A stretch of 64,000 nt of DNA from the NCBI GenBank assembly GCA_900319245.1, contig ONNQ01000006.1, positions 29,822 to 93,821 on the forward strand, in the 5' to 3' direction. The stretch is from an uncultured Lachnospiraceae bacterium (GTDB lineage: Bacteria > Bacillota > Clostridia > Lachnospirales > Lachnospiraceae). This document shows, piece after piece, positions 1-64,000 of this stretch. Both the position numbers and the translations under genes were made by a program. The notes beneath the pieces were generated by a model. The model made no database searches. It was given only the letters and a program-made list of their open reading frames with translations, and had not been told where the DNA came from. How positions within the stretch are numbered: the stretch's first letter is position 1; each line of letters opens with the position of its first letter.

Positions 1-1129
1 TCCTCCATGCTTCCATAGACCGCCTATGCCTGAGTGCTTTGGAAGTCGTAATCAGAGTTCCGAGGGCCGCCCATATGTAAATAAGAAAACCGACTACGCC
101 TGTTTCGCACAGAAGCTGCAGATATGTGTTGTGGGAATTGAGGTATTTTGCACCGGCAGACTGCCAATCCTGATACAATTCCACAGCGTAGACCTGTTTA
201 TAACCGCCCCAGCCAATCCCCATGACCGGGTGTTTTCTGAACAGATCCAGCGCAAGCGCCCACATCTTAAATCTCGTACGTGTCTGGCTGTCGTTGCCTG
301 CTGTCATAAAGCGCATGAGGAGCATTCGGATCGCTGATACATGAAAACTCATCAGATACAGCGCCAGGGCACCCACCAACACCGCCGCGAACAATTTGAA
401 CCCTCTGCCCAGGGTCTGACGAGGGTTTGTCACAAAATAAACCACACAGAAAGCAATAACTGTAAACAGAAAATGGGCGCGCTTGGATGTTAGTATGATC
501 GCCACAAAGCTAAGGACTGTCATGATCAATGTCGGATAGTGCATTTTCCGAGCTTCTGTCACATAGTAAAGAAGACAACCGCCAAAAATAAGGAGTACAA
601 ATGCGATCATCGTTCCGTTCTGTGAATAGTGATTCTGCAGGCCAGCGCGATACCCGGCTGCGCCGCCGCTGGTACCAACGGGAATCTGTCCATACAGAGC
701 GATCATGATCTTATAGAGTCCCGGCATGACCAGGAACACATACGTTGCAATTACATTTGGCATACCAATACAGGCCATTCCTGTCAGTGCATGTTTCTGC
801 CACCGAAATCCGAACTGCGACATAAAGATGATCGATACACCCGCTAATGCTCTGACAAAAAACTGCACATAGCCGTGTGCCAAATCCTGGTTCCGGTTGA
901 AGAGGATCTCACATATGAGCAGTGCCCAAGGGATCAGCACAGCGATCTGTTTCTTACTGAGCTTTCGATCCCTAAAAAAGAGAGGCGACAAACCCAGTAC
1001 AACCAAAAAAGCCAGATAGAGATCCTTGATCATACCTGGCATAAATAGATTCATGATGGAGAAATAATTTGCGTAGGCAAGCAGAAAACCTGTTGCTATG
1101 ATAATACAGAAGTCACTCTTACACTTCAT
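1..1129 (-). CDS. O-antigen ligase/polymerase family membrane protein (Wzy_C), 3' end outside window
   Basis: Reading leftwards from an ATG at 1129 behind a GGAGG site, 376 codons stay open to the window edge, so the C-terminus is missing. The translation is a chain of hydrophobic helices. Near residues 285-345 it has the Wzy_C-type segment RTRFKMWALALDLF followed by HPVMGIGWGGY and SHNTYLQLLCETGVVGF. Proteins of this family polymerise or ligate lipid-linked glycans on the outer face of the membrane. It is the last visible gene of the glycan operon, 21 nt below the GT2 gene. Whether it acts as polymerase or ligase cannot be told from sequence. A second, unrelated-looking family member lies at 51765-53279. 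Confidence 0.85.
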   Translation of the reverse strand, partial: MKCKSDFCIIIATGFLLAYANYFSIMNLFMPGMIKDLYLAFLVVLGLSPLFFRDRKLSKKQIAVLIPWALLICEILFNRNQDLAHGYVQFFVRALAGVSIIFMSQFGFRWQKHALTGMACIGMPNVIATYVFLVMPGLYKIMIALYGQIPVGTSGGAAGYRAGLQNHYSQNGTMIAFVLLIFGGCLLYYVTEARKMHYPTLIMTVLSFVAIILTSKRAHFLFTVIAFCVVYFVTNPRQTLGRGFKLFAAVLVGALALYLMSFHVSAIRMLLMRFMTAGNDSQTRTRFKMWALALDLFRKHPVMGIGWGGYKQVYAVELYQDWQSAGAKYLNSHNTYLQLLCETGVVGFLIYIWAALGTLITTSKALRHRRSMEAWR

Positions 1130-1150
1130 TGCTGTCCTCCGTCAGAAAGG

Positions 1151-2089
1151 TCAGTAGGAAAAAGCCTTGGCCTTTACCCTGGCGTTTAGATATGGATTAA
1201 AAATCGCCCGAATCCTGTTCTTTCTTACATATTCCCTCATTCGATCGCATTCCGATACCTGTCCCCCGCATTTGGCAGCCTTCGTAAGAATCTTATTGGC
1301 AATCAGCATCTTCTTATAAATAAACACATCGCAGATCATTCGGCTGGCCTTCGGGAAATAGTCCTCTGCTCTGCATATCGACTCCCATTCGCTGAGCCAC
1401 TTGGGTTCAAATTCCGTTTGTTCCACGATCTTCTTCATGGCGCCGCATGGATTGATCAGATAATTGTATAGAGGCGCTGCGACCAGATAAAACGTGTCGC
1501 ATCTTTGGACATATTCGATGAGAAACAGCAGGTCCTCCCCAATTGTGATTGACTCATCAAAGGTCAGGCCCGTGATCAGCGCCGACCGAAACATCTTATT
1601 CCAGAGGCAAGAAGCAATGGATTCATGCAGCATGATCCCTGCAACAGTTTCCTCTCTTGCAAGATACCCGTCACCCGAGAGGTGAAGTGCTTCTCTTTTG
1701 TTGGGAAATCCGCCAATTTCCCGTTCTTCCACATCTATATACCGGTATCCGCACGCGACAAGGTCGCAGCTGTGCCTGTTCATAGCGTCCGCCATCTTCT
1801 CCACGTAATCCGGCTCCGGATAATCGTCCGCATCCACAAAGACAACGCATGTTCCGGAAACCCGCTGTAACCCGTCGTTGCGGGCTGCGGAGACGCCTCC
1901 GTTCTTCTTTTCAATTACAACCATTCTATCATCATCAAAGGAACGGATGATATCGCCCGATCTGTCCGTAGAGCCGTCGTTGATCAAAATGATCTCCAGA
2001 TCCTTGTGGGTCTGCCCCAGAATAGCTCTAAGGCATCTCTCCAAATACTTTTCCGCGTTATAAACAGGGATGATCACAGAAACTTTCAA
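1151..2089 (-). CDS. Glycosyltransferase family 2
   Basis: 312 aa GT-A fold glycosyltransferase. The N-terminus KVSVIIPVYNAEKYLERC, NDGSTD at 37-42 and the metal-binding DADD at 86-89 are the usual nucleotide-sugar binding elements. A GEDLLFL segment in the second half matches the acceptor/catalytic region of this family. No membrane helix is visible, so it should act at the cytoplasmic membrane face on a lipid-linked acceptor. The start is a TTG at 2089 with GAGGA eight bases upstream. No ATG fits, since the conserved N-terminus begins exactly there. The sugar donor and linkage cannot be predicted. Confidence 0.9.
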   Translation of the reverse strand: MKVSVIIPVYNAEKYLERCLRAILGQTHKDLEIILINDGSTDRSGDIIRSFDDDRMVVIEKKNGGVSAARNDGLQRVSGTCVVFVDADDYPEPDYVEKMADAMNRHSCDLVACGYRYIDVEEREIGGFPNKREALHLSGDGYLAREETVAGIMLHESIASCLWNKMFRSALITGLTFDESITIGEDLLFLIEYVQRCDTFYLVAAPLYNYLINPCGAMKKIVEQTEFEPKWLSEWESICRAEDYFPKASRMICDVFIYKKMLIANKILTKAAKCGGQVSECDRMREYVRKNRIRAIFNPYLNARVKAKAFSY

Positions 2090-2164
2090 ATTCTTCGTCC
2101 TCAGTCTGCAGATACCTGCCGTTTTGTCACAACACTGAACGCCGGTGCCGGCTGCAGTGCCTTC

Positions 2165-2698
2165 CTAAAACTCCTTAATCTTAGCGGCAAGGGATGGCCC
2201 CCACACTGTTCGTGCAGGAATATTGCCCTTCACGACGCTCCCGGCAGCGATCACGCAGTTATGACCTATATGTGTATCCTTCAGGATCACACAATTTGCG
2301 CCAATCCAGACGTCGTCTTCGATCACTACGGAGCCTGTCTTGTATCCAATATTGTTATTCTTATAGTCATGATCATGATCCACGATCACGACATTATTGG
2401 CAATCTTAACCCGGTTTCCAATTGTTATCCGGTTCATAGAAGTAACACTCACATTATAGCTCATAAAGGCGTACTCTCCGATCCGGATCACGCCGCCAGG
2501 CGTATGCAGGCGCACGCCTGATCGAAAATGACTGTTCTTTCCAATGTAGATCTCTCCGTCTTCGGGCTTTAAGCGGACATTTGACTCCCACCTGGGAAAC
2601 CCCGCCGCTTTGATGTGCCCCACCCCCAGGATCCCGCTCAGAATCCAGTGCGGTACCGTAACCAGTTTTTCAATGGAACGTGTGATCTTTTTATTCAA
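2165..2698 (-). CDS. Hexapeptide-repeat (left-handed beta-helix) O-acyltransferase
   Basis: 177 aa protein rich in hexapeptide repeats (for example IGENAF-like, IGNRVKIANNVVI, IEDDVWIGANCVI), with the DHDHD histidine region typical of maltose/serine/WbbJ-type acetyltransferases. Members form trimers and move an acetyl or similar group from CoA to a sugar hydroxyl. In this operon it most likely O-acetylates the glycan repeat unit. It begins with TTG at 2698, and TTGA overlaps the TGA stop of the preceding glycosyltransferase gene, which implies translational coupling. A GGGAG site lies eight bases upstream. Confidence 0.88.
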   Translation of the reverse strand: MNKKITRSIEKLVTVPHWILSGILGVGHIKAAGFPRWESNVRLKPEDGEIYIGKNSHFRSGVRLHTPGGVIRIGEYAFMSYNVSVTSMNRITIGNRVKIANNVVIVDHDHDYKNNNIGYKTGSVVIEDDVWIGANCVILKDTHIGHNCVIAAGSVVKGNIPARTVWGPSLAAKIKEF

Positions 2699-3867
2699 AG
2701 CGCCAGACTCCCTTTATACATCTCTTTATACATCTCTTTATACATCTTGAACATCCCGTCAGCCACATCCCGGATTGCATAGCCGGAACGGATTACACTT
2801 TCATAGCCGTCCATGTCCCGATGGCCTTTCCTTGCAAGAGCGGCTTGCGCCCATATTTCCGGGCTTTCCGTAAGGCTGATGAACTGCATGCTATCCTCAA
2901 TTTTAATCTCCTCTGTGATCGTATCAGATAGCACACAAGGAACGCCGGCTGCCTGGATTTCGACACAAGATACCGGCAAGCCTTCATGAAAGCTCGGCAT
3001 CACAAATACGTCCATAGCCTGATACATTCTTTCAATATCCGGCACTTCTCCCATAAAGCGAACGTAAGGTGCCAACCCCAGTTCATTCACGAGATCCCTG
3101 ACCTCCGTTTCCAGATCTCCCTTTCCGAACAAAAGGAGAACGCTCTCAGGTTCCTTTTCATGAATCTTTTCAAATATTCTAATCAAAAAGGCATGATTCT
3201 TTTGCTTGTAAAATCGTCCCACATGCCCCACGACAAACTTGTCAGCCAGCCCTAGTTCCCGCCTGACCGTTTTTCGTATCTCAGGATCGAAACGAAAACG
3301 CTCTGCATTGATCCCGTTTTTGACGATCTGTACCCCGCCTTCTCTTACCGTCTTATCTGTAAACATATATGAGGCCGCTTTTCGGGAACAGGCAAGAAGC
3401 AGGGTCGCGTTTCGCTCGAGTTGCGGTTTAAGCGCTTTGAAAACTGCCTTCTTGATCCTGGAGCGGTTGGTGTCTCCGGCGTTATGCGAGTGGACAATTC
3501 TGCAAGGTACGCCGGCTTTTCGGACCGCCGTAACCGCAAACAGATTAAAGAAAAAATTGCCGGAATTGATATGTACGATAGAATACCTGTGCTTTGTGAG
3601 AAATTGTCGCAGCCTCTTATAGAGTCCGGTCTTCCTGGTCAAGATGTTCCCCTTGATTCCCAGTTCATAGATACGGCCGCCTGCCTTTTCGATCTCCGCC
3701 CGGTGAATTCCATAAGTAGTCACATCGGGGGACAAAAAATCGAACTGCAGCTTCTCTTTGTCAATATTTGTATACACATTATAAAGAAACGACGAAACGC
3801 CGCCAAAGGTCCCGCTGCCTGAATTGATCTGCAAAACTCTGATGGGCTCTTGTCTGTTTTGATCCAT
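2695..3867 (-). CDS. Glycosyltransferase family 4 (GT-B)
   Basis: 390 aa retaining GT-B glycosyltransferase. The glycine-rich acceptor loop SGTFGGVSSFLYNVY lies near residue 19. The C-terminal domain starts around VGHVGRFYKQKNH, and the EX7E motif is seen in FHEGLPVSCVEIQAAGVP near residue 295. It should transfer a sugar from a nucleotide donor to the growing lipid-linked oligosaccharide. A GAGGAG site precedes the ATG at 3867. The gene overlaps the acyltransferase start by 4 nt. The last residues contain a tandem KEMY repeat caused by a 12-nt DNA repeat at 2713-2748, a possible slippage site. Confidence 0.9.
   Translation of the reverse strand: MDQNRQEPIRVLQINSGSGTFGGVSSFLYNVYTNIDKEKLQFDFLSPDVTTYGIHRAEIEKAGGRIYELGIKGNILTRKTGLYKRLRQFLTKHRYSIVHINSGNFFFNLFAVTAVRKAGVPCRIVHSHNAGDTNRSRIKKAVFKALKPQLERNATLLLACSRKAASYMFTDKTVREGGVQIVKNGINAERFRFDPEIRKTVRRELGLADKFVVGHVGRFYKQKNHAFLIRIFEKIHEKEPESVLLLFGKGDLETEVRDLVNELGLAPYVRFMGEVPDIERMYQAMDVFVMPSFHEGLPVSCVEIQAAGVPCVLSDTITEEIKIEDSMQFISLTESPEIWAQAALARKGHRDMDGYESVIRSGYAIRDVADGMFKMYKEMYKEMYKGSLAL
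2713..2748. repeat. 12-bp x3 tandem repeat inside GT4 3' end
   Basis: Three consecutive units of TTTATACATCTC (the last ends in T) lie at 2713, 2725 and 2737. On the minus strand they encode the repeated K-E-M-Y tail of the GT4 enzyme. The units stay in frame, so copy number change would only alter the length of the C-terminal tail. Confidence 0.9.
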
Positions 3868-3881
3868 GTTCCGGCTCCTCT

Positions 3882-4322
3882 TCAGTCGTCCTTAATAGCC
3901 TCGTTTTCGACGATCCTTAAACCCGTGGAACTGATTCCGGGCGTGTGGGGCAAAAAAACAACATCCACGCCTTTTCGACCAAGATCTTCTCTGGTCTTCT
4001 CCCATCGGGGATTTCCTTTCCAGTCGTCTCCGATGAAGATCGCATCAAAATGATATTTGAGAAGGGCCTCTTCTTTGTCCAGCGTATCAGCGATGACACA
4101 TTCATCAACCGCCTTGATATTCGCGACGATGGTCTGTCTCTCCTTCTCATGAACAACAGGCGTCTTGTGTTTATAAGATTCCACAAGTGCGTCGGAATTG
4201 ACACCTACGATCAGATGTTCACAATACGCTTTCGCGTTGTTGATCAGATTCAAATGTCCTATATGAAACATATCATATACACCTTGTGTATAGCCGACTT
4301 TGTATTTTTTCATTTCCTTCAT
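3882..4322 (-). CDS. tagD: Glycerol-3-phosphate cytidylyltransferase-like (TagD family)
   Basis: 146 aa cytidylyltransferase. GVYDMFHIGH at residues 14-23 carries the HxGH nucleotide-binding motif, and HTPGISSTGLR near residue 130 corresponds to the RTEGISTT signature of TagD. It would join CTP and glycerol-3-phosphate to give CDP-glycerol, the donor for the neighbouring glycerophosphotransferase. The first ATG lies 4 nt after the upstream stop with only a weak AAGAGA site, so expression probably depends on coupling to that gene. Other small alditol-phosphate cytidylyltransferases share the fold. The adjoining TagB-like gene favours glycerol as substrate. Confidence 0.87.
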   Translation of the reverse strand: MKEMKKYKVGYTQGVYDMFHIGHLNLINNAKAYCEHLIVGVNSDALVESYKHKTPVVHEKERQTIVANIKAVDECVIADTLDKEEALLKYHFDAIFIGDDWKGNPRWEKTREDLGRKGVDVVFLPHTPGISSTGLRIVENEAIKDD

Positions 4323-4326
4323 TCTC

Positions 4327-5475
4327 TTAATTACTGCTAATCTTGCTTTTGATCAGTTGTACGACACGCTCTGTCGCATTTCCGTCTTCCAATGATCCCA
4401 TATCCTGATGATGTAGATCCATCTGCTTTCGAAATTCTTCCGGCGCATAACTGTCGATTTCGTCTAAGAGTGCATCCATCGTCTCCGCAATCGGGAATCT
4501 CCACTTTTCGATCGGAAGGTCAAAACTCTTCTCCTGATAATATTCCTTTAAATCATAACAATACAGAAAGCAGGGACGATACGTAAACGAATAATCCCAA
4601 ATGCAGGAGGAATAGTCAGAGATCAGGATATCTGCTGTGTAGAGAAGGTCCTGCATTTCCGGATAATCCGTCGCATCCTTTACATATTCGAACGGAGTAC
4701 GGATCCTGTCTCTTACGTTGGGATGAAGCCGCACCGCAATGATCCACCTTCCGCCGAACCTCTCCACCAGCTTATCATGCAGCCTCTTGTAATCCAGCGG
4801 GTATTCCCCCTCACTCTTTCTGCTGGTTCTCCAAGTAGGCGCATAGAGAAGAAGTCTTGCTCCATCCTCATAGCCGAGCCCCTCGCGGACACGGGCCGGA
4901 ATCCTGTCGTCGTTCTGCCGGATCAAAACATCCATCCGGGGCGTACCGGGAATTACCTCCCCTGTAAAGCCCATGGATCCTCGAACTCTGCGCTCTGTCA
5001 TACTTGCAGCTCCGCTGCATACATAGGAATAGTCCCTGTGCATCTGCTGATTCACTTTGCTGGCGATACCGGTAGAACTTCCGATTTTTTTATACCCATT
5101 GCTTGCGTGCCAGGTCTGGATAAAGGTCTGCCCCTTTCGTCTGGCAAGTTCTCCATACCCCTGCACGTTGAAGACCACGACTCTTGATGTTTTGGCAAGA
5201 TAATAATACTTTAGAGATCTATATCGCACTCTCCTGATCCCGGGTTCTGTGAGATCTGCAAACTTTTCCGGCTTTTTGAAAGCCCAGATGATCTCCACTC
5301 CACTTTCCTTACTGAGCCGGTCTGAGATACACCTTGGATTGCAGGAGTATTGCTTGCCGTTAAAGCTGTAAAACATGACTCTGTTCGAGTGGATCGGACA
5401 GAGGTTGAATATATTGAGAATACACCGCAATAGGAGGATGCCCCAGTACTGTGCGTAGAGTTTCAATGTTTTCAT
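4327..5475 (-). CDS. CDP-glycerol:poly(glycerophosphate) glycerophosphotransferase family (TagB/TagF-like)
   Basis: 382 aa in the preferred reading. QTWHASNGYKKIG, YAPTWR, RLHPNV and DILISDYSSCIWDYS are the conserved blocks of the TagB/TagF family, which adds glycerol phosphate from CDP-glycerol to a lipid-linked acceptor at the cytoplasmic membrane face. The start chosen is the ATG at 5475 (GAGG four bases upstream). An in-frame TTG at 5541 behind AAGGA would add 22 residues. A TATAAT at 5557-5562 lies so close to that TTG that a transcript from it would barely include its ribosome site, which favours 5475. At this size it resembles a primer or modifying transferase more than a long-chain polymerase. 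Confidence 0.87.
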   Translation of the reverse strand: MKTLKLYAQYWGILLLRCILNIFNLCPIHSNRVMFYSFNGKQYSCNPRCISDRLSKESGVEIIWAFKKPEKFADLTEPGIRRVRYRSLKYYYLAKTSRVVVFNVQGYGELARRKGQTFIQTWHASNGYKKIGSSTGIASKVNQQMHRDYSYVCSGAASMTERRVRGSMGFTGEVIPGTPRMDVLIRQNDDRIPARVREGLGYEDGARLLLYAPTWRTSRKSEGEYPLDYKRLHDKLVERFGGRWIIAVRLHPNVRDRIRTPFEYVKDATDYPEMQDLLYTADILISDYSSCIWDYSFTYRPCFLYCYDLKEYYQEKSFDLPIEKWRFPIAETMDALLDEIDSYAPEEFRKQMDLHHQDMGSLEDGNATERVVQLIKSKISSN

Positions 5476-5720
5476 TTTACCTCGCTGTCTGTTCATATTA
5501 TTTCGGGCATAACTAAATACCTCATCCAAACCGATCTCCAACTTATTTCCTTAGGGATTATAATTCATGGGATCGGAAACTCTGAGGTAACAATAATAAT
5601 TCACCGCGTAATTCTATTTTAACTAATAAATCGGTTCTTCTCTATAAAAGAGAAGTTGAAAGAAGCGCCGCAATAGCCGTCCGTTTCAGGTTATTCCACC
5701 GTTCTCCGAGATCATCCGCT
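5476..5720 (-). other. Non-coding gap inside glycan operon
   Basis: About 245 bases without a convincing gene between the Alg13-like gene and the TagB-like gene. It holds a small stem-loop (CTTCTC/GAGAAG, 5637-5655) and a TATAAT on the minus strand at 5557-5562 with only a poor -35 partner. It may be an internal promoter that re-initiates the downstream half of the operon. Confidence 0.35.
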
Positions 5721-6224
5721 CTATTTCTCTTTCATCAGTTCATCAACGATCCTGCCGAAGTTCTCACAGAACTTCGCGTTATTACTGTTGAGAACACTTG
5801 GCATCTTCGCCGCTATATTTTCATAGTCCTTGATGATTCCACCAAGTTCATTGATATCTTCCACTACAATGATATTGCCCTGTGCCTGCGATACTCTCTC
5901 ACAGAATTCAAGCTGATGATTGTTGACATGCTCATCAAACTTTTTCTGTCTGGGAACAACCACAGGAATCTTGCCAATCTGCAGAGGCATTATAAAAGAA
6001 CTGGGGCCTCCGTGTGTGATCACAATCCGCGCTTCATCCACATACTTGATCATATCCGGGTATGAAAAGAGCTTGCTCCATTTACAATGCCTCGGCTTGT
6101 ATGTGCTGAAGCCGGTCTGGATGATCACATCTTCCGTGATCTCACCGTTCCCTTTCAGCTTATCCATATACTCAACCAGCCTGTTGAATGGCTGTTCATG
6201 AGTTCCAACAGTCACAAATATCAT
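5721..6224 (-). CDS. Alg13-like UDP-sugar binding glycosyltransferase subunit (GT28 C-terminal domain)
   Basis: 167 aa protein matching only the C-terminal half of a GT28 enzyme. It has MIFVTVGTHEQPF at the start, then THGGPSSFIMPLQIGKIPVVVPRQKKFDEHVN split over residues 91-125, the HGG and EHQ-type nucleotide-sugar binding region. Bacterial homologues (PssE/EpsE, CpsG types) pair with an Alg14-like membrane partner to add the second sugar to undecaprenyl-PP-sugar. The partner is encoded directly upstream with a 27-nt gap. Ribosome site GGAG precedes the ATG. Confidence 0.9.
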   Translation of the reverse strand: MIFVTVGTHEQPFNRLVEYMDKLKGNGEITEDVIIQTGFSTYKPRHCKWSKLFSYPDMIKYVDEARIVITHGGPSSFIMPLQIGKIPVVVPRQKKFDEHVNNHQLEFCERVSQAQGNIIVVEDINELGGIIKDYENIAAKMPSVLNSNNAKFCENFGRIVDELMKEK

Positions 6225-6251
6225 TGTTTCTCCAACCCTTGCTGCAGACAG

Positions 6252-6701
6252 TCAGAAGATGCTGCCCAGATTTATCGCCTTCGGATATACTTTCTTCATT
6301 TCCTCCCACTCGACAATGAACCGGTCTGTCACCGGATACACGATCTTACCTGTCATAGTAGGCTTGTCAATGCGGTCGAAAACCTCAATATAAATCGTCT
6401 TAGCTCCCATCATCTTTCCAAGATAGAAAAAAGGAACTGCAACTGCCGCACCCGCCGAGATGATCAGATCCGGCTTTTCTTTCTTAAGAATCCTAAGTGC
6501 TGTCTTTGTATTGAAGAGCAGTGCCTTGGCACTTCGGTTCGAAGGGAAATAGCAGGGATACACTTTTTCACCTTCCAAAAGGCTTCTGGCATCCTCCTTG
6601 TCAAAGGTAACCCAAAAGCGCTCTTTGTCTTGCCAAAAAGGCTTCAGCATATATAGATGGGTCAGGTGTCCGCCAGAGGACCCCACAAAGCAAATCTTCA
6701 T
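6252..6701 (-). CDS. Alg14-like membrane anchor/acceptor subunit of split glycosyltransferase
   Basis: 149 aa. The N-terminus MKICFVGSSGGHLTHLYML is the Alg14/PssD-type glycine-rich element, and the DLIISAGAAVAVPFFYLG segment is the membrane-associated helix region of this family. It recruits its Alg13-like partner (next gene) to the membrane, and together they transfer the second sugar of a lipid-linked repeat. The start at 6701 is chosen because the conserved domain begins there. The AAGGA site is 12 bases away, which is rather far. A longer in-frame reading to 6761 adds an unconserved head. Confidence 0.88.
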   Translation of the reverse strand: MKICFVGSSGGHLTHLYMLKPFWQDKERFWVTFDKEDARSLLEGEKVYPCYFPSNRSAKALLFNTKTALRILKKEKPDLIISAGAAVAVPFFYLGKMMGAKTIYIEVFDRIDKPTMTGKIVYPVTDRFIVEWEEMKKVYPKAINLGSIF

Positions 6702-6918
6702 AAACCGTATCAATCCTTCCGGAGATAGTAAAGGTATCCGGGGGAGTTTCCCCAGACACATTATTCTATATTATACTCCTTATATGTCTTTTCCCGCAAC
6801 TATACATTAAAAACACAGAATATTTAAAGCACACTTCCGCTCTTATACAGCTTACAGTTTATAGGATTTTTTTCAAATAAGCAAACCTTAATTATCGATT
6901 GGGGCTCTTCCGGGCACA

Positions 6919-7815
6919 TTAACGGAGCTCATCGATATATTTTCCGTCCAGAACGTCCTTGAGATACTGTCCGTACTGGTTCTTTTTCATCGTCTCATAG
7001 GTCATAAGAACATCGTCCCGAGTAATCCATTTGTTCAGGTACGCAATTTCCTCCAGGCAGGCGATCTTGCGGTGCTGGTGCTGCTCCATGGTCTTGACAA
7101 AGTTGGTCGCGTCCACAAGGCTCTCATGCGTCCCTGTATCGAGCCATGTAAAGCCCTGGCCCAGGAGCTCCACGTGAAGCCTTTCCTCTTCGAGGTAGAT
7201 CCTGTTGAGATCCGTGATCTCGTATTCGCCGCGCGCCGACGGCTTCAGTGCTTTGGCATATTCCACGACCTTCTCGTCGTAAAAATACAGGCCGGTCACG
7301 CAATAATTGCTCTTGGGATGCGCAGGCTTCTCCTCGATGCTGACAGCCTTGCCGTGCTTGTCAAACTCCACGATACCGAACCGCTCCGGGTCGTCCACGT
7401 AATATCCAAAGATCGTTGCGCCATTTCCTTCCTGCGCGTTCTGCGCGGCCGCCCGCAATCTCTTCTTGAGCCCATGTCCGGCAAAAATATTGTCGCCAAG
7501 CACCATCGCTACGGCGTCGCCCCCGATGAACTCCTCACCGATCACAAACGCCTGGGCAAGTCCGTCGGGACTGGGCTGCGCCTTGTAGGAAAGATGGATC
7601 CCGAACTGGTGCCCGTTTCCTAACAGGAGTTCAAATCGAGGCAGATCCTGCGGCGTCGAGATAATCAAAATATCACGAATTCCCGCATTCATTAAGACAG
7701 AAAGCGGATAATAGATCATCGGTTTATCATAAATGGGAAGCAGCTGCTTGGATGTCACCATCGTGAGCGGATATAATCTTGTGCCGGAACCGCCGGCCAG
7801 TACAATACCTTTCAT
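6919..7815 (-). CDS. rfbA: Glucose-1-phosphate thymidylyltransferase
   Basis: 298 aa, the normal length for RfbA/RmlA. It has the nucleotide-binding GGSGTRLYP at residues 8-16, [18 protein letters not shown] with the catalytic lysine, [10 protein letters not shown] with the metal aspartate, and [11 protein letters not shown]. It makes dTDP-glucose from dTTP and glucose-1-phosphate for dTDP-rhamnose or related sugars. The partner genes rfbB, rfbC and rfbD are not in the window. It is the first gene of the leftward glycan operon, with AGGAGG five bases before the ATG and a good promoter upstream. Confidence 0.96.
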
Positions 7816-7852
7816 AATGCCCTCCTATCAGTAGTCAAGGTCCTTACCAATC

Positions 7853-7881
7853 ATTATAGAAAATCCTTGTTTGTAAGGCAA
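7853..7881 (-). promoter_or_regulatory. Sigma-70-type promoter of the rfbA glycan operon
   Basis: On the minus strand TTGCCT (7881-7876), a 17-nt spacer and a perfect TATAAT (7858-7853) sit about 40 nt upstream of the rfbA start. Confidence 0.7.
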
Positions 7882-7906
7882 GACGGAGCATTCCCATACA
7901 TGCATG

Positions 7907-7950
7907 AAAGCATCTGTCCGGCGCACACAGGGGCTCCGAACAGATGCTTT
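7907..7950 (-). terminator. Stem-loop after the PrpR-like regulator gene
   Basis: Inverted repeat AAAGCATCTGT / ACAGATGCTTT flanks a GC-rich loop, directly below the regulator stop at 7958. The T-tract on the minus strand is short (CTTTCAT), so termination may be partial. Confidence 0.55.
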
Positions 7951-7957
7951 TACGTTC

Positions 7958-9859
7958 TTAGAAGGAATAATCCTTTTCAATTCCGTACTTTTTAATATGT
8001 CTCCAGAGCGTGGTCTTACTGATTCCCAGCTCTGCCGCCACTTTTTCCCGATTTCCGTTATGTTTCTTTAAAAGCTCTGCGATCCGCACCGCTTCTTTGT
8101 CCTTATACAGGACCACTTTTTCCGTTCCGGGGAGAAGATCCGGAAGGATCTGTTCCACCTGCTTGCGGATAAAGGCCTCGTCGATACTGCGCTGCTCTGT
8201 GAGAAGAATGATCCTCTCGCAGACGCTGGACATCTGTTCCAGATTGCCGGGCCACTCATACTCCTGTACAAATTTGAGCGCTCCCTGCGTCAGATTGACA
8301 TACCGCTTGTATTCTTTCTGCCACTGATCGATATAATGGCGAAACCAGTGCAGCGCGTATTCTTTCTGATGCCTGATCGGGGGAATCTCGATGCTGAGTG
8401 TGCTGAGCGCGTAGTAGAGGTCCTGCCTGAACTCGCCCTTCTCTATTTTGGCAATCAGATTGACGGTCGTGGAGGCGATCACGCGAACCTTGGTAAAGCT
8501 CACTCTGTGGGATCCGTTATGCATGAACTTGCCGCGGATCAGATTGAGCATCTTGTACTGACTCTCTCTGGAGAGCATCTCGATATTATTGAGAAACAGG
8601 GTTCCATCTGCCGCAAGTTCCGCAAGACACGGCGGCGCGCCGGGTCTTGTGGAGTAATTGCCGAACAGCATGTCATCGAGCGTCTCCGGCATCCATGCGT
8701 CACAGTCTACAGGCACAAACGCATTGTTCTTTAAGAGGCTGGCGTTATGGATCGCTTCCGCCATATACACGGCGCCGCCGCCCTTTTCACCGATGAGCAG
8801 AACAGGCGCCTGATAACGGGCGATCTTGCGCACATACTGCTCCATCCTTTTCGTCTCTTTGCTTCCTGTGTAGAACTGTTCCACCGTAAACTTGGCGATA
8901 AATCCTCTTTGATACAGCTCCTTATGAAGCTCTGTATCCATTTCAATGATACGGCGGCCCTCCTGGAAGGTGAGTACAGCTCCCTGGATCCTGTTGTCAA
9001 TGCGGATCGGCGCAATATTGACAACAATCTCCATTTTGTGGCTGTTGACGAAAATAGAGTAGCTCTCTTTGCCATCCACCAGCGCCTCGTCGAGCGCTTT
9101 CCTGCGCAGGCTCGGTATGACCTGCTGCACTCTTTTTCCAACCGGATCTCCCAGGTAGCGTTCCAGAAAATCGCCGCTGCTGCGGTTGATCCTGCGAATG
9201 ATCCCGTCGTTATCCACCTGCATAATGCCTGTAAAGGTATTGTTGAGCATTACGTCGATCTCTGCATTATTGGTCTTCGAGAGCTCAATCGCATAAGAAA
9301 CCCGCTCAGCCGACTCCAACGCTTCGCACAGGCTTTCTATTCCTGCCGGGATCTTATAATAAGAAAGGCCTAGCTCTGCGGCGCGTTTGCACGCAGTATC
9401 GCCTCCAATAATAGCGTCACAGCCGTCTGCAAGCGCCTCTTCAACGCCTCCTATGAGTTCATCCCTCTTCATCACAAGATACTCTTTAAGCACAATGCCA
9501 AAAAGCTCATTGTAATGATCAGTATTACCGAACATGTTCTTATACCCAACAAGTCCGATCCTGGGACAATTAAGCGCGATCGCATTCTTAAGCGCATAGA
9601 TCACAACGCCCATTTCCTGCGTCGTGACTTTCATCTCAACCAGCGGGATCGTGACGTTCTCTCTGAGTAGCTGCGCATGAACGCCTCTGGCGATGATCAG
9701 TTCGCACCCTTTCTCTTCCAATTCTTTACCAAGCTGTACTACAGTATCTGTATGTGCATGCTCTACACAAATGATGTCAAGTGAATGGAAAGACTCCGCA
9801 TATTCGAGAATCTGATTTGTCTGGACAGGATACGGAAGCAGGATTGCTGTCTTTGTCAT
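7958..9859 (-). CDS. PrpR_N/PAS/degenerate AAA+/Fis-HTH transcriptional regulator, sigma-54 motifs lost
   Basis: 633 aa with the layout of PrpR-type enhancer-binding proteins: PrpR_N sensor (about 1-190), PAS (about 205-300), AAA+-like domain (about 330-560) and a Fis-type HTH (591-626, ending AAELGISKTTLWRHIKKYG). The AAA+ motifs are eroded. Walker A reads GEKGGGAV (357-364) with no lysine. The GAFTGA loop is absent: LFGNYSTRPGAP stands at 398-409, about 4 residues short. Walker B reads GTLFLNNIE instead of GTLFLDEI. The arginine finger region is FRQDLYYAL and sensor II is WPGNLEQ. It therefore should neither hydrolyse ATP nor contact sigma-54, and probably acts on the main RNA polymerase. 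Its place after the aldarate operon suggests it controls that operon. AGGAGG precedes the ATG at 9859. An alternative ATG at 9898 also has a good site. Confidence 0.88.
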   Translation of the reverse strand: MTKTAILLPYPVQTNQILEYAESFHSLDIICVEHAHTDTVVQLGKELEEKGCELIIARGVHAQLLRENVTIPLVEMKVTTQEMGVVIYALKNAIALNCPRIGLVGYKNMFGNTDHYNELFGIVLKEYLVMKRDELIGGVEEALADGCDAIIGGDTACKRAAELGLSYYKIPAGIESLCEALESAERVSYAIELSKTNNAEIDVMLNNTFTGIMQVDNDGIIRRINRSSGDFLERYLGDPVGKRVQQVIPSLRRKALDEALVDGKESYSIFVNSHKMEIVVNIAPIRIDNRIQGAVLTFQEGRRIIEMDTELHKELYQRGFIAKFTVEQFYTGSKETKRMEQYVRKIARYQAPVLLIGEKGGGAVYMAEAIHNASLLKNNAFVPVDCDAWMPETLDDMLFGNYSTRPGAPPCLAELAADGTLFLNNIEMLSRESQYKMLNLIRGKFMHNGSHRVSFTKVRVIASTTVNLIAKIEKGEFRQDLYYALSTLSIEIPPIRHQKEYALHWFRHYIDQWQKEYKRYVNLTQGALKFVQEYEWPGNLEQMSSVCERIILLTEQRSIDEAFIRKQVEQILPDLLPGTEKVVLYKDKEAVRIAELLKKHNGNREKVAAELGISKTTLWRHIKKYGIEKDYSF

Positions 9860-10110
9860 GACTCCTCCTATTCGTTTTTCCCAATCATACAATTTCATAT
9901 AGTATCTTCCTTTTTGACTATAATCAGATTCGGCCGATCGCGACACAGCACTATTGAATAAAATCCAGCGGGTAATTTCAGTAACTCCGATATATGTTCA
10001 CGAATTGAAATGCACGCGTTTCATTTATAGTAATTATTCTTTCATACCATGCCATTAAAAAGCCATTTGCATTTTGACGGTATTTTATATGCAATACTTC
10101 CAAATAAAAA
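9860..10110 (-). promoter_or_regulatory. Intergenic region upstream of the regulator, with a candidate operator
   Basis: About 250 nt between the garK terminator and the regulator gene, with no gene seen. It holds a palindrome-like site TGAAATGCACGCGTTTCA at 10006-10023 (arms TGAAA/TTTCA) about 150 nt before the start. A TATAAA on the minus strand lies just upstream of it. Autoregulation is a guess. No GG-N10-GC sigma-54 promoter was found. Confidence 0.35.
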
Positions 10111-10141
10111 AGCGGTTTACTTCCACACAAAGTAAACCGCT
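10111..10141 (-). terminator. Rho-independent terminator of the aldarate operon
   Basis: AGCGGTTTACT and AGTAAACCGCT form an 11-bp perfect stem with a 9-nt loop. On the minus strand it is followed by TTTTTTATTT. It lies about 40 nt below the glycerate kinase stop. Confidence 0.92.
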
Positions 10142-10179
10142 CTCTATAATAATAGGAAAGAATCAGCTGTATAGTAGTG

Positions 10180-11412
10180 TTAACCGATCAGTGCCACTGC
10201 CACGTCATTGACGTTTGTGCCGGTGGGACCGGTCATGATCAGTCCGTCCACTTCCTTGAGCGCATGATATGCGTCGTTGTCCTTAAGAACCGCAAATACA
10301 TCGATTCCCTTCGCCGCAAATGCCTCCATGGTCTCCGCGTCAACATATCCGCCGGCCGCGTCGGTCGGTCCGTCCGTGCCATCGCTTCCGACAGAGAAAA
10401 CGGCCGCGCCGGGCATGCCCGCAATACCGGGTGCCGCCGCGATGGCCAGCTCCTGGTTGCGTCCGCCAAGGCCTTTTCCTGTCAGGTGAACGACTGTCTC
10501 ACCGCCTGCGATATAGGCCAGTTTCCGGCCGTCTCCTGCATGCGTTCTGAGAATTCCGGCGAGGAAACTGCCGGCCTCTCTCGCCTCGCATGTGAGCTGA
10601 TCCGTGAGGAGGATCGGCTCATAGCCAAGTTCCTCACATTTGACGGCCGCTGCCGCACAGAGTTCCCTGACACTGCCGGTGATCATGGTGGTCACATTGT
10701 CAAGGCTCTTGGGCGTCTCGTTGTCAAGAAGCGTTTTCGCCTCCTCCGAGAACCGAAGTCCATATCGGGAGACGATTTCCTTGGCCTGTGCACAGGTAGA
10801 ACTGTCGGGATAGGCGGGACCGCTGGCGATCATATCGAGAGGATCTCCAATAATATCGCTCAGCACAATGCTGCGGACATGCGCAGGTGCGCAGGCCTGT
10901 GCAAATCGTCCGCCCTTGACAGCCGACAGGCGCTTGCGGATCGTGTTCATTTCCACGATGTCCGCGCCGCATGCCAGAAGCTGTTTGGTGATATCCTGCA
11001 GTTCTTCTCCGCTCACAAGCGGCTGCTCAAAGAGCGCGCTGCCGCCGCCGGACAGAAGGAACAGGACTGTATCATCCGCCGTGAGATCCTTTACAAGGTC
11101 GAGCGCCGCCGCCGTTGCTTTAAAGCTGTTCTCGTCCGGAACCGGATGGCCCGCCTCATAACAGACAACGCCGGGAATCTCTCCCATTACGTGCTCATAC
11201 TTGGTCACAACGACGCCGCCGTCCACGCTGCCTATGGTGTCGACTGCTGCCTTCGCCATCTGCCACGCCGCTTTTCCAGCCGCGACAAGAAGTGTTTTGC
11301 CCTTTCCAGGCTTATAGTCTTTCAATGCTCTCTGGACGGCTTCGTCCGGCAGTACAGCCTGCAGGCTCGCCTTGACGATCGCGTCCGCATTCTTACGTGT
11401 CAAAATATCCAT
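10180..11412 (-). CDS. garK: Glycerate 2-kinase, type 2 (DUF4147/MOFRL family)
   Basis: 410 aa. The N-terminal DUF4147 domain contains LLVAAGKAAWQMA and FLLSGGGSALFE. The MOFRL domain contains GKGLGGRNQELAIAA and SDGTDGPTDAAGGYVD, the hallmark of GckA/TtuD-type kinases. It phosphorylates D-glycerate, giving 2-phosphoglycerate that enters glycolysis. It is the last gene of the aldarate operon, after GarR supplies glycerate. The symbol is assigned by role, because E. coli GarK belongs to a different family. The start at 11412 follows GAGG by 6 nt. A strong terminator lies downstream. Confidence 0.9.
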   Translation of the reverse strand: MDILTRKNADAIVKASLQAVLPDEAVQRALKDYKPGKGKTLLVAAGKAAWQMAKAAVDTIGSVDGGVVVTKYEHVMGEIPGVVCYEAGHPVPDENSFKATAAALDLVKDLTADDTVLFLLSGGGSALFEQPLVSGEELQDITKQLLACGADIVEMNTIRKRLSAVKGGRFAQACAPAHVRSIVLSDIIGDPLDMIASGPAYPDSSTCAQAKEIVSRYGLRFSEEAKTLLDNETPKSLDNVTTMITGSVRELCAAAAVKCEELGYEPILLTDQLTCEAREAGSFLAGILRTHAGDGRKLAYIAGGETVVHLTGKGLGGRNQELAIAAAPGIAGMPGAAVFSVGSDGTDGPTDAAGGYVDAETMEAFAAKGIDVFAVLKDNDAYHALKEVDGLIMTGPTGTNVNDVAVALIG

Positions 11413-11480
11413 ACACAACCTCATTTCTTATTGCCGCAAGGCTCACATCACGAGCCGTTGCGCCATGGGTTTCTATGTCA

Positions 11481-12839
11481 TCAGCGCACAAGGCAGGGCT
11501 TCTTGTGATCATAGACCCAGTTCGGGATCAGATACTGCATTGCTTTGGCATCATCGCGGTCATGCGTGGGCAGGCTGTTATAGAGTCTGTTGGCCTCCCA
11601 TACACGCTCCATGTTCAGGTGCACGCCGAGACCGGGCGCATCCGGAACCTGCAGCTTGCCGCCGATGATCTGCGGCGTATCGTCAAGCAGGTTCTGTCCG
11701 TCCTGCCAGATCCAGTGGGTATCCAGCGGTGCCGGATCGCCGACCGCTGCCGCACCGACCTGTGCAAAAGCAGCAAGTGTGATGTCAAAATGATTGTTGG
11801 AATGTACGCCCCAGGTAAGGCCCCAGGAATTGAGCAGCTGCGACATACGGATCGCTCCGTCAAAGCCCCAGAAGTGGGGATCTGCCAAAATAATGTCGCA
11901 GGCGTTCAGGCTCACAGTGTGATAGAACTGCCGCCAGTCAGTCGCGATCATATTGGTGGCAACCTGGAACTGCGTGGCGTTCTTGAACTCACGCATGATC
12001 TCTCTGCTGGAATAGCCCGCCTCCGGCCCGCAAGGATCTTCCATATAGGTGATGATCCCGTGCATATCCTTGCAAAGTTCAATGGACTCGGCAAGACTCC
12101 ACGCTCCGTTGGGATCGATATTGACCCTCGCCTCCGGGAAACGCTTCTTGAGCGCCTTCATGGCCTCCATCTCTTCCTCGCCTCTGAGCACGCCGCCCTT
12201 GAGCTTGAAATTGGAGAATCCGTATTTTTCTCTGACCGCTTCCGCCTCTTCCACGATCCGCTCCGGCGTCAGGATCTCCTCGCGCCGCAGCCTGAACCAG
12301 GGATCGCTGCTGTCAGACTCATCCAGATACTGCATGTCGCCTGCCGGCACTTTGTGTCTGTCAGATACATAGAAAAGATAGCCGAGCATCTCCACTTCTT
12401 TTCTCTGCTGGCCTTCGCCCATCAGATCACACATAGGAACGCCCAGGAACTGTCCGAACAAATCCATCATGGCGCACTCTATGGCCCATTCACTCTTTAC
12501 AACATATTTGAGCTTACTGATATCCAGCGTCTGGATGCCTTCGCCATCGTCATCCGCAGCCGGATTTGCCAGCTTATGGATTTTCTGCAGCACTTTCCTG
12601 TATTGGGAAATCTGCTGTCCCTCAACCAGGGGCTTCATCGCGTTCAGGCAGTCGCAGGTGTAATCGCCGCCGTGAATCTCGCCGACGCCCGTATGGCCCG
12701 CCGAATCCTCCAGAATAACCAGATTTCTCGTAAACACAGGTGCATGCGCGCCGGACAGCGTCATCAGCATACTGTCATATCCCGCAACGGGAACTACTGT
12801 CATCTTGGTAATGACCGGTGTCGTAGTAAATGCACTCAT
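11481..12839 (-). CDS. Glucarate dehydratase paralogue (GudD/GudX-like, enolase superfamily)
   Basis: 452 aa enolase-superfamily acid-sugar dehydratase. All catalytic positions known from E. coli GudD are present: FKLKGG (K212, K214), DPNG (D242), MEDPCG (E267), ATNM (N296), DPHFW (D320) and HSNNHFD (H346). The segment equivalent to the substrate-lining [10 protein letters not shown] of the neighbouring GudD is replaced here by DISKLKYVVKSEW, and there is an ADDDGEG insertion before it. Substrate preference may therefore differ (idarate, another diacid, or an epimerising role). It lies 108 nt below gudD, separated by a stable hairpin. The GGGAG site precedes the ATG. Confidence 0.9.
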   Translation of the reverse strand: MSAFTTTPVITKMTVVPVAGYDSMLMTLSGAHAPVFTRNLVILEDSAGHTGVGEIHGGDYTCDCLNAMKPLVEGQQISQYRKVLQKIHKLANPAADDDGEGIQTLDISKLKYVVKSEWAIECAMMDLFGQFLGVPMCDLMGEGQQRKEVEMLGYLFYVSDRHKVPAGDMQYLDESDSSDPWFRLRREEILTPERIVEEAEAVREKYGFSNFKLKGGVLRGEEEMEAMKALKKRFPEARVNIDPNGAWSLAESIELCKDMHGIITYMEDPCGPEAGYSSREIMREFKNATQFQVATNMIATDWRQFYHTVSLNACDIILADPHFWGFDGAIRMSQLLNSWGLTWGVHSNNHFDITLAAFAQVGAAAVGDPAPLDTHWIWQDGQNLLDDTPQIIGGKLQVPDAPGLGVHLNMERVWEANRLYNSLPTHDRDDAKAMQYLIPNWVYDHKKPCLVR

Positions 12840-12876
12840 CGTCAGCTCCCTTCTCGATTATAATCGATACCTAATA

Positions 12877-12914
12877 AGGCAGCCGGCTGCTCAATGCTTC
12901 AGCCGGCTGTGCCT
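12877..12914 (-). other. Intercistronic stem-loop between the two dehydratase genes
   Basis: AGGCAGCCGGCTG and CAGCCGGCTGTGCCT can pair almost throughout with a 10-nt loop. It has no T-tract, so it looks like an mRNA-stabilising or processing hairpin and not a terminator. Confidence 0.6.
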
Positions 12915-12947
12915 AATTACAATCAGAATTTCTTCAAGGCAGATTTC

Positions 12948-14276
12948 TTATCTCACCATGCAAGGGCGCTTGGGATCAAACGTCCAGCCGGGGATCAGGT
13001 ACTGCATGCCCTTTGCGTCATCACGCGCGCCGAGGCAGTTCTCAATATACAGTTTATTGGCCTTCATGATCTGGTCGCGGTCGATCTCGATACCAAGACC
13101 GCCCTTCTTGGGAAGGTCAATGCAGCCGTCAACGATCTGCATAGGCTCCTTGGTCAGGCGCTCACGGCCTTCCTGCCAGATCCAGTGTGTGTCGATACCA
13201 TTGAGCTTGCCGGGTACTGCTGCTGCGCACTGTACAACCATGGCAAGGCTGATGTCAAAGTGGTTATTGGAGTGGCATCCCCACATCAGGCCGAAGTCAT
13301 TGCAGAGCTGGCCGACGCGAACGGAACCGTTCATGGTCCAGAAATGAGGATCTGCCAGAGGAATATCTACGCTGTTGAGAGCGATGCAATGTGCCATCTC
13401 TCTCCAGTCTGTGTCGATCATGTTGGTTGCGGTAGGCATACCGGAACCGCGCTTGAACTCAGCCATGATCTCGCGGCCGGAGAAACGACCTTCTGCTCCG
13501 CAGGGATCTTCGCAATACGCCAGGATCTTCTTGAACTCAGGCGCAAGCTCGAGTGCCTTGGCAAGAGACCAGCAGCCGTTGGGATCCAGGTCTACGCGCG
13601 CATTCGGGAATGCTTCCTTGATAGCACGGACAGCTTCCAGCTCCTGCTCGGGCTCCAGAACGCCGCCCTTGAGCTTGAAGTCTTCAAAACCATACTTCTC
13701 ATAAGTAGCCTTTGCAAGTGCTACGATCGCTTCGGGAGTCATCGCCTCCTCGTGGCGAAGTCTGTACCAATCGCACTCTGCATCCGGCTCTTCCTCGTAA
13801 GGAAGATCTGTTTTCTTGCGGTCTCCAATATAGAACAGATAAGAAAGGAAGCGTACTCTCTCTCTCTGGATGCCGTCGCCCATAAGAGCTGCTGCGGGAA
13901 CATCCAGGAATTTGCCCAGAAGGTCAAGAAGCGGAGCTTCAATGGCAGTTACTACATGTACGCCGGTACGAAGGTCAAATGTCTGCAGGCCGCGAACGTC
14001 GTCCTTGATGTTCTCGTTCAGCCAATTTCTGACCTTGTTCAGTGTCTGCTTGTAATCGCCGATGCTGCTTCCGATGACCAGGTGCTCTACTGCTTCGAGG
14101 GCTGCCGTGATCTTCTGTCCGCCGGGCACTTCGCCAACGCCTTCTGCGCCGGTAGAGTCAGTCAGGATGACGATATTTCTGGTAAAATACGGTGCATGTG
14201 CACCGGAGAGATTCAATTCCATGCAGTCATGTCCGGCTACAGGATATACTTCCATCTTGGTAATAACAGGTACCAT
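12948..14276 (-). CDS. gudD: Glucarate dehydratase
   Basis: 442 aa and very close to E. coli GudD along its whole length, from [22 protein letters not shown] split across the start to the terminal [13 protein letters not shown]. Catalytic residues line up at a constant offset of minus four: K201, K203, D231, E256, N285, D309 and H335. It dehydrates D-glucarate (and L-idarate) to 5-keto-4-deoxy-D-glucarate in the cytoplasm. The start at 14276 has GGAGG seven bases upstream. It belongs to the run garD-tct-dapA-garR-gudD-gudX-garK. Confidence 0.95.
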
Positions 14277-14350
14277 TCCATTACCTCCGTTTATGCAATA
14301 CGGTCCTCTCCCCTGAAGAGGACCGCGATGTGTAAGAGCCAATCGATCGA

Positions 14351-15235
14351 TTATCTGCCGATCTTGATATCTGTCAGGTACTCATAGTACTGTGCGATCG
14401 CGCTGTGGTCCTTCTGGCCGCCTTCGTGGTTGTGCATCCACTGCAGGATTTCCTGAACAGCTGCAGTCATGGGAACGGGAGCGCCTACGCTGTGTGCGCA
14501 GTCAAGTGCATTGTTGAGATCCTTGATGTGCAGATCGATCTTGAAGCCGGGCTTGTCGTTGCCGGCGATCATCATCGGTCCCTTAGCATCCATAACGGTG
14601 GAACCTGCGAGGCCGCCTCTGATTGCCTCGAAGACCAGCTGAGGATCTACGCCCGCCTTCTGTGCCATTGTGAACGCCTCTGCGACCGCCTGGATGTTGC
14701 AAGCTACAATAATCTGGTTGGCAAGCTTTGTGGTATTGCCTGCGCCGACTTCGCCGCAGCGAACAATGGATGCGCCCATGGTCTCCAGGAGGGGTTTGAA
14801 CTTGTCAAATACTTCCTGCTTGCCGCCTACCATGAAGGAAAGGGTTCCGTCGATGGCCTTGGGCTCGCCGCCGGAAACAGGTGCGTCGAGCATCTCGATG
14901 CCCTTCTTGGCCAGCTCAGCTGCTACTTCCTTACTTGCAACGGGGTTGATGGAGCTCATGTCGATGAAGACCTGACCTTCTTTCATGTAGTTCGCAACAC
15001 CGTTTGCGCCGAGCATGACAGATTTTACGTGAGGGGAGTTGGGAAGCATGGTCATGACTACGTCGCAGGTCTCGCCGATTTCTTTGTTGGTAGCCTGCTT
15101 AGCGCCACATGCAACAACTTCATCTACTGCAGCCTGGTTGAGATCGCTGACGAGCAGCTCTGTATAACCACCCTTCATGATGTTCTTTGCCATGGGCTTA
15201 CCCATAATTCCAAGTCCGATTAAACCGATTTTCAA
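14351..15235 (-). CDS. garR: Tartronate semialdehyde reductase (2-hydroxy-3-oxopropionate reductase)
   Basis: 294 aa beta-hydroxyacid dehydrogenase. The Rossmann glycine loop [16 protein letters not shown] lies at residues 4-19, the substrate-binding [11 protein letters not shown] follows, and [11 protein letters not shown] near residue 170 carries the catalytic lysine. It reduces tartronate semialdehyde to D-glycerate with NAD(P)H, linking the aldolase and the glycerate kinase of this operon. The start is TTG at 15235 with AAGGAGG eight bases upstream. No ATG fits the conserved N-terminus. Confidence 0.93.
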
Positions 15236-15277
15236 TGTTTTGTCCTCCTTAAAGATAAATTGTCATTCCTACTGAAC

Positions 15278-16180
15278 TCAAAGCAGTCCAGCTGTTTCCA
15301 TTGCTTTTCTGATCTTATCAAGCACCGGGCCTTCCGCTGTAGGAAGGTTGGGAAGATAAGGATCGCCGACATTCTGTCCGCGCAGGTTGGCCATATCCTT
15401 GGCCGCAACCGGGAAGGATGCCCCGTCCATGGAAAGACGGACAGGATTGAGCTTGAACTGTGCTTCGAGAGAGCCTTTGATATCGCCAGCTACAAATTTC
15501 TCGTATACGTCTCCAATGAGACCGGGCATGAAGTTGCCGGCCGTGCAGACGCCGCCTACAGCGCCGACGCACATGGATGCATAGAGAAGCGTGTCCTTGC
15601 CGCCAAAGACTTTAAAGTTCACGTCACGGTTGCGTCTTACGCACTCCTCTGTGAGTGTGATATCGCCAGATGTATCCTTCATTCCGACGATGTTGGGAAC
15701 TGTATGGGCCAGGCGGCAGATCATGTCTGCGGTTACGCCGTAGCCAACGCGTCCCGGATTGTTGTAGATGAGTACCGGTGTGTCCGGAATTGCCTCTGCA
15801 ATGGTCTTGAAGTGAGTGTACAGTTCCTCTGCAGTGGGCTTTAAGAACATAGGCTGGAGAATGGATACGCATGCAGCGCCATTTGCAACGGCCATCTTGG
15901 CCAGGCGCACACACTTGCGCGTATTAATTGCTCCGATGCCAAAATACACAGGTACGCGACCGGCTGCCTGATCTACCATGATCTTGAGCCCGCGCTCCAT
16001 CTCATCCTCTTCAATCTGGTAGAATTCGCCATTTGATCCAAACGCCAGGATGCCGTGCATTCCGCCGTTTATGACAAATTCCACCTGCCTGCGCATTCCC
16101 TCTTCGTCAATCTTCTCTTCTTTATCGATTACTGTGATGATCGGAACCACAACTCCCTTAATAAAATCCGTATTCATCAT
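15278..16180 (-). CDS. DapA-family aldolase, probable 5-keto-4-deoxy-D-glucarate aldolase
   Basis: 300 aa class I (Schiff base) aldolase/lyase of the dihydrodipicolinate synthase family: FGSNGE (47-52), IYNNPGR with Y139, and GMKDTSGD with the Schiff-base K168. The family includes both the KdgD dehydratase, which yields 2-ketoglutarate semialdehyde, and true retro-aldolases. No semialdehyde dehydrogenase is nearby, while GarR and glycerate kinase are in the same operon. I therefore infer cleavage to pyruvate and tartronate semialdehyde, a role filled by the unrelated class II aldolase GarL in enterobacteria. AGGAG precedes the ATG pair. Confidence 0.85.
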   Translation of the reverse strand: MMNTDFIKGVVVPIITVIDKEEKIDEEGMRRQVEFVINGGMHGILAFGSNGEFYQIEEDEMERGLKIMVDQAAGRVPVYFGIGAINTRKCVRLAKMAVANGAACVSILQPMFLKPTAEELYTHFKTIAEAIPDTPVLIYNNPGRVGYGVTADMICRLAHTVPNIVGMKDTSGDITLTEECVRRNRDVNFKVFGGKDTLLYASMCVGAVGGVCTAGNFMPGLIGDVYEKFVAGDIKGSLEAQFKLNPVRLSMDGASFPVAAKDMANLRGQNVGDPYLPNLPTAEGPVLDKIRKAMETAGLL

Positions 16181-16190
16181 GTATCTCCTT

Positions 16191-17027
16191 TCATATCAGA
16201 GTCCACACCAGATCCAGTACTTTTTCCAGTTCAGGCATCGGATTCCAATCAATCATTTGCTTTGTCACTTCGCCTCTTGCGCTGAAATTTGCTGCAAGGA
16301 AGCGATCCTTTAAAAACACATCGACCATATCACCGTCGACCCTCATGGAGAGAATTCCTGTCGTATAGTCCTCCAGTTTCTCTAATTGTCTGTAGAAGCG
16401 CTCCGGCATCCCTGTGCCGTTTGCTGCTTCTTCATCTGAAATATCCCCTATATTCTCTTTTTCATTTTGTTGTACAAGGCTACGGAATTGTCCGTCCTTG
16501 ACAGTAAAATGATAATTCGTATTCTCCGGCAGTGCGATGTGGATCCAGTTGCCGCAAAGTATCTCGGCGCTGATCTTGGTCCCCTCCTGATGATGTGCAA
16601 TCGTCACATCGCAGCTAGTAACCTTCATTTTCTTGCTGTCCTTGCCGACATAGCCTGCCACCCCGGTAAAGAAGTTGATCGCTCCGCTCTTGTCCATCAC
16701 CGGAACAAGCGCCGCGTCGCGGATCACATCTTCGCCCATCAGCTCCTTTCCCTTCATCACTACCTGATCCGTGTGAAGGAGCTGTCCGATCGTTGCGCGT
16801 ATGTTCTCTTCGACAGCGTGATTGACATAATCTTTCTGCATCTTTCGAAAGACAAAGAGTTGGATGAATACCGTCGCTGCAATGATGATCAGTGTCAGCC
16901 AGAACTTTCGAAGGGCTGACACAAGGATGACGCAGATCACCAGCCCGATCATGAAATACGCCGTATACCGGATCCTGTCAAATTCTTTCTTTAATTTCAC
17001 AGCCGCTTTTTGTGAATCGTATTTCAT
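16191..17027 (-). CDS. Uncharacterised two-helix membrane protein in the aldarate operon
   Basis: 278 aa. Two hydrophobic helices near the N-terminus (about residues 20-40 and 46-62, YFMIGLVICVILVSAL and LTLIIIAATVFIQLFVF) are followed by a soluble domain of about 210 residues. That domain has mixed beta-rich character, with charged stretches such as KDSKKMKVTSCDVTIAHHQ. No family was recognised and no catalytic motif is visible. It lies 10 nt upstream of the aldolase gene on the same transcript, which suggests co-expression with aldarate catabolism. The ribosome site is weak (GGGAACG). Confidence 0.7.
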   Translation of the reverse strand: MKYDSQKAAVKLKKEFDRIRYTAYFMIGLVICVILVSALRKFWLTLIIIAATVFIQLFVFRKMQKDYVNHAVEENIRATIGQLLHTDQVVMKGKELMGEDVIRDAALVPVMDKSGAINFFTGVAGYVGKDSKKMKVTSCDVTIAHHQEGTKISAEILCGNWIHIALPENTNYHFTVKDGQFRSLVQQNEKENIGDISDEEAANGTGMPERFYRQLEKLEDYTTGILSMRVDGDMVDVFLKDRFLAANFSARGEVTKQMIDWNPMPELEKVLDLVWTLI

Positions 17028-17156
17028 ACAGTATCGTTCCCTCTATGATCTTTTCGATAGTTATGCATCCGACCAGGACCTCACTCCGTCAGAGAAAATG
17101 GATATTCTCAATCCACTTGGGCGCCCGCTCATGAACTGCAGCCGCTTTGAAGCGGT

Positions 17157-18065
17157 TCAGACCAAAAGCATCAGGATCGGTGCCGTAAACAGTGACAACA
17201 CGGTTGTTGAAACGACGAGCCTGGAGGCAAACTCCTCATCGGCTCCGTATTTTGCCGCAAGCAGAGCCGATGTACTGCCCGCCGGCATTCCCGTCATGAC
17301 GATGGACACACCGGTCGTCAGCTCATCAAAGCCCATAAGCCTCGCCATGCCCAGTGCCATGAATGGCAGCAGGATCAGGCGAATGATGGAAAAGTAAAAG
17401 ATCACCGGTTCAAACAGACCCTTCCAATCCACTCCCACGAGCATGGTCCCAATGATCATCATAGAGAGCGGCGATGTGATGCCGCCGATCTTACTGATTC
17501 CGGTATCCAAAAATCCGGGAAGCGGTATATCCAGGATCCTGCGGATCATTCCCAGATAGACCGTGATGATGCAGGGATTGAGCAAGATGTTTTTGTATTG
17601 GGTCTTTCTGTCTGATTGGGTGAAGATGGACATTCCAGCCGTCCACATCATGATCCGGTTGGGGATCACATAAATCGATGCGAACAGTAGTCCGACATCT
17701 CCGAACACCGACTGCACCAGTGGAAGGCCAAGGAATCCTGAGTTATTCACCAGCGTAGCATAGCGGAGAATACTGCCTTTGTTTTCAGGCCAACGCCTAT
17801 ATGCAAACTTACCAATGATCAGCGCGGTCAGCGAAACGCAAACAGATGCGATAAATACCATTGCTGTCTGCCGAAGGATTGCCGGCGTAAGCGTCTGGCC
17901 AAAGGATTCAAAGATCATACAGGGAAGTGTGACCTTAAGGATCAGATCGATCAGCTTGACCTTGGTCTCGTCATCGATCAGCCCCTTTTTTCTGCAGTAC
18001 ATTCCACAAACGATGTAGATCAGCAGGATCAGCTGGGACTGCAGCATATTCATTAAACCGTCCAT
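17157..18065 (-). CDS. AEC (auxin efflux carrier) family transporter
   Basis: 302 aa and almost entirely hydrophobic, with about ten helices in two halves. The N-terminal half includes YIVCGMYCRKKGLIDDE and TLVNNSGFLGLPLVQ, the conserved region of AEC permeases. The C-terminal half ends with MTGMPAGSTSALLAAKYG. Bacterial members carry malonate, malate and related dicarboxylates. Here it may move an aldarate or a pathway product. A clear AGGAG ribosome site precedes the ATG. It lies between the TctC gene and the unknown membrane protein. Confidence 0.88.
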   Translation of the reverse strand: MDGLMNMLQSQLILLIYIVCGMYCRKKGLIDDETKVKLIDLILKVTLPCMIFESFGQTLTPAILRQTAMVFIASVCVSLTALIIGKFAYRRWPENKGSILRYATLVNNSGFLGLPLVQSVFGDVGLLFASIYVIPNRIMMWTAGMSIFTQSDRKTQYKNILLNPCIITVYLGMIRRILDIPLPGFLDTGISKIGGITSPLSMMIIGTMLVGVDWKGLFEPVIFYFSIIRLILLPFMALGMARLMGFDELTTGVSIVMTGMPAGSTSALLAAKYGADEEFASRLVVSTTVLSLFTAPILMLLV

Positions 18066-18133
18066 AGATGCTCCTTTTGATCTCTTATCTCCTGTCTTGT
18101 TCCCGCTTCTTCAGGTATAAAAGGGTTGGACCG

Positions 18134-18171
18134 GGGAGCCGGAGGAATTGTACGGGAACACCGGCTCCCCC
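18134..18171 (-). other. GC-rich stem-loop below tctC
   Basis: GGGGAGCCGG and CCGGCTCCCC form a perfect 10-bp stem with an 18-nt loop between tctC and the AEC gene. There is no good T-tract on the minus strand. It is probably a partial terminator or 3' stabiliser that raises binding-protein mRNA over downstream genes. Confidence 0.6.
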
Positions 18172-18247
18172 TGACCGTGATCAGTCAGACACTACACATG
18201 AACCGTGAGCATGGTCCTCAGGGGTAGAAAAATAACAGAGTGACGAA

Positions 18248-19309
18248 TTACTTTACAGAATCAGCGATGCTCTGGAAGAACTCTTTGTAAGCCTTGTCAT
18301 TTGCCTCGGAATCAGCTGCGCTCAGATAATAAGGCATCATCTCAACGTTCTTGATTGCCTCAAGGCAAGCATCCTGGGACTCCATCTCCTGAACGATCCA
18401 CTCATACCATGCGATGACCTCATCGGGGGTCTCCTTAGGGAAGTAGAAGGAGAAGTCGCAGTCAGGATATACAAGGTCGATGCCCTGCTCTTTCAGAGTC
18501 GGGATATCAGCGATGAGCTCATATCTCTCCTCTGTGGGAGCGCCGATGCATGCGAACTGACCAGACTCAAGGTAATCCTTGCAGTTGATATAAGCGCCGG
18601 GCATAAGGTCAACCTGCTCGGAAAGCATAGCTGTGATCTTATCTGCGTTGGAACCTACGTCAACGAGGTCAAGGTCGATGCCTGCAAGGTTCTCGAAAGC
18701 AAGGAGCTCATAATAGGTGTAAGCACCAACCTCGGTGCAGGCCTTAAGCTGGCCGGGAGCAGCCTTAGCAGCTTCGATGAAAGCGTTGAGGTCTGCATAC
18801 TTGTTGGGGTTAACATACAGCTGCTGTGCGGGATCCTTTGCGAAGGTGGGGCCCAGCTTGAATGCTGTATAGTCATAATCTGTAACGCCTGCTACGTTGG
18901 CAACGTTTACAAGGTTGTGGCCATAGAGAACAGTCAGTCCGTCGGGAGCTGCAGACAGAACCTGGTTAGCTGCTACGGAACCTGCTGCACCGTTTGCATT
19001 GACAACGATGAAGTCAACGCCGGAGATCTCTTTTGCATACTGTGCAAATACACGTGCGGAAAGGTCTGTGTTTCCGCCTGCGCTTGCCGGAACAACGATG
19101 GAAACGGTTCCGGTGGGCGCCCAGCCTGTGGGAGCCTCTGTGGAAGCTGCTGCGTCGCCTTCTGCTGCGGGCTCTTCTGCTGTCTCTTCAGCTGCTTCTG
19201 CTGCGGGCTCTTCTGCCGGAGCGCTGCTGGATGCGGAACTGCCGCCGCATGCGGCAAGACCCAGTACCATGGAGCATGCCAGTGCAAGTGCTACTACTTT
19301 CTTTTTCAT
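18248..19309 (-). CDS. tctC: Tripartite tricarboxylate transporter substrate-binding lipoprotein (TctC/Bug family)
   Basis: 353 aa. The signal peptide ends in the lipobox LAAC with Cys21. An acidic Ala/Glu linker (about 25-60) follows, then the Bug-family domain starting GTVSIVVPASAGGNTDLSAR. Such proteins sit on the outer face of the Gram-positive membrane and hand a carboxylate ligand to TctAB. The genomic setting suggests galactarate or glucarate as ligand, which sequence alone cannot prove. It has a GAGG site and its own long structured leader (19380-19486), fitting the higher expression usual for binding proteins. Confidence 0.93.
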   Translation of the reverse strand: MKKKVVALALACSMVLGLAACGGSSASSSAPAEEPAAEAAEETAEEPAAEGDAAASTEAPTGWAPTGTVSIVVPASAGGNTDLSARVFAQYAKEISGVDFIVVNANGAAGSVAANQVLSAAPDGLTVLYGHNLVNVANVAGVTDYDYTAFKLGPTFAKDPAQQLYVNPNKYADLNAFIEAAKAAPGQLKACTEVGAYTYYELLAFENLAGIDLDLVDVGSNADKITAMLSEQVDLMPGAYINCKDYLESGQFACIGAPTEERYELIADIPTLKEQGIDLVYPDCDFSFYFPKETPDEVIAWYEWIVQEMESQDACLEAIKNVEMMPYYLSAADSEANDKAYKEFFQSIADSVK

Positions 19310-19379
19310 AATTACCTCTCTTTCTGAATTTACTCTCCGCTGTTTTGCTAGATAATGTGGAGTGTATTTTCAAGGCCCA

Positions 19380-19486
19380 GCCGCATCGGCTGCGGCCCTG
19401 GTTGCCGGCAGGACCTTCCCCTGCCTGTATATCAGGCCTTCCCCCTGAAGAAGGCTAATACTCTTTGTTCGTCAATAGGATTGACG
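19380..19486 (-). promoter_or_regulatory. Four tandem stem-loops in the tctA-tctC intergenic mRNA
   Basis: The 217-nt gap contains four consecutive hairpins on the minus-strand transcript: CGTCAA/TTGACG (19470-19486), GCCTTC/GAAGGC (19436-19455), GGCAGG/CCTGCC (19407-19425) and GCCGCA/TGCGGC (19380-19396). None has a T-tract. The likely role is RNA processing or stabilisation that sets the ratio of TctC to the permease. Confidence 0.6.
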
Positions 19487-19526
19487 GCTGTGGGTTACAC
19501 ATAAAACGTTAGTCTCTTATAAAGAA

Positions 19527-21029
19527 TCAGTCCTGGGGCTCCTTCTTGGTGCCTTTGATCTCTTTATAGACGGACCAGATCAGAACGCCGCATGCGATGA
19601 ACCAGAATACGTCGAAGATCGGTCTTGTAAAGAAAGCGCCGAAAGACTTGTAGGACATGATGCCTCGACGGAGGTAGGTCTCTGTCATATTTCCGACCAG
19701 GAAGCAGAGAACGAAAGGTGTCGTGGCAAGTCCGAACTTGTGATACAGGTATCCGATCACACCGAACAGTACGATGGCCTGTGCGTCGAATACGCGGTTG
19801 TTGGTTGCATATGCGCCTACTGCGCAGAGAACCAGGATCAGAGGTAGCAGGATGTGCTTCGGAACCTTGAGGACCTGTACAAAGCCCTTGATGCAGGTCC
19901 ACTCTACAAGGAGCATGATCAGGTCGCAGACCATGCACGCTGCAAAGATGCCGTATACGACATCAGCGTTCTTGACGAAGAGGAGGGGTCCTGCGGACAG
20001 GCCGTGGATCAGGAATCCGCCGAGCATCATAGCGGTAACGCCGTCACCGGGGATACCCAGAACCAGCAGCGGGATCATCGCACCACCGATGGTCGCATTG
20101 TTTGCGCATTCTGTTGCGACGATACCTTCCGGTTCGCCATGACCGAAGGTCTCAGGATGCTTGGACATGTTCTTAGCTGTTACATAAGCCAACATACCGG
20201 ATGTGGATCCGCCGATACCGGGGAGAATACCGATGCCGGTACCGATGATTGCCGCGCGCAGTGCGCCGGGAAGCCAACCGACGAATTCCTTCATGGAGAA
20301 GCCGAATCCCTTGACCTTGGTGACCGGGATGGTCTGAATGCCCTTGGCGTTCATCGACTCTGCCGATTTGAGGATATCCGCTACGGCGAAGATACCGATC
20401 AGGGTACTGAGCTGGTTGAAGCCTGCCATCAGCTCGGTGCTGCCGAATGTGAAACGAGGCGTACCATCGATGGGAGCCATACCGACCATCGCGAATACGA
20501 GACCAAGCATACCGGCCAGCAGTCCTTTGATCATCTTGCCCGAAGAAAGGATCGCAACCATGGTCAGTGCGAAGAAGCAGATACCAAAGTTCTCAACGGG
20601 AGTGAACTTCAGTGCCACGTCTGCAAGCATCGGTGCAAAGAAGGACAGGATGAAGAAAGAAAACAGGGATCCCAGGAAGGAGAACACGATACCGATACCA
20701 AGTGCTCTCATCGCCTCGCCCTTCTGGGCCATGGGATAACCGTCAAATGTAGTTGCGATCGAAGATGCCGTACCGGGCATGTTCAAGAGGATCGCGGAGA
20801 TCAGACCACCGGAGATACCACCGATGTAGACGGCAACCAGGGTATTCATACCAAGACTTGCTTCCATACTGAAAGTCAGGGGAAGCATCAATGCAACCGC
20901 CATGGAAGCGGAAAGGCCGGGAATCGAGCCGAACACGATACCGATTGCTACGCCTGCCACCATGAAGAGGAGGGACTTAGGAGAACAAACCGCTATCAGG
21001 GCTGCTCCAAGTTGTGCTAATGCGCCCAT
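19527..21029 (-). CDS. tctA: Tripartite tricarboxylate transporter large permease
   Basis: 500 aa with about 12 hydrophobic helices, the standard TctA length. The conserved FGSIPGLSASMAVALMLPL lies near residue 31 and GTGIGILPGIGGSTSG at about 262. It is the channel subunit of the sodium- or proton-coupled TTT carrier. Ribosome site AGGAGG lies five to six bases before the ATG. It is 17 nt downstream of tctB. Confidence 0.95.
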   Translation of the reverse strand: MGALAQLGAALIAVCSPKSLLFMVAGVAIGIVFGSIPGLSASMAVALMLPLTFSMEASLGMNTLVAVYIGGISGGLISAILLNMPGTASSIATTFDGYPMAQKGEAMRALGIGIVFSFLGSLFSFFILSFFAPMLADVALKFTPVENFGICFFALTMVAILSSGKMIKGLLAGMLGLVFAMVGMAPIDGTPRFTFGSTELMAGFNQLSTLIGIFAVADILKSAESMNAKGIQTIPVTKVKGFGFSMKEFVGWLPGALRAAIIGTGIGILPGIGGSTSGMLAYVTAKNMSKHPETFGHGEPEGIVATECANNATIGGAMIPLLVLGIPGDGVTAMMLGGFLIHGLSAGPLLFVKNADVVYGIFAACMVCDLIMLLVEWTCIKGFVQVLKVPKHILLPLILVLCAVGAYATNNRVFDAQAIVLFGVIGYLYHKFGLATTPFVLCFLVGNMTETYLRRGIMSYKSFGAFFTRPIFDVFWFIACGVLIWSVYKEIKGTKKEPQD

Positions 21030-21046
21030 ATATTACCTCCTTATCC

Positions 21047-21532
21047 TTAAAGCGGGAGTATTCCTGCCGGAAGAACGATCTTGAAACCGATTCGGAACAG
21101 GTAATACACGATTAATGTGAACACGACGTCGATGATCAGATACATAATCATGTCTTTCTTGGTCCTGTGACTGTCAGGAGCAAGGACATAAATCTGGCAG
21201 AACAGATACACCAGTGTACAAATAATGAATCCGATCGGCTTAAGAAGAAATACATAGAGGAGTGCCAGAATCAGGCTGAGCAACACGCGCTTGTAATCGC
21301 TCTCGTCTTTTCCGACCTCCTTATCAGGATTCTTCCTAAGCTCCTGAACTGCCTGCAACAGCAGGATGATCGATAGAACCAGGATCAGAGTGCCTACGAC
21401 TGTGGGCATGAAATCCGGTCCTATATCCATGACCTGTGACTTGGGAAGCATGCGGGCCGCTATGATCAGTGCAAGACCAAGCACTGCATATACGATTCCA
21501 ACTATGATGTCCCCGTACTTTTTGATGAACAT
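21047..21532 (-). CDS. tctB: Tripartite tricarboxylate transporter small permease
   Basis: 161 aa with four hydrophobic helices, as usual for TctB. It starts MFIKKYGDIIVGIVYAVLG, has the LPKSQVMDIGPDFMPTVVG segment after helix one, and helices follow to the C-terminus. It works with TctA and TctC as the membrane part of the importer. The start at 21532 is preceded by AAGGGGG. An in-frame extension to 21625 would add an unlikely polar head. Confidence 0.9.
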   Translation of the reverse strand: MFIKKYGDIIVGIVYAVLGLALIIAARMLPKSQVMDIGPDFMPTVVGTLILVLSIILLLQAVQELRKNPDKEVGKDESDYKRVLLSLILALLYVFLLKPIGFIICTLVYLFCQIYVLAPDSHRTKKDMIMYLIIDVVFTLIVYYLFRIGFKIVLPAGILPL

Positions 21533-21667
21533 ATGGTTCCCCCTTTCCTTGACCAGCACCCGCTGATCGTATTGCGTTTTATCTTCAAATCTCTGCCCGA
21601 ACGAGCCTGATTGCGGATGCATCACACTGTGGTTTCCCTTAGACGCGCTGCATCTGCTCTGTTCCGA

Positions 21668-23242
21668 TCAGGTGATCGGCGCGGGATTGAAAATACAAAG
21701 GTCATTCGCGAATCCGTACTGCTCGGTATAAGGCTTCTTCACGCCACTCGCGATATCCAGAAGGTAGTCATACAGTTCGTGTCCCTGTTCAGCAATCGTC
21801 TTATCTCCCACTGCTGCAGGTCCTGCATTGAAATCGATAATGTCCGGCCACTGCTCCTTCATCTCGTTTCTGGAACAGAGCTTGACGACCGGTGCTGCTG
21901 CGAGCCCGTAAGGCGTTCCTCTTCCCGTCATGAATACCTGAAGTCCGATACCGGAAGCCAGCTGGGAAGGTCCGCAAACAATATCGGACGCCGGTGTCGC
22001 CGCAAAGATCTCGCCGTGCTTGGTCGGTCTCTCACCGGGTGAAAGGACTTCCACGATCGGAGAAGAACCGGATTTGGCAATGGATCCCATGGATTTTTCG
22101 ATGATATTGGAAAGGCCGCCCTTCTTATTGCCGGGTGTCGTATTCGCGCCTCTGTCAACGCCTCCTGCGCGGAGATAGTTGTCATACCAGCGCATTTCTT
22201 CGACCAGTCTCTTTCCGACTTCTTCGTTCACGCAGCGCTCAGCGATGTACTGCACGCCGTCTCGCACTTCCGTCACTTCCGAGAACATGACCGTGCCACC
22301 CGCCGAGACCAGAAGGTCTGCCGCATATCCCGCTGTCGGGTTGGCGGTGATTCCAGAAAACGCATCCGAGCCGCCGCACTGCATGCCGACCACCAGATCG
22401 GATACGGGAAGTTCCTCTCTTCTTCTCTCATTGAGGATCTTCAGCTTCTTCTCGGCCATTTCCAAGATGGCATTCATCATGGCCTCATAGCCTTTGTGCT
22501 CCTGCAGAACGATGACGTTCTCAGGTGTATTGAGCTCCGGCCACCATTCGCAGAAGCGATCCACCGTGAACTTTTCACACCCCAGCGCTACCAGCATGAA
22601 CTGTCCGCCGAAGTTGGGATGCATCGCGATATTTCGAATGATCCTCTGCGGCACTTTTGCCTCCGGTGCGTCAATTGCTACGCCGCAGCCATATGGATGA
22701 TTGACTGCGATGACATCATCCACGTTGGGATACTTGGGCAGGATCTCCGACTTGATCCTTCGGATCGCTACGTTCAGAACGCCCGTTACGCACTGTACTG
22801 TCGTATTAATAGCCAAAATATTGCGGGTTCCTGCAGGACAAAGCGTGCCGGCTCTTGCAGCAGCCTTTTCATCTCCCGCATCCACAGCGTCCCTGAGCGG
22901 ATTTCTGTAGCCCATCCAGGTTGTCCTTGCAGGCTTAGGCAGGTCTGTCACAATGTTCTGCATGAACTTGAGCGAATCCAGATCCGGCGCCGGTGCCATG
23001 ACCAGATTCTTTTCATTGATCCAGCCGCCGATCGGAATGTCTTCGCTGACATGTCCCAGAAGGACGCCGTACCGGTAGACCGGATCTCCTGTTTTCATTT
23101 CCTTTAACGCGATCTTATGGGCCTGCGGAATATCCACTGCCGTAACCACACCCGGGAGGACTTCCGTTCCCTTTTTCAGGTCATAGATCGCAACAGCAAC
23201 GTTGTCCTTTTCACTGATTTTGATGCAGAGTCGTTTATCCAT
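21668..23242 (-). CDS. garD: Galactarate dehydratase (UxaA/GarD family)
   Basis: 524 aa, nearly the same length as E. coli GarD. It aligns through the N-terminal SAF domain, KYPNVDDVIAVNHPYGCGV, VVGMQCGGSDAFSGITANP, MFSEVTEVRDGVQYI, and NKKGGLSNIIEKSMGSIAKS split over the C-terminal half. The family uses Fe(II). It dehydrates galactarate to 5-keto-4-deoxyglucarate, the same intermediate GudD makes. It is the first gene of the long aldarate operon, with GGAGGG upstream of the ATG, and the lctP terminator isolates it from the preceding gene. Confidence 0.96.
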   Translation of the reverse strand: MDKRLCIKISEKDNVAVAIYDLKKGTEVLPGVVTAVDIPQAHKIALKEMKTGDPVYRYGVLLGHVSEDIPIGGWINEKNLVMAPAPDLDSLKFMQNIVTDLPKPARTTWMGYRNPLRDAVDAGDEKAAARAGTLCPAGTRNILAINTTVQCVTGVLNVAIRRIKSEILPKYPNVDDVIAVNHPYGCGVAIDAPEAKVPQRIIRNIAMHPNFGGQFMLVALGCEKFTVDRFCEWWPELNTPENVIVLQEHKGYEAMMNAILEMAEKKLKILNERRREELPVSDLVVGMQCGGSDAFSGITANPTAGYAADLLVSAGGTVMFSEVTEVRDGVQYIAERCVNEEVGKRLVEEMRWYDNYLRAGGVDRGANTTPGNKKGGLSNIIEKSMGSIAKSGSSPIVEVLSPGERPTKHGEIFAATPASDIVCGPSQLASGIGLQVFMTGRGTPYGLAAAPVVKLCSRNEMKEQWPDIIDFNAGPAAVGDKTIAEQGHELYDYLLDIASGVKKPYTEQYGFANDLCIFNPAPIT

Positions 23243-23387
23243 GGAAACCCTCCGTCCGGTTTATATGTGATCGAAATAATGAACAAAATTCAATCCCGTT
23301 TTACGTTGCCTTTTGTGAATTCTTTCTGTAACTGTATGGTGCTAGGATAGCATCGAGGGAAAAATTGTACTATTTCCAAAACAACTA
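23243..23387 (-). promoter_or_regulatory. Upstream region of garD (operon promoter zone)
   Basis: About 145 nt, AT-rich, between the lctP terminator and garD. The operon promoter must lie here, but no clear -35/-10 pair with 17-nt spacing was found (TTGTTC-N15-TATAAA is the nearest), which fits activator dependence. No sigma-54 consensus was seen. Confidence 0.4.
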
Positions 23388-23448
23388 AAATAAAAACCCC
23401 GATTTTTCACTATTTGATAATCGTTCAAATAGTGAAATCGGGGTTTCA
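23388..23448 (-). terminator. Rho-independent terminator of lctP
   Basis: Very long perfect stem: AACCCCGATTTCACTATTTG-type arm against its complement around a short loop (arms about 20 nt). On the minus strand it is followed by TTTTTATTTT. It separates lctP from the aldarate operon. Confidence 0.93.
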
Positions 23449-23534
23449 GATTCCGTTTCAATTTTTACATGTTTTTTTGTAGATTTCTTATTGTATCGAG
23501 TTATAGATATCTATCTGATAGCTTTTTTCTTCCT

Positions 23535-25166
23535 TTATCCAAACAGACAGTAGACCAAAAGAACCAGCACCACATAAATCGCACACGGCAGGATGTTCAT
23601 CGAGATGATCTTGCCTTCGTTTCCGACTGCATCCGTTGTAGAAGAAACGGCCACAACGTTGTGGATGCAGATCATATTTCCAATTGCGCCTCCTGCCATC
23701 TGCAGCGCGATCATGGAAGCTGCCGGGAATCCCAGGATCATGGCTGTCTGGAATTCCAGAGGTCCGAACATGACGCCGGACACTGTGCAGGAGCCCGATA
23801 CAAACGCGCCGAATACGCCGAGCGGCGGCACGATGAAGGGGAATGCTTTTCCAATGCTGGCGACGATCGTTGTACTGATCTGGGTGATCATTCCCTCCAG
23901 GCCGGAGTGATTGAGGCCGGAACCGAGCATAATCTGAACCATCGCAATGCCGCTCACAAGCGCCATCGCAATCGTAAGGACCTGCTTGCCGGTTGCGCCA
24001 AAAACGTGCTCGACGTCTTCTTTACTGAGGTTCCTGCGACTTGCGAGCATGGTGCCGATCGCGACAAGGATGAAAGGCGTAAGGCCCGGATTGTAAATCA
24101 GTGCGAAATCGTAATTGAGTCCTTCTACGCCCAGAATATTCTTCAGATGGATCGCTACCGAATTGAGCCAGGCGCGCAGACCGAAGGCGGGAATTCTGGT
24201 CAGAAGAAGGGCGGCCGCGATCACAAGATAAGGAAGCCACGCCTTGAGCAGTTTCCTGCGGCTGACAGATCCGAAGATCTCTTTGGGCATGATCACTTCG
24301 TCGTGCTCGATATCATAGAAGTACCATACGTGTCTGGGCACAAAGACCTTCTTACGGGCCGCGATCACAGTTACGACCAGTCCGATGCAGGCGCTGATGA
24401 TGGATGCAAACTCAGGGCCGAGATAGGTGCCGAGGAAATAATACGGGATCACAAAGCTGCAGGAAGCCAGCAGACAAAAAGGGATCATTTCCACAATGCT
24501 CTTCACTCTTCTGCCGGTGGAGTAAAACATCACGAGTGTCACGACCAAAAGGATCGGAACGATAAAGCCGGCAAGTCCCAGATACAGGACTGTCTTGTGT
24601 GTCACTTCCGCCGTGAACTGGTCTAACGGAATGCCAAGCTGATCCGCGACCGCACTGGAGAGATTGGTCATATTGGTCAGCATCGGTGTGCCTACCGCTG
24701 CGAAGGGAACCGGCGTACTATTCGAGATCAATGCAACGGAGCATGCAGCCACAGGCGGGAAACCAAGACCTACCAGCAGAGGCGCCGCAAGGGCAGCCGG
24801 GGTCCCATAGCCCGCCGCGCCTTCGATGAAAGCACCAAACATATAGGCAATAATGATTGCCTGGATACGCGGGTCCGGGGTGATCCTCTGAAAGCCCTCG
24901 TTGATGACCTGCATGATGCCGGTCTGTTTGAGCGTATTCAGAAGAAGGATCGCGCCGCTGATGATGAGCAGCAGATCCAGGGATTTGAGCATGCCGTAAA
25001 TGAAATAGGCGAATACGGTATGAACATCCATTTTCCACACGGTCAGCACCAGTAAAACTGTGACGCCCAGGGAGATAATCAGCGATTTGCCCGAGGAGAA
25101 CTTAAAGCCCACCATCAAGACGAGCGCTGTCAGAAATGGAATTGCTGCCAGTAACGCGTAAAACAT
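23535..25166 (-). CDS. lctP: L-lactate permease family transporter (LctP)
   Basis: 543 aa with about 13 hydrophobic helices and the LctP signatures [19 protein letters not shown] near residue 111 and [18 protein letters not shown] near 145. Family members import L-lactate, D-lactate or glycolate with protons. It stands alone between two strong terminators, so it is a single-gene transcription unit. Its place next to the aldarate operon could mean glycolate or glycerate transport, but that is only positional. GGAGG lies upstream of the ATG. Confidence 0.93.
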
Positions 25167-25199
25167 AGAACATATCCTCCAATTATCATAATGTCGTTT

Positions 25200-25239
25200 G
25201 ATTAATCACACGATTGCGTTCTCCACTTAGTGATTAATC
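25200..25239. promoter_or_regulatory. Paired inverted operator-like sites upstream of lctP
   Basis: GATTAATCAC (25200-25209) and its exact inverse GTGATTAATC (25230-25239) lie 30 bp apart, 35-75 nt upstream of the lctP start. The spacing of about three helical turns and the position suggest a dimer-of-dimers regulator site. The cognate regulator is not known. The rest of 25167-25481 holds only this and the GH3 terminator. Confidence 0.5.
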
Positions 25240-25381
25240 CACACATGTGGTATTATGGTTCATCTCGTCAGCGAACTCAATTGCCAGTTTGGCTGTCACT
25301 GGGGATAATTCCACAGTTCTATGCGATTTGGGGCGCATATTCTGCTCTGCCTTTCTCCTTTTCCGTGTCTATATCCATCAA

Positions 25382-25415
25382 AAAGACCGCCGCACGTTTC
25401 CGTGCGGCGGTCTCT
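25382..25415 (-). terminator. Rho-independent terminator of the GH3 gene
   Basis: GACCGCCGCACG and CGTGCGGCGGTC form a perfect 12-bp stem with loop TTTC. On the minus strand a TTTTT run follows. It lies 67 nt below the GH3 stop. Confidence 0.95.
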
Positions 25416-25481
25416 CGCCATGTGCAGGATCACCCTGCATGCATCATTATGCGAAAAGTTCTGTTTTTAATCCGCAAGGGA

Positions 25482-28406
25482 TCAGTCCATCGTACCTGCT
25501 TTTCTCTTCTTGTAGTTGCTAAAGAACTTGGCAAGAAGGGCCAGGCAGATCACTGCAACGATTGCATCGACTGCATACATCATGACTTTCCACTTAGCCA
25601 TACCTTCGTTGAGGTTAACGGGATCATATGCACGGCTGTTGGCAACAACATAGAGAATGTTCTTGGCTGCGTCGCGCATAGCCTTCTGGCCGCCGTTGGT
25701 GTCGCGGAATCTGACATCGTTGGTCTCTGTAGGATAGTTAACCAGCATCAGATCCGTGCCGTTACGGATTGCCTGGTCAGCGCTCATGTAACCGTAAACG
25801 CCGAAGTAGTCGGTCTCAACAAAACCTCTGAAGCCCCACTCATCGCGAAGGACCGTCTTGCACAGGGATGCGCTGCCGCCTGCCCAGCGGTTGCCGATGT
25901 AGTTGAAGGAGGACATTACTGCAAGGCAGTCCGCGTCCTTGACGCACTTCTCGAAAGGCTTGAGATAGATCTCACGGATTGCCTGCTCATTGGACCATGT
26001 GCAGACCATGTCGCAGCGGTTGCCTTCCTGATCGTTCAGTGCAAAGTGCTTCATGTAGGCGTATACGCCGTTGTCCTGGGAACCCTTGACCGCATTGGAT
26101 GCGATATAGCCGGACAGAACCGGATCTTCGGAGTAGTACTCGAAGTTACGTCCTGCGAAAGCCGTTCTGTGGTTGTTCATAGCCGGTGCATACCAGCCGG
26201 ATACATCCATCTCGTTAGCCATCTTGCCGATGCTGTCGCCGAACTGATATGCCAGATCCTTGTTCCATGTAGCAGCAATGGTAACGCCTACAGGGAAGCC
26301 GATGGAACCGACGCCGGTGAAGTTGTTGTTGATGGAAGCAGGGCCGTCGCAGTCGTTGGTGCGGACCTTGCCGATGCTGTCGACAGAGTTGGTCTGATAT
26401 CCGCCGAGGGAAATGACCGCGTTCATGTCGTCGAGGCTCATCTGATCCATGAGCTGGTCCCACTTGGGATCATCCTTGTCAAGACCGCGCATATCGACGA
26501 GCTTAAGGCCGTTGGAAGCGCCAGTCGTAATCGCTTCCGCATTGGGATCTTCATCCGCTGCCGTCGCTTCCGCCGTCAGATAGTTGCTGATGTTGTAGAA
26601 GGTTGCCTTTGCGTCTGCAGGCATCTCATAGCTTGCAGGTTCAGCCACAGCTGTCGCATAGTTGGCGAATCCATCCGCACGGGACAGATATTCCACTTCG
26701 CCTGCTGCGTAATCAAACTGGTTGGTCGCTGTGATCAGATCGCTTTCGCGCTTGTTGTCGCCGTTATAGGTCTCTGTTGCAGCTACCGTAAAGGTCTTGG
26801 AATCGATCTTGTTGTGAGAATCCGTGTTGATCGAGATCTCATAGTCGCCAGCCTCAAGAACATAGCCCTTGGCATTCTTGTAGTCATAGGACATCAGCTC
26901 TTCCTTGCTGATCTCAATGTTGACAGTCTCGGAAGCGCCGGGCTCCAGCATGCCGGTCTTCTCGAACTGTACGAGGTTTGCGGAAGCCTTCTCAATGCCG
27001 CCGTTGGTGTAAGGCGGATTGGAGTATACTTCGACGACATCCTTACCTGCTACGCTGCCGGTATTGGTGACGTCAACTGTGAAGGAGATGGAATCGCCGT
27101 TGTCGGTGATCTCGCTCATCTTCTGTGTGAAGGTCGTATAAGACAGACCATATCCGAAAGGATACTGTACGAAGCTGTCATAGTCGAGGAAGCCTTCTGC
27201 CGCTGCTGTCTCATAGAAACGATAGCCGACATAGATGCCTTCCACATAGTTTACGAAGGACGGAATCGCTGTGGACTCTGTGCCTGTGAAGCCAACGGAA
27301 GTGTACTCGAACTCACTCATATTGGTGTAGTTGAAGTCACCGAAGTTGCTCCACCAGGGGGTCTCTTTGAGATTATAGACCAGTGTATCCACGGTCTTCG
27401 CGGAAGGGTTGACCTTACCGGAAACAACCTCGCCGAGCGCTGTCATACCGATGTGTCCGCCGGGAGCCGCCCAGATGAGGCCCTTGATCTGCGGATACTG
27501 CTCAACGAAACCAAACTCGAATGCGTTGGAGCCGTTGTAAACGACAATGACGTTTTCGAAGTTTGCGCAAACCAGTTCCATCATCTCTCTCTCACGGTTG
27601 TTGAGCATCAGATAGTGGTCGCCTGCGTTCCAGTCGTTGCCCTCGTTGAGGGTATCGTCATAGGTTGCTGCTCTGTAGGTTGTGCCGTCCTGATAGGTGC
27701 CGTCGATGATCGCCTGCACGTCAGTGGGAAGGTCTGCGCCTTCTCCGCCGGGACGGGAGATTACGACCATAGCGGTGTCGGAGAATGCCTTCGCATTCGC
27801 CATCATGTCATCGGTGTACGCGCTCACATTGGGCTCGGGCAGCGTCCAGTCCTGGGCCCACATACCGCATACCGGGCGATCTGCCTTATACGTGGTATAG
27901 AAATCGCTCAGCTCGGTGTTGGTTTCGATTCCGGCATCGTTCAGACTCTGCAGTAAGCTTACGGAATCATAGGCCTCGTTCAGCGCGCCGGATCCGCCGC
28001 CGCCCAGCATCGGATTGGTGGAAGCCCAGCCAAAGACGTTCAGCTTGGAACCCTCCGCCATAGGAAGCACGCCCTCGTTCTCAAGAAGCATTGTGCCTTC
28101 CTCCGCGATCGCGATCGCCAGCTCGGAAGCCGATTTGGATGTTTCTTCGTCGATCGTGCCGCTGCCGCTTACAAGATCAAGCATTGTGCTCATGGGACCT
28201 GAACAGATCATGTTCACACAGATGCAGATGCCTGCGATCGCTGCGATAAACGCAGAACCCCGGATGAGCCTTTTCGCCGGCTTTGCCATCTTCATGACAG
28301 CAATCTGGATTACGATAGCTGCCGCAATAATGACGCCGATTGCGATCAAGTAAGTCTTGATCGAATTAATGACGTTCATAACGTCACTCATGTTAATAGA
28401 TAACAT
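25482..28406 (-). CDS. Membrane-anchored family 3 glycoside hydrolase (beta-glucosidase-like) with inverted domain order
   Basis: 974 aa. Helices at about 20-38 and 51-68 anchor the N-terminus, and another at 946-962 precedes a KKRK tail. The GH3 parts are in reversed order. First comes the (alpha/beta)6 domain (ELAIAIAEEGTMLLENEG to FPFGYGLSYTTF-like), then an Fn3-like domain, and last the TIM-barrel domain with KHFALNDQEGNR and GFVETDYFG, in which D866 is the likely nucleophile. Circularly permuted GH3 enzymes are known from Butyrivibrio and Ruminococcus. It should remove terminal beta-glucosyl or related residues at the cell surface. It forms its own unit with a strong terminator. Confidence 0.92.
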   Translation of the reverse strand: MLSINMSDVMNVINSIKTYLIAIGVIIAAAIVIQIAVMKMAKPAKRLIRGSAFIAAIAGICICVNMICSGPMSTMLDLVSGSGTIDEETSKSASELAIAIAEEGTMLLENEGVLPMAEGSKLNVFGWASTNPMLGGGGSGALNEAYDSVSLLQSLNDAGIETNTELSDFYTTYKADRPVCGMWAQDWTLPEPNVSAYTDDMMANAKAFSDTAMVVISRPGGEGADLPTDVQAIIDGTYQDGTTYRAATYDDTLNEGNDWNAGDHYLMLNNREREMMELVCANFENVIVVYNGSNAFEFGFVEQYPQIKGLIWAAPGGHIGMTALGEVVSGKVNPSAKTVDTLVYNLKETPWWSNFGDFNYTNMSEFEYTSVGFTGTESTAIPSFVNYVEGIYVGYRFYETAAAEGFLDYDSFVQYPFGYGLSYTTFTQKMSEITDNGDSISFTVDVTNTGSVAGKDVVEVYSNPPYTNGGIEKASANLVQFEKTGMLEPGASETVNIEISKEELMSYDYKNAKGYVLEAGDYEISINTDSHNKIDSKTFTVAATETYNGDNKRESDLITATNQFDYAAGEVEYLSRADGFANYATAVAEPASYEMPADAKATFYNISNYLTAEATAADEDPNAEAITTGASNGLKLVDMRGLDKDDPKWDQLMDQMSLDDMNAVISLGGYQTNSVDSIGKVRTNDCDGPASINNNFTGVGSIGFPVGVTIAATWNKDLAYQFGDSIGKMANEMDVSGWYAPAMNNHRTAFAGRNFEYYSEDPVLSGYIASNAVKGSQDNGVYAYMKHFALNDQEGNRCDMVCTWSNEQAIREIYLKPFEKCVKDADCLAVMSSFNYIGNRWAGGSASLCKTVLRDEWGFRGFVETDYFGVYGYMSADQAIRNGTDLMLVNYPTETNDVRFRDTNGGQKAMRDAAKNILYVVANSRAYDPVNLNEGMAKWKVMMYAVDAIVAVICLALLAKFFSNYKKRKAGTMD

Positions 28407-28518
28407 ACTTTTCCTCCCCTTAAAGTTAAATACAACTACTAAGCAATTGTAGCAAAAATAGCTGTATTTTTATGCAGGCATGGCACAAGCAGTAATCAAA
28501 ATGGCATAAACTGAATCA

Positions 28519-29403
28519 TCAATTCACCGCTATGCTATACACAGCTTTAAAGGTTTCACCCGGCATCGCGCACTGCTCTTCATATTTCTCCGGAAGTTCT
28601 CCCGTAAATCCCTTATTGTCAACCCGGCCGATCCAGGGCTCCAGGCAGATGTAAGGCGCGTCCGTCTTGGGCTTGGACCAGACGCCGACCGACGGAAATC
28701 CCTTGCACTCGATCGTGACATAGGGCGTTTTGTCGGGATAGTGGATCGCCACTTTCTCTACCTGTCCTCCGTCAAAGATAAAGGCGTCATTGTCAAACAG
28801 ATCCATCGTGACCTTCATAAATCCGCCGTCCAGCTGCAAGGTATGAGGATGCTCCGCATCCGCGGCTTCCGCGACCGGATCAAGGTATACGTATTCCAGC
28901 GTATCTTTCCCCTCGAACACGACGTAATAGTCATCCTTCTTCGTTCCGGCAAGAACCGGAACGTTGAACGCAGGGTGTGCGCCGATGGAGAAATACAACG
29001 GTTCGTCCTTGGAGGGATTGGTGACGCTCCACTCCACATACACCTTATTGCCCTCGATGCGGTGCGTGATCGTAAGTTCAAAATCGAAGGGATACTTCTT
29101 GCGGGTCTCCTCATCGGATGTAAGAACGTAGGTGATGGAATCTTCTGTGACGTCAACGAGCGTAAAGTCCATATCTCTGGCAAAACCGTGCTGTCCCATG
29201 GGATAGCTGACTCCCTTGTAACGGTACTGCCCGCCGCAAACCTTTCCTACGAAAGGAAAGAGAACGGGCGCATGGCGATTCCAATATTTGGGATCTGCCT
29301 GCCAGACCACCTCGTGTTCCCTCTTCTTGTCATAAATGCCGCAGAGCTCGGCGCCGTGTGCGGCGACTGCGATCCGGATCCTGTCATTTTCCAAATAGTG
29401 CAT
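28519..29403 (-). CDS. Aldose 1-epimerase (galactose mutarotase-like) family protein
   Basis: 294 aa beta-sandwich protein: GAELCGIYDKKREHEVVWQ near residue 14, FPFVGKVCGGQYRYKG, FSIGAHPAFNVPV with the conserved histidine, and CLEPWIGR near the C-terminus. This subgroup (YeaD/LacX-like) interconverts or binds sugar anomers in the cytoplasm. It lies between the GH3 glycosidase and the BCCT transporter, and handling glucose released by GH3 is plausible. The start at 29403 follows a GGGGGAGAGG stretch. Confidence 0.88.
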   Translation of the reverse strand: MHYLENDRIRIAVAAHGAELCGIYDKKREHEVVWQADPKYWNRHAPVLFPFVGKVCGGQYRYKGVSYPMGQHGFARDMDFTLVDVTEDSITYVLTSDEETRKKYPFDFELTITHRIEGNKVYVEWSVTNPSKDEPLYFSIGAHPAFNVPVLAGTKKDDYYVVFEGKDTLEYVYLDPVAEAADAEHPHTLQLDGGFMKVTMDLFDNDAFIFDGGQVEKVAIHYPDKTPYVTIECKGFPSVGVWSKPKTDAPYICLEPWIGRVDNKGFTGELPEKYEEQCAMPGETFKAVYSIAVN

Positions 29404-29474
29404 GATCCTCTCCCCCTTTCCATAAAGCAAGAGTTAATTCTAATGTCGTATCTATTGTATCACAGAATCATTCC

Positions 29475-31019
29475 TCATTTTTCACCGATCTCTTCCAGAT
29501 AGCTCTGTGCGTCCCGGATGAAGCTTGCGATGATCAGCATGATGACCAGCCCGATCGGAAAGGCCGCGATGATCGACACGGTCTGCAGATTATTCATGGA
29601 GCCCTCGCTGAAGATCAGCGCGATAGGAAGCATGATCAGGAGGATGGCCCAGAAGAGCTTCATGCGAGTGCCGGCCTCCTGCCCTTCCCTCAGCTCCCGG
29701 TAGCTGTACTGCGAAGCAACCAGCGTGATGCTGTCAAAGCTCGTCGCGTAAAAGGCGATCATGGATGTGACCAGCACCACCAGCACAATGCGCCACATGG
29801 GAAGCGTCTGGATCACCGCGATCACCGTCGCGTAGAGGTCACCGCCGGACTGCGCAAAGAACCCCAGTACGTCAAAGGTTCCATGCATCTGCAGGCCCAG
29901 TCCATAGTTGCCGAGTATGATAAAGGAAATGAGCGTGCTGGCCACGCCGAATATATACGTGCCAAGAATGACCTGCTTGACCGTCCTGCCCCGGCTGATG
30001 CTGCCCATGAAAAAGGGCGACGCCACCGCCCAGACCATCCAGTAGGCCCAGAAGAAGATGGTCCAGTTCTGCGGAAAGTTGGTCTCACGCAGGGGATCGG
30101 TCCAGGTGCTCAGCACGATAAAGTTCTGCATCATGTTGCCAAGGGCAGAAAATCCCGTCTCAATGATATACACAGGCTGTCCGCCGAATATAAGGACATA
30201 TCCCAGCAGCACTCCAAAGAGCGCCATGCAGGCGTTGGCCAGCCAGGATACTCCCTTGATTCCCTTCAGGACCGCAATGGTATAGACCAAGCAGATCACG
30301 ATGAGAATAGCAATCGTCATAAACTTGGAGCCTGGGATTCCGAAGAGCGTCGTGAGCGCCAGTGACAACAGAGGGGTGGCCACAGAGAAGGTCGTAGCCG
30401 TCCCGGCGATCAGCGCAATCACAGCCAAAATATCGATCAGCTTTCCCTGCCATCTGTCCGTCCGGTCTCCCAGAATAGGCCGGCACGCCTCGGAATACTT
30501 CTGTTTGCTGCGCTTTCTGACATGCAGCATAAAGCCGAAGCAGGCCGCCAGCATGGCGTAAAAGCTCCAGGGAATAAATCCCCAGTGAAAGAGCGGATAG
30601 GTGCTGGCCCAGTCCTGAATGGATCCCATCTTCGCGATGTGTGACTCCTGCGCATAGGAGATCCACTCGCAGAAGGAATAGAACAGGATGTCCGCCGCCA
30701 GTCCGCAGGTGAACACCATGGCACCCCAGGTGAAGAACTTGTACTGCGGCTTCTCGCCCGGCTTTCCCAGTGTGATCTGTCCAATCGGCGAAAAGCTCAC
30801 CCACAGCGACACGATCAGGACGCCGAGTCCCACGATCAGATAGTAAGTGCCCATCTCGTTGCCCAGAAAGCCGCGGATCGCGCTGAGCGCACTCGTCGAT
30901 TGCTCGGGCTTTATAATAAAGAAGAGACACAGTGCAAAAATGGCGGCGAACGGATACAAGGTCGTTGCCGGGTCGATCAATCTCCTGTTATTGCTCTCTG
31001 TATTTAATCCTTTGCTCAT
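29475..31019 (-). CDS. BCCT family transporter (choline/betaine/carnitine type)
   Basis: 514 aa with about 12 helices. The BCCT core is clear: FHWGFIPWSFYAMLAACFGF in the middle, and IFFWAYWMVWAVASPFFMG followed by SISRGRTVKQVILG, the family signature. BCCT carriers import quaternary amines with sodium or protons. The next two genes upstream in the same unit make CDP-choline, so choline is the likely cargo, with LicB-like function. The start at 31019 has GGAG seven bases upstream. The longer open frame to 31178 is not conserved. Confidence 0.92.
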   Translation of the reverse strand: MSKGLNTESNNRRLIDPATTLYPFAAIFALCLFFIIKPEQSTSALSAIRGFLGNEMGTYYLIVGLGVLIVSLWVSFSPIGQITLGKPGEKPQYKFFTWGAMVFTCGLAADILFYSFCEWISYAQESHIAKMGSIQDWASTYPLFHWGFIPWSFYAMLAACFGFMLHVRKRSKQKYSEACRPILGDRTDRWQGKLIDILAVIALIAGTATTFSVATPLLSLALTTLFGIPGSKFMTIAILIVICLVYTIAVLKGIKGVSWLANACMALFGVLLGYVLIFGGQPVYIIETGFSALGNMMQNFIVLSTWTDPLRETNFPQNWTIFFWAYWMVWAVASPFFMGSISRGRTVKQVILGTYIFGVASTLISFIILGNYGLGLQMHGTFDVLGFFAQSGGDLYATVIAVIQTLPMWRIVLVVLVTSMIAFYATSFDSITLVASQYSYRELREGQEAGTRMKLFWAILLIMLPIALIFSEGSMNNLQTVSIIAAFPIGLVIMLIIASFIRDAQSYLEEIGEK

Positions 31020-31039
31020 ATTCTTTCTCCAGATTGCTT

Positions 31040-31750
31040 TCAATGAATACCGGCGTAGGTCTGATCCACAGCGATGAGTTCTGCAAGACTGTCGATTTCT
31101 ATGATGTCCTCTGCCCGCATGGGACGGATGCCGAGCTGATATTCCTCGGGATGACAGAACAGCGCCACGTCGTCCCAATAGATCTGCCGGTTCTCCTTCT
31201 CTTCAAATTCCAGTTCCAAGTGCCCCTTGAGCCGCGCGCCGTCTTCTGCCGACCAGCGGCTGATGCTGTAGAGCTGCCAGCCATGACTGCCACCCGTTCT
31301 GGAGCAGTGCGTCACGATCCCGTCTTGCACCGTCATGAGCCATTCTCTGGTCTCCTCATCGGTCCACACTGCATTGTAGCCGGACCGCTCAAATTCTGGT
31401 GCCAGTATAGAAGGATCGTAAATGATCTGGTCTCCGTCCAGGATCATGCAGTCGCCGAGATGCTCTCTTGCCACATACAGCGACGAAATGTTGTTGCAGG
31501 TCTCAAAATAGGGATTCTCAATCAGCTCCACCCCCGGATACAGGGATCGCAGCTCCTCAAACTGCTCCTTGAGATAGCCGACGACAATGTAAATCTCCCG
31601 GATTCCGTTGGTATGAAGCCCCTCGATCACCGTTTCGATCATGCGCCGTCCGTTCACGCGGATCAGCGGCTTGGGCGTCTGTTCCGTGAGCGGATGCATC
31701 CGCTCTCCCTTTCCGGCCGCCATGATGATCGCTCTTGACACTTTATGCAT
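31040..31750 (-). CDS. licC: CTP:phosphocholine cytidylyltransferase-like nucleotidyltransferase (LicC family)
   Basis: 236 aa. It has AIIMAAGKGERMHPLTEQTP at the N-terminus, KPLIRVNGRRMIE with the catalytic lysine, IYIVVGYLKEQFEEL and MILDGDQIIYD, which match pneumococcal LicC in order and spacing. It would make CDP-choline from CTP and phosphocholine. Its ATG (AGGAAG upstream) overlaps the end of the licA-fusion gene by 8 nt, so translation is coupled. A second LicC-like domain sits in that fusion, so one of the two may use another alcohol phosphate. Confidence 0.87.
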   Translation of the reverse strand: MHKVSRAIIMAAGKGERMHPLTEQTPKPLIRVNGRRMIETVIEGLHTNGIREIYIVVGYLKEQFEELRSLYPGVELIENPYFETCNNISSLYVAREHLGDCMILDGDQIIYDPSILAPEFERSGYNAVWTDEETREWLMTVQDGIVTHCSRTGGSHGWQLYSISRWSAEDGARLKGHLELEFEEKENRQIYWDDVALFCHPEEYQLGIRPMRAEDIIEIDSLAELIAVDQTYAGIH

Positions 31751-33584
31751 GTATATCTTCCTCCACTTCCTGTGCCATTTCACTCATCAATTCTCTGGTA
31801 TATCGATAGTAGTCCTTGGCATAGCGGTACTGCCGCAGCGAATATTCGCCAAATTCTACGCCAAGAAGCAGTTTATATTCGCACCAATTGCTCCACAGAA
31901 GACCACAGGCTGCTATGTAGGCGTATATTTTGGCAACGGTCTGCAGTGGCACGCCGTCCAATACATGCTGTGCCTTTGCAGTTCGAATATCCTCTGCTTC
32001 GATCGCCCGATCCGGATCCCAATACAGCCCGATCAGCCGGTCCACACAGCTCTTGTCGTACATGCTGTAGATGCAGAACATGGCAATATCCACATGAGGA
32101 TCCTGCATGCCGGCGTACTCCCAGTCTGTCAATTGCAGCTGTTCCCTGCCTTCCGCATCCTTGTAGAAAAGGAAATTATCCGGCACCGCGTCTATATGTG
32201 TCAGCACCGGTGCACTCGCATACTTGTCAATAAAGGGCTTCAGGGACAATACGCGTTCCTTGGTCCTCTCGTAATCCCTATAGACCGAAGGCTGTCCGCC
32301 TCGCAGGTTCTCGTAGAACTCGGTCTGCCCGAATATGTCAAAAACGTGCCCAACCTCGATCTTCATCTCGTGGAAGCTGCGCAGCTTCTTCATGCAGCGC
32401 CTCAGGTCGGAAATCGACTCCGCATCGCACACGCGCACGCCTTCCAGATAGCGGGTGATCTTATACCCGGTCACCGGATCGATGTAGACGGGATCATCGC
32501 AGAGTCCCCTTCCTGAGATTGCTCTGTAGACGTCCGCCTCCTGGGCCCGATTAATCAACTTGTCCGTCCCCTCGCCGGGCACGCGCATGATGTATTTGCC
32601 GCCCCGACAGGTAAAGAGGAAGGATCGGTTGGTCATGCCCTTCTTGAGCACCTCGATCTCCCTGATCTCCTCCGCATCACAGGAAAAGACCTGTTGAATG
32701 ACACCAATGACCTCCGACTGGAGCTGACTGGATCCGCTGTCCAGATCCCGTAGCTGCTCGTAGGTATTGATCTCCACGGCATTTTCCGATGACACGATTC
32801 TGGCCGGGATGATCATCTTCCCACGATCGTACAGCGCCTCTTCCCAGAAAGCCCCATCCTTGCCAAATGTGCCGCAAAGCGTGCGGATTCGTTCTCGCAC
32901 TGTCTCTGCCGTCTTCCCCTGCAGGTAGGCAATGCCGATCATGGCGTTGCCGGTCCCATCGGCCGCCACCAGCTCCCGCTTTCGGTTGACGCGGACATCG
33001 CTCTCCGGATCCTCACGGTCACTGACCATGTACCAGGAGTAGAGCTCGCAGGCGCTGAAGGGATTTTCTGCACACCAGATGTCGCAGGGCACAATATAGG
33101 CATTATCGATGTGATCCAATACCAGTTTCATGGAATACAGGTTGTTCCTGGACGCATATTCCCGGTTCACGATCAGCTGCACGCCGTATTCATCGATCAG
33201 ATAATCGAACTTCTCCTTCATGAAGCCCACGACCACATAGATTTCGTAGATGCCGGCCTCATGAAGCTGCAGGATCTGCCGCTCGATCAGTGTCTGTCCA
33301 TTTACCTCCAGAAGTGCCTTGGGGGACTCCAGGTTGATAGGCACCATGCGCATGCCGAATCCCGCGGCCAGTATGATCGCCCTGCGCGGTCTGTGCTCCT
33401 CTCCCAGCGCTGCCGCCTTTTCCGTCAGCTGTATGTCCGCGTTCAGATAGCCCTCCTTCTCCAGGCTGCGCAGTGAACGGTTGACGACCCCCAGTGAGTG
33501 CCCCGAGTCTTCCGCCAGAATTCTCTGGCTGACGAAGGGCTTATTCATTAATATTTTCATGATATCAAGCTCTTGGATGTTCAC
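31743..33584 (-). CDS. Winged-helix / LicC-like nucleotidyltransferase / LicA-like choline kinase fusion
   Basis: 613 aa three-part protein. Residues 1-60 (QELDIMKILMNKPFVSQRIL onward) are a MarR-like winged helix. About 65-280 is a nucleotidyltransferase (AIILAAGFGMRMVP, SPKALLEVNGQTLIERQI). About 290-600 is an aminoglycoside-phosphotransferase-fold kinase with THIDAVPDNFLF and LTDWEYAGMQDPHVDIA, as in LicA. It should phosphorylate choline and activate phosphocholine with CTP, perhaps with its own DNA-binding control. The start is GTG at 33584, because GGAGG five bases upstream overlaps the only ATG (33596). A strong promoter lies directly upstream. Confidence 0.9.
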   Translation of the reverse strand: MNIQELDIMKILMNKPFVSQRILAEDSGHSLGVVNRSLRSLEKEGYLNADIQLTEKAAALGEEHRPRRAIILAAGFGMRMVPINLESPKALLEVNGQTLIERQILQLHEAGIYEIYVVVGFMKEKFDYLIDEYGVQLIVNREYASRNNLYSMKLVLDHIDNAYIVPCDIWCAENPFSACELYSWYMVSDREDPESDVRVNRKRELVAADGTGNAMIGIAYLQGKTAETVRERIRTLCGTFGKDGAFWEEALYDRGKMIIPARIVSSENAVEINTYEQLRDLDSGSSQLQSEVIGVIQQVFSCDAEEIREIEVLKKGMTNRSFLFTCRGGKYIMRVPGEGTDKLINRAQEADVYRAISGRGLCDDPVYIDPVTGYKITRYLEGVRVCDAESISDLRRCMKKLRSFHEMKIEVGHVFDIFGQTEFYENLRGGQPSVYRDYERTKERVLSLKPFIDKYASAPVLTHIDAVPDNFLFYKDAEGREQLQLTDWEYAGMQDPHVDIAMFCIYSMYDKSCVDRLIGLYWDPDRAIEAEDIRTAKAQHVLDGVPLQTVAKIYAYIAACGLLWSNWCEYKLLLGVEFGEYSLRQYRYAKDYYRYTRELMSEMAQEVEEDIHA

Positions 33585-33621
33585 GAACACCTCCATTTAC
33601 TATTTTGGTGAACTTTCAATC

Positions 33622-33650
33622 ATCATATGACAAAGCGCCGACTCTGTCAA
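33622..33650 (-). promoter_or_regulatory. Promoter of the choline (lic/BCCT) operon
   Basis: On the minus strand TTGACA (33650-33645), 17-nt spacer, TATGAT (33627-33622), about 40 nt before the GTG start. Its -35 box lies 11 bp from the -35 box of the divergent gntR promoter. Confidence 0.8.
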
Positions 33651-33661
33651 TAAATCCCCTA

Positions 33662-33690
33662 TTGACAGTCCTCTCTGTCTGTGTTATTGT
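33662..33690 (+). promoter_or_regulatory. Promoter of the gntR-ABC operon
   Basis: TTGACA at 33662-33667, 17-nt spacer and TATTGT at 33685-33690. It is divergent from the lic promoter and followed immediately by the palindromic operator. Confidence 0.7.
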
Positions 33691-33695
33691 CGTAT

Positions 33696-33715
33696 TGTAT
33701 TAAGTAACTAATACA
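33696..33715. promoter_or_regulatory. Palindromic operator, probable GntR autoregulation site
   Basis: TGTATTA and TAATACA form a perfect 7-bp inverted repeat with spacer AGTAAC, placed just after the -10 box. YtrA-type GntR repressors bind such AT-rich palindromes in their own promoters, so this is probably the site of the regulator encoded at 33859. Confidence 0.6.
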
Positions 33716-33744
33716 GTATTACAATAGTACAACATACAAGTGAG

Positions 33745-33843
33745 TTGATCAGAATTGTAAGAAGTGCAGTACGAAGTATAGTTAGAAGCACGACAAGACG
33801 TATTGCAAGAATTGTAGTAAGAAACGCAACAGTAGACTCATAG
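33745..33843 (+). other. Arginine-periodic micro-ORF / 12-nt degenerate repeat
   Basis: A TTG-started frame of 32 codons ends at TAG 33841, 15 nt before the GntR ATG. It reads like RIVRSAVRSIVRST, with arginine at nearly every fourth position, because the DNA repeats with a 12-nt period (units of the type AAGTGCAGTACG, AAGTATAGTTAG, AAGCACGACAAG). The ribosome site is poor. It could be a cationic leader peptide controlling the operon, or only a decayed DNA repeat. The opposite strand reads as a hydrophobic stretch. Confidence 0.3.
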
Positions 33844-33858
33844 GAAACGGAGGAACAC

Positions 33859-34239
33859 ATGGGATGGAACTTTAACGACAATACTCCCATTTACCTGCAG
33901 ATCATAAGCGGTCTGCAGAGAGAGATTGCAAGCGGAGCTTATCCGCCGGGGTCGCGGCTGCCGTCCGTCCGCGAATTGGCGCTGGAAGCAGGCGTCAACC
34001 CCAACACAATGCAGCGAGCGCTGGCAGAACTGGAAAGGCAAGGTCTTGTCAACAGTCAGCGCACCGCAGGACGGTTTGTAACGGAAGATACTGCCGCGCT
34101 CTCCGCGCTGCGCAGGTCCATGAGCGATACGATCATCGCCAACTTTTTTCGCAATATGCATGGCCTCGGCCTTGCGCAAAATGAGATCCTTTCCCTTGTA
34201 GAGGATTGGATCCGTGAGAACAATAAGGAGGAACAATGA
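33859..34239 (+). CDS. GntR family regulator, YtrA subfamily
   Basis: 126 aa. The N-terminal winged helix of the GntR type starts IYLQIISGLQREIASGAYPP and continues LPSVRELALEAGVNPNTMQR with the recognition helix, then GLVNSQRTAGRFV. The short C-terminal two-helix dimerisation tail places it in the YtrA group, whose members repress linked ABC transporter operons. The stop overlaps the ribosome site of the ATPase gene. GGAGG precedes the ATG. Confidence 0.94.
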   Translation: MGWNFNDNTPIYLQIISGLQREIASGAYPPGSRLPSVRELALEAGVNPNTMQRALAELERQGLVNSQRTAGRFVTEDTAALSALRRSMSDTIIANFFRNMHGLGLAQNEILSLVEDWIRENNKEEQ

Positions 34240-34240
34240 T

Positions 34241-34945
34241 ATGAGTATGCTGGAATGCAGAGCTCTCTCCAAGAATTACGGCAGCCTTGAGGCGCTTCGT
34301 TCCATCGATCTTACGCTGGAAAGCGGAAGGATCGTCGGACTCGTTGGCCCCAATGGAAGCGGCAAGACTACACTGATCAAGCTGGCGCAGCACCTGCTCA
34401 CCCCCACTTCCGGCATGATCACGATTGACGGCATGATTCCCGGCCCGGAGACCAAGGCTATCGTCTCCTACCTGCCGGACCGCGATTTTCTTCCGCCGTG
34501 GATGAATCTGGACGGGCTGATGGAGTTCTATCGCACTTTTTATGGAGATTTCAATCCGGGGAAGGCAGCAAATATGCTTCATGCGCTCGGCGTGAACAAC
34601 AAGCAGCCGTTTGCCAAGATGTCCAAGGGAACAAGAGAAAAGGTACAGCTCATCTTCACCATGAGCCGTGAAGCTATGGTCTATCTTCTGGATGAGCCTA
34701 TTGCCGGCGTCGATCCGGCGACCAGGGATTATATACTGCGGACGATCCTCTCCAACTACTCGGAGAACGCACTGGTCCTGATCTCCACGCACCTGATCAC
34801 AGATGTGGAACCCATCCTCGACGAAGTCGTCTTTTTACAGAACGGAACAATTGGACTGCACGAAAATGCCGATGCCCTGCGCGAAAAGACCGGCAAGAGC
34901 ATCGACGGATATTTCCGGGAGGTATACAGATGCTGGGGAAATTGA
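34241..34945 (+). CDS. ABC transporter ATP-binding protein (YtrB-like)
   Basis: 234 aa. Walker A GPNGSGKTT lies near residue 39, Walker B with YLLDEPIAGVD near 150, and an H-loop ISTHLITD near 185. The signature motif is MSKGTREK instead of LSGGQ, as is common in the GntR-linked YtrB group. It pairs with the permease encoded downstream. Such systems are often induced by cell-wall antibiotics or peptides, but the substrate here is unknown. AAGGAGG lies nine bases upstream of the ATG at 34241. Confidence 0.93.
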   Translation: MSMLECRALSKNYGSLEALRSIDLTLESGRIVGLVGPNGSGKTTLIKLAQHLLTPTSGMITIDGMIPGPETKAIVSYLPDRDFLPPWMNLDGLMEFYRTFYGDFNPGKAANMLHALGVNNKQPFAKMSKGTREKVQLIFTMSREAMVYLLDEPIAGVDPATRDYILRTILSNYSENALVLISTHLITDVEPILDEVVFLQNGTIGLHENADALREKTGKSIDGYFREVYRCWGN

Positions 34946-35733
34946 TTGGATATGAAACGAAAGCTTTCGGGCGCATCATGGTGCCCCTATATATTGCCAT
35001 GTTGTCTTTTGCCCTCTTTACAGGGCTGAGCATCCGCATTGCTCCGGGTGACGTTCTGAGCGGTCTGCCGGGCGTCTTGATCGGCATGCTCTATGGAGTT
35101 CTGATGCTTGCGATCATCATTATGACCTGCGTGCTTTCCGTGACCAGATTCTACAAGAATCTCCTTGGCCAGGAAGGATATCTGATGTTCTCCCTGCCCA
35201 CTGACACGGCGACCCTGATCGCGTCCAAGGTCATCAGTGTTCTGATCTGGACCGGCCTGAGCACACTCGTCGCGTTCATGGCAATCGCCATCTCCGCCCT
35301 TGGCGCGGGAGGTCTGGAGCCTTTCCGGGAAATCCTCCGCTTATTGGAGATTCCTGAAGTGTGGCAGAATCTCTCCCGGCTGTCCGGCGTGCTCATTCTC
35401 AGCATATTGATGATCATTGCCGGCACCACCGCATCCATTATCCGCATCTACGCGGGCATTGCCATCGGTCACCAGTTCAGCGATCACAGGATACTGTTCA
35501 GTATTGTCGCGCTGATCGCGTTCAATTTCATTGAGACGATTCTGTCCAGCCTTATGAACGCCATTGGCTTTTATTCGGGTCTGCTCGAATCACTTTCCAA
35601 AATGTTCGAAGCGGATTCCATACAGGCCATCTGCGCGGCACAGGCCGGAGCGATAGGGTTTACGCTATTTCAAGTGGCCGTATTCGGCATCCTCACCTGG
35701 GTGTTGTTGGACCGCAAGCTGAATTTGGAATGA
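34930..35733 (+). CDS. ABC transporter permease (GntR-linked)
   Basis: 267 aa with about six hydrophobic helices, including VPLYIAMLSFALFTGLSI, GVLMLAIIIMTCVLS and a final FTLFQVAVFGILTWVLL-like helix. After helix two, GQEGYLMFSLP matches a motif often seen in ABC-2-type permeases of Clostridia. The gene overlaps the end of the ATPase gene by 16 nt, so the two are translated together. A strong terminator follows directly. The substrate is unknown. Confidence 0.88.
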   Translation: MLGKLIGYETKAFGRIMVPLYIAMLSFALFTGLSIRIAPGDVLSGLPGVLIGMLYGVLMLAIIIMTCVLSVTRFYKNLLGQEGYLMFSLPTDTATLIASKVISVLIWTGLSTLVAFMAIAISALGAGGLEPFREILRLLEIPEVWQNLSRLSGVLILSILMIIAGTTASIIRIYAGIAIGHQFSDHRILFSIVALIAFNFIETILSSLMNAIGFYSGLLESLSKMFEADSIQAICAAQAGAIGFTLFQVAVFGILTWVLLDRKLNLE

Positions 35734-35746
35734 TTCTTAGTAAAAG

Positions 35747-35774
35747 AGGGACGGCCACTGGCCGTCCCTTTTTG
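35747..35774 (+). terminator. Rho-independent terminator of the gntR-ABC operon
   Basis: AGGGACGGCC, loop ACT, GGCCGTCCCT, then TTTTTG. Perfect 10-bp stem 14 nt after the permease stop. Confidence 0.95.
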
Positions 35775-35789
35775 CTTACCTTGTGAATT

Positions 35790-36740
35790 TTATTCACCCT
35801 GTTTTTCCATCATTTTTTTCTTCTGCTCCGCCACCCTGTTCAGCTGCATCTCAAAATCCTGTCTGCCCTTCTGTACACTTGTCTGCAGCTGTAGACCCGC
35901 AAACAGGGATTGGATGGCGGCAATCATGGTAAATCCGCACACGATCAATGTCGGGAATCTCTCCACAAGTCCGGTGCGGAAATAATCCGCCAGCACCGGC
36001 AGACAGAAGCAGATTGCGATCAGCGCCAATAGTCCGGCAATTATGCCAAAGAATCCCATCGGGTTGTAGCTCCAGTAAAGACGCACGATCATCTTGAGGA
36101 CCTTGATCCCATCCGAGAACGTATTCAGCTTGGATTCACTCCCTTCCGGCCGGTCCCGATAGGTGATGATCACATTCTCCACGCTCATATTCTTGTCCAC
36201 TGCGTGGATACTCATCTCTGTCTCGATCTCAAATCCCTTGGACAGGACCGGGATGGTCTTCACAAATTCATAGCTGAACGCTCTATAGCCCGTCATGATA
36301 TCCTTGATATCACTTTTGAAAAGAACATTGATGCTCTTTCTCACCAGCGAATTGCCAAAATTGTGAAAAGGCCGCTTATTCTCTTCAAAATAGGTGGAGG
36401 ACAAGCGGTCGCCAATCACCATGTCCACATTCTTATTAAGAACAAGCTCTGCCATCTCGGGCGCATTTTCCGCAGGATAGGTGTCATCTCCATCCGTCAT
36501 GATATAGCATTCCGCATCAATTTCCCGGAACATGCGCCGAATCACATTGCCTTTTCCCTGCATATACTCATGCCTGACAACGGCACCGGCTTTCTGTGCA
36601 AGCTCGGCTGTTCGGTCTGTCGAGTTATTGTCATATACATAAATCACTGCGTCGGGAAGCGCCTTATGAAAATCACGGACAACTTTCTCTACGGTCTTTT
36701 TCTCATTATAGCAAGGAATTAATACTGCTATCTTATCCAT
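35790..36740 (-). CDS. Membrane glycosyltransferase family 2 (polyprenyl-phosphate sugar transferase-like)
   Basis: 316 aa. The GT-A domain starts IAVLIPCYNEKKTVEKVV, with YDNNSTDRT and MTDGDDTYPAE (DxD type). Two helices follow in the C-terminal part (GFFGIIAGLLALIAICFC and LIVCGFTMIAAIQSLFAG), then a charged coiled tail. The layout matches dolichol/undecaprenyl-phosphate mannosyl- or glucosyltransferases (DPM1/GtrB type) that load a sugar on the lipid carrier. It stands alone, facing the terminator of the ABC operon. An AAGGAAG site precedes the ATG. Confidence 0.88.
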   Translation of the reverse strand: MDKIAVLIPCYNEKKTVEKVVRDFHKALPDAVIYVYDNNSTDRTAELAQKAGAVVRHEYMQGKGNVIRRMFREIDAECYIMTDGDDTYPAENAPEMAELVLNKNVDMVIGDRLSSTYFEENKRPFHNFGNSLVRKSINVLFKSDIKDIMTGYRAFSYEFVKTIPVLSKGFEIETEMSIHAVDKNMSVENVIITYRDRPEGSESKLNTFSDGIKVLKMIVRLYWSYNPMGFFGIIAGLLALIAICFCLPVLADYFRTGLVERFPTLIVCGFTMIAAIQSLFAGLQLQTSVQKGRQDFEMQLNRVAEQKKKMMEKQGE

Positions 36741-36846
36741 ACTTTTTGTCTTCCTTTGACTTCCTTACAACTGCTTATCTGGTTTATTATACAACAGTAT
36801 GTGTAAAAAGGACAGCTTTCGACCGTTTGTCCTCGTCAGAATCGCA

Positions 36847-37761
36847 TTATCGCATCTGCATGTAGCGGCAAGCTGCCAGCGCCGCGCTCGCGCCATCCGC
36901 CACAGCTGTTGTCAGCTGGCGCACGGTTTTACTGCGGCAGTCGCCCGCCACAAAAATGCCGGGCGTCTTGGTAAGACACCTCTCATCCGCATCAAAATAT
37001 CCATATTCATTGACATCTGCCAGCGCCTTATAGGGCTCATTTTCCGGGATCAGGCCAATCGCCACGAAGAGGCCGTCACACGCAACGGTGCGTTTTTCAC
37101 CGGTCTTCTTCTCTTCGATCTCCAGTCCGCAGAGTTCCCCATCCGTCACAAGAAAACGTTTGATCCCTACGCCGGTGAACGCCCTTACATTGGGCTTTGC
37201 AAACAGAACATCCTGCAGCCTCTGCTCGCCGGTAAAGAAATCCAGATCCTGCAGCATGATGACTTCGCTGCACTTTTCAGACAGAAGGATTGCTTCCTGC
37301 AGCGCAGAATTGCCGCCGCCTGCTACACAGACGCGCCGTCCGCTATAAAAATCACCGTCGCATACCGCGCAGAAAGAAATTCCTTCGCCGACCAGTTCCT
37401 CTTCTCCCTCAATTCCAAGCATGCGGTGCTTGACGCCGGTCGCCAAGACGACCGTTGACGACTCATAGACGCCGCCCTCTTCGGTCCTGACGACTTTCTT
37501 GTCTCCGAGATCTTCCACCGATACGACATTCTCAAACTCGATCTCGGCGCCCTGTGCCAGGATCTGGTCCAGCATCTTCTCCGCAAATTCATTGCCGCTC
37601 ATCTGCAGCGTTCCGGGGAAGTTCTCCACCTTAGGAGAGTGGGTAATCTGACCGCCAAATCCATTCTTTTCAATCACAATCGCTCTCTTTCCGTTTCGCA
37701 GCGCGTAAAGAGCGGCTGTCATGCCGGCTGCGCCGCCGCCTACTACAATCACGTCATACAT
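36847..37761 (-). CDS. Thioredoxin-reductase-like flavoprotein without the NADPH motif
   Basis: 304 aa, low-molecular-weight TrxB fold. The FAD loop VVGGGAAGMTAALYA lies near the start, the redox-active CAVC at 131-134, GGGNSALQEA as second dinucleotide loop, and GIFVAGDCRSK for FAD near the end. The HRRxxxR element that binds the NADPH phosphate in TrxB is missing, with VIMLQDLDFFTGEQR in its place. Relatives without this motif include ferredoxin-dependent flavin thioredoxin reductases. It follows nrdD, whose C-terminal redoxin domain it probably reduces. The start at 37761 has AGGAGG nine bases upstream. Confidence 0.88.
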   Translation of the reverse strand: MYDVIVVGGGAAGMTAALYALRNGKRAIVIEKNGFGGQITHSPKVENFPGTLQMSGNEFAEKMLDQILAQGAEIEFENVVSVEDLGDKKVVRTEEGGVYESSTVVLATGVKHRMLGIEGEEELVGEGISFCAVCDGDFYSGRRVCVAGGGNSALQEAILLSEKCSEVIMLQDLDFFTGEQRLQDVLFAKPNVRAFTGVGIKRFLVTDGELCGLEIEEKKTGEKRTVACDGLFVAIGLIPENEPYKALADVNEYGYFDADERCLTKTPGIFVAGDCRSKTVRQLTTAVADGASAALAACRYMQMR

Positions 37762-37800
37762 GTTCTGTTTCCTCCTATCAATCCTATTATGCAAAACAAT

Positions 37801-37828
37801 GCCGCCCGGCACTTTACCGGGCGGCTCT
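37801..37828 (-). terminator. Stem-loop between nrdD and the reductase gene
   Basis: GCCGCCCGG and CCGGGCGGC form a perfect 9-bp stem with a 7-nt loop, 14 nt below the nrdD stop. The weak tail ATTGTTTT on the minus strand suggests partial termination before the reductase gene. Confidence 0.65.
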
Positions 37829-37841
37829 GTAATAATTCAAA

Positions 37842-40373
37842 TTATTTGTGCATCAGCCATCCCTTAATATCCGATACACCACGATATTTTTCAAAGGATT
37901 CGCCGTTGTCAAGAACCAGCGTCGGAGCCTGTTTGACGCCGTACTTTTTCACCAGCTCTTTCTCCTCGTTTGCGTTGAGTGCCTCATAGGCCACGCCAGC
38001 TCTGTCCAGGATTGCGCCAGCCGCCTTGCAGTTGGGGCAGGTCGGCGTCTTGAAGAGAAGAATCGTCATAGCGCCTTCCGGTTTAACAGTGACCTTCACA
38101 GATTCCGGTGCCTGAACGGGCGTCTCTGCGACAGGTGCTTCCGTCATAACAGGGGCTGTCTCAGGTGTTGCCTTGACAGGCTCCTCCTGCAGCATCATGG
38201 GTTCAACCGGTGCACAGCAGGGGCGTTCCACGGTCGCTTCCATGACGGCGTCCATCACCGCAGTGTCCACCGGTGCCGGATTCGGGCCGATGTGCGTCAG
38301 GTGAGAACGGCCGATATTGTAAACCTTTCTGTCCTTGTACTCCTGCGCCTTGCCATCGTTCCAGTTCTGAACAGGACGATAGTATCCGGTGATACGGCTG
38401 TATACTTCCGTCTTCTTGCCGCAGATCGGGCAGGTAAACTGCTCGCCGGTCAGATAGCCGTGGTCCTTACATACGGAATATGTCGGGGACATTGTATAAT
38501 AAGGAAGCTTGTAGTTCTCTGCAATCTTGCGAACGAGGTTTGCCGCAGCTTTCCAGTCAGGAAGCTTCTCGCCGAGGAAGGCGTGGAAGACAGTACCGGA
38601 TGTATACAGAGTCTGCAGATCATCCTGGATATCCAGTGCGGAGAAGATGTCCTCTGTGTAGCCAACGGGCAGATGCGAGGAGTTGGTGTAATACGGCTTG
38701 CCGTTCATATTCGCGGTGATGATATCCGGGAACTGCTCCTTATCGTGCATCGCGAATCTGTAAGTCGTGGACTCCGCGGGCGTTGCCTCGAGGTTGTACA
38801 GATCGCCGTACATCTCCTGATAATCGGACAGGCGCTCTCTCATGTGATTGAGCACGTCTCTTGTGAATCGCTGGGTCCTTGCATCGGTCAGATCCGCACG
38901 GAGCCACTTCGCGTTAAGGCCTACTTCGTTCATACCGATCAGGCCAATCGTGGAGAAGTGGTTGTTGAAGGTGCCCAGATATCTCTTGGTGTAAGGGTAG
39001 AGACCGTTCTCAAGGAGCTTGGTAATAACTGTTCTCTTGGTCTTCAGGCTGCGGGCAGAGATGTCCATCAGCTCATCCAGTCTCTTGTAGAAGTCCTCCT
39101 CGTCCTTAGCAAGGTATGCGATACGAGGCATATTGATCGTAACAACGCCGATGGATCCTGTGGATTCGCCGGAACCGAAGAAACCGCCGGATTTCTTGCG
39201 CAGCTCGCGCAGGTCAAGGCGCAGTCTGCAGCACATGGAACGCACATCGCTGGGCTCCATATCGGAGTTGATGTAGTTGGAGAAATAAGGCGTGCCGTAC
39301 TTCGCAGTCATCTCGAAGAGCAGCTTATTGTTCTCTGTCTCATCCCAGTTGAAGTTTCTGGTGATGGAATAGGTGGGAATGGGGTACTGGAAGCCTCTTC
39401 CGTTGGCGTCGCCTTCGATCATGATCTCGATGAAGGCCTTGTTGACCATATCCATTTCCTTCTGGCAGTCGCCATATGTGAAGTCCATTTCCTTGCCGCC
39501 GATGATCGCGGGAAGGTTCTTGAGATCGTTCGGAACGGTCCAATCCAGCGTGATGTTGGAGAAGGGCGCCTGTGTGCCCCATCTGCTGGGCGTATTCACG
39601 CCGTAGATGAAGGACTGCACGCACTGCTTCACTTCCTTCTGGGTCAGGTTGTCGACCTTTACGAAGGGTGCCAGATATGTGTCAAAAGAGGAAAACGCCT
39701 GTGCGCCTGCCCACTCATTCTGCATGATACCGAGGAAATTGACCATCTGGTTGCAGAGTGTGGAGAGGTGGTTGGCCGGGGAAGAAGTGATCTTGCCCGG
39801 TACACCGCCCAGACCTTCCTGGATCAGCTGCTTGAGGCTCCATCCTGCACAGTAGCCGGTCAGCATGGACAGATCGTGCAGATGGATCGCGGCACTGCGG
39901 TGTGCTTTGGCCACTTCATCGTCATATACTTCGCTCAGCCAGTAGTTGGCTGTGATCGCGCCGGAGTTGGAAAGGATCAGTCCACCGACGGAATAGGTAA
40001 CGGTGGAGTTTTCCTTGACGCGCCAGTCGTTGATCTTCAGATAATTATCAACCAGGTCCTTGTAGTTGAGGAGCGCGGAATTAACATTACGCACTTTCTC
40101 ACGCTGTTTGCGGTAGAGGATGTATGCCTTCGCAACATCTGCATAACCGGACTCGGAGAGCACCTTCTCAACGCTGTCCTGAATATCTTCCACCGCGATC
40201 ACGCCGTCTCTGATCTTGGGCTCGAAGTCGGATGTGACGTGGAGCGAGATCAAATCGATGATGCTGGGATGATACTGCTTCTCGATTGCTACAAATGCCT
40301 TTGTGATCGCTTCGCTGATCTTACTGATAGAAAAATCAACTACTGTTCCATCTCTCTTGGTAACCTGATACAT
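37842..40373 (-). CDS. nrdD: Anaerobic ribonucleoside-triphosphate reductase fused to a C-terminal redoxin domain
   Basis: 843 aa, longer than the usual 700-780. The ATP-cone (VTKRDGTVVDFSISKISEAI) fills about residues 1-90. The ten-stranded glycyl-radical barrel carries SMCCRLRLDL and GSIGVVTINMPR. The radical site RITGYYRPVQNWN places Gly663. Zinc ligands lie in CKDHGYL and CPICGKK. A Pro/Glu/Val-rich linker (about 690-768) leads to a glutaredoxin/thioredoxin domain starting MTILLFKTPTCPNC, with the active CPNC at 779-782. It reduces NTPs to dNTPs without oxygen, and the attached redoxin implies a thiol reductant in place of formate. The promoter carries NrdR-box-like repeats. Confidence 0.95.
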   Translation of the reverse strand: MYQVTKRDGTVVDFSISKISEAITKAFVAIEKQYHPSIIDLISLHVTSDFEPKIRDGVIAVEDIQDSVEKVLSESGYADVAKAYILYRKQREKVRNVNSALLNYKDLVDNYLKINDWRVKENSTVTYSVGGLILSNSGAITANYWLSEVYDDEVAKAHRSAAIHLHDLSMLTGYCAGWSLKQLIQEGLGGVPGKITSSPANHLSTLCNQMVNFLGIMQNEWAGAQAFSSFDTYLAPFVKVDNLTQKEVKQCVQSFIYGVNTPSRWGTQAPFSNITLDWTVPNDLKNLPAIIGGKEMDFTYGDCQKEMDMVNKAFIEIMIEGDANGRGFQYPIPTYSITRNFNWDETENNKLLFEMTAKYGTPYFSNYINSDMEPSDVRSMCCRLRLDLRELRKKSGGFFGSGESTGSIGVVTINMPRIAYLAKDEEDFYKRLDELMDISARSLKTKRTVITKLLENGLYPYTKRYLGTFNNHFSTIGLIGMNEVGLNAKWLRADLTDARTQRFTRDVLNHMRERLSDYQEMYGDLYNLEATPAESTTYRFAMHDKEQFPDIITANMNGKPYYTNSSHLPVGYTEDIFSALDIQDDLQTLYTSGTVFHAFLGEKLPDWKAAANLVRKIAENYKLPYYTMSPTYSVCKDHGYLTGEQFTCPICGKKTEVYSRITGYYRPVQNWNDGKAQEYKDRKVYNIGRSHLTHIGPNPAPVDTAVMDAVMEATVERPCCAPVEPMMLQEEPVKATPETAPVMTEAPVAETPVQAPESVKVTVKPEGAMTILLFKTPTCPNCKAAGAILDRAGVAYEALNANEEKELVKKYGVKQAPTLVLDNGESFEKYRGVSDIKGWLMHK

Positions 40374-40466
40374 AATAAAACCCCCTTATCGTGGTCAAAC
40401 TCTTGTCGTCTTCTTGCAATACTCTACTTTGCGAACACAACAACAGTACCACGATGGGGGCGTCTC

Positions 40467-40512
40467 GTCAATATCTAGTGCCAATTTTAATTTTCTGTCA
40501 ATATCTGGTGTT
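40467..40512 (-). promoter_or_regulatory. nrdD promoter with two NrdR-box-like sites
   Basis: GTCAATATCTAGTGCC (40467) and GTCAATATCTGGTGTT (40497) are near-identical sites 30 bp apart, resembling the paired boxes of the repressor NrdR. On the minus strand they overlap a TTGACA (-35) and TAGATA (-10) with 18-nt spacing, about 100 nt before nrdD. Repression by NrdR when (d)ATP is high is the likely logic. nrdR itself is not in the window. Confidence 0.7.
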
Positions 40513-40523
40513 TTCGAACAAAC

Positions 40524-41240
40524 TCATTCTACACCGCGAATCTGTACATCCTGCACATACGCTCTGACGCGTTCTGCGCACGCTGAAAGCTTTTCTTTGG
40601 AAGGGGCGCTCAATCCCCCGAAGGGCACCGTATCGCGGTCTGTAAAGCACTGTAGGAAGTATCTGCGGGCACCTGCGATCCACTTTCCGATCTCGTCAAA
40701 ATCCTGCACTTCATGCAGCTCATCCACAACCGTTGTGCGAAATTCATAATCGACGCCGCTCTCCATCAAAATCCCGACGCTCTCCCGGATCTTGTCCACA
40801 AAAGGCGCTGTTTGAAGAGGCTCTCCCGGCTGTGCAATGCCCGCTGTCAGGGCATATTTGGACGGACTGTTCTTGATATCCATCGCGACATACTCGACCA
40901 GCCCTTTTTCCAGCACTTCCCGGAGTACCGCCGGATGTGTCCCGTTGGTGTCGAGCTTGACCGGATATCCCATCGCTTTGATCCGCCCTATAAAGACCGG
41001 CAGATCCGGATGCAGGCAGGGCTCTCCGCCCGTGATCGCTACTCCGTCCAAAAGTCCCTTTCTCTTACTTAGAAAAGAGAAAAGTTCCTCTTCCTCCATG
41101 ATAGGCGGTGCCTGCCCTGTGGCCAATTCATAGTTATGACAGTAGGGGCAGCGTAAGTCACAGCCGCCTAAGAATACGGTGCAGGCCACGTGACCTGGGA
41201 AATCCAGCAGTGTCATTTTCTGTAATCCGTGTATTTTCAT
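40524..41240 (-). CDS. nrdG: Anaerobic ribonucleotide reductase activating protein (radical SAM)
   Basis: 238 aa radical SAM enzyme. GGCDLRCPYCHN gives the iron-sulfur cysteines C27, C31 and C34, ITGGEPCLHPDLP is the SAM-binding GGE region, and VKLDTNGTHPAVL follows. It generates the glycyl radical of NrdD using SAM and a reduced cluster. It is upstream of nrdD in the same direction, with the NrdR-box promoter between them, so nrdD can also be transcribed alone. The start ATG at 41240 follows GAGGA. A 4-codon longer TTG start is possible. Confidence 0.92.
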   Translation of the reverse strand: MKIHGLQKMTLLDFPGHVACTVFLGGCDLRCPYCHNYELATGQAPPIMEEEELFSFLSKRKGLLDGVAITGGEPCLHPDLPVFIGRIKAMGYPVKLDTNGTHPAVLREVLEKGLVEYVAMDIKNSPSKYALTAGIAQPGEPLQTAPFVDKIRESVGILMESGVDYEFRTTVVDELHEVQDFDEIGKWIAGARRYFLQCFTDRDTVPFGGLSAPSKEKLSACAERVRAYVQDVQIRGVE

Positions 41241-41316
41241 GCTATTCCTCAATTTCTATGTTGTGAACCAGCGCTTCTCTCTGCCCCATTCCCGAGAGCG
41301 GGCCATCTAAAGCGCC

Positions 41317-42258
41317 TTACACGGCCGCAAGGATATGCAGATTCCGTATATAGGCGTCTGCAATCTGGTCATTGACCGAATAGGCGTGTTTTTCAAGATC
41401 TGCACAGATTGCCTCCGTCAGACCCTGCTCCATCAGTTCATCGATCACATCCGATGCGATTCCTTCAATCACATCGTATTTCTCCTTCGCCGTTTCGGGT
41501 TCATTATCCGAAGTTAAAAGATACTCGAGAAGCTCCGCTTCAAGGGAAAGCCTGGGAAGCGCGCGCATGGCCCGAAAGCTCCATTTATAATAAGGCTGGT
41601 AGGTGTTATTGAGAAGAAACACCACCGACATAGTGCTCTTTACAAACTCTGTCACCGCAAGCTGTGCGGCGGCCGTTTCCCCATGCGCCAGGCATCGTTT
41701 GTAGTTGTACTGCCCGGACTGCCCCATGAGCAGAAGGTGCCCCGCCAGTTTCTTTCGCTTTACGTCCACCGGCTGCCGCCGCAGTCTCTCGCGGATGGCG
41801 GTCACTTCTCCATATGGATCTGTAAAGATCTCTCCGCTGAGCGCCTCCGTGAGCGCGTGATCCGGCACCGTCATCCAGCCGGTAAGGTCCAGTCTCCCGT
41901 CGCTGCTTCCGACAAGATCCGTCATGAATTCCGCCGTGCGCAGTACGCCGTGTCTGGCGCCGCCCACAGGACTGATCACCGCGCGTCGAAGCCCCATGAA
42001 CTCCTTGGGAAGTCCCGCATAGGCCCTCTCCAGCAAAAAGGCGGTCCTTCGATCCACAATCTCCTCTCCTGGCAGGAACACACAGAACCCCGGTTCAAAA
42101 TCATGATCCCTGGACACTTCATCGTCAAAGCCAAGGCACTCTGATCCCCTTCCGAGCAGGCCGACCGCCATGAAAGGAAGGATCTCCGGGAACTTCTCCC
42201 GCAGCATAGGCTCTCCATATTCATGATAAAACGCCTTGGCGATCTCCAGTCCCCTCAT
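41317..42258 (-). CDS. DUF4037 domain protein with nucleotidyltransferase-like N-terminus
   Basis: 313 aa. MAVGLLGRGSECLGFDDEVSRDHDFE, split over residues 31-56, has the G-GS-x-DxD pattern of the polymerase-beta-type nucleotidyltransferase fold, and the remaining helical part matches DUF4037. The substrate is unknown. Its ATGA start overlaps the stop of the TPR gene, and such TPR-DUF4037 pairs suggest one functional unit, perhaps with the TPR protein as scaffold. The ribosome site is within the end of the TPR gene (GAAGAG). Confidence 0.82.
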   Translation of the reverse strand: MRGLEIAKAFYHEYGEPMLREKFPEILPFMAVGLLGRGSECLGFDDEVSRDHDFEPGFCVFLPGEEIVDRRTAFLLERAYAGLPKEFMGLRRAVISPVGGARHGVLRTAEFMTDLVGSSDGRLDLTGWMTVPDHALTEALSGEIFTDPYGEVTAIRERLRRQPVDVKRKKLAGHLLLMGQSGQYNYKRCLAHGETAAAQLAVTEFVKSTMSVVFLLNNTYQPYYKWSFRAMRALPRLSLEAELLEYLLTSDNEPETAKEKYDVIEGIASDVIDELMEQGLTEAICADLEKHAYSVNDQIADAYIRNLHILAAV

Positions 42259-43106
42259 ACTCTCTTCACCAGTTCTTCCGATCTTGCCGCGAGCGCCTCC
42301 GCTGTTATGAAATACCCATAATAGGCAAAGGTCGGCGCGCACTTCTCGCACACGAATGCATAGTAACCAAGTCTGGCCCGTTCCTCCAGTTTCAGCGTGC
42401 GCAGATCTGTCCCATCATGCAGCATGGCCTCTTTATCCCCAAGAAGCGCCTCTCCCTTATCCATAAGCAGCGTCTCCGCGCGCTCCACAAGTTCGTTGAT
42501 CTTCGCTTCACCGGCTTGCAGTCCGTCCCGCGCTTCCACCGTGTTGGCCATATTGAGATAGGTGATGGCCTGCTCCAATTCGCCGTCCTGCACCTGTCCC
42601 ATCAGGCCGACCGCTTTCTCATACAGCGCAAGCGCCTCATCAAAGCGCCCCAGTTCCGTACAGGTTAACGCCATATTATTATAGAGACCGCCGAGCAGCT
42701 GCGGCGCAATGTGTCTTGTGTCCTCATACACCGCGCGAGCCTTTTCAAACAGGCGAATTGCTTCCTCATGCTCCCCGAAAGCACCGTGTGCGGTCGCAAG
42801 GTTGACGTACGTCGTACCAGCCGTGATCGTCTTCTCCATATCCAGCGCCGCAAGGAGCGAAAGTGCCTCTTTGCCATTCTCGATGGACGGCCCCTTCTGC
42901 CCCGTCTTGCGGTAATGGCCCACAAGTTCATTTCGGAGCATGAGCTGTCCCTCAAGATCCCCGCCCAGCTTCGCCTCCGTAAGCCAATAGAGAAGGTGCC
43001 TCTCCGCGCCTTTGTAGTCGCGGCGGCTCATATACTCATCCATCTTATCTATGATCCGCTGTTTTGGCACAGGGCGGATGCTGTCTATATTCATATCACC
43101 ATTCAT
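42255..43106 (-). CDS. Tetratricopeptide repeat protein
   Basis: 283 aa all-helical protein with several TPR units: YKGAERHLLYWLTEAKLGG, YVNLATAHGAFGEHEEAIRL, LYNNMALTCTELGRFDEALA, ALYEKAVGLMG and EQAITYLNMANTVEARDG. No signal peptide or membrane helix is visible, so it is a cytoplasmic protein-protein interaction module. The C-terminus contains FVCEKCAPTFAYYGYF with two cysteines. It is translationally coupled to the DUF4037 gene. Divergently transcribed from the HAD gene. The biological role is unknown. Confidence 0.85.
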   Translation of the reverse strand: MNGDMNIDSIRPVPKQRIIDKMDEYMSRRDYKGAERHLLYWLTEAKLGGDLEGQLMLRNELVGHYRKTGQKGPSIENGKEALSLLAALDMEKTITAGTTYVNLATAHGAFGEHEEAIRLFEKARAVYEDTRHIAPQLLGGLYNNMALTCTELGRFDEALALYEKAVGLMGQVQDGELEQAITYLNMANTVEARDGLQAGEAKINELVERAETLLMDKGEALLGDKEAMLHDGTDLRTLKLEERARLGYYAFVCEKCAPTFAYYGYFITAEALAARSEELVKRV

Positions 43107-43244
43107 TGTAGAAGATCTCCCTTTGCTTTACCAGCGTCTCTCTTTCAGAGACCGCCGCAAGGCACGTATGATACTTTTTCATCTCAATCAAAATAGTATA
43201 TACTGAGAACGAATATCAAACAAGCCGGAAAGTTGAGGTGCGAA

Positions 43245-44030
43245 ATGGGAAGAAAGAGATATCTGTTTTTTGACATAGACGGAACCCTTGCGGCGGGCGG
43301 TTATGGCAATACGTATGTGCCTGCATCTGCGCAGCGGGCGCTGGAGAAATGCCGGGCGGCCGGCCATTTTCTGTGCATTGCGACAGGGCGTCTTCAGTCC
43401 ATGGCGGTCGATTATATGCACGAGCTGGGATTCAAGAACATGGTCAGCGACGGCGGCTACGGCGTCACGATCGACGACGTATTCTACGGGATCACCCCGC
43501 TTCCCAAAGAAAAAATCGTCCGGCTTGTGGACGAATGCAAGGAGAAGGGAATGCCATGGGCCCTGCAGATCGACAATTCCCGCTTCCGCCAGGCGCCGGA
43601 CAATCGGTTCGAAGTGTTCACCCATGACATTTATATGCAGACAAAGGTCATTCCGGGACTAGACCCCCGTGACTGCGATGAAATCTATAAGATGTACATC
43701 GCGTGCCTGCCCGGCCAAGAACAGACGCTGCAGCATCTGCCGGCACTTCCATGGTGCCGCTATCAGAATGAGTATATCTTCGTTGAGCCCACGGACAAGG
43801 CGGTTGGGATCAGGAAGGTCATGGATCATTTCGGCGCTGATTACAGCGACGCGGTTGTCTTTGGCGACGCGCTCAATGATATGTCTATGTTCATCGACGG
43901 CTGGACTAAGGTCGCCATGGGCAATGCGGTGGACGCAATCAAGGAGAGAGCGGATTATATTACAACCGACGTCGAGGAGGACGGCATCTACAACGCCTGT
44001 GCGGCGCTGGGGCTGTTTGAATCTGTTTAA
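43245..44030 (+). CDS. HAD superfamily hydrolase, Cof/IIB type
   Basis: 261 aa. Motif I FFDIDGTLAAG is near the start, with CIATGRLQS as motif II. A C2B cap domain occupies about 85-190, then the motif III lysine region, and VVFGDALNDMSMFIDG gives motif IV (GDxxND). Such enzymes dephosphorylate sugar phosphates, nucleotides or flavin precursors in the cytoplasm. The exact substrate is not predictable. The start at 43245 has GAGG six bases upstream. Its stop codon lies inside a 10-bp tandem repeat that continues into the intergenic space. Confidence 0.92.
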   Translation: MGRKRYLFFDIDGTLAAGGYGNTYVPASAQRALEKCRAAGHFLCIATGRLQSMAVDYMHELGFKNMVSDGGYGVTIDDVFYGITPLPKEKIVRLVDECKEKGMPWALQIDNSRFRQAPDNRFEVFTHDIYMQTKVIPGLDPRDCDEIYKMYIACLPGQEQTLQHLPALPWCRYQNEYIFVEPTDKAVGIRKVMDHFGADYSDAVVFGDALNDMSMFIDGWTKVAMGNAVDAIKERADYITTDVEEDGIYNACAALGLFESV

Positions 44031-44093
44031 ATCTGTTTGTATCGGTTTGCGTCTGTAGGAATCTATTTGGATCTGTTTGGATCTGCTTGGATC
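44016..44093. repeat. Degenerate 10-bp tandem repeat (about 8 units) across the HAD gene end
   Basis: Units TTTGAATCTG, TTTAAATCTG, TTTGTATCGG, TTTGCGTCTG, TAGGAATCTA, TTTGGATCTG, TTTGGATCTG and CTTGGATC follow without gaps. The second unit supplies the HAD stop codon. Copy number change would shift the last codons or the stop. Confidence 0.9.
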
Positions 44094-44116
44094 AAAAAGC
44101 AAACCTTCGTCAGATT

Positions 44117-44165
44117 ATTCTATTGTTTTTTCTATTAGATTTTTTCTATTGGATTTTTTATTGGC
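44117..44165. repeat. 14-bp T-rich tandem repeat
   Basis: Units of the type TCTATTAGATTTTT and TCTATTGGATTTTT, with shortened flanking copies, directly follow the 10-bp repeat. They have no coding role in either strand. Confidence 0.75.
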
Positions 44166-44176
44166 AGGCGAAAAAA

Positions 44177-44207
44177 GAGGGTCAGGAGTGTTACTCCTGG
44201 CCCTTTT
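44177..44207. terminator. Bidirectional terminator between HAD and PRTase genes
   Basis: GGGTCAGGAGT (44179-44189) and ACTCCTGGCCC (44193-44203) pair around a 3-nt loop. TTTT follows on the plus strand and CTTTTTT on the minus strand. The stop codon of the PRTase gene (44191-44193) lies in the loop and stem edge. Confidence 0.9.
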
Positions 44208-44733
44208 CACAATACACACATCTCAGTTTCCCAGTATCGACCATATCTCTGGCCGCCGATTGATAGGTGGCGCCGACTGTGGCAATTCCCGCTACAACGC
44301 ATCCTGCATCCTCAACCATATTCACACAGGCCTGCATCGTAGCAGCGGTGCTCATCCAGTCATCTGCCAGCAGCACTCTGCTGCCTGCGGGAAGCAGCGC
44401 TCTCTCTGTAATGAGCGTCGTCACCTGGTCGCGGTGATTGATATACGACGCCGTTACCTGCTCCTCGGGATCGATCAGAAACTGACTGTTCCTGCGAATG
44501 ACGACAAGTCCAACGCCGAGCTCCCGCGCCAGCATACTGCCAATGATAAAGCCGAGCGGCTCCGGAGAGCATACGCAATCGACCTTGCCCCGAAACGGCT
44601 CTGCCAGATACGCAACCAGCGCGCCGACCGCCTCTTTATCCGCATATAATGGCAACAGATCCCTTTTCCCGCCAATTCCGTCAGCCGCGAGAAGACTGAT
44701 CCGGTTTTCAAGTTCCTTTAAATCCATTCCCAT
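44191..44733 (-). CDS. Phosphoribosyltransferase-family protein
   Basis: 180 aa type I PRTase fold. CVCSPEPLGFIIGSMLAREL resembles the adenine/xanthine PRTase hood, LVVIRRNSQ follows, and VLLADDWMSTAATMQACV stands where the PRPP-binding loop (VDDxxxTGGT) is expected, but with DDWMST-A-AT instead of the usual T-G-GT. It may therefore be a regulator or use a different ligand. The start at 44733 has GGGGG five bases upstream. Longer in-frame starts (44745, 44805) have worse spacing. Transcribed alone, ending in the bidirectional terminator. Confidence 0.8.
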   Translation of the reverse strand: MGMDLKELENRISLLAADGIGGKRDLLPLYADKEAVGALVAYLAEPFRGKVDCVCSPEPLGFIIGSMLARELGVGLVVIRRNSQFLIDPEEQVTASYINHRDQVTTLITERALLPAGSRVLLADDWMSTAATMQACVNMVEDAGCVVAGIATVGATYQSAARDMVDTGKLRCVYCEKGQE

Positions 44734-44841
44734 ACATACCCCCATGAAAGAATACTGACCCTCCTTGCAGAGGATGTTGCAATCTCTATCTCTATTATAC
44801 CGCACGCAGAGGAAAATGTGGAAAAATGTCGAGCGTCCTTA

Positions 44842-45960
44842 TCAATGTTCTACTTGTACAGAGAGATCGTCCAGGGCCTCGACTGCCTGCCTGGTCGTAT
44901 TCTTGACGTCGTCAAAACACCCCTGTACATCGAGCGCGTCAAACACGGTCTGTGCAAGATTCTTGCAGTTGTCCGCTGTCAGTGCATCTGCGTAGAGATC
45001 GCTGCGGATATAGTGATCGCCAAATTCATCTCTGAGCGCCGCATCCAGATCGGAGTCGCCTTCTGTCGTACAGATTACGACGAAACCGTGGCTGGGAGCC
45101 GGCTCCTCTTCCGATGCTTCCTCGTCGTCCTCTTGGTAGTAGTCCGTATAGCGGTCAACCAGGTCCTCCACGTCAGAGAGGAACGAATCTACACTGTCGG
45201 CAGAATCATCCTGGAAGAACAACACCGGAATGCTTCCCAGATACTTGGAGGCGCTTTCCACTTCGATCTCCGTTCCGGCGCCTGCCTGGAAGCTGTCGCC
45301 CTCTTCATCGCGTACAAACGCAAAGCGCGGATGAAGGGAATCGTATTCGCCTTCTCCCTCCACAAGCGTTCCCTCTGTATCCTCGATCACGACTTTGCCA
45401 AATGTCACCTGGTCCTGCCTGGCGAATTGAAGCGGCGTCCAGAGCGTGTCATCCCCAAGGACAATATTCTGCGGCTCCGTATCGCCAGGGAAAAGGACCC
45501 ACTCTCCGACTTTCATCTGGTTTACGCCTGCGCGTACGAGGATCTCACGAAGGCCCTCGTCCCGCACGCCCATATTGACAACACTGGCGCCGACCTGCAC
45601 CATCTCCTCATCGTCGACCACCTTCGCATAGCTTTCGGTAAAGGATCCATACAGGTTTTCTTCCATCACTGTGTCCAGTGCGGCCGGCAGGGATACGTCG
45701 CCTTTTCCCGCCATCACAGCGTCGCCCCAGCAGACAACGCGTGTCTCGCCGAGCTGATGCACATACTGCTCGTAGAGCTCGGCGGCCTTTTCCATCTTCT
45801 GGGTTTCCTGCACCTTCCGCTCTTGTGTTCTTTGCCTGAGCGCGTCGGCCCGTTCCTGGTTCCTTCTGTGATTCATAAACATCAGGACGATCAGGAGCGC
45901 CGCCATGACGACACATAAGATTCCTGCACCGATCCTTAAAATTTGATCTCTGATTCTCAT
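44842..45960 (-). CDS. Membrane-anchored SGNH-hydrolase-like protein
   Basis: 372 aa. One N-terminal helix (about 10-30, GAGILCVVMAALLIVLMFM) is followed by a coiled charged stalk (about 33-68) and an extracytoplasmic domain. RVVCWGDAVMAGKGDVSLP at about 74-92 resembles block I of SGNH/GDSL hydrolases (GDSxxxG), but the nucleophile serine position is alanine. NMGVRDEGLREIL follows. The second half has very acidic stretches (DDEEASEEEPAP) and ends with an FVVICTTEGDSDLDAALRDE segment. It may be a non-catalytic glycan-binding relative. The gene is 54 nt below the IspD-like gene in the same direction. Confidence 0.65.
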   Translation of the reverse strand: MRIRDQILRIGAGILCVVMAALLIVLMFMNHRRNQERADALRQRTQERKVQETQKMEKAAELYEQYVHQLGETRVVCWGDAVMAGKGDVSLPAALDTVMEENLYGSFTESYAKVVDDEEMVQVGASVVNMGVRDEGLREILVRAGVNQMKVGEWVLFPGDTEPQNIVLGDDTLWTPLQFARQDQVTFGKVVIEDTEGTLVEGEGEYDSLHPRFAFVRDEEGDSFQAGAGTEIEVESASKYLGSIPVLFFQDDSADSVDSFLSDVEDLVDRYTDYYQEDDEEASEEEPAPSHGFVVICTTEGDSDLDAALRDEFGDHYIRSDLYADALTADNCKNLAQTVFDALDVQGCFDDVKNTTRQAVEALDDLSVQVEH

Positions 45961-46013
45961 TCCGTCCTCTTTTCTGACTGCCGCCGGTCCATCCGGCTGT
46001 TACCACTGTGATC

Positions 46014-46718
46014 TCACTCTTCGCCCTGGTTCTCCAGGATCATTCTGAACCGCGCAAGGTCCGGCGGATATGTGATCTTGAAATTCAGAGCTTCCCCCTC
46101 GATCATACAGATTTTCATGCCCGCCGCGTACGCAATCTCCGTGGTCCCGCGCATGCTTGCGAGAAACGCGTGACTCTTCCCCTCATGCGCCTTGTAGTAC
46201 TGGTGCAGGTAGAAAGTCTCCGGCGACTGCCCCATAAAGAGCTTGGACCGGTCCAGGAGTTTGTCGACCCCTTTGCCGTCTTCACTATAATAGATTGTAT
46301 CCGTAGCCGGGATGACGGGAAGACACGCCTCATATTCGGAGAGTGCGTCAAAACACCGTCCGATCAAGCCACAACTCACCAAAGGGCGCACGCCGTCATG
46401 AATGATCACCTTGTCCTCTGCGGCGTCTGATCTCTCCATGCAGAATTGGATCCCGCTTAGAATCGATTCCTGCCGGATCGCCCCCGGCTCTGCAAAGCCT
46501 ATCAGTTTCCTGTACTTGGCGCTAAGATCTGCTTCGAGCTGCGCTCTCCACACAGGCGCCATGACGATCACAATCGCATCTACCTGTCTGGACTCCTCAA
46601 ACTTATCCAGCGTATATTCAAGGATCATTTTCCCATTCACCTTGTAATACTGCTTGGGGAAATCTCCCATCTGCATCCTGGTTCCGATGCCGCCCGACAA
46701 AATGACTGCAAAATTCAT
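46014..46718 (-). CDS. IspD/TarI-type cytidylyltransferase
   Basis: 234 aa. AVILSGGIGTRMQMGDFPKQ is the CTP-binding loop, HDGVRPLVS the conserved acidic/arginine site, and FKITYPPDLARF the C-terminal signature shared by IspD (methylerythritol phosphate) and TarI (ribitol-5-phosphate) enzymes. Residues do not clearly separate the two. The lack of a neighbouring IspF, and the presence of a teichoic-acid-type cluster in the window, leave ribitol- or other alditol-phosphate activation open. The ribosome site is weak. Confidence 0.85.
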   Translation of the reverse strand: MNFAVILSGGIGTRMQMGDFPKQYYKVNGKMILEYTLDKFEESRQVDAIVIVMAPVWRAQLEADLSAKYRKLIGFAEPGAIRQESILSGIQFCMERSDAAEDKVIIHDGVRPLVSCGLIGRCFDALSEYEACLPVIPATDTIYYSEDGKGVDKLLDRSKLFMGQSPETFYLHQYYKAHEGKSHAFLASMRGTTEIAYAAGMKICMIEGEALNFKITYPPDLARFRMILENQGEE

Positions 46719-46805
46719 CTGCTACCAACCCCAATTATCCATCCCGTGCGCCGCGTCATAATAATTCATACATTTTCTTTATAAAGGCCGCACAAGACAC
46801 TCAAT

Positions 46806-46829
46806 AGAGCTCCGCCAAAGCGGAGCTCT
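46806..46829 (-). terminator. Stem-loop below glmS
   Basis: AGAGCTCCGC and GCGGAGCTCT form a perfect 10-bp stem with loop CAAA, 19 nt after the glmS stop. The T-tract on the minus strand is short (CTATTG), so it is a likely but imperfect terminator. Confidence 0.7.
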
Positions 46830-46847
46830 CACGTTCATAACACTCTC

Positions 46848-48716
46848 TTATTCTACTGTCACGCTCTTGGCCAGATTGCGGGGCTTGTCAACGTCCAGTC
46901 CCTTGGAAACCGCTACATAGTAGCCCAGAAGCTGCAGCGGTACGACCGCAAGGCTTCCCACGAAGTGAGAATCAATCCGGGGAATGTAGAGGACGAAATC
47001 TGCGGTCTCCTCAATCTCATAGTGACCGTATGTGGTAAGTCCCATCAGATATGCGCCACGGCTCTTGCACTCAACCATGTTGCTGATGGTCTTCTCGAAC
47101 AGATCATCCTGGGTCAAAACACCGACAACCAGAATGCCGTCCTCGATCAGGCTGATCGTGCCGTGCTTGAGTTCTCCGCCTGCATAGGCCTCCGAATGCA
47201 CGTAGGAGATTTCCTTCATTTTAAGGCTTCCCTCCTGGCAGACCGCGTAATCAATACCGCGTCCGATATAGAAGGAATCATGCATGCTGGCGTACTTGGC
47301 GGCAAACCACTGCAGTCTCTCTTTCTCTTCCAGAATTTTGGAGATTGCAGCGGGGATCTTCTTCAGTTCTGCGATATAGTGCAGATACGTATTCTCGTCG
47401 ATGAAGCCGCGCACCATGCCGAACTGAATAGCCAGCATATAGGTGACCACCAGCTGGGTCATATAGCCCTTGGTCGTTGCAACCGCGATCTCAATTCCTG
47501 CCTTGGTATAGAAGACATGGTCTGCCTCTCTCGCAATGCTGCTGCCCTCTACGTTGACAATCGCCAGTGTGCGCACGCCTCTGTCCTTGGCCTCGCGCAG
47601 CGCCGCAAGGCTATCTGCTGTCTCGCCGCTCTGGCTGATGATGACAACCAGGTCATTGGGACCCAGAATCGGGTTCCTATAGCGGAACTCGGAGCCGAGC
47701 TCGACGCGAACCGGTATTTTGGCAAGGTCTTCGATGACATACTGCGCCGCCGTTCCTACATGCCATGCGGAGCCGCAAGCCACGATATGGATCTGCGTGA
47801 TGTCCTTGATGATCTCATCCGTGATCCCGATCTTGCCAAGATCAATGCGGCCGTTCTCCATAGCGTAATCCAGTGTATCCTGGACAGCTCTGGGCTGCTC
47901 GTGGATCTCCTTCATCATGAAGTGCTCATAACCGGCCTTGTCGGCAGCCTCTGCGGAGAAAGTGATCTCCACCTGCTCCTTGGAAATCTCATCGCCGTTC
48001 AGATCATAGAAAATGGCCTTGCCGGGAGACAGTCTGCCCATTTCAAGGTTTCCGATATAGTACACCTTGTTGGTGTACTTGAGGATGGCGGGAACATCGG
48101 AGGCAACGTAGGTCTCGTTGTCTGTGATGCCGATGATCATGGGGCTGTCCTTTCTGGCCACCCAGATCTCTCCGGGATAGTCGAGGAACATCAGCTCCAG
48201 CGCATAGGAACCTCTGACACGCACCATGGTCTTGGCGATCGCGTCGATGGGTCCGATGTTGTATTTCTTATAGTAATAATCCACCAGTTTGATGACCACT
48301 TCGGTATCTGTCTGGCTATAGAACTGATATCCGTGCTTGAGCAGCTTCTCCTTCAGCTCCTGATAGTTCTCGATGATACCGTTGTGTACGCCGACTACGA
48401 CCGATTCAACGGGGCCGGAGCCGGAACCCGTGCAGTTTCCGGACACATGGGGATGCGCATTGGTCACGGTCGGATCGCCGTGCGTCGCCCAGCGTGTATG
48501 GCCGATGCCGCAGGTACCCAGAAGGGTGCGTCCGCCGTCTACCTTCTCGGACAGATTCTTGAGCTTGCCAGTCGCCTTTACGACCTCCGCCAGCTCATTG
48601 CCGTTTCTGACCGCGATTCCTGCCGAGTCATACCCTCTGTATTCAAGCTTGCTCAGCCCCTCCAGAAGGATCGGAGCTGCCTGATGATGGCCGGTAAAAC
48701 CAACAATTCCACACAT
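46848..48716 (-). CDS. glmS: Glutamine-fructose-6-phosphate aminotransferase (isomerizing)
   Basis: 622 aa. The mature N-terminus starts with nucleophile Cys2 in MCGIVGFTG. The class II glutaminase domain (CGIGHTRWATHG) covers about 1-240. Two SIS sugar-isomerase domains follow (HIVACGSAWHVG, ISQSGETADSL). The C-terminus PRNLAKSVTVE is canonical. It makes glucosamine-6-phosphate for peptidoglycan and teichoic acids. It lies 64 nt downstream of glmM, leaving no room for a glmS ribozyme. AGGAG precedes the ATG. Confidence 0.98.
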   Translation of the reverse strand: MCGIVGFTGHHQAAPILLEGLSKLEYRGYDSAGIAVRNGNELAEVVKATGKLKNLSEKVDGGRTLLGTCGIGHTRWATHGDPTVTNAHPHVSGNCTGSGSGPVESVVVGVHNGIIENYQELKEKLLKHGYQFYSQTDTEVVIKLVDYYYKKYNIGPIDAIAKTMVRVRGSYALELMFLDYPGEIWVARKDSPMIIGITDNETYVASDVPAILKYTNKVYYIGNLEMGRLSPGKAIFYDLNGDEISKEQVEITFSAEAADKAGYEHFMMKEIHEQPRAVQDTLDYAMENGRIDLGKIGITDEIIKDITQIHIVACGSAWHVGTAAQYVIEDLAKIPVRVELGSEFRYRNPILGPNDLVVIISQSGETADSLAALREAKDRGVRTLAIVNVEGSSIAREADHVFYTKAGIEIAVATTKGYMTQLVVTYMLAIQFGMVRGFIDENTYLHYIAELKKIPAAISKILEEKERLQWFAAKYASMHDSFYIGRGIDYAVCQEGSLKMKEISYVHSEAYAGGELKHGTISLIEDGILVVGVLTQDDLFEKTISNMVECKSRGAYLMGLTTYGHYEIEETADFVLYIPRIDSHFVGSLAVVPLQLLGYYVAVSKGLDVDKPRNLAKSVTVE

Positions 48717-48780
48717 AGATTTTTCTCCTGTTATAAACTAACTATTCCAATTGCTTCAATCACTATCATTTGTCTGTGTC

Positions 48781-50130
48781 TTACACAAGATGTCCCTTCT
48801 GCTTGATGACCTCGATCACATAGTCCACCTTCTGCTCGCAGGTCTCATCATCTCCTGCCTCGACCATCACGCGGATCAGAGGCTCGGTGCCGGACTCGCG
48901 CACAAGGATCCTTCCGTCCTGTCCAAGCTCGTTTGCGACCTTCGCAACGGCTGCCTGCACGTCGGGATCGTTCTGCGCTTCCGGCTTACTCTTTACACGC
49001 ACATTCTTGAGCACCTGGGGATAAATCGTGACCGGTGCCGCCAGTGCGCTCAGCGGTTTCTCTCTCGCCATCATGACTTCCATGATCTTGAGGCTGGTCA
49101 GGATCCCGTCGCCGGTCGTCGCATACTTGGCAAAGATGATGTGGCCGGACTGCTCTCCGCCGATGCGGTGTCCGTTCCGGACCATATTCTCGTAGACGTA
49201 TTTGTCGCCGACAGCAGTCTTCTCGTATCCGATGCCTGCCTTGTCAAAGGCCTTATAGAGTCCGAAGTTGGACATGACCGTAGTCACAACCGTGTTGTTG
49301 AGGAGCTTGCCCCTCTCCTTCATGTAGCGACCGTAAATATAGAGGATGTGGTCGCCCGTGATCACATTGCCCTTCTCATCCACACAAAGGCATCTGTCCG
49401 CGTCGCCGTCATAGGCAAAGCCGGCGTCCAGATTCTTTTCCAATACAAACTTCTGCAGATGCTCAATATGGGTGGAGCCGCAGTTCGTGTTGATATTGAA
49501 GCCGTCGGGCTCGTTATTGATCACATAGGTCTTGGCGCCGAGCGCGTCAAATACGGCCTTGGCGATGGTCCATGCAGAGCCGTTGGATGTGTCCAAACCG
49601 ATCCGCTTGCCGTTAAAGCTATATTTTGACAAAGAAATCAGATAGCCCATATAGCGGTTGCGGCCTGCCACGTAATCGACCGTACGGCCGATCTCGCTGT
49701 CCTTGGCCATGGGAAGTTCCGTGTACTCGCCGTCCAGATACTTCTCCACTTCACGGATGGTCTCCTCGTCCATCTTCTCCCCGTTGTTATTCATCAGCTT
49801 GATGCCGTTGTCATAGTAGGGATTGTGGGATGCGGAGATCATAATGCCGCAGTCAAAGGAATCCGTTCTAGTAATATAAGAGACCGAAGGCGTGGTCGTC
49901 ACGTGCATGATGTACGCATCCGCGCCGGACGCCATAAGGCCTGTGCAAAGCGCATATTCAAACATGTAGGAAGAACGCCGCGTGTCCTTGCCGATCACGA
50001 CCCTGGCCTTTTTGCCAAGGCGCGCGCCGTAGTACCAGCCCAGAAACCGCCCGATCTTGATCGCATGATCATAGGTCAGGACTACATTTGCTTCTCCGCG
50101 AAATCCGTCCGTCCCAAAATACTTGCCCAA
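48781..50130 (-). CDS. glmM: Phosphoglucosamine mutase
   Basis: 449 aa, the standard length. It starts MGKYFGTDGFRGEAN, the phosphoserine loop ISASHNPYYDNGIK lies near residue 100, the metal-binding DGDADRCL near 240, and the phosphate-binding RESGTEPLIRVM near 410. It converts glucosamine-6-phosphate to glucosamine-1-phosphate, the step after GlmS. It is first in a glmM-glmS unit. A TATAAT lies about 40 nt upstream on the minus strand, and GAGGAGG provides the ribosome site. Confidence 0.98.
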   Translation of the reverse strand: MGKYFGTDGFRGEANVVLTYDHAIKIGRFLGWYYGARLGKKARVVIGKDTRRSSYMFEYALCTGLMASGADAYIMHVTTTPSVSYITRTDSFDCGIMISASHNPYYDNGIKLMNNNGEKMDEETIREVEKYLDGEYTELPMAKDSEIGRTVDYVAGRNRYMGYLISLSKYSFNGKRIGLDTSNGSAWTIAKAVFDALGAKTYVINNEPDGFNINTNCGSTHIEHLQKFVLEKNLDAGFAYDGDADRCLCVDEKGNVITGDHILYIYGRYMKERGKLLNNTVVTTVMSNFGLYKAFDKAGIGYEKTAVGDKYVYENMVRNGHRIGGEQSGHIIFAKYATTGDGILTSLKIMEVMMAREKPLSALAAPVTIYPQVLKNVRVKSKPEAQNDPDVQAAVAKVANELGQDGRILVRESGTEPLIRVMVEAGDDETCEQKVDYVIEVIKQKGHLV

Positions 50131-50371
50131 AACAATGCCTCCTCATTATGATTAGTTCTACCATTATACAACAATTTCGGTCAAAATACCGCTCTATGTT
50201 ATTTTGACTCAATATCCACTATATATAAATTTCTTCATTTTACAAATAGAAAAAAAGAAATCTTCGCAGATAGGTCCAAAAACTGACAGGTTGCGGGATA
50301 TCCGCTTTTTATGTATGATACAAAAAGTAAAAATTGAACCAGTCAATGTAACAGAAAGCAGGTGTACGAAA

Positions 50372-51805
50372 TTGGAGAATCTGGAAACCAATCCCAACGC
50401 TAAGCACGACCATAAGCACAAAAAACACGGATTCACCGGTCAGCTCGGCTTTGTCATGGCGGCGGCGGGCAGCGCTGTCGGCGTCGGCAACCTATGGCGC
50501 TTCCCCTATCTGGCGGCCAAGGATGGCGGCGGGCTGTTCATTCTGATCTATTTGATCCTCACCTTCACCTTCGGTTTCACACTACTGACTTCTGATATCG
50601 CAGTCGGCAGAAGGACCGGCAAGAATTCCATCGGTGCCTATAGCGCCATGCATCCCAAGTGGCGTTTTCTTGGTATCATCACCTTCCTTGTCCCCGTGCT
50701 GATCATGACCTACTATGCCGTGATTGGTGGATGGATCACTAAGTATATCGTCGTCTACCTGCTGGGACAAGGGGAAGCGGCCGCGCAGGACGGCTTCTTT
50801 ACCGCGTTTATTACCTCCCCCGTCCAGTCGACGCTCTATGCCGCTGCCTTCATGCTCTTTACGGCATGGATCGTCTACAACGGCGTGGAAAAAGGAATTG
50901 AGAAATACTCCCGCATTCTGATGCCCATCATGCTCGTCATGATCGTCGCGATCGCGCTCTTTTCTTTGACGCTTCGCCACACAGATGACGCAGGCATTAC
51001 ACGCACAGGACTGCAGGGCCTTGCCGTCTATCTGACGCCCAATTTCGAGGGGCTTACCTTGCGTCGTTTTCTGCAGATCCTTCTGGACGCCATGAGCCAG
51101 ATTTTCTTCTCTCTCAGCGTTTCCATGGGAATCATGATCACCTACGGCTCTTATATCAAAAAGGATGTGGATATCAACGCTTCCATTCACCAGATTGAAT
51201 TTTTTGACACCGGCGTGGCGCTGCTGGCCGGTATGATGATCATCCCTTCCATCTTCGTGTTCGAAGGCATGGACGGCATGAAAGCGGGCCCCAGCCTCAT
51301 GTTTATCTCCCTGCCCAAGGTGTTCGCATCCATGCACGGCCTGGGCAGGATCGTTGGACTCGCCTTTTTTGTCATGGCGGCCTTTGCAGCCCTGACAAGC
51401 TGCGTCTCCGTTCTGGAGACCATCACGGCCAACTGTATGGAAATCTTCCATACAAGAAGAAAGAGCACTACGATTGCACTGACTCTGCTTTATACAGCAG
51501 CGTCTGTGATCATAGCGCTCGGCTACAGCCTTTTCTATGTAGAAATTCAGCTTCCGACCGGCAGCGTCGGACAGCTTCTGGACCTCATGGATTACATCAG
51601 CAACAGCTTTATGATGCCCTTCATCTCCATGCTGTCTGCCATCCTGATCGGCTGGGTGATCGGCCCCTCCTGGATCGTCGAGGAAGTCGAATACGGAGGA
51701 CATACCTTCCGTCTAAAGGGCCTCTTCTCCATCATGATCAAGTATGTAGTACCTGTGATCATGTTCATTCTTTTCCTGGAGTCAGCCGGAATCCTGAATC
51801 TGTAA
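50372..51805 (+). CDS. Neurotransmitter:sodium symporter (NSS) family transporter
   Basis: 477 aa with about 11-12 helices. GQLGFVMAAAGSAVGVGNLW followed by RFPYLAAKDGGG is the signature of NSS carriers (LeuT/MhsT), with the GNLWRFP sodium and substrate site. SVSMGIMITYGSY covers helix 6. It imports an amino acid or related amine with sodium. The start is taken at the TTG 50372 (AGGTG upstream). An ATG at 50315 has no good ribosome site. Its last 41 nt overlap the oppositely directed O-antigen-ligase-like gene. Confidence 0.93.
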   Translation: MENLETNPNAKHDHKHKKHGFTGQLGFVMAAAGSAVGVGNLWRFPYLAAKDGGGLFILIYLILTFTFGFTLLTSDIAVGRRTGKNSIGAYSAMHPKWRFLGIITFLVPVLIMTYYAVIGGWITKYIVVYLLGQGEAAAQDGFFTAFITSPVQSTLYAAAFMLFTAWIVYNGVEKGIEKYSRILMPIMLVMIVAIALFSLTLRHTDDAGITRTGLQGLAVYLTPNFEGLTLRRFLQILLDAMSQIFFSLSVSMGIMITYGSYIKKDVDINASIHQIEFFDTGVALLAGMMIIPSIFVFEGMDGMKAGPSLMFISLPKVFASMHGLGRIVGLAFFVMAAFAALTSCVSVLETITANCMEIFHTRRKSTTIALTLLYTAASVIIALGYSLFYVEIQLPTGSVGQLLDLMDYISNSFMMPFISMLSAILIGWVIGPSWIVEEVEYGGHTFRLKGLFSIMIKYVVPVIMFILFLESAGILNL

Positions 51806-53279
51806 AGTACCGCTTATCCAACGCGACGATCCATCCTGCCATCATATAGAAGAAGGGCAAGTTTACGCGCTGAGATGTAAACAGCATCGGTTCAAACATG
51901 TCCACGATCAGCATATACAGCAGTATGAGCGGGATATACCACGCTCCTTGAAAGAGCAGTCGGTCTCCCGCTCGCATGATCCTTACACATCGGATCCCAA
52001 GCGAGATTAAAAAGTACACGAATACCAGCATTGCAGGGACACCAAGAGAGGCCGCCATCTGCAGATACAGATTATGTGCATGATATGGACCTGGCGTTAT
52101 ATTACAGACTTCCCTGTAGTAAGGCCGCAGCTGCCCCCTTGTTACTCCGATCAAAAAGGTTCTGGGATTATGGAAGATCACTTGCAGCGTATGTTTCCAT
52201 ATAGTTCCTCTTCCGTTTAACCCGGCGCTGGTAAGATTTCTCTCCTTGATCACATTTCCCGTGGAGGCTTCTGTTTTCTGCGCTGCCCCATCTGCGACAG
52301 CCCCATTTTGTGCAGTTTCCTCCGCGTCTTTATCATCCGTTTCCGTATTTTCTGTAACAGTCTGCACTTCCACCATTTTATTATTCAGGTAGCGGAACAG
52401 CATCTTTTGTGAAAATCGCACCAACACAATACAGCTTAGTGCCAGCAGCAAACTGATGGCCAAGCGCAGGCGCGTTTCTCTTCTGTGCAGCTTTTTCCAG
52501 CCTACTATAAAAACCGTACTCCCAAGCACAGCGATGATACCCAAAAATGCCGACCTGCAATTCGACAAAAGAAGTACAGCCATATTGACAAGCATCTGTA
52601 TTATATATAGACCCTTAATCAGTGGTTTTTGTGTAAGGATCATATAAACACAGAGCGTCACCATAACGCCTGCTGCTGTACCTGCTATATTGCGGTTGTT
52701 TCCCATTGACAGAGAATTGTTCACCGCCATTGCCAGCTTTTTCCCGGAAGGGAATACAATAAAATCCAACTGCAAATAGTGCCACAGACACCATGCCGAG
52801 TAAATCGTATGCTGCGTGACCACTATATGAATGATTCCTTCTATCACCGCTCTGGCCCGTCTTCTGCCGGCGTATTCTGCCATAGAGAAGTACGTCAAAG
52901 CAGTCATCGCTGCCATGTATAGGCAATAATCATTCGTTTGAAAGATGTCTTCGACTCCCAGGAGTCGATAAATCACACAGACCAGGATATACCACAAGAA
53001 TAGGCCGATCAGAATAACCTGCTCTCGCGAACAGGCCCTCCTGCTCATGAGACGGATCCGCTTTACGCCCTCCGGTTCTCTCCAAAGCTTCAAGGCAAGA
53101 TACACAAAGGCGCTAATGAGCAGGATCAGCGCAATCCAGCGCTCAAATCCCATATAATTTGCTTTGGGAAGAAAGCTCATCAAATCGTTTAGAACGATGT
53201 TAAGCAATGCAAGGAATACGAGTCCTCCAAAAAGAATCGCCTTCAAATATCTCATATTCTCTTTATAGGGATTTGTCAT
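51765..53279 (-). CDS. O-antigen ligase/polymerase family membrane protein
   Basis: 504 aa with about 11-12 hydrophobic helices. A long extracytoplasmic loop (about 310-360), rich in Thr/Glu/Ala, precedes NGRGTIWKHTLQVIFHNP, and PYHAHNLYLQMAASLGVPAM follows; these are the Wzy_C catalytic-loop signatures. It polymerises or attaches lipid-linked glycan at the outer membrane face. It stands apart from the main glycan operon and is transcribed towards the NSS gene, overlapping its 3' end by 41 nt. A GGG-A-TTTGTC start region shows only a weak ribosome site. Confidence 0.85.
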   Translation of the reverse strand: MTNPYKENMRYLKAILFGGLVFLALLNIVLNDLMSFLPKANYMGFERWIALILLISAFVYLALKLWREPEGVKRIRLMSRRACSREQVILIGLFLWYILVCVIYRLLGVEDIFQTNDYCLYMAAMTALTYFSMAEYAGRRRARAVIEGIIHIVVTQHTIYSAWCLWHYLQLDFIVFPSGKKLAMAVNNSLSMGNNRNIAGTAAGVMVTLCVYMILTQKPLIKGLYIIQMLVNMAVLLLSNCRSAFLGIIAVLGSTVFIVGWKKLHRRETRLRLAISLLLALSCIVLVRFSQKMLFRYLNNKMVEVQTVTENTETDDKDAEETAQNGAVADGAAQKTEASTGNVIKERNLTSAGLNGRGTIWKHTLQVIFHNPRTFLIGVTRGQLRPYYREVCNITPGPYHAHNLYLQMAASLGVPAMLVFVYFLISLGIRCVRIMRAGDRLLFQGAWYIPLILLYMLIVDMFEPMLFTSQRVNLPFFYMMAGWIVALDKRYFTDSGFRLTPGKE

Positions 53280-53428
53280 AATTTACCGTTCTCTTCTCTT
53301 CATTCTTAAATTCTTTTTGTTGGTCGCAATACCTTGTAGGATGTTATATACCGTCTGCTGTCCTAAGGATAGAACTAAATCAGCCTAAGCTATCTGTCCT
53401 CATACATTCCTTGCCGTTAACAAATAGT

Positions 53429-56311
53429 TCATTTTTTTATGCGCACGGCCTTAATTGCACTCCACTTCGAGTAATACTTTACACCATTAACCAATTTGTA
53501 GGTGCGAATGCGGACATAGTATTTCTGTCCCTTTTTGAGACTTCCGATTTTTCTCGTCAGTGTTGTGTTGGAAGTCACCCACGCATTTACAGATGGCGCA
53601 AAATCCTTATTCAGTGATAGCTGAATCTGATACCCTGTCCCGATCGTATTTTTCTTGTATGTGACCAGCACTTGCCCCGCCTTGGGACTGGTCAATCCGG
53701 TAATGCATGTCATCGTCGGATTCACCACAATCGGGACTTTCTTTGTCGCCGTTTTGTAATTGCTGCCCTCAGCTGTGATCGTAATGATCGCCTTACCGAG
53801 GAATCCGGCGCCAATCGTCACCTTTCCATCCGCTGTCACCTGCACGCCGTCTTTGTTGGAACTGTAGGCGATATCACCGCCAAGCGCTTCCGCACCGATC
53901 GCATAAGTTCTGTTTCTGGTCGAATAGACCTTGGTGATGCTGGCCGTTCCAACCGTGATCGCGTTGGGCGCCTTTTCGATCTGGAACTCCTCTGTGCGGG
54001 TGCCGGTATAGCCGTTTTCATCAATGCCGGTGATCGTAACTGACGCCGGTGTATCTTCTGTGGCTTCCGTGTTGTTGCTGTATTCAACTGTATAGTGGAC
54101 GCCCTCTGTCAAAACATCGTCGCCATCCATAACGACCAGATCCGGCGTAAGCGCTTCTCCAGTGTATGTTAAGGCAGACAGTCCTGTGATATTGAGTTCT
54201 TCCACCGAGACCGGATTGACTACGACAGGCACTGTCTTTGTCACTGTCTTGTAATTGCTGTTCCCGGCCGTGATCGTGATAACCGCCTCGCCCATAAAGC
54301 CTGCACTGATCGTCACTTTTCCATCGACGCTCACCTGCACGCCGTCTTTGTTGGAACTGTAGGCGATATCACCGCCAAGCGCTTCCGCACCGATCGCATA
54401 AGTTCTGTTTCTGACCGAATACACTTCGGTGATGCCGGCTGTCTCAACTGTGATCGCGTTGGGCGCCTTTTCGATCTGGAACTCCTCTGTGCGTGTACCC
54501 GTGTAGCCGTTCTCATCAATGCCGGTAATCGTCACAAGCGCCGGTGCGTCCGGTATTTCCTCCGTGGCATCTATGTTGTTGCTGTATTCAACTGTATAAT
54601 GGACGCCTTCTGTCAGGATCTCATCGCCGTCCATAACAACCAGATCCTGCGTAAGAGGTTCACCAGTGTATGTTTTGTCAACGATACCTGTGAAAGTGAG
54701 CGTTGGAAGATAGCGAAAGTTTTGATCACTTAGTGTAAGCTCTTCCGTATTCCAAATACTGAGTGCGTCCTGATCATATGTATACAGGTAACCGCAGTCA
54801 ACCGTATATCCATCCTGCGGAGTTCCCACTGCGCCGACCAGAAAGAGTTTATTACTTCCTACAGAACCTATATCACAGTTAGTAACATCAACAATATAGT
54901 TCCTGTCATTAAACATCGAGACGACATTCCACATGTGCCCCCCGCCTCCGCTGCCAAAGTCCACATCACCTGTGATTAGGAGGCATCCTAATTCATTATC
55001 AAATGTTGACTGATTGAACAGATACTGGAAGGCCTTGGAATATCCCTCACAGACAACCTTTGTCTGGGGGTCCTGGTCAAAGACCCAAATGAGCTGCCAC
55101 GGATCGCCATAATCAGTATTACTGAAATTTGAGTAATTATATGACGTTAGTCTGCAAACCTCGTCTCGGTAGCTGACCAGCTTTTGGTAATCGTCTTCAT
55201 CCGCATGCTGCTCCACGATCGAAACCGCATAAGCGGCAGAGTCGCGGACAGTCTGTCCGATTGAAGTATCTACTTCATAGTCTCCTGACGCATATTCTTC
55301 CTGGACAGGGAGTTTAGCAATGCAATTGCTTGACAGCCAAACTCTGTTTTCTTCAGGGTTCTCGCTCTTGGTATACTTGCTAAGGCTGTATGGTGTTAAA
55401 TATGACGAAGCATTCTTTTTATACCAGTACAGAAGATATGGGTGATCGGCTAATAGTGCGTTTATAATTAAATCCCAGTCATAATTAACCTGCTCTCTGA
55501 TCACTTGCTTAGCCTCAGCAGTTAGTTTTCCGTCTTCTCCAACAACCGTAGTAACGCCAAGGCTATAGAGTTCTGCAAATGTCCATTCCGTCTTTTCCAG
55601 ACCCATGTCGCTGATTTTTATAGTAAATATTGTTTCTGTGCGCTCCCCTGACTCAATGAGAGGAAGCTGAGAGCTTATGTAATCATAGAGTGCTCTGTCA
55701 TAACCGGTAAGCCGACTGCCGGCTGAAGGTCGCCTTGCCTTCAGCATACGTGAGTCCTTACCACCAATTCCAAACGCGTTATCTACATAGGCGGCGAACA
55801 TCTCATCCGAGGAAGCGCCTCCTTCCGGAACTACGCTTTCTTCTTCTGCGAGCTCTTCTTCGTCAGAAATCTCTTCCTGATCAGCGGATTCCTCTTTCTT
55901 GTCTTCTGTAATTGCTTCTTTGTCCGCAGTTTCTTCTTCTGCTGCTAATTCTGCGGTATCCGATTCTGCTGCGGTGTCTGCCTCCTCTTCAGTGTCTTCT
56001 TCGGATGCAGCGATTGATTCCTCTCCCGCGTCTGCCTCAGATGCAGCGATTGATTCCTCTTCCGCGTCTGCCTCAGATGCAGCGACTGATTCCTCTTCTG
56101 TATCTACTTCGGTTACGGAGTCTGTCTCATCCACGGTTTCTTCTGCTGTTTCAGAATCTGCCTCCTCTGTGACAGTTTCAGTTGTCTCTTCAACACTTTC
56201 TTCTATTGAAATTGTTTCTGCTGCTACTGCCGTGATCACATTTGCAGGACAACATCCCGACACTGCAAGAACAATTGTCAACAGGATTGCATACCACTTA
56301 AAACTTCTCAT
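53429..56311 (-). CDS. Secreted repeat-rich surface protein with transglutaminase-like domain
   Basis: 960 aa. The signal peptide (about 5-30) is followed by an extremely acidic Glu/Ser/Thr/Ala region to about 165, including three 12-residue repeats of EEESIAASEADA type. A transglutaminase/cysteine-protease-like domain has the triad pattern VVCEGYSKAFQYL, GGGHMWNVVSMF and YIVDVTNCD (about 400-500). Two Ig-like modules of 165 residues are nearly identical in sequence (IEKAPNAITV, YAIGAEALGGDIAYSSNKDG). The C-terminus is Fn3-like (GLTSPKAGQVLVTYKK) without an LPxTG anchor. It is probably exported and cell-wall-associated. Start ATG 56311 with AGGTG eight bases upstream. Confidence 0.88.
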   Translation of the reverse strand: MRSFKWYAILLTIVLAVSGCCPANVITAVAAETISIEESVEETTETVTEEADSETAEETVDETDSVTEVDTEEESVAASEADAEEESIAASEADAGEESIAASEEDTEEEADTAAESDTAELAAEEETADKEAITEDKKEESADQEEISDEEELAEEESVVPEGGASSDEMFAAYVDNAFGIGGKDSRMLKARRPSAGSRLTGYDRALYDYISSQLPLIESGERTETIFTIKISDMGLEKTEWTFAELYSLGVTTVVGEDGKLTAEAKQVIREQVNYDWDLIINALLADHPYLLYWYKKNASSYLTPYSLSKYTKSENPEENRVWLSSNCIAKLPVQEEYASGDYEVDTSIGQTVRDSAAYAVSIVEQHADEDDYQKLVSYRDEVCRLTSYNYSNFSNTDYGDPWQLIWVFDQDPQTKVVCEGYSKAFQYLFNQSTFDNELGCLLITGDVDFGSGGGGHMWNVVSMFNDRNYIVDVTNCDIGSVGSNKLFLVGAVGTPQDGYTVDCGYLYTYDQDALSIWNTEELTLSDQNFRYLPTLTFTGIVDKTYTGEPLTQDLVVMDGDEILTEGVHYTVEYSNNIDATEEIPDAPALVTITGIDENGYTGTRTEEFQIEKAPNAITVETAGITEVYSVRNRTYAIGAEALGGDIAYSSNKDGVQVSVDGKVTISAGFMGEAVITITAGNSNYKTVTKTVPVVVNPVSVEELNITGLSALTYTGEALTPDLVVMDGDDVLTEGVHYTVEYSNNTEATEDTPASVTITGIDENGYTGTRTEEFQIEKAPNAITVGTASITKVYSTRNRTYAIGAEALGGDIAYSSNKDGVQVTADGKVTIGAGFLGKAIITITAEGSNYKTATKKVPIVVNPTMTCITGLTSPKAGQVLVTYKKNTIGTGYQIQLSLNKDFAPSVNAWVTSNTTLTRKIGSLKKGQKYYVRIRTYKLVNGVKYYSKWSAIKAVRIKK
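53680..54680. repeat. Two 495-bp in-gene direct repeats (Ig-like modules)
   Basis: Sequence around 53866-53920 recurs almost unchanged at 54361-54415, an offset of 495 nt (165 codons). The similarity extends on both sides and marks a recent module duplication that could recombine. Confidence 0.85.
56004..56111. repeat. 36-bp x3 tandem repeat in the acidic region of the surface protein
   Basis: Units starting GATGCAGCGATTGATTCC at 56004, 56040 and 56076 (the third slightly changed) encode 12-residue acidic blocks. The units are in frame, so gain or loss changes stalk length only. Confidence 0.9.
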
Positions 56312-56402
56312 AGCTTTGTTCACCTGTCTCTTTCACGTATCACTTTCACGAAAAATAACAAATTATTATATCATATTTAAACATATTCTCACAATGCAAC
56401 GA

Positions 56403-56438
56403 GAGGCCCCCCCTGAAAGGCCTATCTCCGAGGTCTTT
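56403..56438. repeat. Partial copy of the GGATATAGGCC/GGCCTATATCC intergenic repeat
   Basis: CCTGAAAGGCCTATCTCCGA resembles the right half of the full copies at 56964 and 60923. It overlaps the end of the VanZ gene and supplies its last four codons and TAG stop. Confidence 0.7.
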
Positions 56439-56943
56439 CGCATTTGTGTCGCCTGCGGTACCGATCCAGCCAATTTGCCAGCAGTACGCCTGCCGCAACG
56501 CCCACACTGTCGAGGAGCATGTCTCTCACTTCACAGCTCCTCCCCTCCACAAACAACTGATGTATTTCATCACTGACCGCATACAGCGTCCCGATCACCC
56601 ACGGTAGAACAATCCTGTGCATTCTGTCGGAGGCGGCGCTTTGTGAGGTCAGTCGATTTTGGGGCACAGATACATTGATCCTGCCGCATTTCCATTCCAG
56701 ATAGTCACGAACTGTGTAAAACAGGCTCATACCCAGCGCCGCAAACTCCGTCACATGGGCTGCCTTGCGCACAGCGAACGTGACACTCTCCGAGGGCTTC
56801 CCCAGGATCCATGCGACAATCCTCTCCAGATGCCCGCTCATCTCCGAAGACAGAACCGCCGGCAGCGCCGACTGATAGAAAATGAAGGCCATGATCAGGA
56901 TCGTGATCCCAGTATGAATCTGCAGTTTATATTTTTGATACAC
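56422..56943 (-). CDS. VanZ family membrane protein
   Basis: 173 aa with four hydrophobic helices. Conserved VanZ features are FYQSALPAVLSSE after helix one, RKAAHVTEFAALGMSLFY, and AVSDEIHQLFVEGRSCEVRD, which gives the helix 3-4 acidic motif. VanZ proteins are linked to teicoplanin resistance and envelope functions, but the biochemical role is unclear. The start is GTG 56943 with GGAG seven bases away. The C-terminal RPRR and stop come from an intergenic repeat that has run into the gene. Confidence 0.9.
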   Translation of the reverse strand: MYQKYKLQIHTGITILIMAFIFYQSALPAVLSSEMSGHLERIVAWILGKPSESVTFAVRKAAHVTEFAALGMSLFYTVRDYLEWKCGRINVSVPQNRLTSQSAASDRMHRIVLPWVIGTLYAVSDEIHQLFVEGRSCEVRDMLLDSVGVAAGVLLANWLDRYRRRHKCERPRR

Positions 56944-56963
56944 TTAAATTCTCCGAATCAACT

Positions 56964-57036
56964 GAGGATATAGGCCTTGAAGGGCGACTATAGCTCTCGA
57001 GCGTGGAGTCCCTGAAAGGCCTATATCCGAGGTTTT
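56964..57036 (+). repeat. Palindromic intergenic repeat, full copy 1
   Basis: About 73 nt bounded by GAGGATATAGGCC and GGCCTATATCC, with CTCTCGAG in the middle. A near-identical inverted copy lies at 60923-60996. The ends can pair, so the RNA would fold as a long hairpin. It sits between the RsbU-type gene and VanZ. Confidence 0.85.
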
Positions 57037-57042
57037 CTTAAT

Positions 57043-57078
57043 TTGTGGAGTCCCTGGAGTACCCATATCCGAGGCCTT
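57043..57078 (+). repeat. Partial copy of the palindromic intergenic repeat
   Basis: GTGGAGTCCCTGGAGTACCC followed by ATATCCGAGGCC matches the right half of the full copy 7 nt to its left. It ends 7 nt from the stop of the phosphatase gene. Confidence 0.7.
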
Positions 57079-57085
57079 CGGGCGA

Positions 57086-59251
57086 TCACTCCTGCGGCCC
57101 CCTATACTCCAGACACAGCATCGTCAGATCATCGAACTGCTCATCCGTTCCGACGAAGTGATCCACCGCCACACGAACACTTCGCAGGATCTCATAGGGC
57201 CTGTCGTCTGCTTTTTTATTTAACGCCTCCAGCATCCTTTCCATTCCGAACAGCTCATTCTTGTTGCGTGTCGCTTCCACGACGCCATCCGTGTAGAGAA
57301 ACAGCTTGTCACCGGGCTTAAGCTGCATATCATATTCCCTGTACTTTACTCCGTCAAGTCCGCCGAGCACAAGACCATGCTTGTCCTTGAGGATCTCAAA
57401 CTTTCCGTTTTGCATCACAACCGGATACTCATGGCCGGCATTTGCCGCGGTGATCTTTCCGGTACTGATTTCCAGAATGCCCAGCCACACAGTAACAAAC
57501 ATCTCCATTTTATTGTTGGAGCAAAGGGCTTCGTTGGTCTTGGTCAAAATCTCGCCCGCCGACCTTCCCAGCATTGCGCAGCTCTGCAGAATGATCTTGG
57601 AAATCATCATAAACAGTGCGGCCGGTACGCCTTTGCCGCTGACGTCCGCCATCACGACGCAAAGGTGGTCTTCATCGATCAGGAAGAAGTCGTAAAAATC
57701 GCCGCCTACCTCTCTGGCCGGGTCCATGACTGCATAAATGTCGAATTCTTTTCTCTCCGGGAAGGCGGGGAAAATGCTGGGCAGCATACTCTCCTGGATC
57801 TGGTTGGCCATCTGCAGTTCTGTGCTGATTCTCTCTTTTTCCGCAGTGACCGTCTTCACCTTATCCAGATACAGAACTGTCTTATGGGACAACTTGGCAA
57901 AAGACTCCGCGAGCACCTCGATCTCATCCCCGGTTCGATATTCATTTCTCATGGTAAATTCCAGATTCTCTTCGCTCAGCGATGCGATCTGACGCGTGAT
58001 GTTGTTGAGCGGCTGTACAATTCTTTTACCAAGAAGCAGCGCCACGGCCAACATAAGAATCGTCACAAAGAGAAGCAGGACCATAACTGTCGTCCGTGAT
58101 CGATTGAATTTCTCCAGATACGTAAGAGCGGCATCGTCCTGAATGATCTGATAATTATCGCGCAGCAGAGCAACCGGCTGCGCCGCAAGATCCTGCTTGA
58201 AAGCGGCGAGCATTGTCCAGCCGACTGTCTCCATCGGCACGCCGATCATGTAATAGACGCCATCTTCCATCGTGACCAGACGCACATCGGTCTTCTTCGT
58301 CGCCGCGTCCTTGACCAGCGCCGCCAGCTCCGTATTAGAGGACGCACGCAGATCTGCCGCTTCCGCAGAGTGAAGCACCTTGAAAGGTCCCTCTGTTTTG
58401 GGCGAAAAAACCACATGTCCATTGTGGTTGATCACACAATAAAAACCGCCGTTCTTTTCCGAGGCCTGCACCTTGTCCTGCATGGAAGTCAGAAACAGGT
58501 CGGAACCGACCACCGCTGCAAGTTCCCCGTCTACATAGATGGGCATGGCGCAGACAATACCAATATCACCGGTAAACGCATCGACTTCCACATCGGTGAA
58601 AATCAGTTTTCCTGCCTCTACCGCCATCTGGTACCAGGGGCGGGTGCGGGGATCATAGCTGACCATAGTGCCGTCGGAATTGTATTTTGACAAAGAGCGG
58701 TCATCTGTTACGAGAAATGCGCCTTCGGGGAGCGCGACAAAACAGGAATTGGTCTCTGCGGACGCGCCAAAAAGCGAGATCATCATGTCCGACATGTTGG
58801 CAGCAACGGCGATCTTGTCGGCAATTGCATCCTCCTCCACGCCGTCAGCCAGAATGAGCTGGGCGGTGACTTCGCCGTTTCTCGCCGGATCCGGCTGCGC
58901 ATACGCCGCGCGGGGTGCGTTGTCCGGGTCGCTGAAGAGCTTGCCTGCGTAGTCGCCGAGCATCTCCACCCGATTCTTAAGGCCGCCAAATAGCTCGTCG
59001 GAAAGCTCCGCCTCTTTATCGGTCAGCTGATCCATGCTCTGCGTGACCACTTGATCCATCACATTGCCGGTGATCTCAGAGATCGATTCCAGCTGTCGCT
59101 CGTTGGTGTCCTCGTTCAGATCAGCCAGCATGCCGCTCTGGTAGAGAAAACCGGCCATAAAAGCAGCCGCAGTGAGAAATACGGTTGCCAGGATCAGATT
59201 AAATACTTTATTCTCTATTCCGCCAATTACCAGATTTCGTATCTTTTTCAC
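57086..59251 (-). CDS. RsbU/SpoIIE-type PP2C phosphatase with dCACHE-like sensor and HAMP domain
   Basis: 721 aa. One N-terminal helix (about 12-32) is followed by an extracytoplasmic sensor of about 350 residues (LSKYNSDGTMVSYDPRTRPW, IYVDGELAAVVGSDLFL) of double-CACHE type. A second helix (about 385-405), a HAMP linker (RIVQPLNNITRQIASL) and a PP2C SpoIIE domain (AREVGGDFYDFFLIDEDH, DVSGKGVPAALFM, YTDGVVEATRN) complete it. It should dephosphorylate an anti-anti-sigma factor in response to an external ligand. No STAS or anti-sigma partner is nearby. The start is GTG 59251 with AAGGAG. Confidence 0.93.
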   Translation of the reverse strand: MKKIRNLVIGGIENKVFNLILATVFLTAAAFMAGFLYQSGMLADLNEDTNERQLESISEITGNVMDQVVTQSMDQLTDKEAELSDELFGGLKNRVEMLGDYAGKLFSDPDNAPRAAYAQPDPARNGEVTAQLILADGVEEDAIADKIAVAANMSDMMISLFGASAETNSCFVALPEGAFLVTDDRSLSKYNSDGTMVSYDPRTRPWYQMAVEAGKLIFTDVEVDAFTGDIGIVCAMPIYVDGELAAVVGSDLFLTSMQDKVQASEKNGGFYCVINHNGHVVFSPKTEGPFKVLHSAEAADLRASSNTELAALVKDAATKKTDVRLVTMEDGVYYMIGVPMETVGWTMLAAFKQDLAAQPVALLRDNYQIIQDDAALTYLEKFNRSRTTVMVLLLFVTILMLAVALLLGKRIVQPLNNITRQIASLSEENLEFTMRNEYRTGDEIEVLAESFAKLSHKTVLYLDKVKTVTAEKERISTELQMANQIQESMLPSIFPAFPERKEFDIYAVMDPAREVGGDFYDFFLIDEDHLCVVMADVSGKGVPAALFMMISKIILQSCAMLGRSAGEILTKTNEALCSNNKMEMFVTVWLGILEISTGKITAANAGHEYPVVMQNGKFEILKDKHGLVLGGLDGVKYREYDMQLKPGDKLFLYTDGVVEATRNKNELFGMERMLEALNKKADDRPYEILRSVRVAVDHFVGTDEQFDDLTMLCLEYRGPQE

Positions 59252-59266
59252 GTACTGCTCCTTCCG

Positions 59267-59352
59267 GTCACAGGGTCTTCCGATCACAGGGTCGCCCTTT
59301 GATCACATCAACTCATTCTATCACAAAAACCATAGGGTCGCCCTCTGATCAC
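59267..59352. repeat. Cluster of AGGGTCGCCCT palindromic intergenic repeats
   Basis: GATCACAGGGTCGCCCTTTG (59282) and CATAGGGTCGCCCTCTGATC (59331), plus an incomplete copy at 59267, fill the 72-109 nt between the phosphatase and esterase genes. Further copies occur at 60897 and 62330. Each can form a small stem (AGGG/CCCT within GATCA/TGATC). Confidence 0.8.
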
Positions 59353-59359
59353 GCTTACT

Positions 59360-60004
59360 TTATTGTTTCATCAACCACGCGAACGCCTTCGCTGTTCGAA
59401 GATCCGCGTCCTTGAAGTGATTTCCTTTATTCCATTCCAGCACGCTCTCTATGCCTGACGCCTGCAGCACGTCATATCCCTGCCGAATCGCATTTCCCAC
59501 CTGTGCCATCACCGGATTTCTCGTTCGCTCCTCCCGGTCGCCCAGGCTCAGGTACACTTTGCCCGGCTTCATCTCATTTCCGCGCATATAGTCCACAAAT
59601 CCCGGGAACCAGATCGATGGCGACGCCGCTGCAATTCCGTCGAAGCGGTCCGTCTGGTATCCCGCCCACAGAGCGAACAGGCCTGCCAGAGAGTAGCCGC
59701 CGAGAAATGTTTTGACACCAGGTTCTGCCTCCGCAGATACCGCATGTTGCAAGAGAAACGCCAGTGTATCCTGCGCTCCTCCGCAAAAATCCTCATTGCC
59801 GAACACCGCCGGCGCCGCCCATGGTGACAGATCCCGGTTCCAGTTCTCCACCCTGACCGCCTGCAGGCCAAAATCCTGTCCACCCGACAGTTCCCGGATC
59901 AGCGCCACTTCATTTTCAAGAAACCCCATGTCATGGTCATCCACCATCTGCACAAGCTGCGTCGCCGCCATCGGATTACCGTATGTAAGGACTTCAAAGT
60001 TCAT
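59360..60004 (-). CDS. Alpha/beta-hydrolase, esterase family
   Basis: 214 aa. Nucleophile elbow GGYSLAGLFALW (Ser105), an acidic region in LSLGDREERTRNP, and a C-terminal histidine in WNKGNHFKDADLR (about 196) complete the triad typical of the IroE/esterase-D-like group. There is no signal peptide, so it is cytoplasmic. The substrate is unknown, with small acyl esters or conjugates likely. GAGGAGG lies eight bases before the ATG. It is preceded by a 34-codon gene ending 15 nt upstream. Confidence 0.87.
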   Translation of the reverse strand: MNFEVLTYGNPMAATQLVQMVDDHDMGFLENEVALIRELSGGQDFGLQAVRVENWNRDLSPWAAPAVFGNEDFCGGAQDTLAFLLQHAVSAEAEPGVKTFLGGYSLAGLFALWAGYQTDRFDGIAAASPSIWFPGFVDYMRGNEMKPGKVYLSLGDREERTRNPVMAQVGNAIRQGYDVLQASGIESVLEWNKGNHFKDADLRTAKAFAWLMKQ

Positions 60005-60018
60005 ATGTAATACCTCCT

Positions 60019-60123
60019 CTAAGCCTCCGGATATCCCATTCGCACAAGCGTATCCGCCAGCTCCCTCGCCAGCCTTTCACGCTCATCAGCATCCCATGCT
60101 TTATCTCTGTCACGATTGCTCAT
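60019..60123 (-). CDS. 34-aa charged small protein upstream of the esterase
   Basis: ATG at 60123 with AGGTG six bases upstream, stop TAG at 60019-60021. The peptide begins MSNRDRDKAWDADERERLAR and continues as an amphipathic, Arg/Glu/Asp-rich helix ending MGYPEA. The gap to the esterase start is 14 nt and holds the esterase ribosome site, so the two are co-transcribed. A TATAAT box lies about 45 nt upstream. No family is recognised. A regulatory or interacting small protein is possible. Confidence 0.6.
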   Translation of the reverse strand: MSNRDRDKAWDADERERLARELADTLVRMGYPEA

Positions 60124-60172
60124 CGTTTTCACCTGCCTTACACTTTCCTACCTACTTTATTATAGCACCGCC

Positions 60173-60209
60173 AAACGGCTCCCCGCCCCAATAGGCGAAG
60201 AGCCGTTTT
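60173..60209. terminator. Stem-loop between DUF5684-like gene and small gene
   Basis: AAACGGCTC and GAGCCGTTT form a 9-bp stem with inner CGCC/GGCG pairing. It has TTTT on the plus side and only TTTGG on the minus side. It lies about 60-95 nt below the membrane protein stop. Confidence 0.55.
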
Positions 60210-60268
60210 CAAATACTATTCTACTCACAAGTGACTTCTCACAAAGCAGCAACTCTGCCGCTGCGTAG

Positions 60269-60769
60269 TCAATAATAGCTGATTCTTCTAGGCGGAAGCC
60301 CTTCTTCCGGATTTCCGTAGTACTCGCTCGAACCAAGGCCGAGGATCAGCGTGAACAGAGGGGTCAGGAATGTCAGTCCCAGTCCAAACAGCACGCCGTG
60401 TCCGAATCTCTGCGCCAGCTTGATATTCATAACCAGGTTGATGACTGCAACTACAAAGCCTGCGATCGTCGACAATATGCTGAGGATTGCCGGAACAGCC
60501 TCGCCGTTCTCAGTAAGTGTTGAAATCCTGCCGGAGAGCAATCCGGAAACGCAGGTCAGTGCGAAAAGACACCAGAAGGCTGTCGTTTTCCATGAAATCT
60601 TATACGTGCAATAATCACTGTAAAAGGGAATCAAGGATTTCCATCCCGCAATACCCGCTTTGTCAAAAACGCGCCACCTTGCGATCAGAATGATCACGTA
60701 CCACGCCGCCCAAAAAGCAAGGGCGCTCATCACAACTCCAAGAATTCCGAATGCTGCATATGTCTCCAT
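60269..60769 (-). CDS. DUF5684-type small membrane protein
   Basis: 166 aa with four hydrophobic helices. The N-terminal FWAAWYVIILIARWRVFDKA and GIAGWKSLIPFYSDYCTYK region, with its W-K-(S/A)-L-I-P-x-Y pattern, is typical of DUF5684 proteins (signal peptidase-associated or orphan membrane proteins). The remaining helices carry GLGLTFLTPLFTLILGLG. Function unknown. The start at 60769 follows AAGGTG by nine bases. Upstream lies an inverted palindromic repeat. Confidence 0.78.
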   Translation of the reverse strand: METYAAFGILGVVMSALAFWAAWYVIILIARWRVFDKAGIAGWKSLIPFYSDYCTYKISWKTTAFWCLFALTCVSGLLSGRISTLTENGEAVPAILSILSTIAGFVVAVINLVMNIKLAQRFGHGVLFGLGLTFLTPLFTLILGLGSSEYYGNPEEGLPPRRISYY

Positions 60770-60896
60770 TTTATTTAACACCTTTCTATCTATAATACTA
60801 TGATCCATTCATCTATGTGCGCTGTTTTCCCGCACATCTATATCTACGCATGCCGCCGCTATAATCCACATTTTTTTCAAAAAAACGTATCAGAAT

Positions 60897-60920
60897 CAAA
60901 GGGTCGCCCTTTGATCATGG
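60897..60920. repeat. AGGGTCGCCCT palindromic repeat copy
   Basis: CAAAGGGTCGCCCTTTGATC, here a nearly perfect palindrome, matches the copies at 59282, 59331 and 62330 and directly abuts the larger 74-bp repeat. Confidence 0.75.
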
Positions 60921-60922
60921 AC

Positions 60923-60996
60923 AAAACCTCGGATATAGGCCCTTCTGGGCTCCACGCTCGAGAGCTGAAAGTCGCCTTCAGGGCCTATATCCTTGG
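60923..60996 (-). repeat. Palindromic intergenic repeat, full copy 2 (inverted)
   Basis: The reverse complement of this stretch matches 56964-57036 closely, with the same ends GGATATAGGCC and GGCCTATATCC and the same CTCTCGAGCGTGGAG core. The two full copies face each other over 3.9 kb and end within 20 nt of the GH27 stop. Confidence 0.88.
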
Positions 60997-61014
60997 TAAG
61001 CAAAGATCACGCCT

Positions 61015-62316
61015 CTAATACACGAAAACCCTTGCGCCATGCGCCGGCACAAGGCACGCCAGCCCGCCCGAGCTGAACGCCGCCTCCGCGCCTGTCCACA
61101 ATTCCCGGATCCGGCCACCATCATACGGCTTGTATCCCCGGTCCGCAATCGCACCGACCCAGCAGTGCACGGCTCGCTCTTCATCCGCCAGGTTGAACAG
61201 TGCAATATAACCTCGATCCTTCGCCGGATCCCTCGAGACCCAGATTGCATACTCATCGGTCCGCGCCAGCTGCATCGCGTACTGTCCGCATCGCTGCATG
61301 TCCAGCACATCCCGATTGGTCAGAAGTGCCAGCGTGAAATCATCCAGCTTGGTCAGCTCCGCGCCGGCCATCAACGGTGACCCGGCGATGCACCACAAGC
61401 TCATCATCGTCCGCTGCTCCTCTACGGTCAGCGCCGACTGCCTTTCCACCTTCTTGTCAAAACATCCCCCAATCACACCAACTGGCAGCATATCGCAATC
61501 CGGGTAGCAGCCGGGCTGGTTTTTGCCCTGCCAGAGTTCACAGCGGCGGAACATATCCTTGAGGAGCGGCCACGAATCCCAGAAATCGTCCGTGATCCGC
61601 CACATATTCGCATTGGCAGCATAGAATGCGGCCTCCGATATTTTGGCAGGGCCGGGGGAAAGCGACAGCACGATTGGCCGTCCGCATTTCATGATTGCAT
61701 TATGCAGCAGCTCAATCTCCCGATGCGCGGTCGGCGCGTCCTCGCGGCAGATATCGTCGCACTTGATGAAGTCCACGCCCCACGACGTATATAGCTGCAT
61801 GATCGAATCATAATACATCTGCGCCTCCGGCATATTCACCCGAAGCCCGTACATATAGGGATTCCAAGGACAAATGTTGGCAGGATCGGCTAACTGATCC
61901 GCTGTCACATCCGTCCCCAGGAGACCCCTGTGCTCATGCGCCGCCGCACGCGGAATGCCCCGCATAATGTGGATCCCGAATTTCAGCCCCAGCGAATGAA
62001 TATAATCTGCCAAAACACTGAATCCATTCCCACCGGCCGCCGACGGAAACCGCACCGGATCCGGAATAAGCCGCGAATATTCATCCATCAAAAGCTCGCC
62101 AAAAGGAAGATACTGGTACTTGTCGCTCTGCGAACCGGCGTCCACTGCGTACCAGGAGATATCGATCACCACGTACTCCCATCCAAATTCCTTCAGATGC
62201 GCCGCCATGTATTCGGCGTTCGCGCGAACCTGCGCCTCATTTACTTCCGTATTGTAATAATCATAGCTGTTCCACCCCATCGGCGGATTCTGCGCAAAAT
62301 CATTCTTGTTCATCAT
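61015..62316 (-). CDS. Alpha-galactosidase-like glycoside hydrolase family 27
   Basis: 433 aa. PPMGWNSYDYYNTEVNE opens the barrel as in GH27. The nucleophile lies in GVDFIKCDDICRED (D187), and the acid/base is probably in WRITDDFWDSW (about D243/244). CSLWCIAGSPLMAGAELTKL-like and LLTNRDVLDMQ close the barrel, and a beta-sandwich follows. There is no signal peptide, so it acts on imported galactosides. Some GH27 enzymes cleave beta-L-arabinopyranosides, which cannot be excluded. GGAGG precedes the paired ATG start. It stands alone with repeats on both sides. Confidence 0.93.
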   Translation of the reverse strand: MMNKNDFAQNPPMGWNSYDYYNTEVNEAQVRANAEYMAAHLKEFGWEYVVIDISWYAVDAGSQSDKYQYLPFGELLMDEYSRLIPDPVRFPSAAGGNGFSVLADYIHSLGLKFGIHIMRGIPRAAAHEHRGLLGTDVTADQLADPANICPWNPYMYGLRVNMPEAQMYYDSIMQLYTSWGVDFIKCDDICREDAPTAHREIELLHNAIMKCGRPIVLSLSPGPAKISEAAFYAANANMWRITDDFWDSWPLLKDMFRRCELWQGKNQPGCYPDCDMLPVGVIGGCFDKKVERQSALTVEEQRTMMSLWCIAGSPLMAGAELTKLDDFTLALLTNRDVLDMQRCGQYAMQLARTDEYAIWVSRDPAKDRGYIALFNLADEERAVHCWVGAIADRGYKPYDGGRIRELWTGAEAAFSSGGLACLVPAHGARVFVY

Positions 62317-62329
62317 TCTCCCTCCTTCG

Positions 62330-62366
62330 CGATCACAGGGCCGTGATCATAGGGTCACCCTGTGAG
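62330..62366. repeat. AGGGTCGCCCT-type repeat pair
   Basis: GATCACAGGGCCGTGATC and ATAGGGTCACCCTGTGAG lie back to back between the HTH gene and the GH27 gene. They are diverged copies of the palindrome family seen at 59282, 59331 and 60897. Confidence 0.65.
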
Positions 62367-62377
62367 TTCTGTGGGTT

Positions 62378-62881
62378 CTATCCTCTTTTCTTTTTCCTAT
62401 ACCGCGCACACCGGATTGCATTCTTGCTCCGCTGTTCCAACTTGTAGACGACATCCTGATAGGGAATATTGACAGAAACAGAAACCTTGCTGATCCGCAG
62501 CTCTTTACTGATGCGCTCTACCGCTTCTGCGGCGGTCAGTATTTTGCCAGCGGTGTCGGGATCATCCTCATCGCGGACGCCTTCTTTCGTGTATCGATCA
62601 TACAATTCCTGCACTTGCCGGCTTCTTGCGGTTGTCCAGCAGCCACCAGTTACAAGAATTTTCTTAATCTTGGAGGTTGATAGACGAATACCCTCTTCCT
62701 CCAGTTCCTTTTGAAACGCCACGAGCGACTTATGCGCTGCTAAAACGCCGGGACGCCAATCCTCGCCGGCTGTCTTTGGATTGTTTCCCGCCGTCGGAGG
62801 ATTCGATTCCTCAATCCGGTCATCGTAATAGTCATTATAAAGATCACAAATGTGTTTGATGTATTCGTTGGAAGGATTCAT
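62378..62881 (-). CDS. Uncharacterised protein with helix-turn-helix
   Basis: 167 aa. The N-terminal half is acidic with an NDYYDD segment and a variable Pro/Asn linker. The middle part LSTSKIKKILVTGGCWTTAR and the segment EAVERISKELRISKVSVSVN read like helix-turn-helix elements, and the C-terminus is basic (CARYRKKKRG). No enzyme motif is visible. It may be a sigma-like or phage-type regulator. It is the last intact gene before the integrase remnant, so it may belong to a former mobile element. The start at 62881 follows GGGGGAAG. Confidence 0.6.
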   Translation of the reverse strand: MNPSNEYIKHICDLYNDYYDDRIEESNPPTAGNNPKTAGEDWRPGVLAAHKSLVAFQKELEEEGIRLSTSKIKKILVTGGCWTTARSRQVQELYDRYTKEGVRDEDDPDTAGKILTAAEAVERISKELRISKVSVSVNIPYQDVVYKLEQRSKNAIRCARYRKKKRG

Positions 62882-63072
62882 CCGCTTCCCCCTTTCGAAC
62901 AAAATGCTTACTTTCTATATAGTATAGACGATTCATGTTATTTAACTCAATTGCAAAATGCTGCGAGCTCACAGGAAGCCGTGATTTCGCAATACATATG
63001 GCACTGTACAGGGTCACATATAAGCATTCATTATTAAACCTGTATTCGTTTTGCCTTGTGGGCGGACGCCTC

Positions 63073-63445
63073 GATGCATCTTACTATTTGATTTCTGTCT
63101 GTCTATGATGCATTTTCCTGCAAGAATCAAAATAATGGTGCATCATCGATTGGAATTCTTATGATAAGAAGATGCAGGTTATTTTTGAGGGCAGAGGAAA
63201 TCCAAAAAGCTGAATTGTAGGATGCGAATCGACTGTTTGTGCTGCATCATCAAGTCGGTAAACTGGGGCTATGAGATGCATTTTCTCCGTTCCTGGACCA
63301 ACTTGCCCCAAAAAAGCGGAGCATAAACACAATTCTCGTAATCTAGGATGCAGCATTTGCATCTTCGTTTCAGCTTTTTTTCATTTTCTCTGCCGCCTAA
63401 AAAAAGTTGCATCCTGCGCGACGTGATTTTAAAAGCTATGATGCA
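63073..63445. repeat. Array of GATGCA/TGCATC hexamers, many exactly 32 bp apart
   Basis: GATGCA lies at 63073, 63107, 63171, 63275, 63347 and 63440. TGCATC lies at 63075, 63139, 63243, 63358 and 63408, and a GATGCG at 63221. Four pairs have the form TGCATC-N26-GATGCA (63075/63107, 63139/63171, 63243/63275, 63408/63440), each exactly 38 bp overall, with partly conserved inner ends (CATCATC at the left, GCTATGA at the right). Each pair could form a stem-loop, or each hexamer could be a protein site. Confidence 0.8.
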
Positions 63446-63487
63446 TATTGGGGTTCTGAAAATAAACGAGTACTTTAAGACACAAAA

Positions 63488-63508
63488 ATAGCGGCCCCGC
63501 AAGGCCGC
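63488..63508 (-). terminator. Terminator-like hairpin in the mobile-element edge
   Basis: GCGGCC and GGCCGC pair around CCGCAA. On the minus strand TATTTTTG follows. It lies about 180 nt below the integrase terminator, so a short RNA might end here. No clear promoter was found for it. Confidence 0.5.
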
Positions 63509-63689
63509 ATATCTGGAAATAGATTTGCTTTTAGTTTCATTAACTGCCACCGAACCACAAATTAATGATATAATGCATATAATCAATCCATATTACGCTT
63601 ATATCATCACTACAAGGTACTGCATTTTCATGCAGCAAAAGAGATTCGTTCAGTCACATATTTGCGTGGAGTGTTATACTCCACGAAAA

Positions 63690-63730
63690 AGCCGCCAATC
63701 CCGCTGTAAAAACAGCAGGTTGACGGCTAT
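63690..63730 (-). terminator. Rho-independent terminator of the integrase remnant
   Basis: AGCCG...CAA...GCTGT pairs with ACAGC...TTG...CGGCT around an AAAA loop. On the minus strand TTTTTCG follows. It begins 9 nt after the integrase stop. A second short hairpin, CGTGGAGT/ACTCCACG, directly follows it. Confidence 0.9.
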
Positions 63731-63738
63731 TTGACCAC

Positions 63739-63936
63739 TTAACTGACGGTGAATAGATCCGAAAGCATGTTCATATTCTTTTGTTTGAGATCCATAGACG
63801 GATGCACATATCTGTTCAAGGTGATGTTTACGGTTGAATGTCCTAGGATCTCGCTAAGGCTCTTTATGTCAAAACCCAGCTCGACACAGCGTGTTGCAAA
63901 AGTATGCCGGAAATGTAGAGCTCTACATTTGAGACA
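63739..63936 (-). pseudogene. C-terminal fragment of a tyrosine recombinase/integrase
   Basis: The minus-strand frame reads ALHFRHTFATRCVELGFDI, then KSLSEILGHSTVNITLNRYV and HPSMDLKQKNMNMLSDLF to a TAA at 63739. The RHTFATR arginine box, LGHS histidine and NRY tyrosine are the catalytic C-terminal residues of Tn916/phage-type integrases. Upstream the frame meets TAA (63937-63939) and TGA, and the usual residues between LHF and RHTFAT are missing. At this point lies a 20-bp palindrome (63911-63930). The gene is therefore broken or shifted. The rest, if any, lies right of the window. Confidence 0.8.
63911..63930. repeat. Perfect 20-bp palindrome at the integrase break
   Basis: AAATGTAGAG joined directly to CTCTACATTT. 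A third, direct copy ATGTAGAG follows 10 nt further (63940-63947). The alternating copies mark the exact place where the integrase frame is lost. Confidence 0.85.
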
Positions 63937-64000
63937 TTATGTAGAGTGTTTGATAATGGTGAGTCTTTCACAAAAAACCAGCATTCAAGCATCATAACAT

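Follow-up and report, generated by a model that had tools for sequence, protein, structure and literature searches.

The array of short hexamers at positions 63073-63445 of the window, by which we mean the whole 64,000-nucleotide stretch of an uncultured Lachnospiraceae genome analysed here, is apparently one copy of a dispersed and mobile DNA element. Across the genus, arrays of this kind are enriched beside relatives of a nuclease whose gene is enclosed by two copies of the element in the window's own genome, and in part of these loci the same array-nuclease-array architecture recurs. We lean, if only by a small degree, towards a nuclease-driven mobile element, of which the window would hold one of the solo, non-autonomous binding-site arrays, contig C77 the cognate nuclease, and other lineages their own, different words.

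Within the 373 bp of the array lie 11 exact GATGCA/TGCATC sites (63073+, 63075-, 63107+, 63139-, 63171+, 63243-, 63275+, 63347+, 63358-, 63408-, and 63440+), the GATGCA at 63073 overlapping the TGCATC at 63075, as well as a variant site, GATGCG, at 63221, where a shuffle mean of 0.36 sites is expected for this length (Poisson P ~3e-13). This agrees with the preliminary description, which had counted ten exact sites plus an overlap and one variant where fewer than one would occur by chance. Its further observations hold as well, namely the alternating orientation of the sites at 63075, 63107, 63139, and 63171 with a spacing of 32 bp, and the four occurrences of TGCATC-N26-GATGCA at equal length, starting at 63075, 63139, 63243, and 63408. 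In a scan of the whole window, from which overlapping sites and words of fewer than three different letters were excluded, GATGCA was the sole hexamer with a cluster of at least 8 sites within 450 bp, each strand carrying 3 or more. A simple tandem repeat and a CRISPR-like locus had both been ruled out beforehand, and rightly; only about 6 bp are constant and their orientation alternates.

The array, to which no strand is assigned as a whole, can be divided into five units without strand and two oriented modules. Unit H1 (63075-63112) is TGCATC-N26-GATGCA with the overlapping GATGCA at 63073, and unit H2 (63139-63176) is the same pattern, its first site being 32 bp past the second site of H1. 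Module M (63171-63226, plus strand) reads GATGCA-N44-GATGCG and contains GGCAGAG at 63190-63196; it is followed by unit H3 (63243-63280), again TGCATC-N26-GATGCA, and by unit H4 (63315-63352), in which a degenerate left site, AGCGGA in the window and TGCATC in the C77 copies, is separated by N26 from the GATGCA at 63347. Module M' (63358-63413, minus strand) is the 44-bp module inverted, with GGCAGAG on the minus strand at 63388-63394, and unit H5 (63408-63445), TGCATC-N26-GATGCA, closes the array. The right half of this geometry is the middle part inverted, each having a 44-bp spacer (63177-63220 and 63364-63407) with GGCAGAG at an equal offset and in opposite orientation; the distance of this motif from the hexamer is constant across arms, one of nine of which reads GGCAGAT. 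Helical phasing of the like-oriented sites is suggestive, since ten like-oriented periods fall within 0.19 turn of whole turns at 10.5 bp (3 of 20,000 random sets did so), but merely suggestive, because other periods fit better, for instance 11.5 bp (R 0.875 vs 0.795 at 10.5 bp). Elsewhere in the window, and unrelated to the array, three GATGCA sites of one orientation lie 36 bp apart at 56004-56081, inside a 964-aa ORF (53429-56323, minus strand).

The own genome (G000, 80 contigs) holds the unit, with a spacer of 20-32 bp, in 21 places and the reversed pattern in none; part of the 21 resemble chance or coding matches, such as those at C54:36432 and at window 23628. Four copies, C47 (the array of the window), C49, C77a, and C77b, share a twelve-position geometry with sites at offsets 0-, 32+, 64-, 96+, 146+, 168-, 200+, 240-, 272+, 283-, 333-, and 365+, and with shifts between copies of at most 1 base. 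The site at 240 is degenerate in C47 and C49, C77b is without the last site, and some sites of the copies read GATGCG or CGCATC. C73 and C62 carry partial copies, C54 and C77 single units, and C77a and C77b form direct repeats, 91% identical over 433 bp, that flank the gene of a 280-aa nuclease. When C47, C49, and C77a are compared two by two, 63-65 of 66 hexamer positions agree (95-98%) if site 240 is excluded, and 65 of 72 if it is counted, while spacers of equal length are only 44-50% identical. These dispersed copies lend support to the earlier suggestion that the array probably comprises sites of a mobile element. The exact GATGCA triple-site pattern was found in the own genome only, out of 99, and in none of the 98 relatives, and array DNA had no match in phages and plasmids. 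Matches to the module pattern at 8 loci in bacterial genome contigs and 1 in viral contigs were judged by eye to be coding coincidences, each having at most 2 further sites within 400 bp beyond the matched pair; several of these loci read like what we take to be uvrA or relA. A viral match to the array pattern (L048) was set aside too, as it showed no further array and resembled coding sequence by eye. On C62, at a distance of ~660 bp from its partial array, we noticed by eye a protein like the Rpn-type recombination-promoting nucleases (L010 3537-4526).

Arm-type sites of an integrase had been among the options first considered, and the C-terminal part of a tyrosine integrase indeed lies ~290 bp from the array (63739-63912 on the minus strand, the stretch aligning to the integrase gene of the congener G054). 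The fragment is real, but its description as a remnant is indistinguishable from an assembly cut-off, the end of the window being the end of the contig. At the syntenic locus of G054 (L056), the neighbours stand in equal order (a DUF5684-type protein, an alpha-galactosidase, a 174-aa protein, and the integrase), the integrase is open, and its C-terminal end matches that in the window, the two genes ending at almost the same point. A site scan of the G054 locus revealed no array, and the 530 bp that contain it in the window (62951-63480, no strand, the interval not aligned to G054 and hence the outer bounds of the insertion) are replaced there by 54 bp. Since G054, with an intact integrase, has no array at this one locus, we do not regard the array as the site of the integrase. 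Furthermore, relatives of the integrase at E <= 1e-30 occur in the own genome only on C73 and C63; none was found on C49 or C77 at this threshold, nor by eye in their ORF lists. Even with a second neighbourhood of this sort, a partial array on C73 ~1.4 kb from the N-terminal part of an integrase near the contig end, it is extremely improbable that the array consists of arm-type or accessory sites of the neighbouring integrase, which we judge to be a bystander.

For the C49 locus, we examined 9 of the larger number of relatives found by the search, and in these the array is likewise not covered by the alignments. Taken alone, the C47 locus, whose flanks are 76% identical to G054, could also reflect an old deletion in G054. 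Absence of the pattern from homologous loci had been named beforehand as evidence against its being meaningful; the pattern is in fact absent from the homologous locus, but because copies exist elsewhere in the genome, comparison of the sequences points to an inserted element rather than noise. Neither a target-site duplication nor exact element ends were found, as the flanking intergenic DNA is too diverged to fix the ends. At the contig end (window 63912-64000), an 18-bp perfect palindrome, AATGTAGAGCTCTACATT, is followed by sequence shared with C73, where it also lies near the contig end (L011 5500-5637), in both cases inside an integrase fragment; this shared sequence is either an insertion sequence or an assembly chimera.

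Instead of DNA sites, the array might encode a structured RNA with several hairpins, as had likewise been proposed. Compared with 60 shuffles, all four copies fold more stably (z -3.4 to -9.8, both strands), as would an array of self-complementary words, and 7 of the 52 pairs in the predicted consensus show two-sided change. On the other hand, the covariation term of RNAalifold for the aligned copies is unfavourable (+2.3), in six unit sets the bases just inside the hexamers pair no more often than with shuffled partners, and the 44-bp arms show no co-evolution, matching within a copy (25-27 of 44) no better than between copies (20-31 of 44); nor did the window give any Rfam match. Because compensatory pairing is lacking, the arrays look like putative protein-binding DNA sites, and we discarded hairpin RNA as a very improbable alternative.

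The gene between C77a and C77b (G000:C77, L007 4757-5599, minus strand) encodes the 280-aa protein, a predicted PD-(D/E)XK-like nuclease, as judged from its acidic motif and from the order of core elements in modelled relatives. Across 47 aligned members the motif RSKSE..YE..PDF..EHxG is conserved, with K175, E177, D208, and H224 invariant and E223 present in at least 90%; RSKSE, YE, PDF, and EHxG we take to be typical of PD-(D/E)XK nucleases. A profile of the family found 9 viral domain relatives in large ORFs (hhalign probability against the family 99.9), whereas the C77 and L171 proteins, each used as a single query, gave no viral match. The model, built for these viral domains and not for the C77 protein (mean pLDDT 74.7), has the element order helix-strand-strand-strand-helix-strand expected of the PD-(D/E)XK core. 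Its Foldseek matches are weak (best E 0.006, none reaching E 0.001 in PDB), and among the 50 listed PDB matches are EndoMS, R2 endonuclease, Bax1, TnsA, and AvaII, beside unrelated ribosomal entries. No Pfam or NCBIfam family matched the C77 protein; among the 47 aligned relatives, six Pfam families each weakly matched one member, NCBIfam families matched none, and HEAT_CxxC_PDDEXK matched 23. In the viral loci (L184-L192), the domain is C-terminal in open frames of 747-1353 aa, some of them cut by contig ends, and two plasmid matches are annotated as AAA family ATPase. Hexamer arrays at these viral loci are weaker, the best having 8 sites (L185). MT839528.1 (L243), a phage-labelled faecal record, also has a relative, which spans 91% of the C77 protein.

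All 47 members match the C-terminal part of the PADLOC defence candidate PDC-S68, which would fit a defence or self-recognition pair of nuclease and array, in which the arrays titrate, store, or licence a nuclease directed against DNA where the hexamer arrangement is either missing or present. PDC-S68 is, however, itself a candidate only, and its models comprise ~1200 aa (1202-1273 aa), unlike the array-linked domain, which likewise resembles its C-terminal nuclease domain but stands in ORFs of mostly 260-325 aa (naive start choice). In addition, no second gene partner was noticed, and the window shows no depletion of GATGCA (60 sites, those of the array included, vs 62.6 expected), by which, as far as the window goes, we also rejected a restriction-type avoided site. 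Overall, a role in defence appears quite unlikely to us.

We located relatives of the nuclease at 92 places in 33 of the 62 genus genomes and examined 60 of these places; the remaining 32 are mostly lower-scoring. Some of the relatives stand beside arrays, usually of a hexamer other than GATGCA, including CCGATA, GGCTTA, TATACA, AACGCA, ACGCCA, GCCCAA, GTAACA, and more, with sites in both orientations and at fixed distances. At least 8 sites of one hexamer within 1 kb were present at 14 of the 60 loci, short flanks counted, and at least 7 sites on at least one side at 24; the other 36 loci, which have no hexamer with that many sites in the near flank, count against the nuclease-driven element. 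By segments, defined as positive with at least 8 sites of one hexamer, at least 2 of them per strand, in 450 bp, 15 of 115 lying up to 1 kb from the nuclease were positive, two of these at C77 itself, vs 0 of 107 far segments (1.3-2.3 kb), two of which had 7 sites. Segments shorter than 800 bp were dropped from this tally, among others that with the TATACA array of L131, and the Fisher p of 4e-5 is to be read as a guide only, since some loci are orthologous and the test followed the first sighting of arrays at part of them. Several positive loci are orthologous in at least two genomes, so that these counts are not independent. Repeats between both flanks of the nuclease were found at 14 of 55 testable loci vs 2 of 36 control ORFs, one of the two beside an array (p 0.02); the 11 loci with direct repeats include four orthologous ones (L169-L172) and L177, whose repeat is merely 40 bp.

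Control loci amounting to 160,550 bp contain two hexamers that reach 8 sites with 3 per strand, CGGCAG at L033 and CAAAGG at L075. The latter forms a regular array in G041 (L075 2177-2616, the same as L183 ~4137-4576) downstream of a polyphosphate-kinase-like gene, and a gene of this type also adjoins C77a in the own genome. A tblastn search of 10 kb with three nuclease queries returned a single match here (E 0.016), and this array without a nuclease seen nearby is another point counted against the nuclease-driven element. The word GCCCAA is common to one nuclease clade (L169-L172 and L175). A second family, with GCCCAA sites, seems to exist in the own genome (L008 2698-3025 on C54 and L180 ~2822-4400 on C35), and a second nuclease relative, with direct flank repeats, lies on C35 (L180).

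The three words examined (GATGCA, CCGATA, and GGCTTA) are genome-specific and occur in many solo copies. For instance, G035 has 29 occurrences of CCGATA-N22-TATCGG, spread over seven contigs, and the 61 other genomes have 0-1 each. Of TAAGCC-N23/24-GGCTTA there are 41 occurrences in G001 and 55 in G031, compared with 0-2 per genome in the 60 others, and the reversed control gave 0-3. In 20 stretches from these three genomes there are 15 solo arrays of at least 4 sites. All are intergenic, with two extending by at most ~70 bp into the end of an ORF (naive ORFs), and a search of the stretches concerned gave no nuclease relative. The spacers of the units are 34-37% identical in G001 and G031 and 51% in G035. 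A further point counted against the nuclease-driven element is G031, which despite its 55 units has no GGCTTA array near its two nuclease matches in the stretches examined; because this assembly is 78% complete, the cognate gene may be missing from it or may have been lost.

Although it is one case only, the comparison of L160 (G001) with L166 (G041) gives the clearest indication that the word moves or changes along with the enzyme. These appear to be one chromosomal place, as the flanks are 98% identical over 474 bp on one side and 77-81% on the other, whereas the nucleases are 47% identical over 226 aa and the hexamers differ, GGCTTA at L160 and AACGCA at L166. The spacing of like-oriented sites, ~52-53 bp, is the same at both.

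The arrays could alternatively be sites of the host, at which a different lineage-specific DNA-binding protein would serve regulation or the organisation of the chromosome, with the nuclease gene as a homing-like parasite inserting into them or next to them. Such a role would fit the location of all 15 larger solo arrays between ORFs, the excess of units over the nuclease genes found, and the retention of the hexamers in dispersed copies despite diverged spacers, as under selection on each copy. Yet congeners lack the arrays at those syntenic loci that were examined, the three words are specific to genomes inside one genus, and at one locus word and nuclease differ jointly. As such frequent changes of site would hardly be expected of an essential host system, we disfavour this explanation and consider it unlikely.

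According to the nuclease-driven element that we prefer, the array of the window would be a solo, non-autonomous copy of a dispersed element built of putative sequence-specific binding sites, and the 280-aa protein of C77 would be the cognate enzyme of the GATGCA arrays. We infer that the nuclease, or a complex containing it, binds the hexamers as an oligomer, that the alternating sites at fixed distance assemble one nucleoprotein complex, and that cutting within or beside an array copies or moves arrays into intergenic DNA, with or without the nuclease gene, spread being driven by the cutting. Different nuclease lineages would then use different hexamers. Whether a stand-alone PD-(D/E)XK nuclease and its cognate hexamer array, with a word particular to each genome that is rewritten as the nuclease diverges and with little beyond word and spacing under selection, constitute a new class of mobile element is to us an even bet. 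If so, one genus would hold a large natural set of pairs of nuclease and binding word, useful for learning how DNA specificity is rewritten, and REP-like dispersed repeats with a single cognate nuclease would have arisen outside the HUH/RAYT lineage. Likewise, a widespread protein family that matched neither Pfam nor NCBIfam here would gain a function, and strictly spaced intergenic repeats an explanation. The linkage of word and enzyme makes their pairing directly testable by binding assays.

Several known systems share single traits with these arrays. MITEs and ERIC sequences are imperfect palindromes of a few hundred bp inserted between genes, and so are the hexamer arrays, but the conservation of the latter is mostly limited to the hexamers, their spacing, and GGCAGAG as a single further motif, and the word next to a related nuclease differs in other genomes. 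The ends of Tn7-like transposons carry multiple strictly spaced binding sites, and these transposons employ a TnsA-type endonuclease; the strict spacing of short sites in dyad is similar, and TnsA is among the weak fold matches, but the ORF lists that we read showed no further transposition gene next to the arrays, and the element ends are undefined. CRISPR loci resemble the arrays in having short constant parts and variable spacers of similar length. However, the constant part here is 6 bp, with alternating orientation and no near-identical repeats of ~20 bp or more, the arrays are short and dispersed, and the spacers of the copies in the own genome are partly alike (44-50%).

The closest parallel is provided by REP/REPIN sequences, which are, in outline, short palindromic non-coding repeats that are intergenic, numerous, and associated with one nuclease gene. 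As in the REP/REPIN-RAYT system (TnpA-REP, Y1/HUH), short palindromic repeats are here dispersed between genes and linked to one nuclease gene. Yet the enzyme linked to the hexamer arrays is predicted to be PD-(D/E)XK-like and not Y1, the conserved word is 6 bp only, with spacers that are unpaired and divergent, and the units form arrays, mostly of 8-18 sites in ~300-500 bp. A REP-like stem-loop with complementary inner bases was not seen in the six unit sets, where pairing did not extend beyond the hexamer. This comparison suggests a nuclease-plus-array element that is unreported and REP/RAYT-like in logic, its enzyme probably being unrelated; the titles and abstract openings of the literature, a partial coverage and weak evidence of absence, yielded no description of such an element. 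We rejected a RAYT as cognate enzyme, the one Y1_Tnp match in the 80 contigs of the own genome (C8:272-601) lying on a contig where no array unit was found. A second dispersed repeat, GTGAGTCAGTGGACCTGTCC-like (L006 3479-3538 and L012 1710-1910), is present in intergenic DNA of the genus and is matched in G054 and other genomes; it may be of REP type with a RAYT gene, as the gene at L056 3281-4216 resembles a RAYT by eye.
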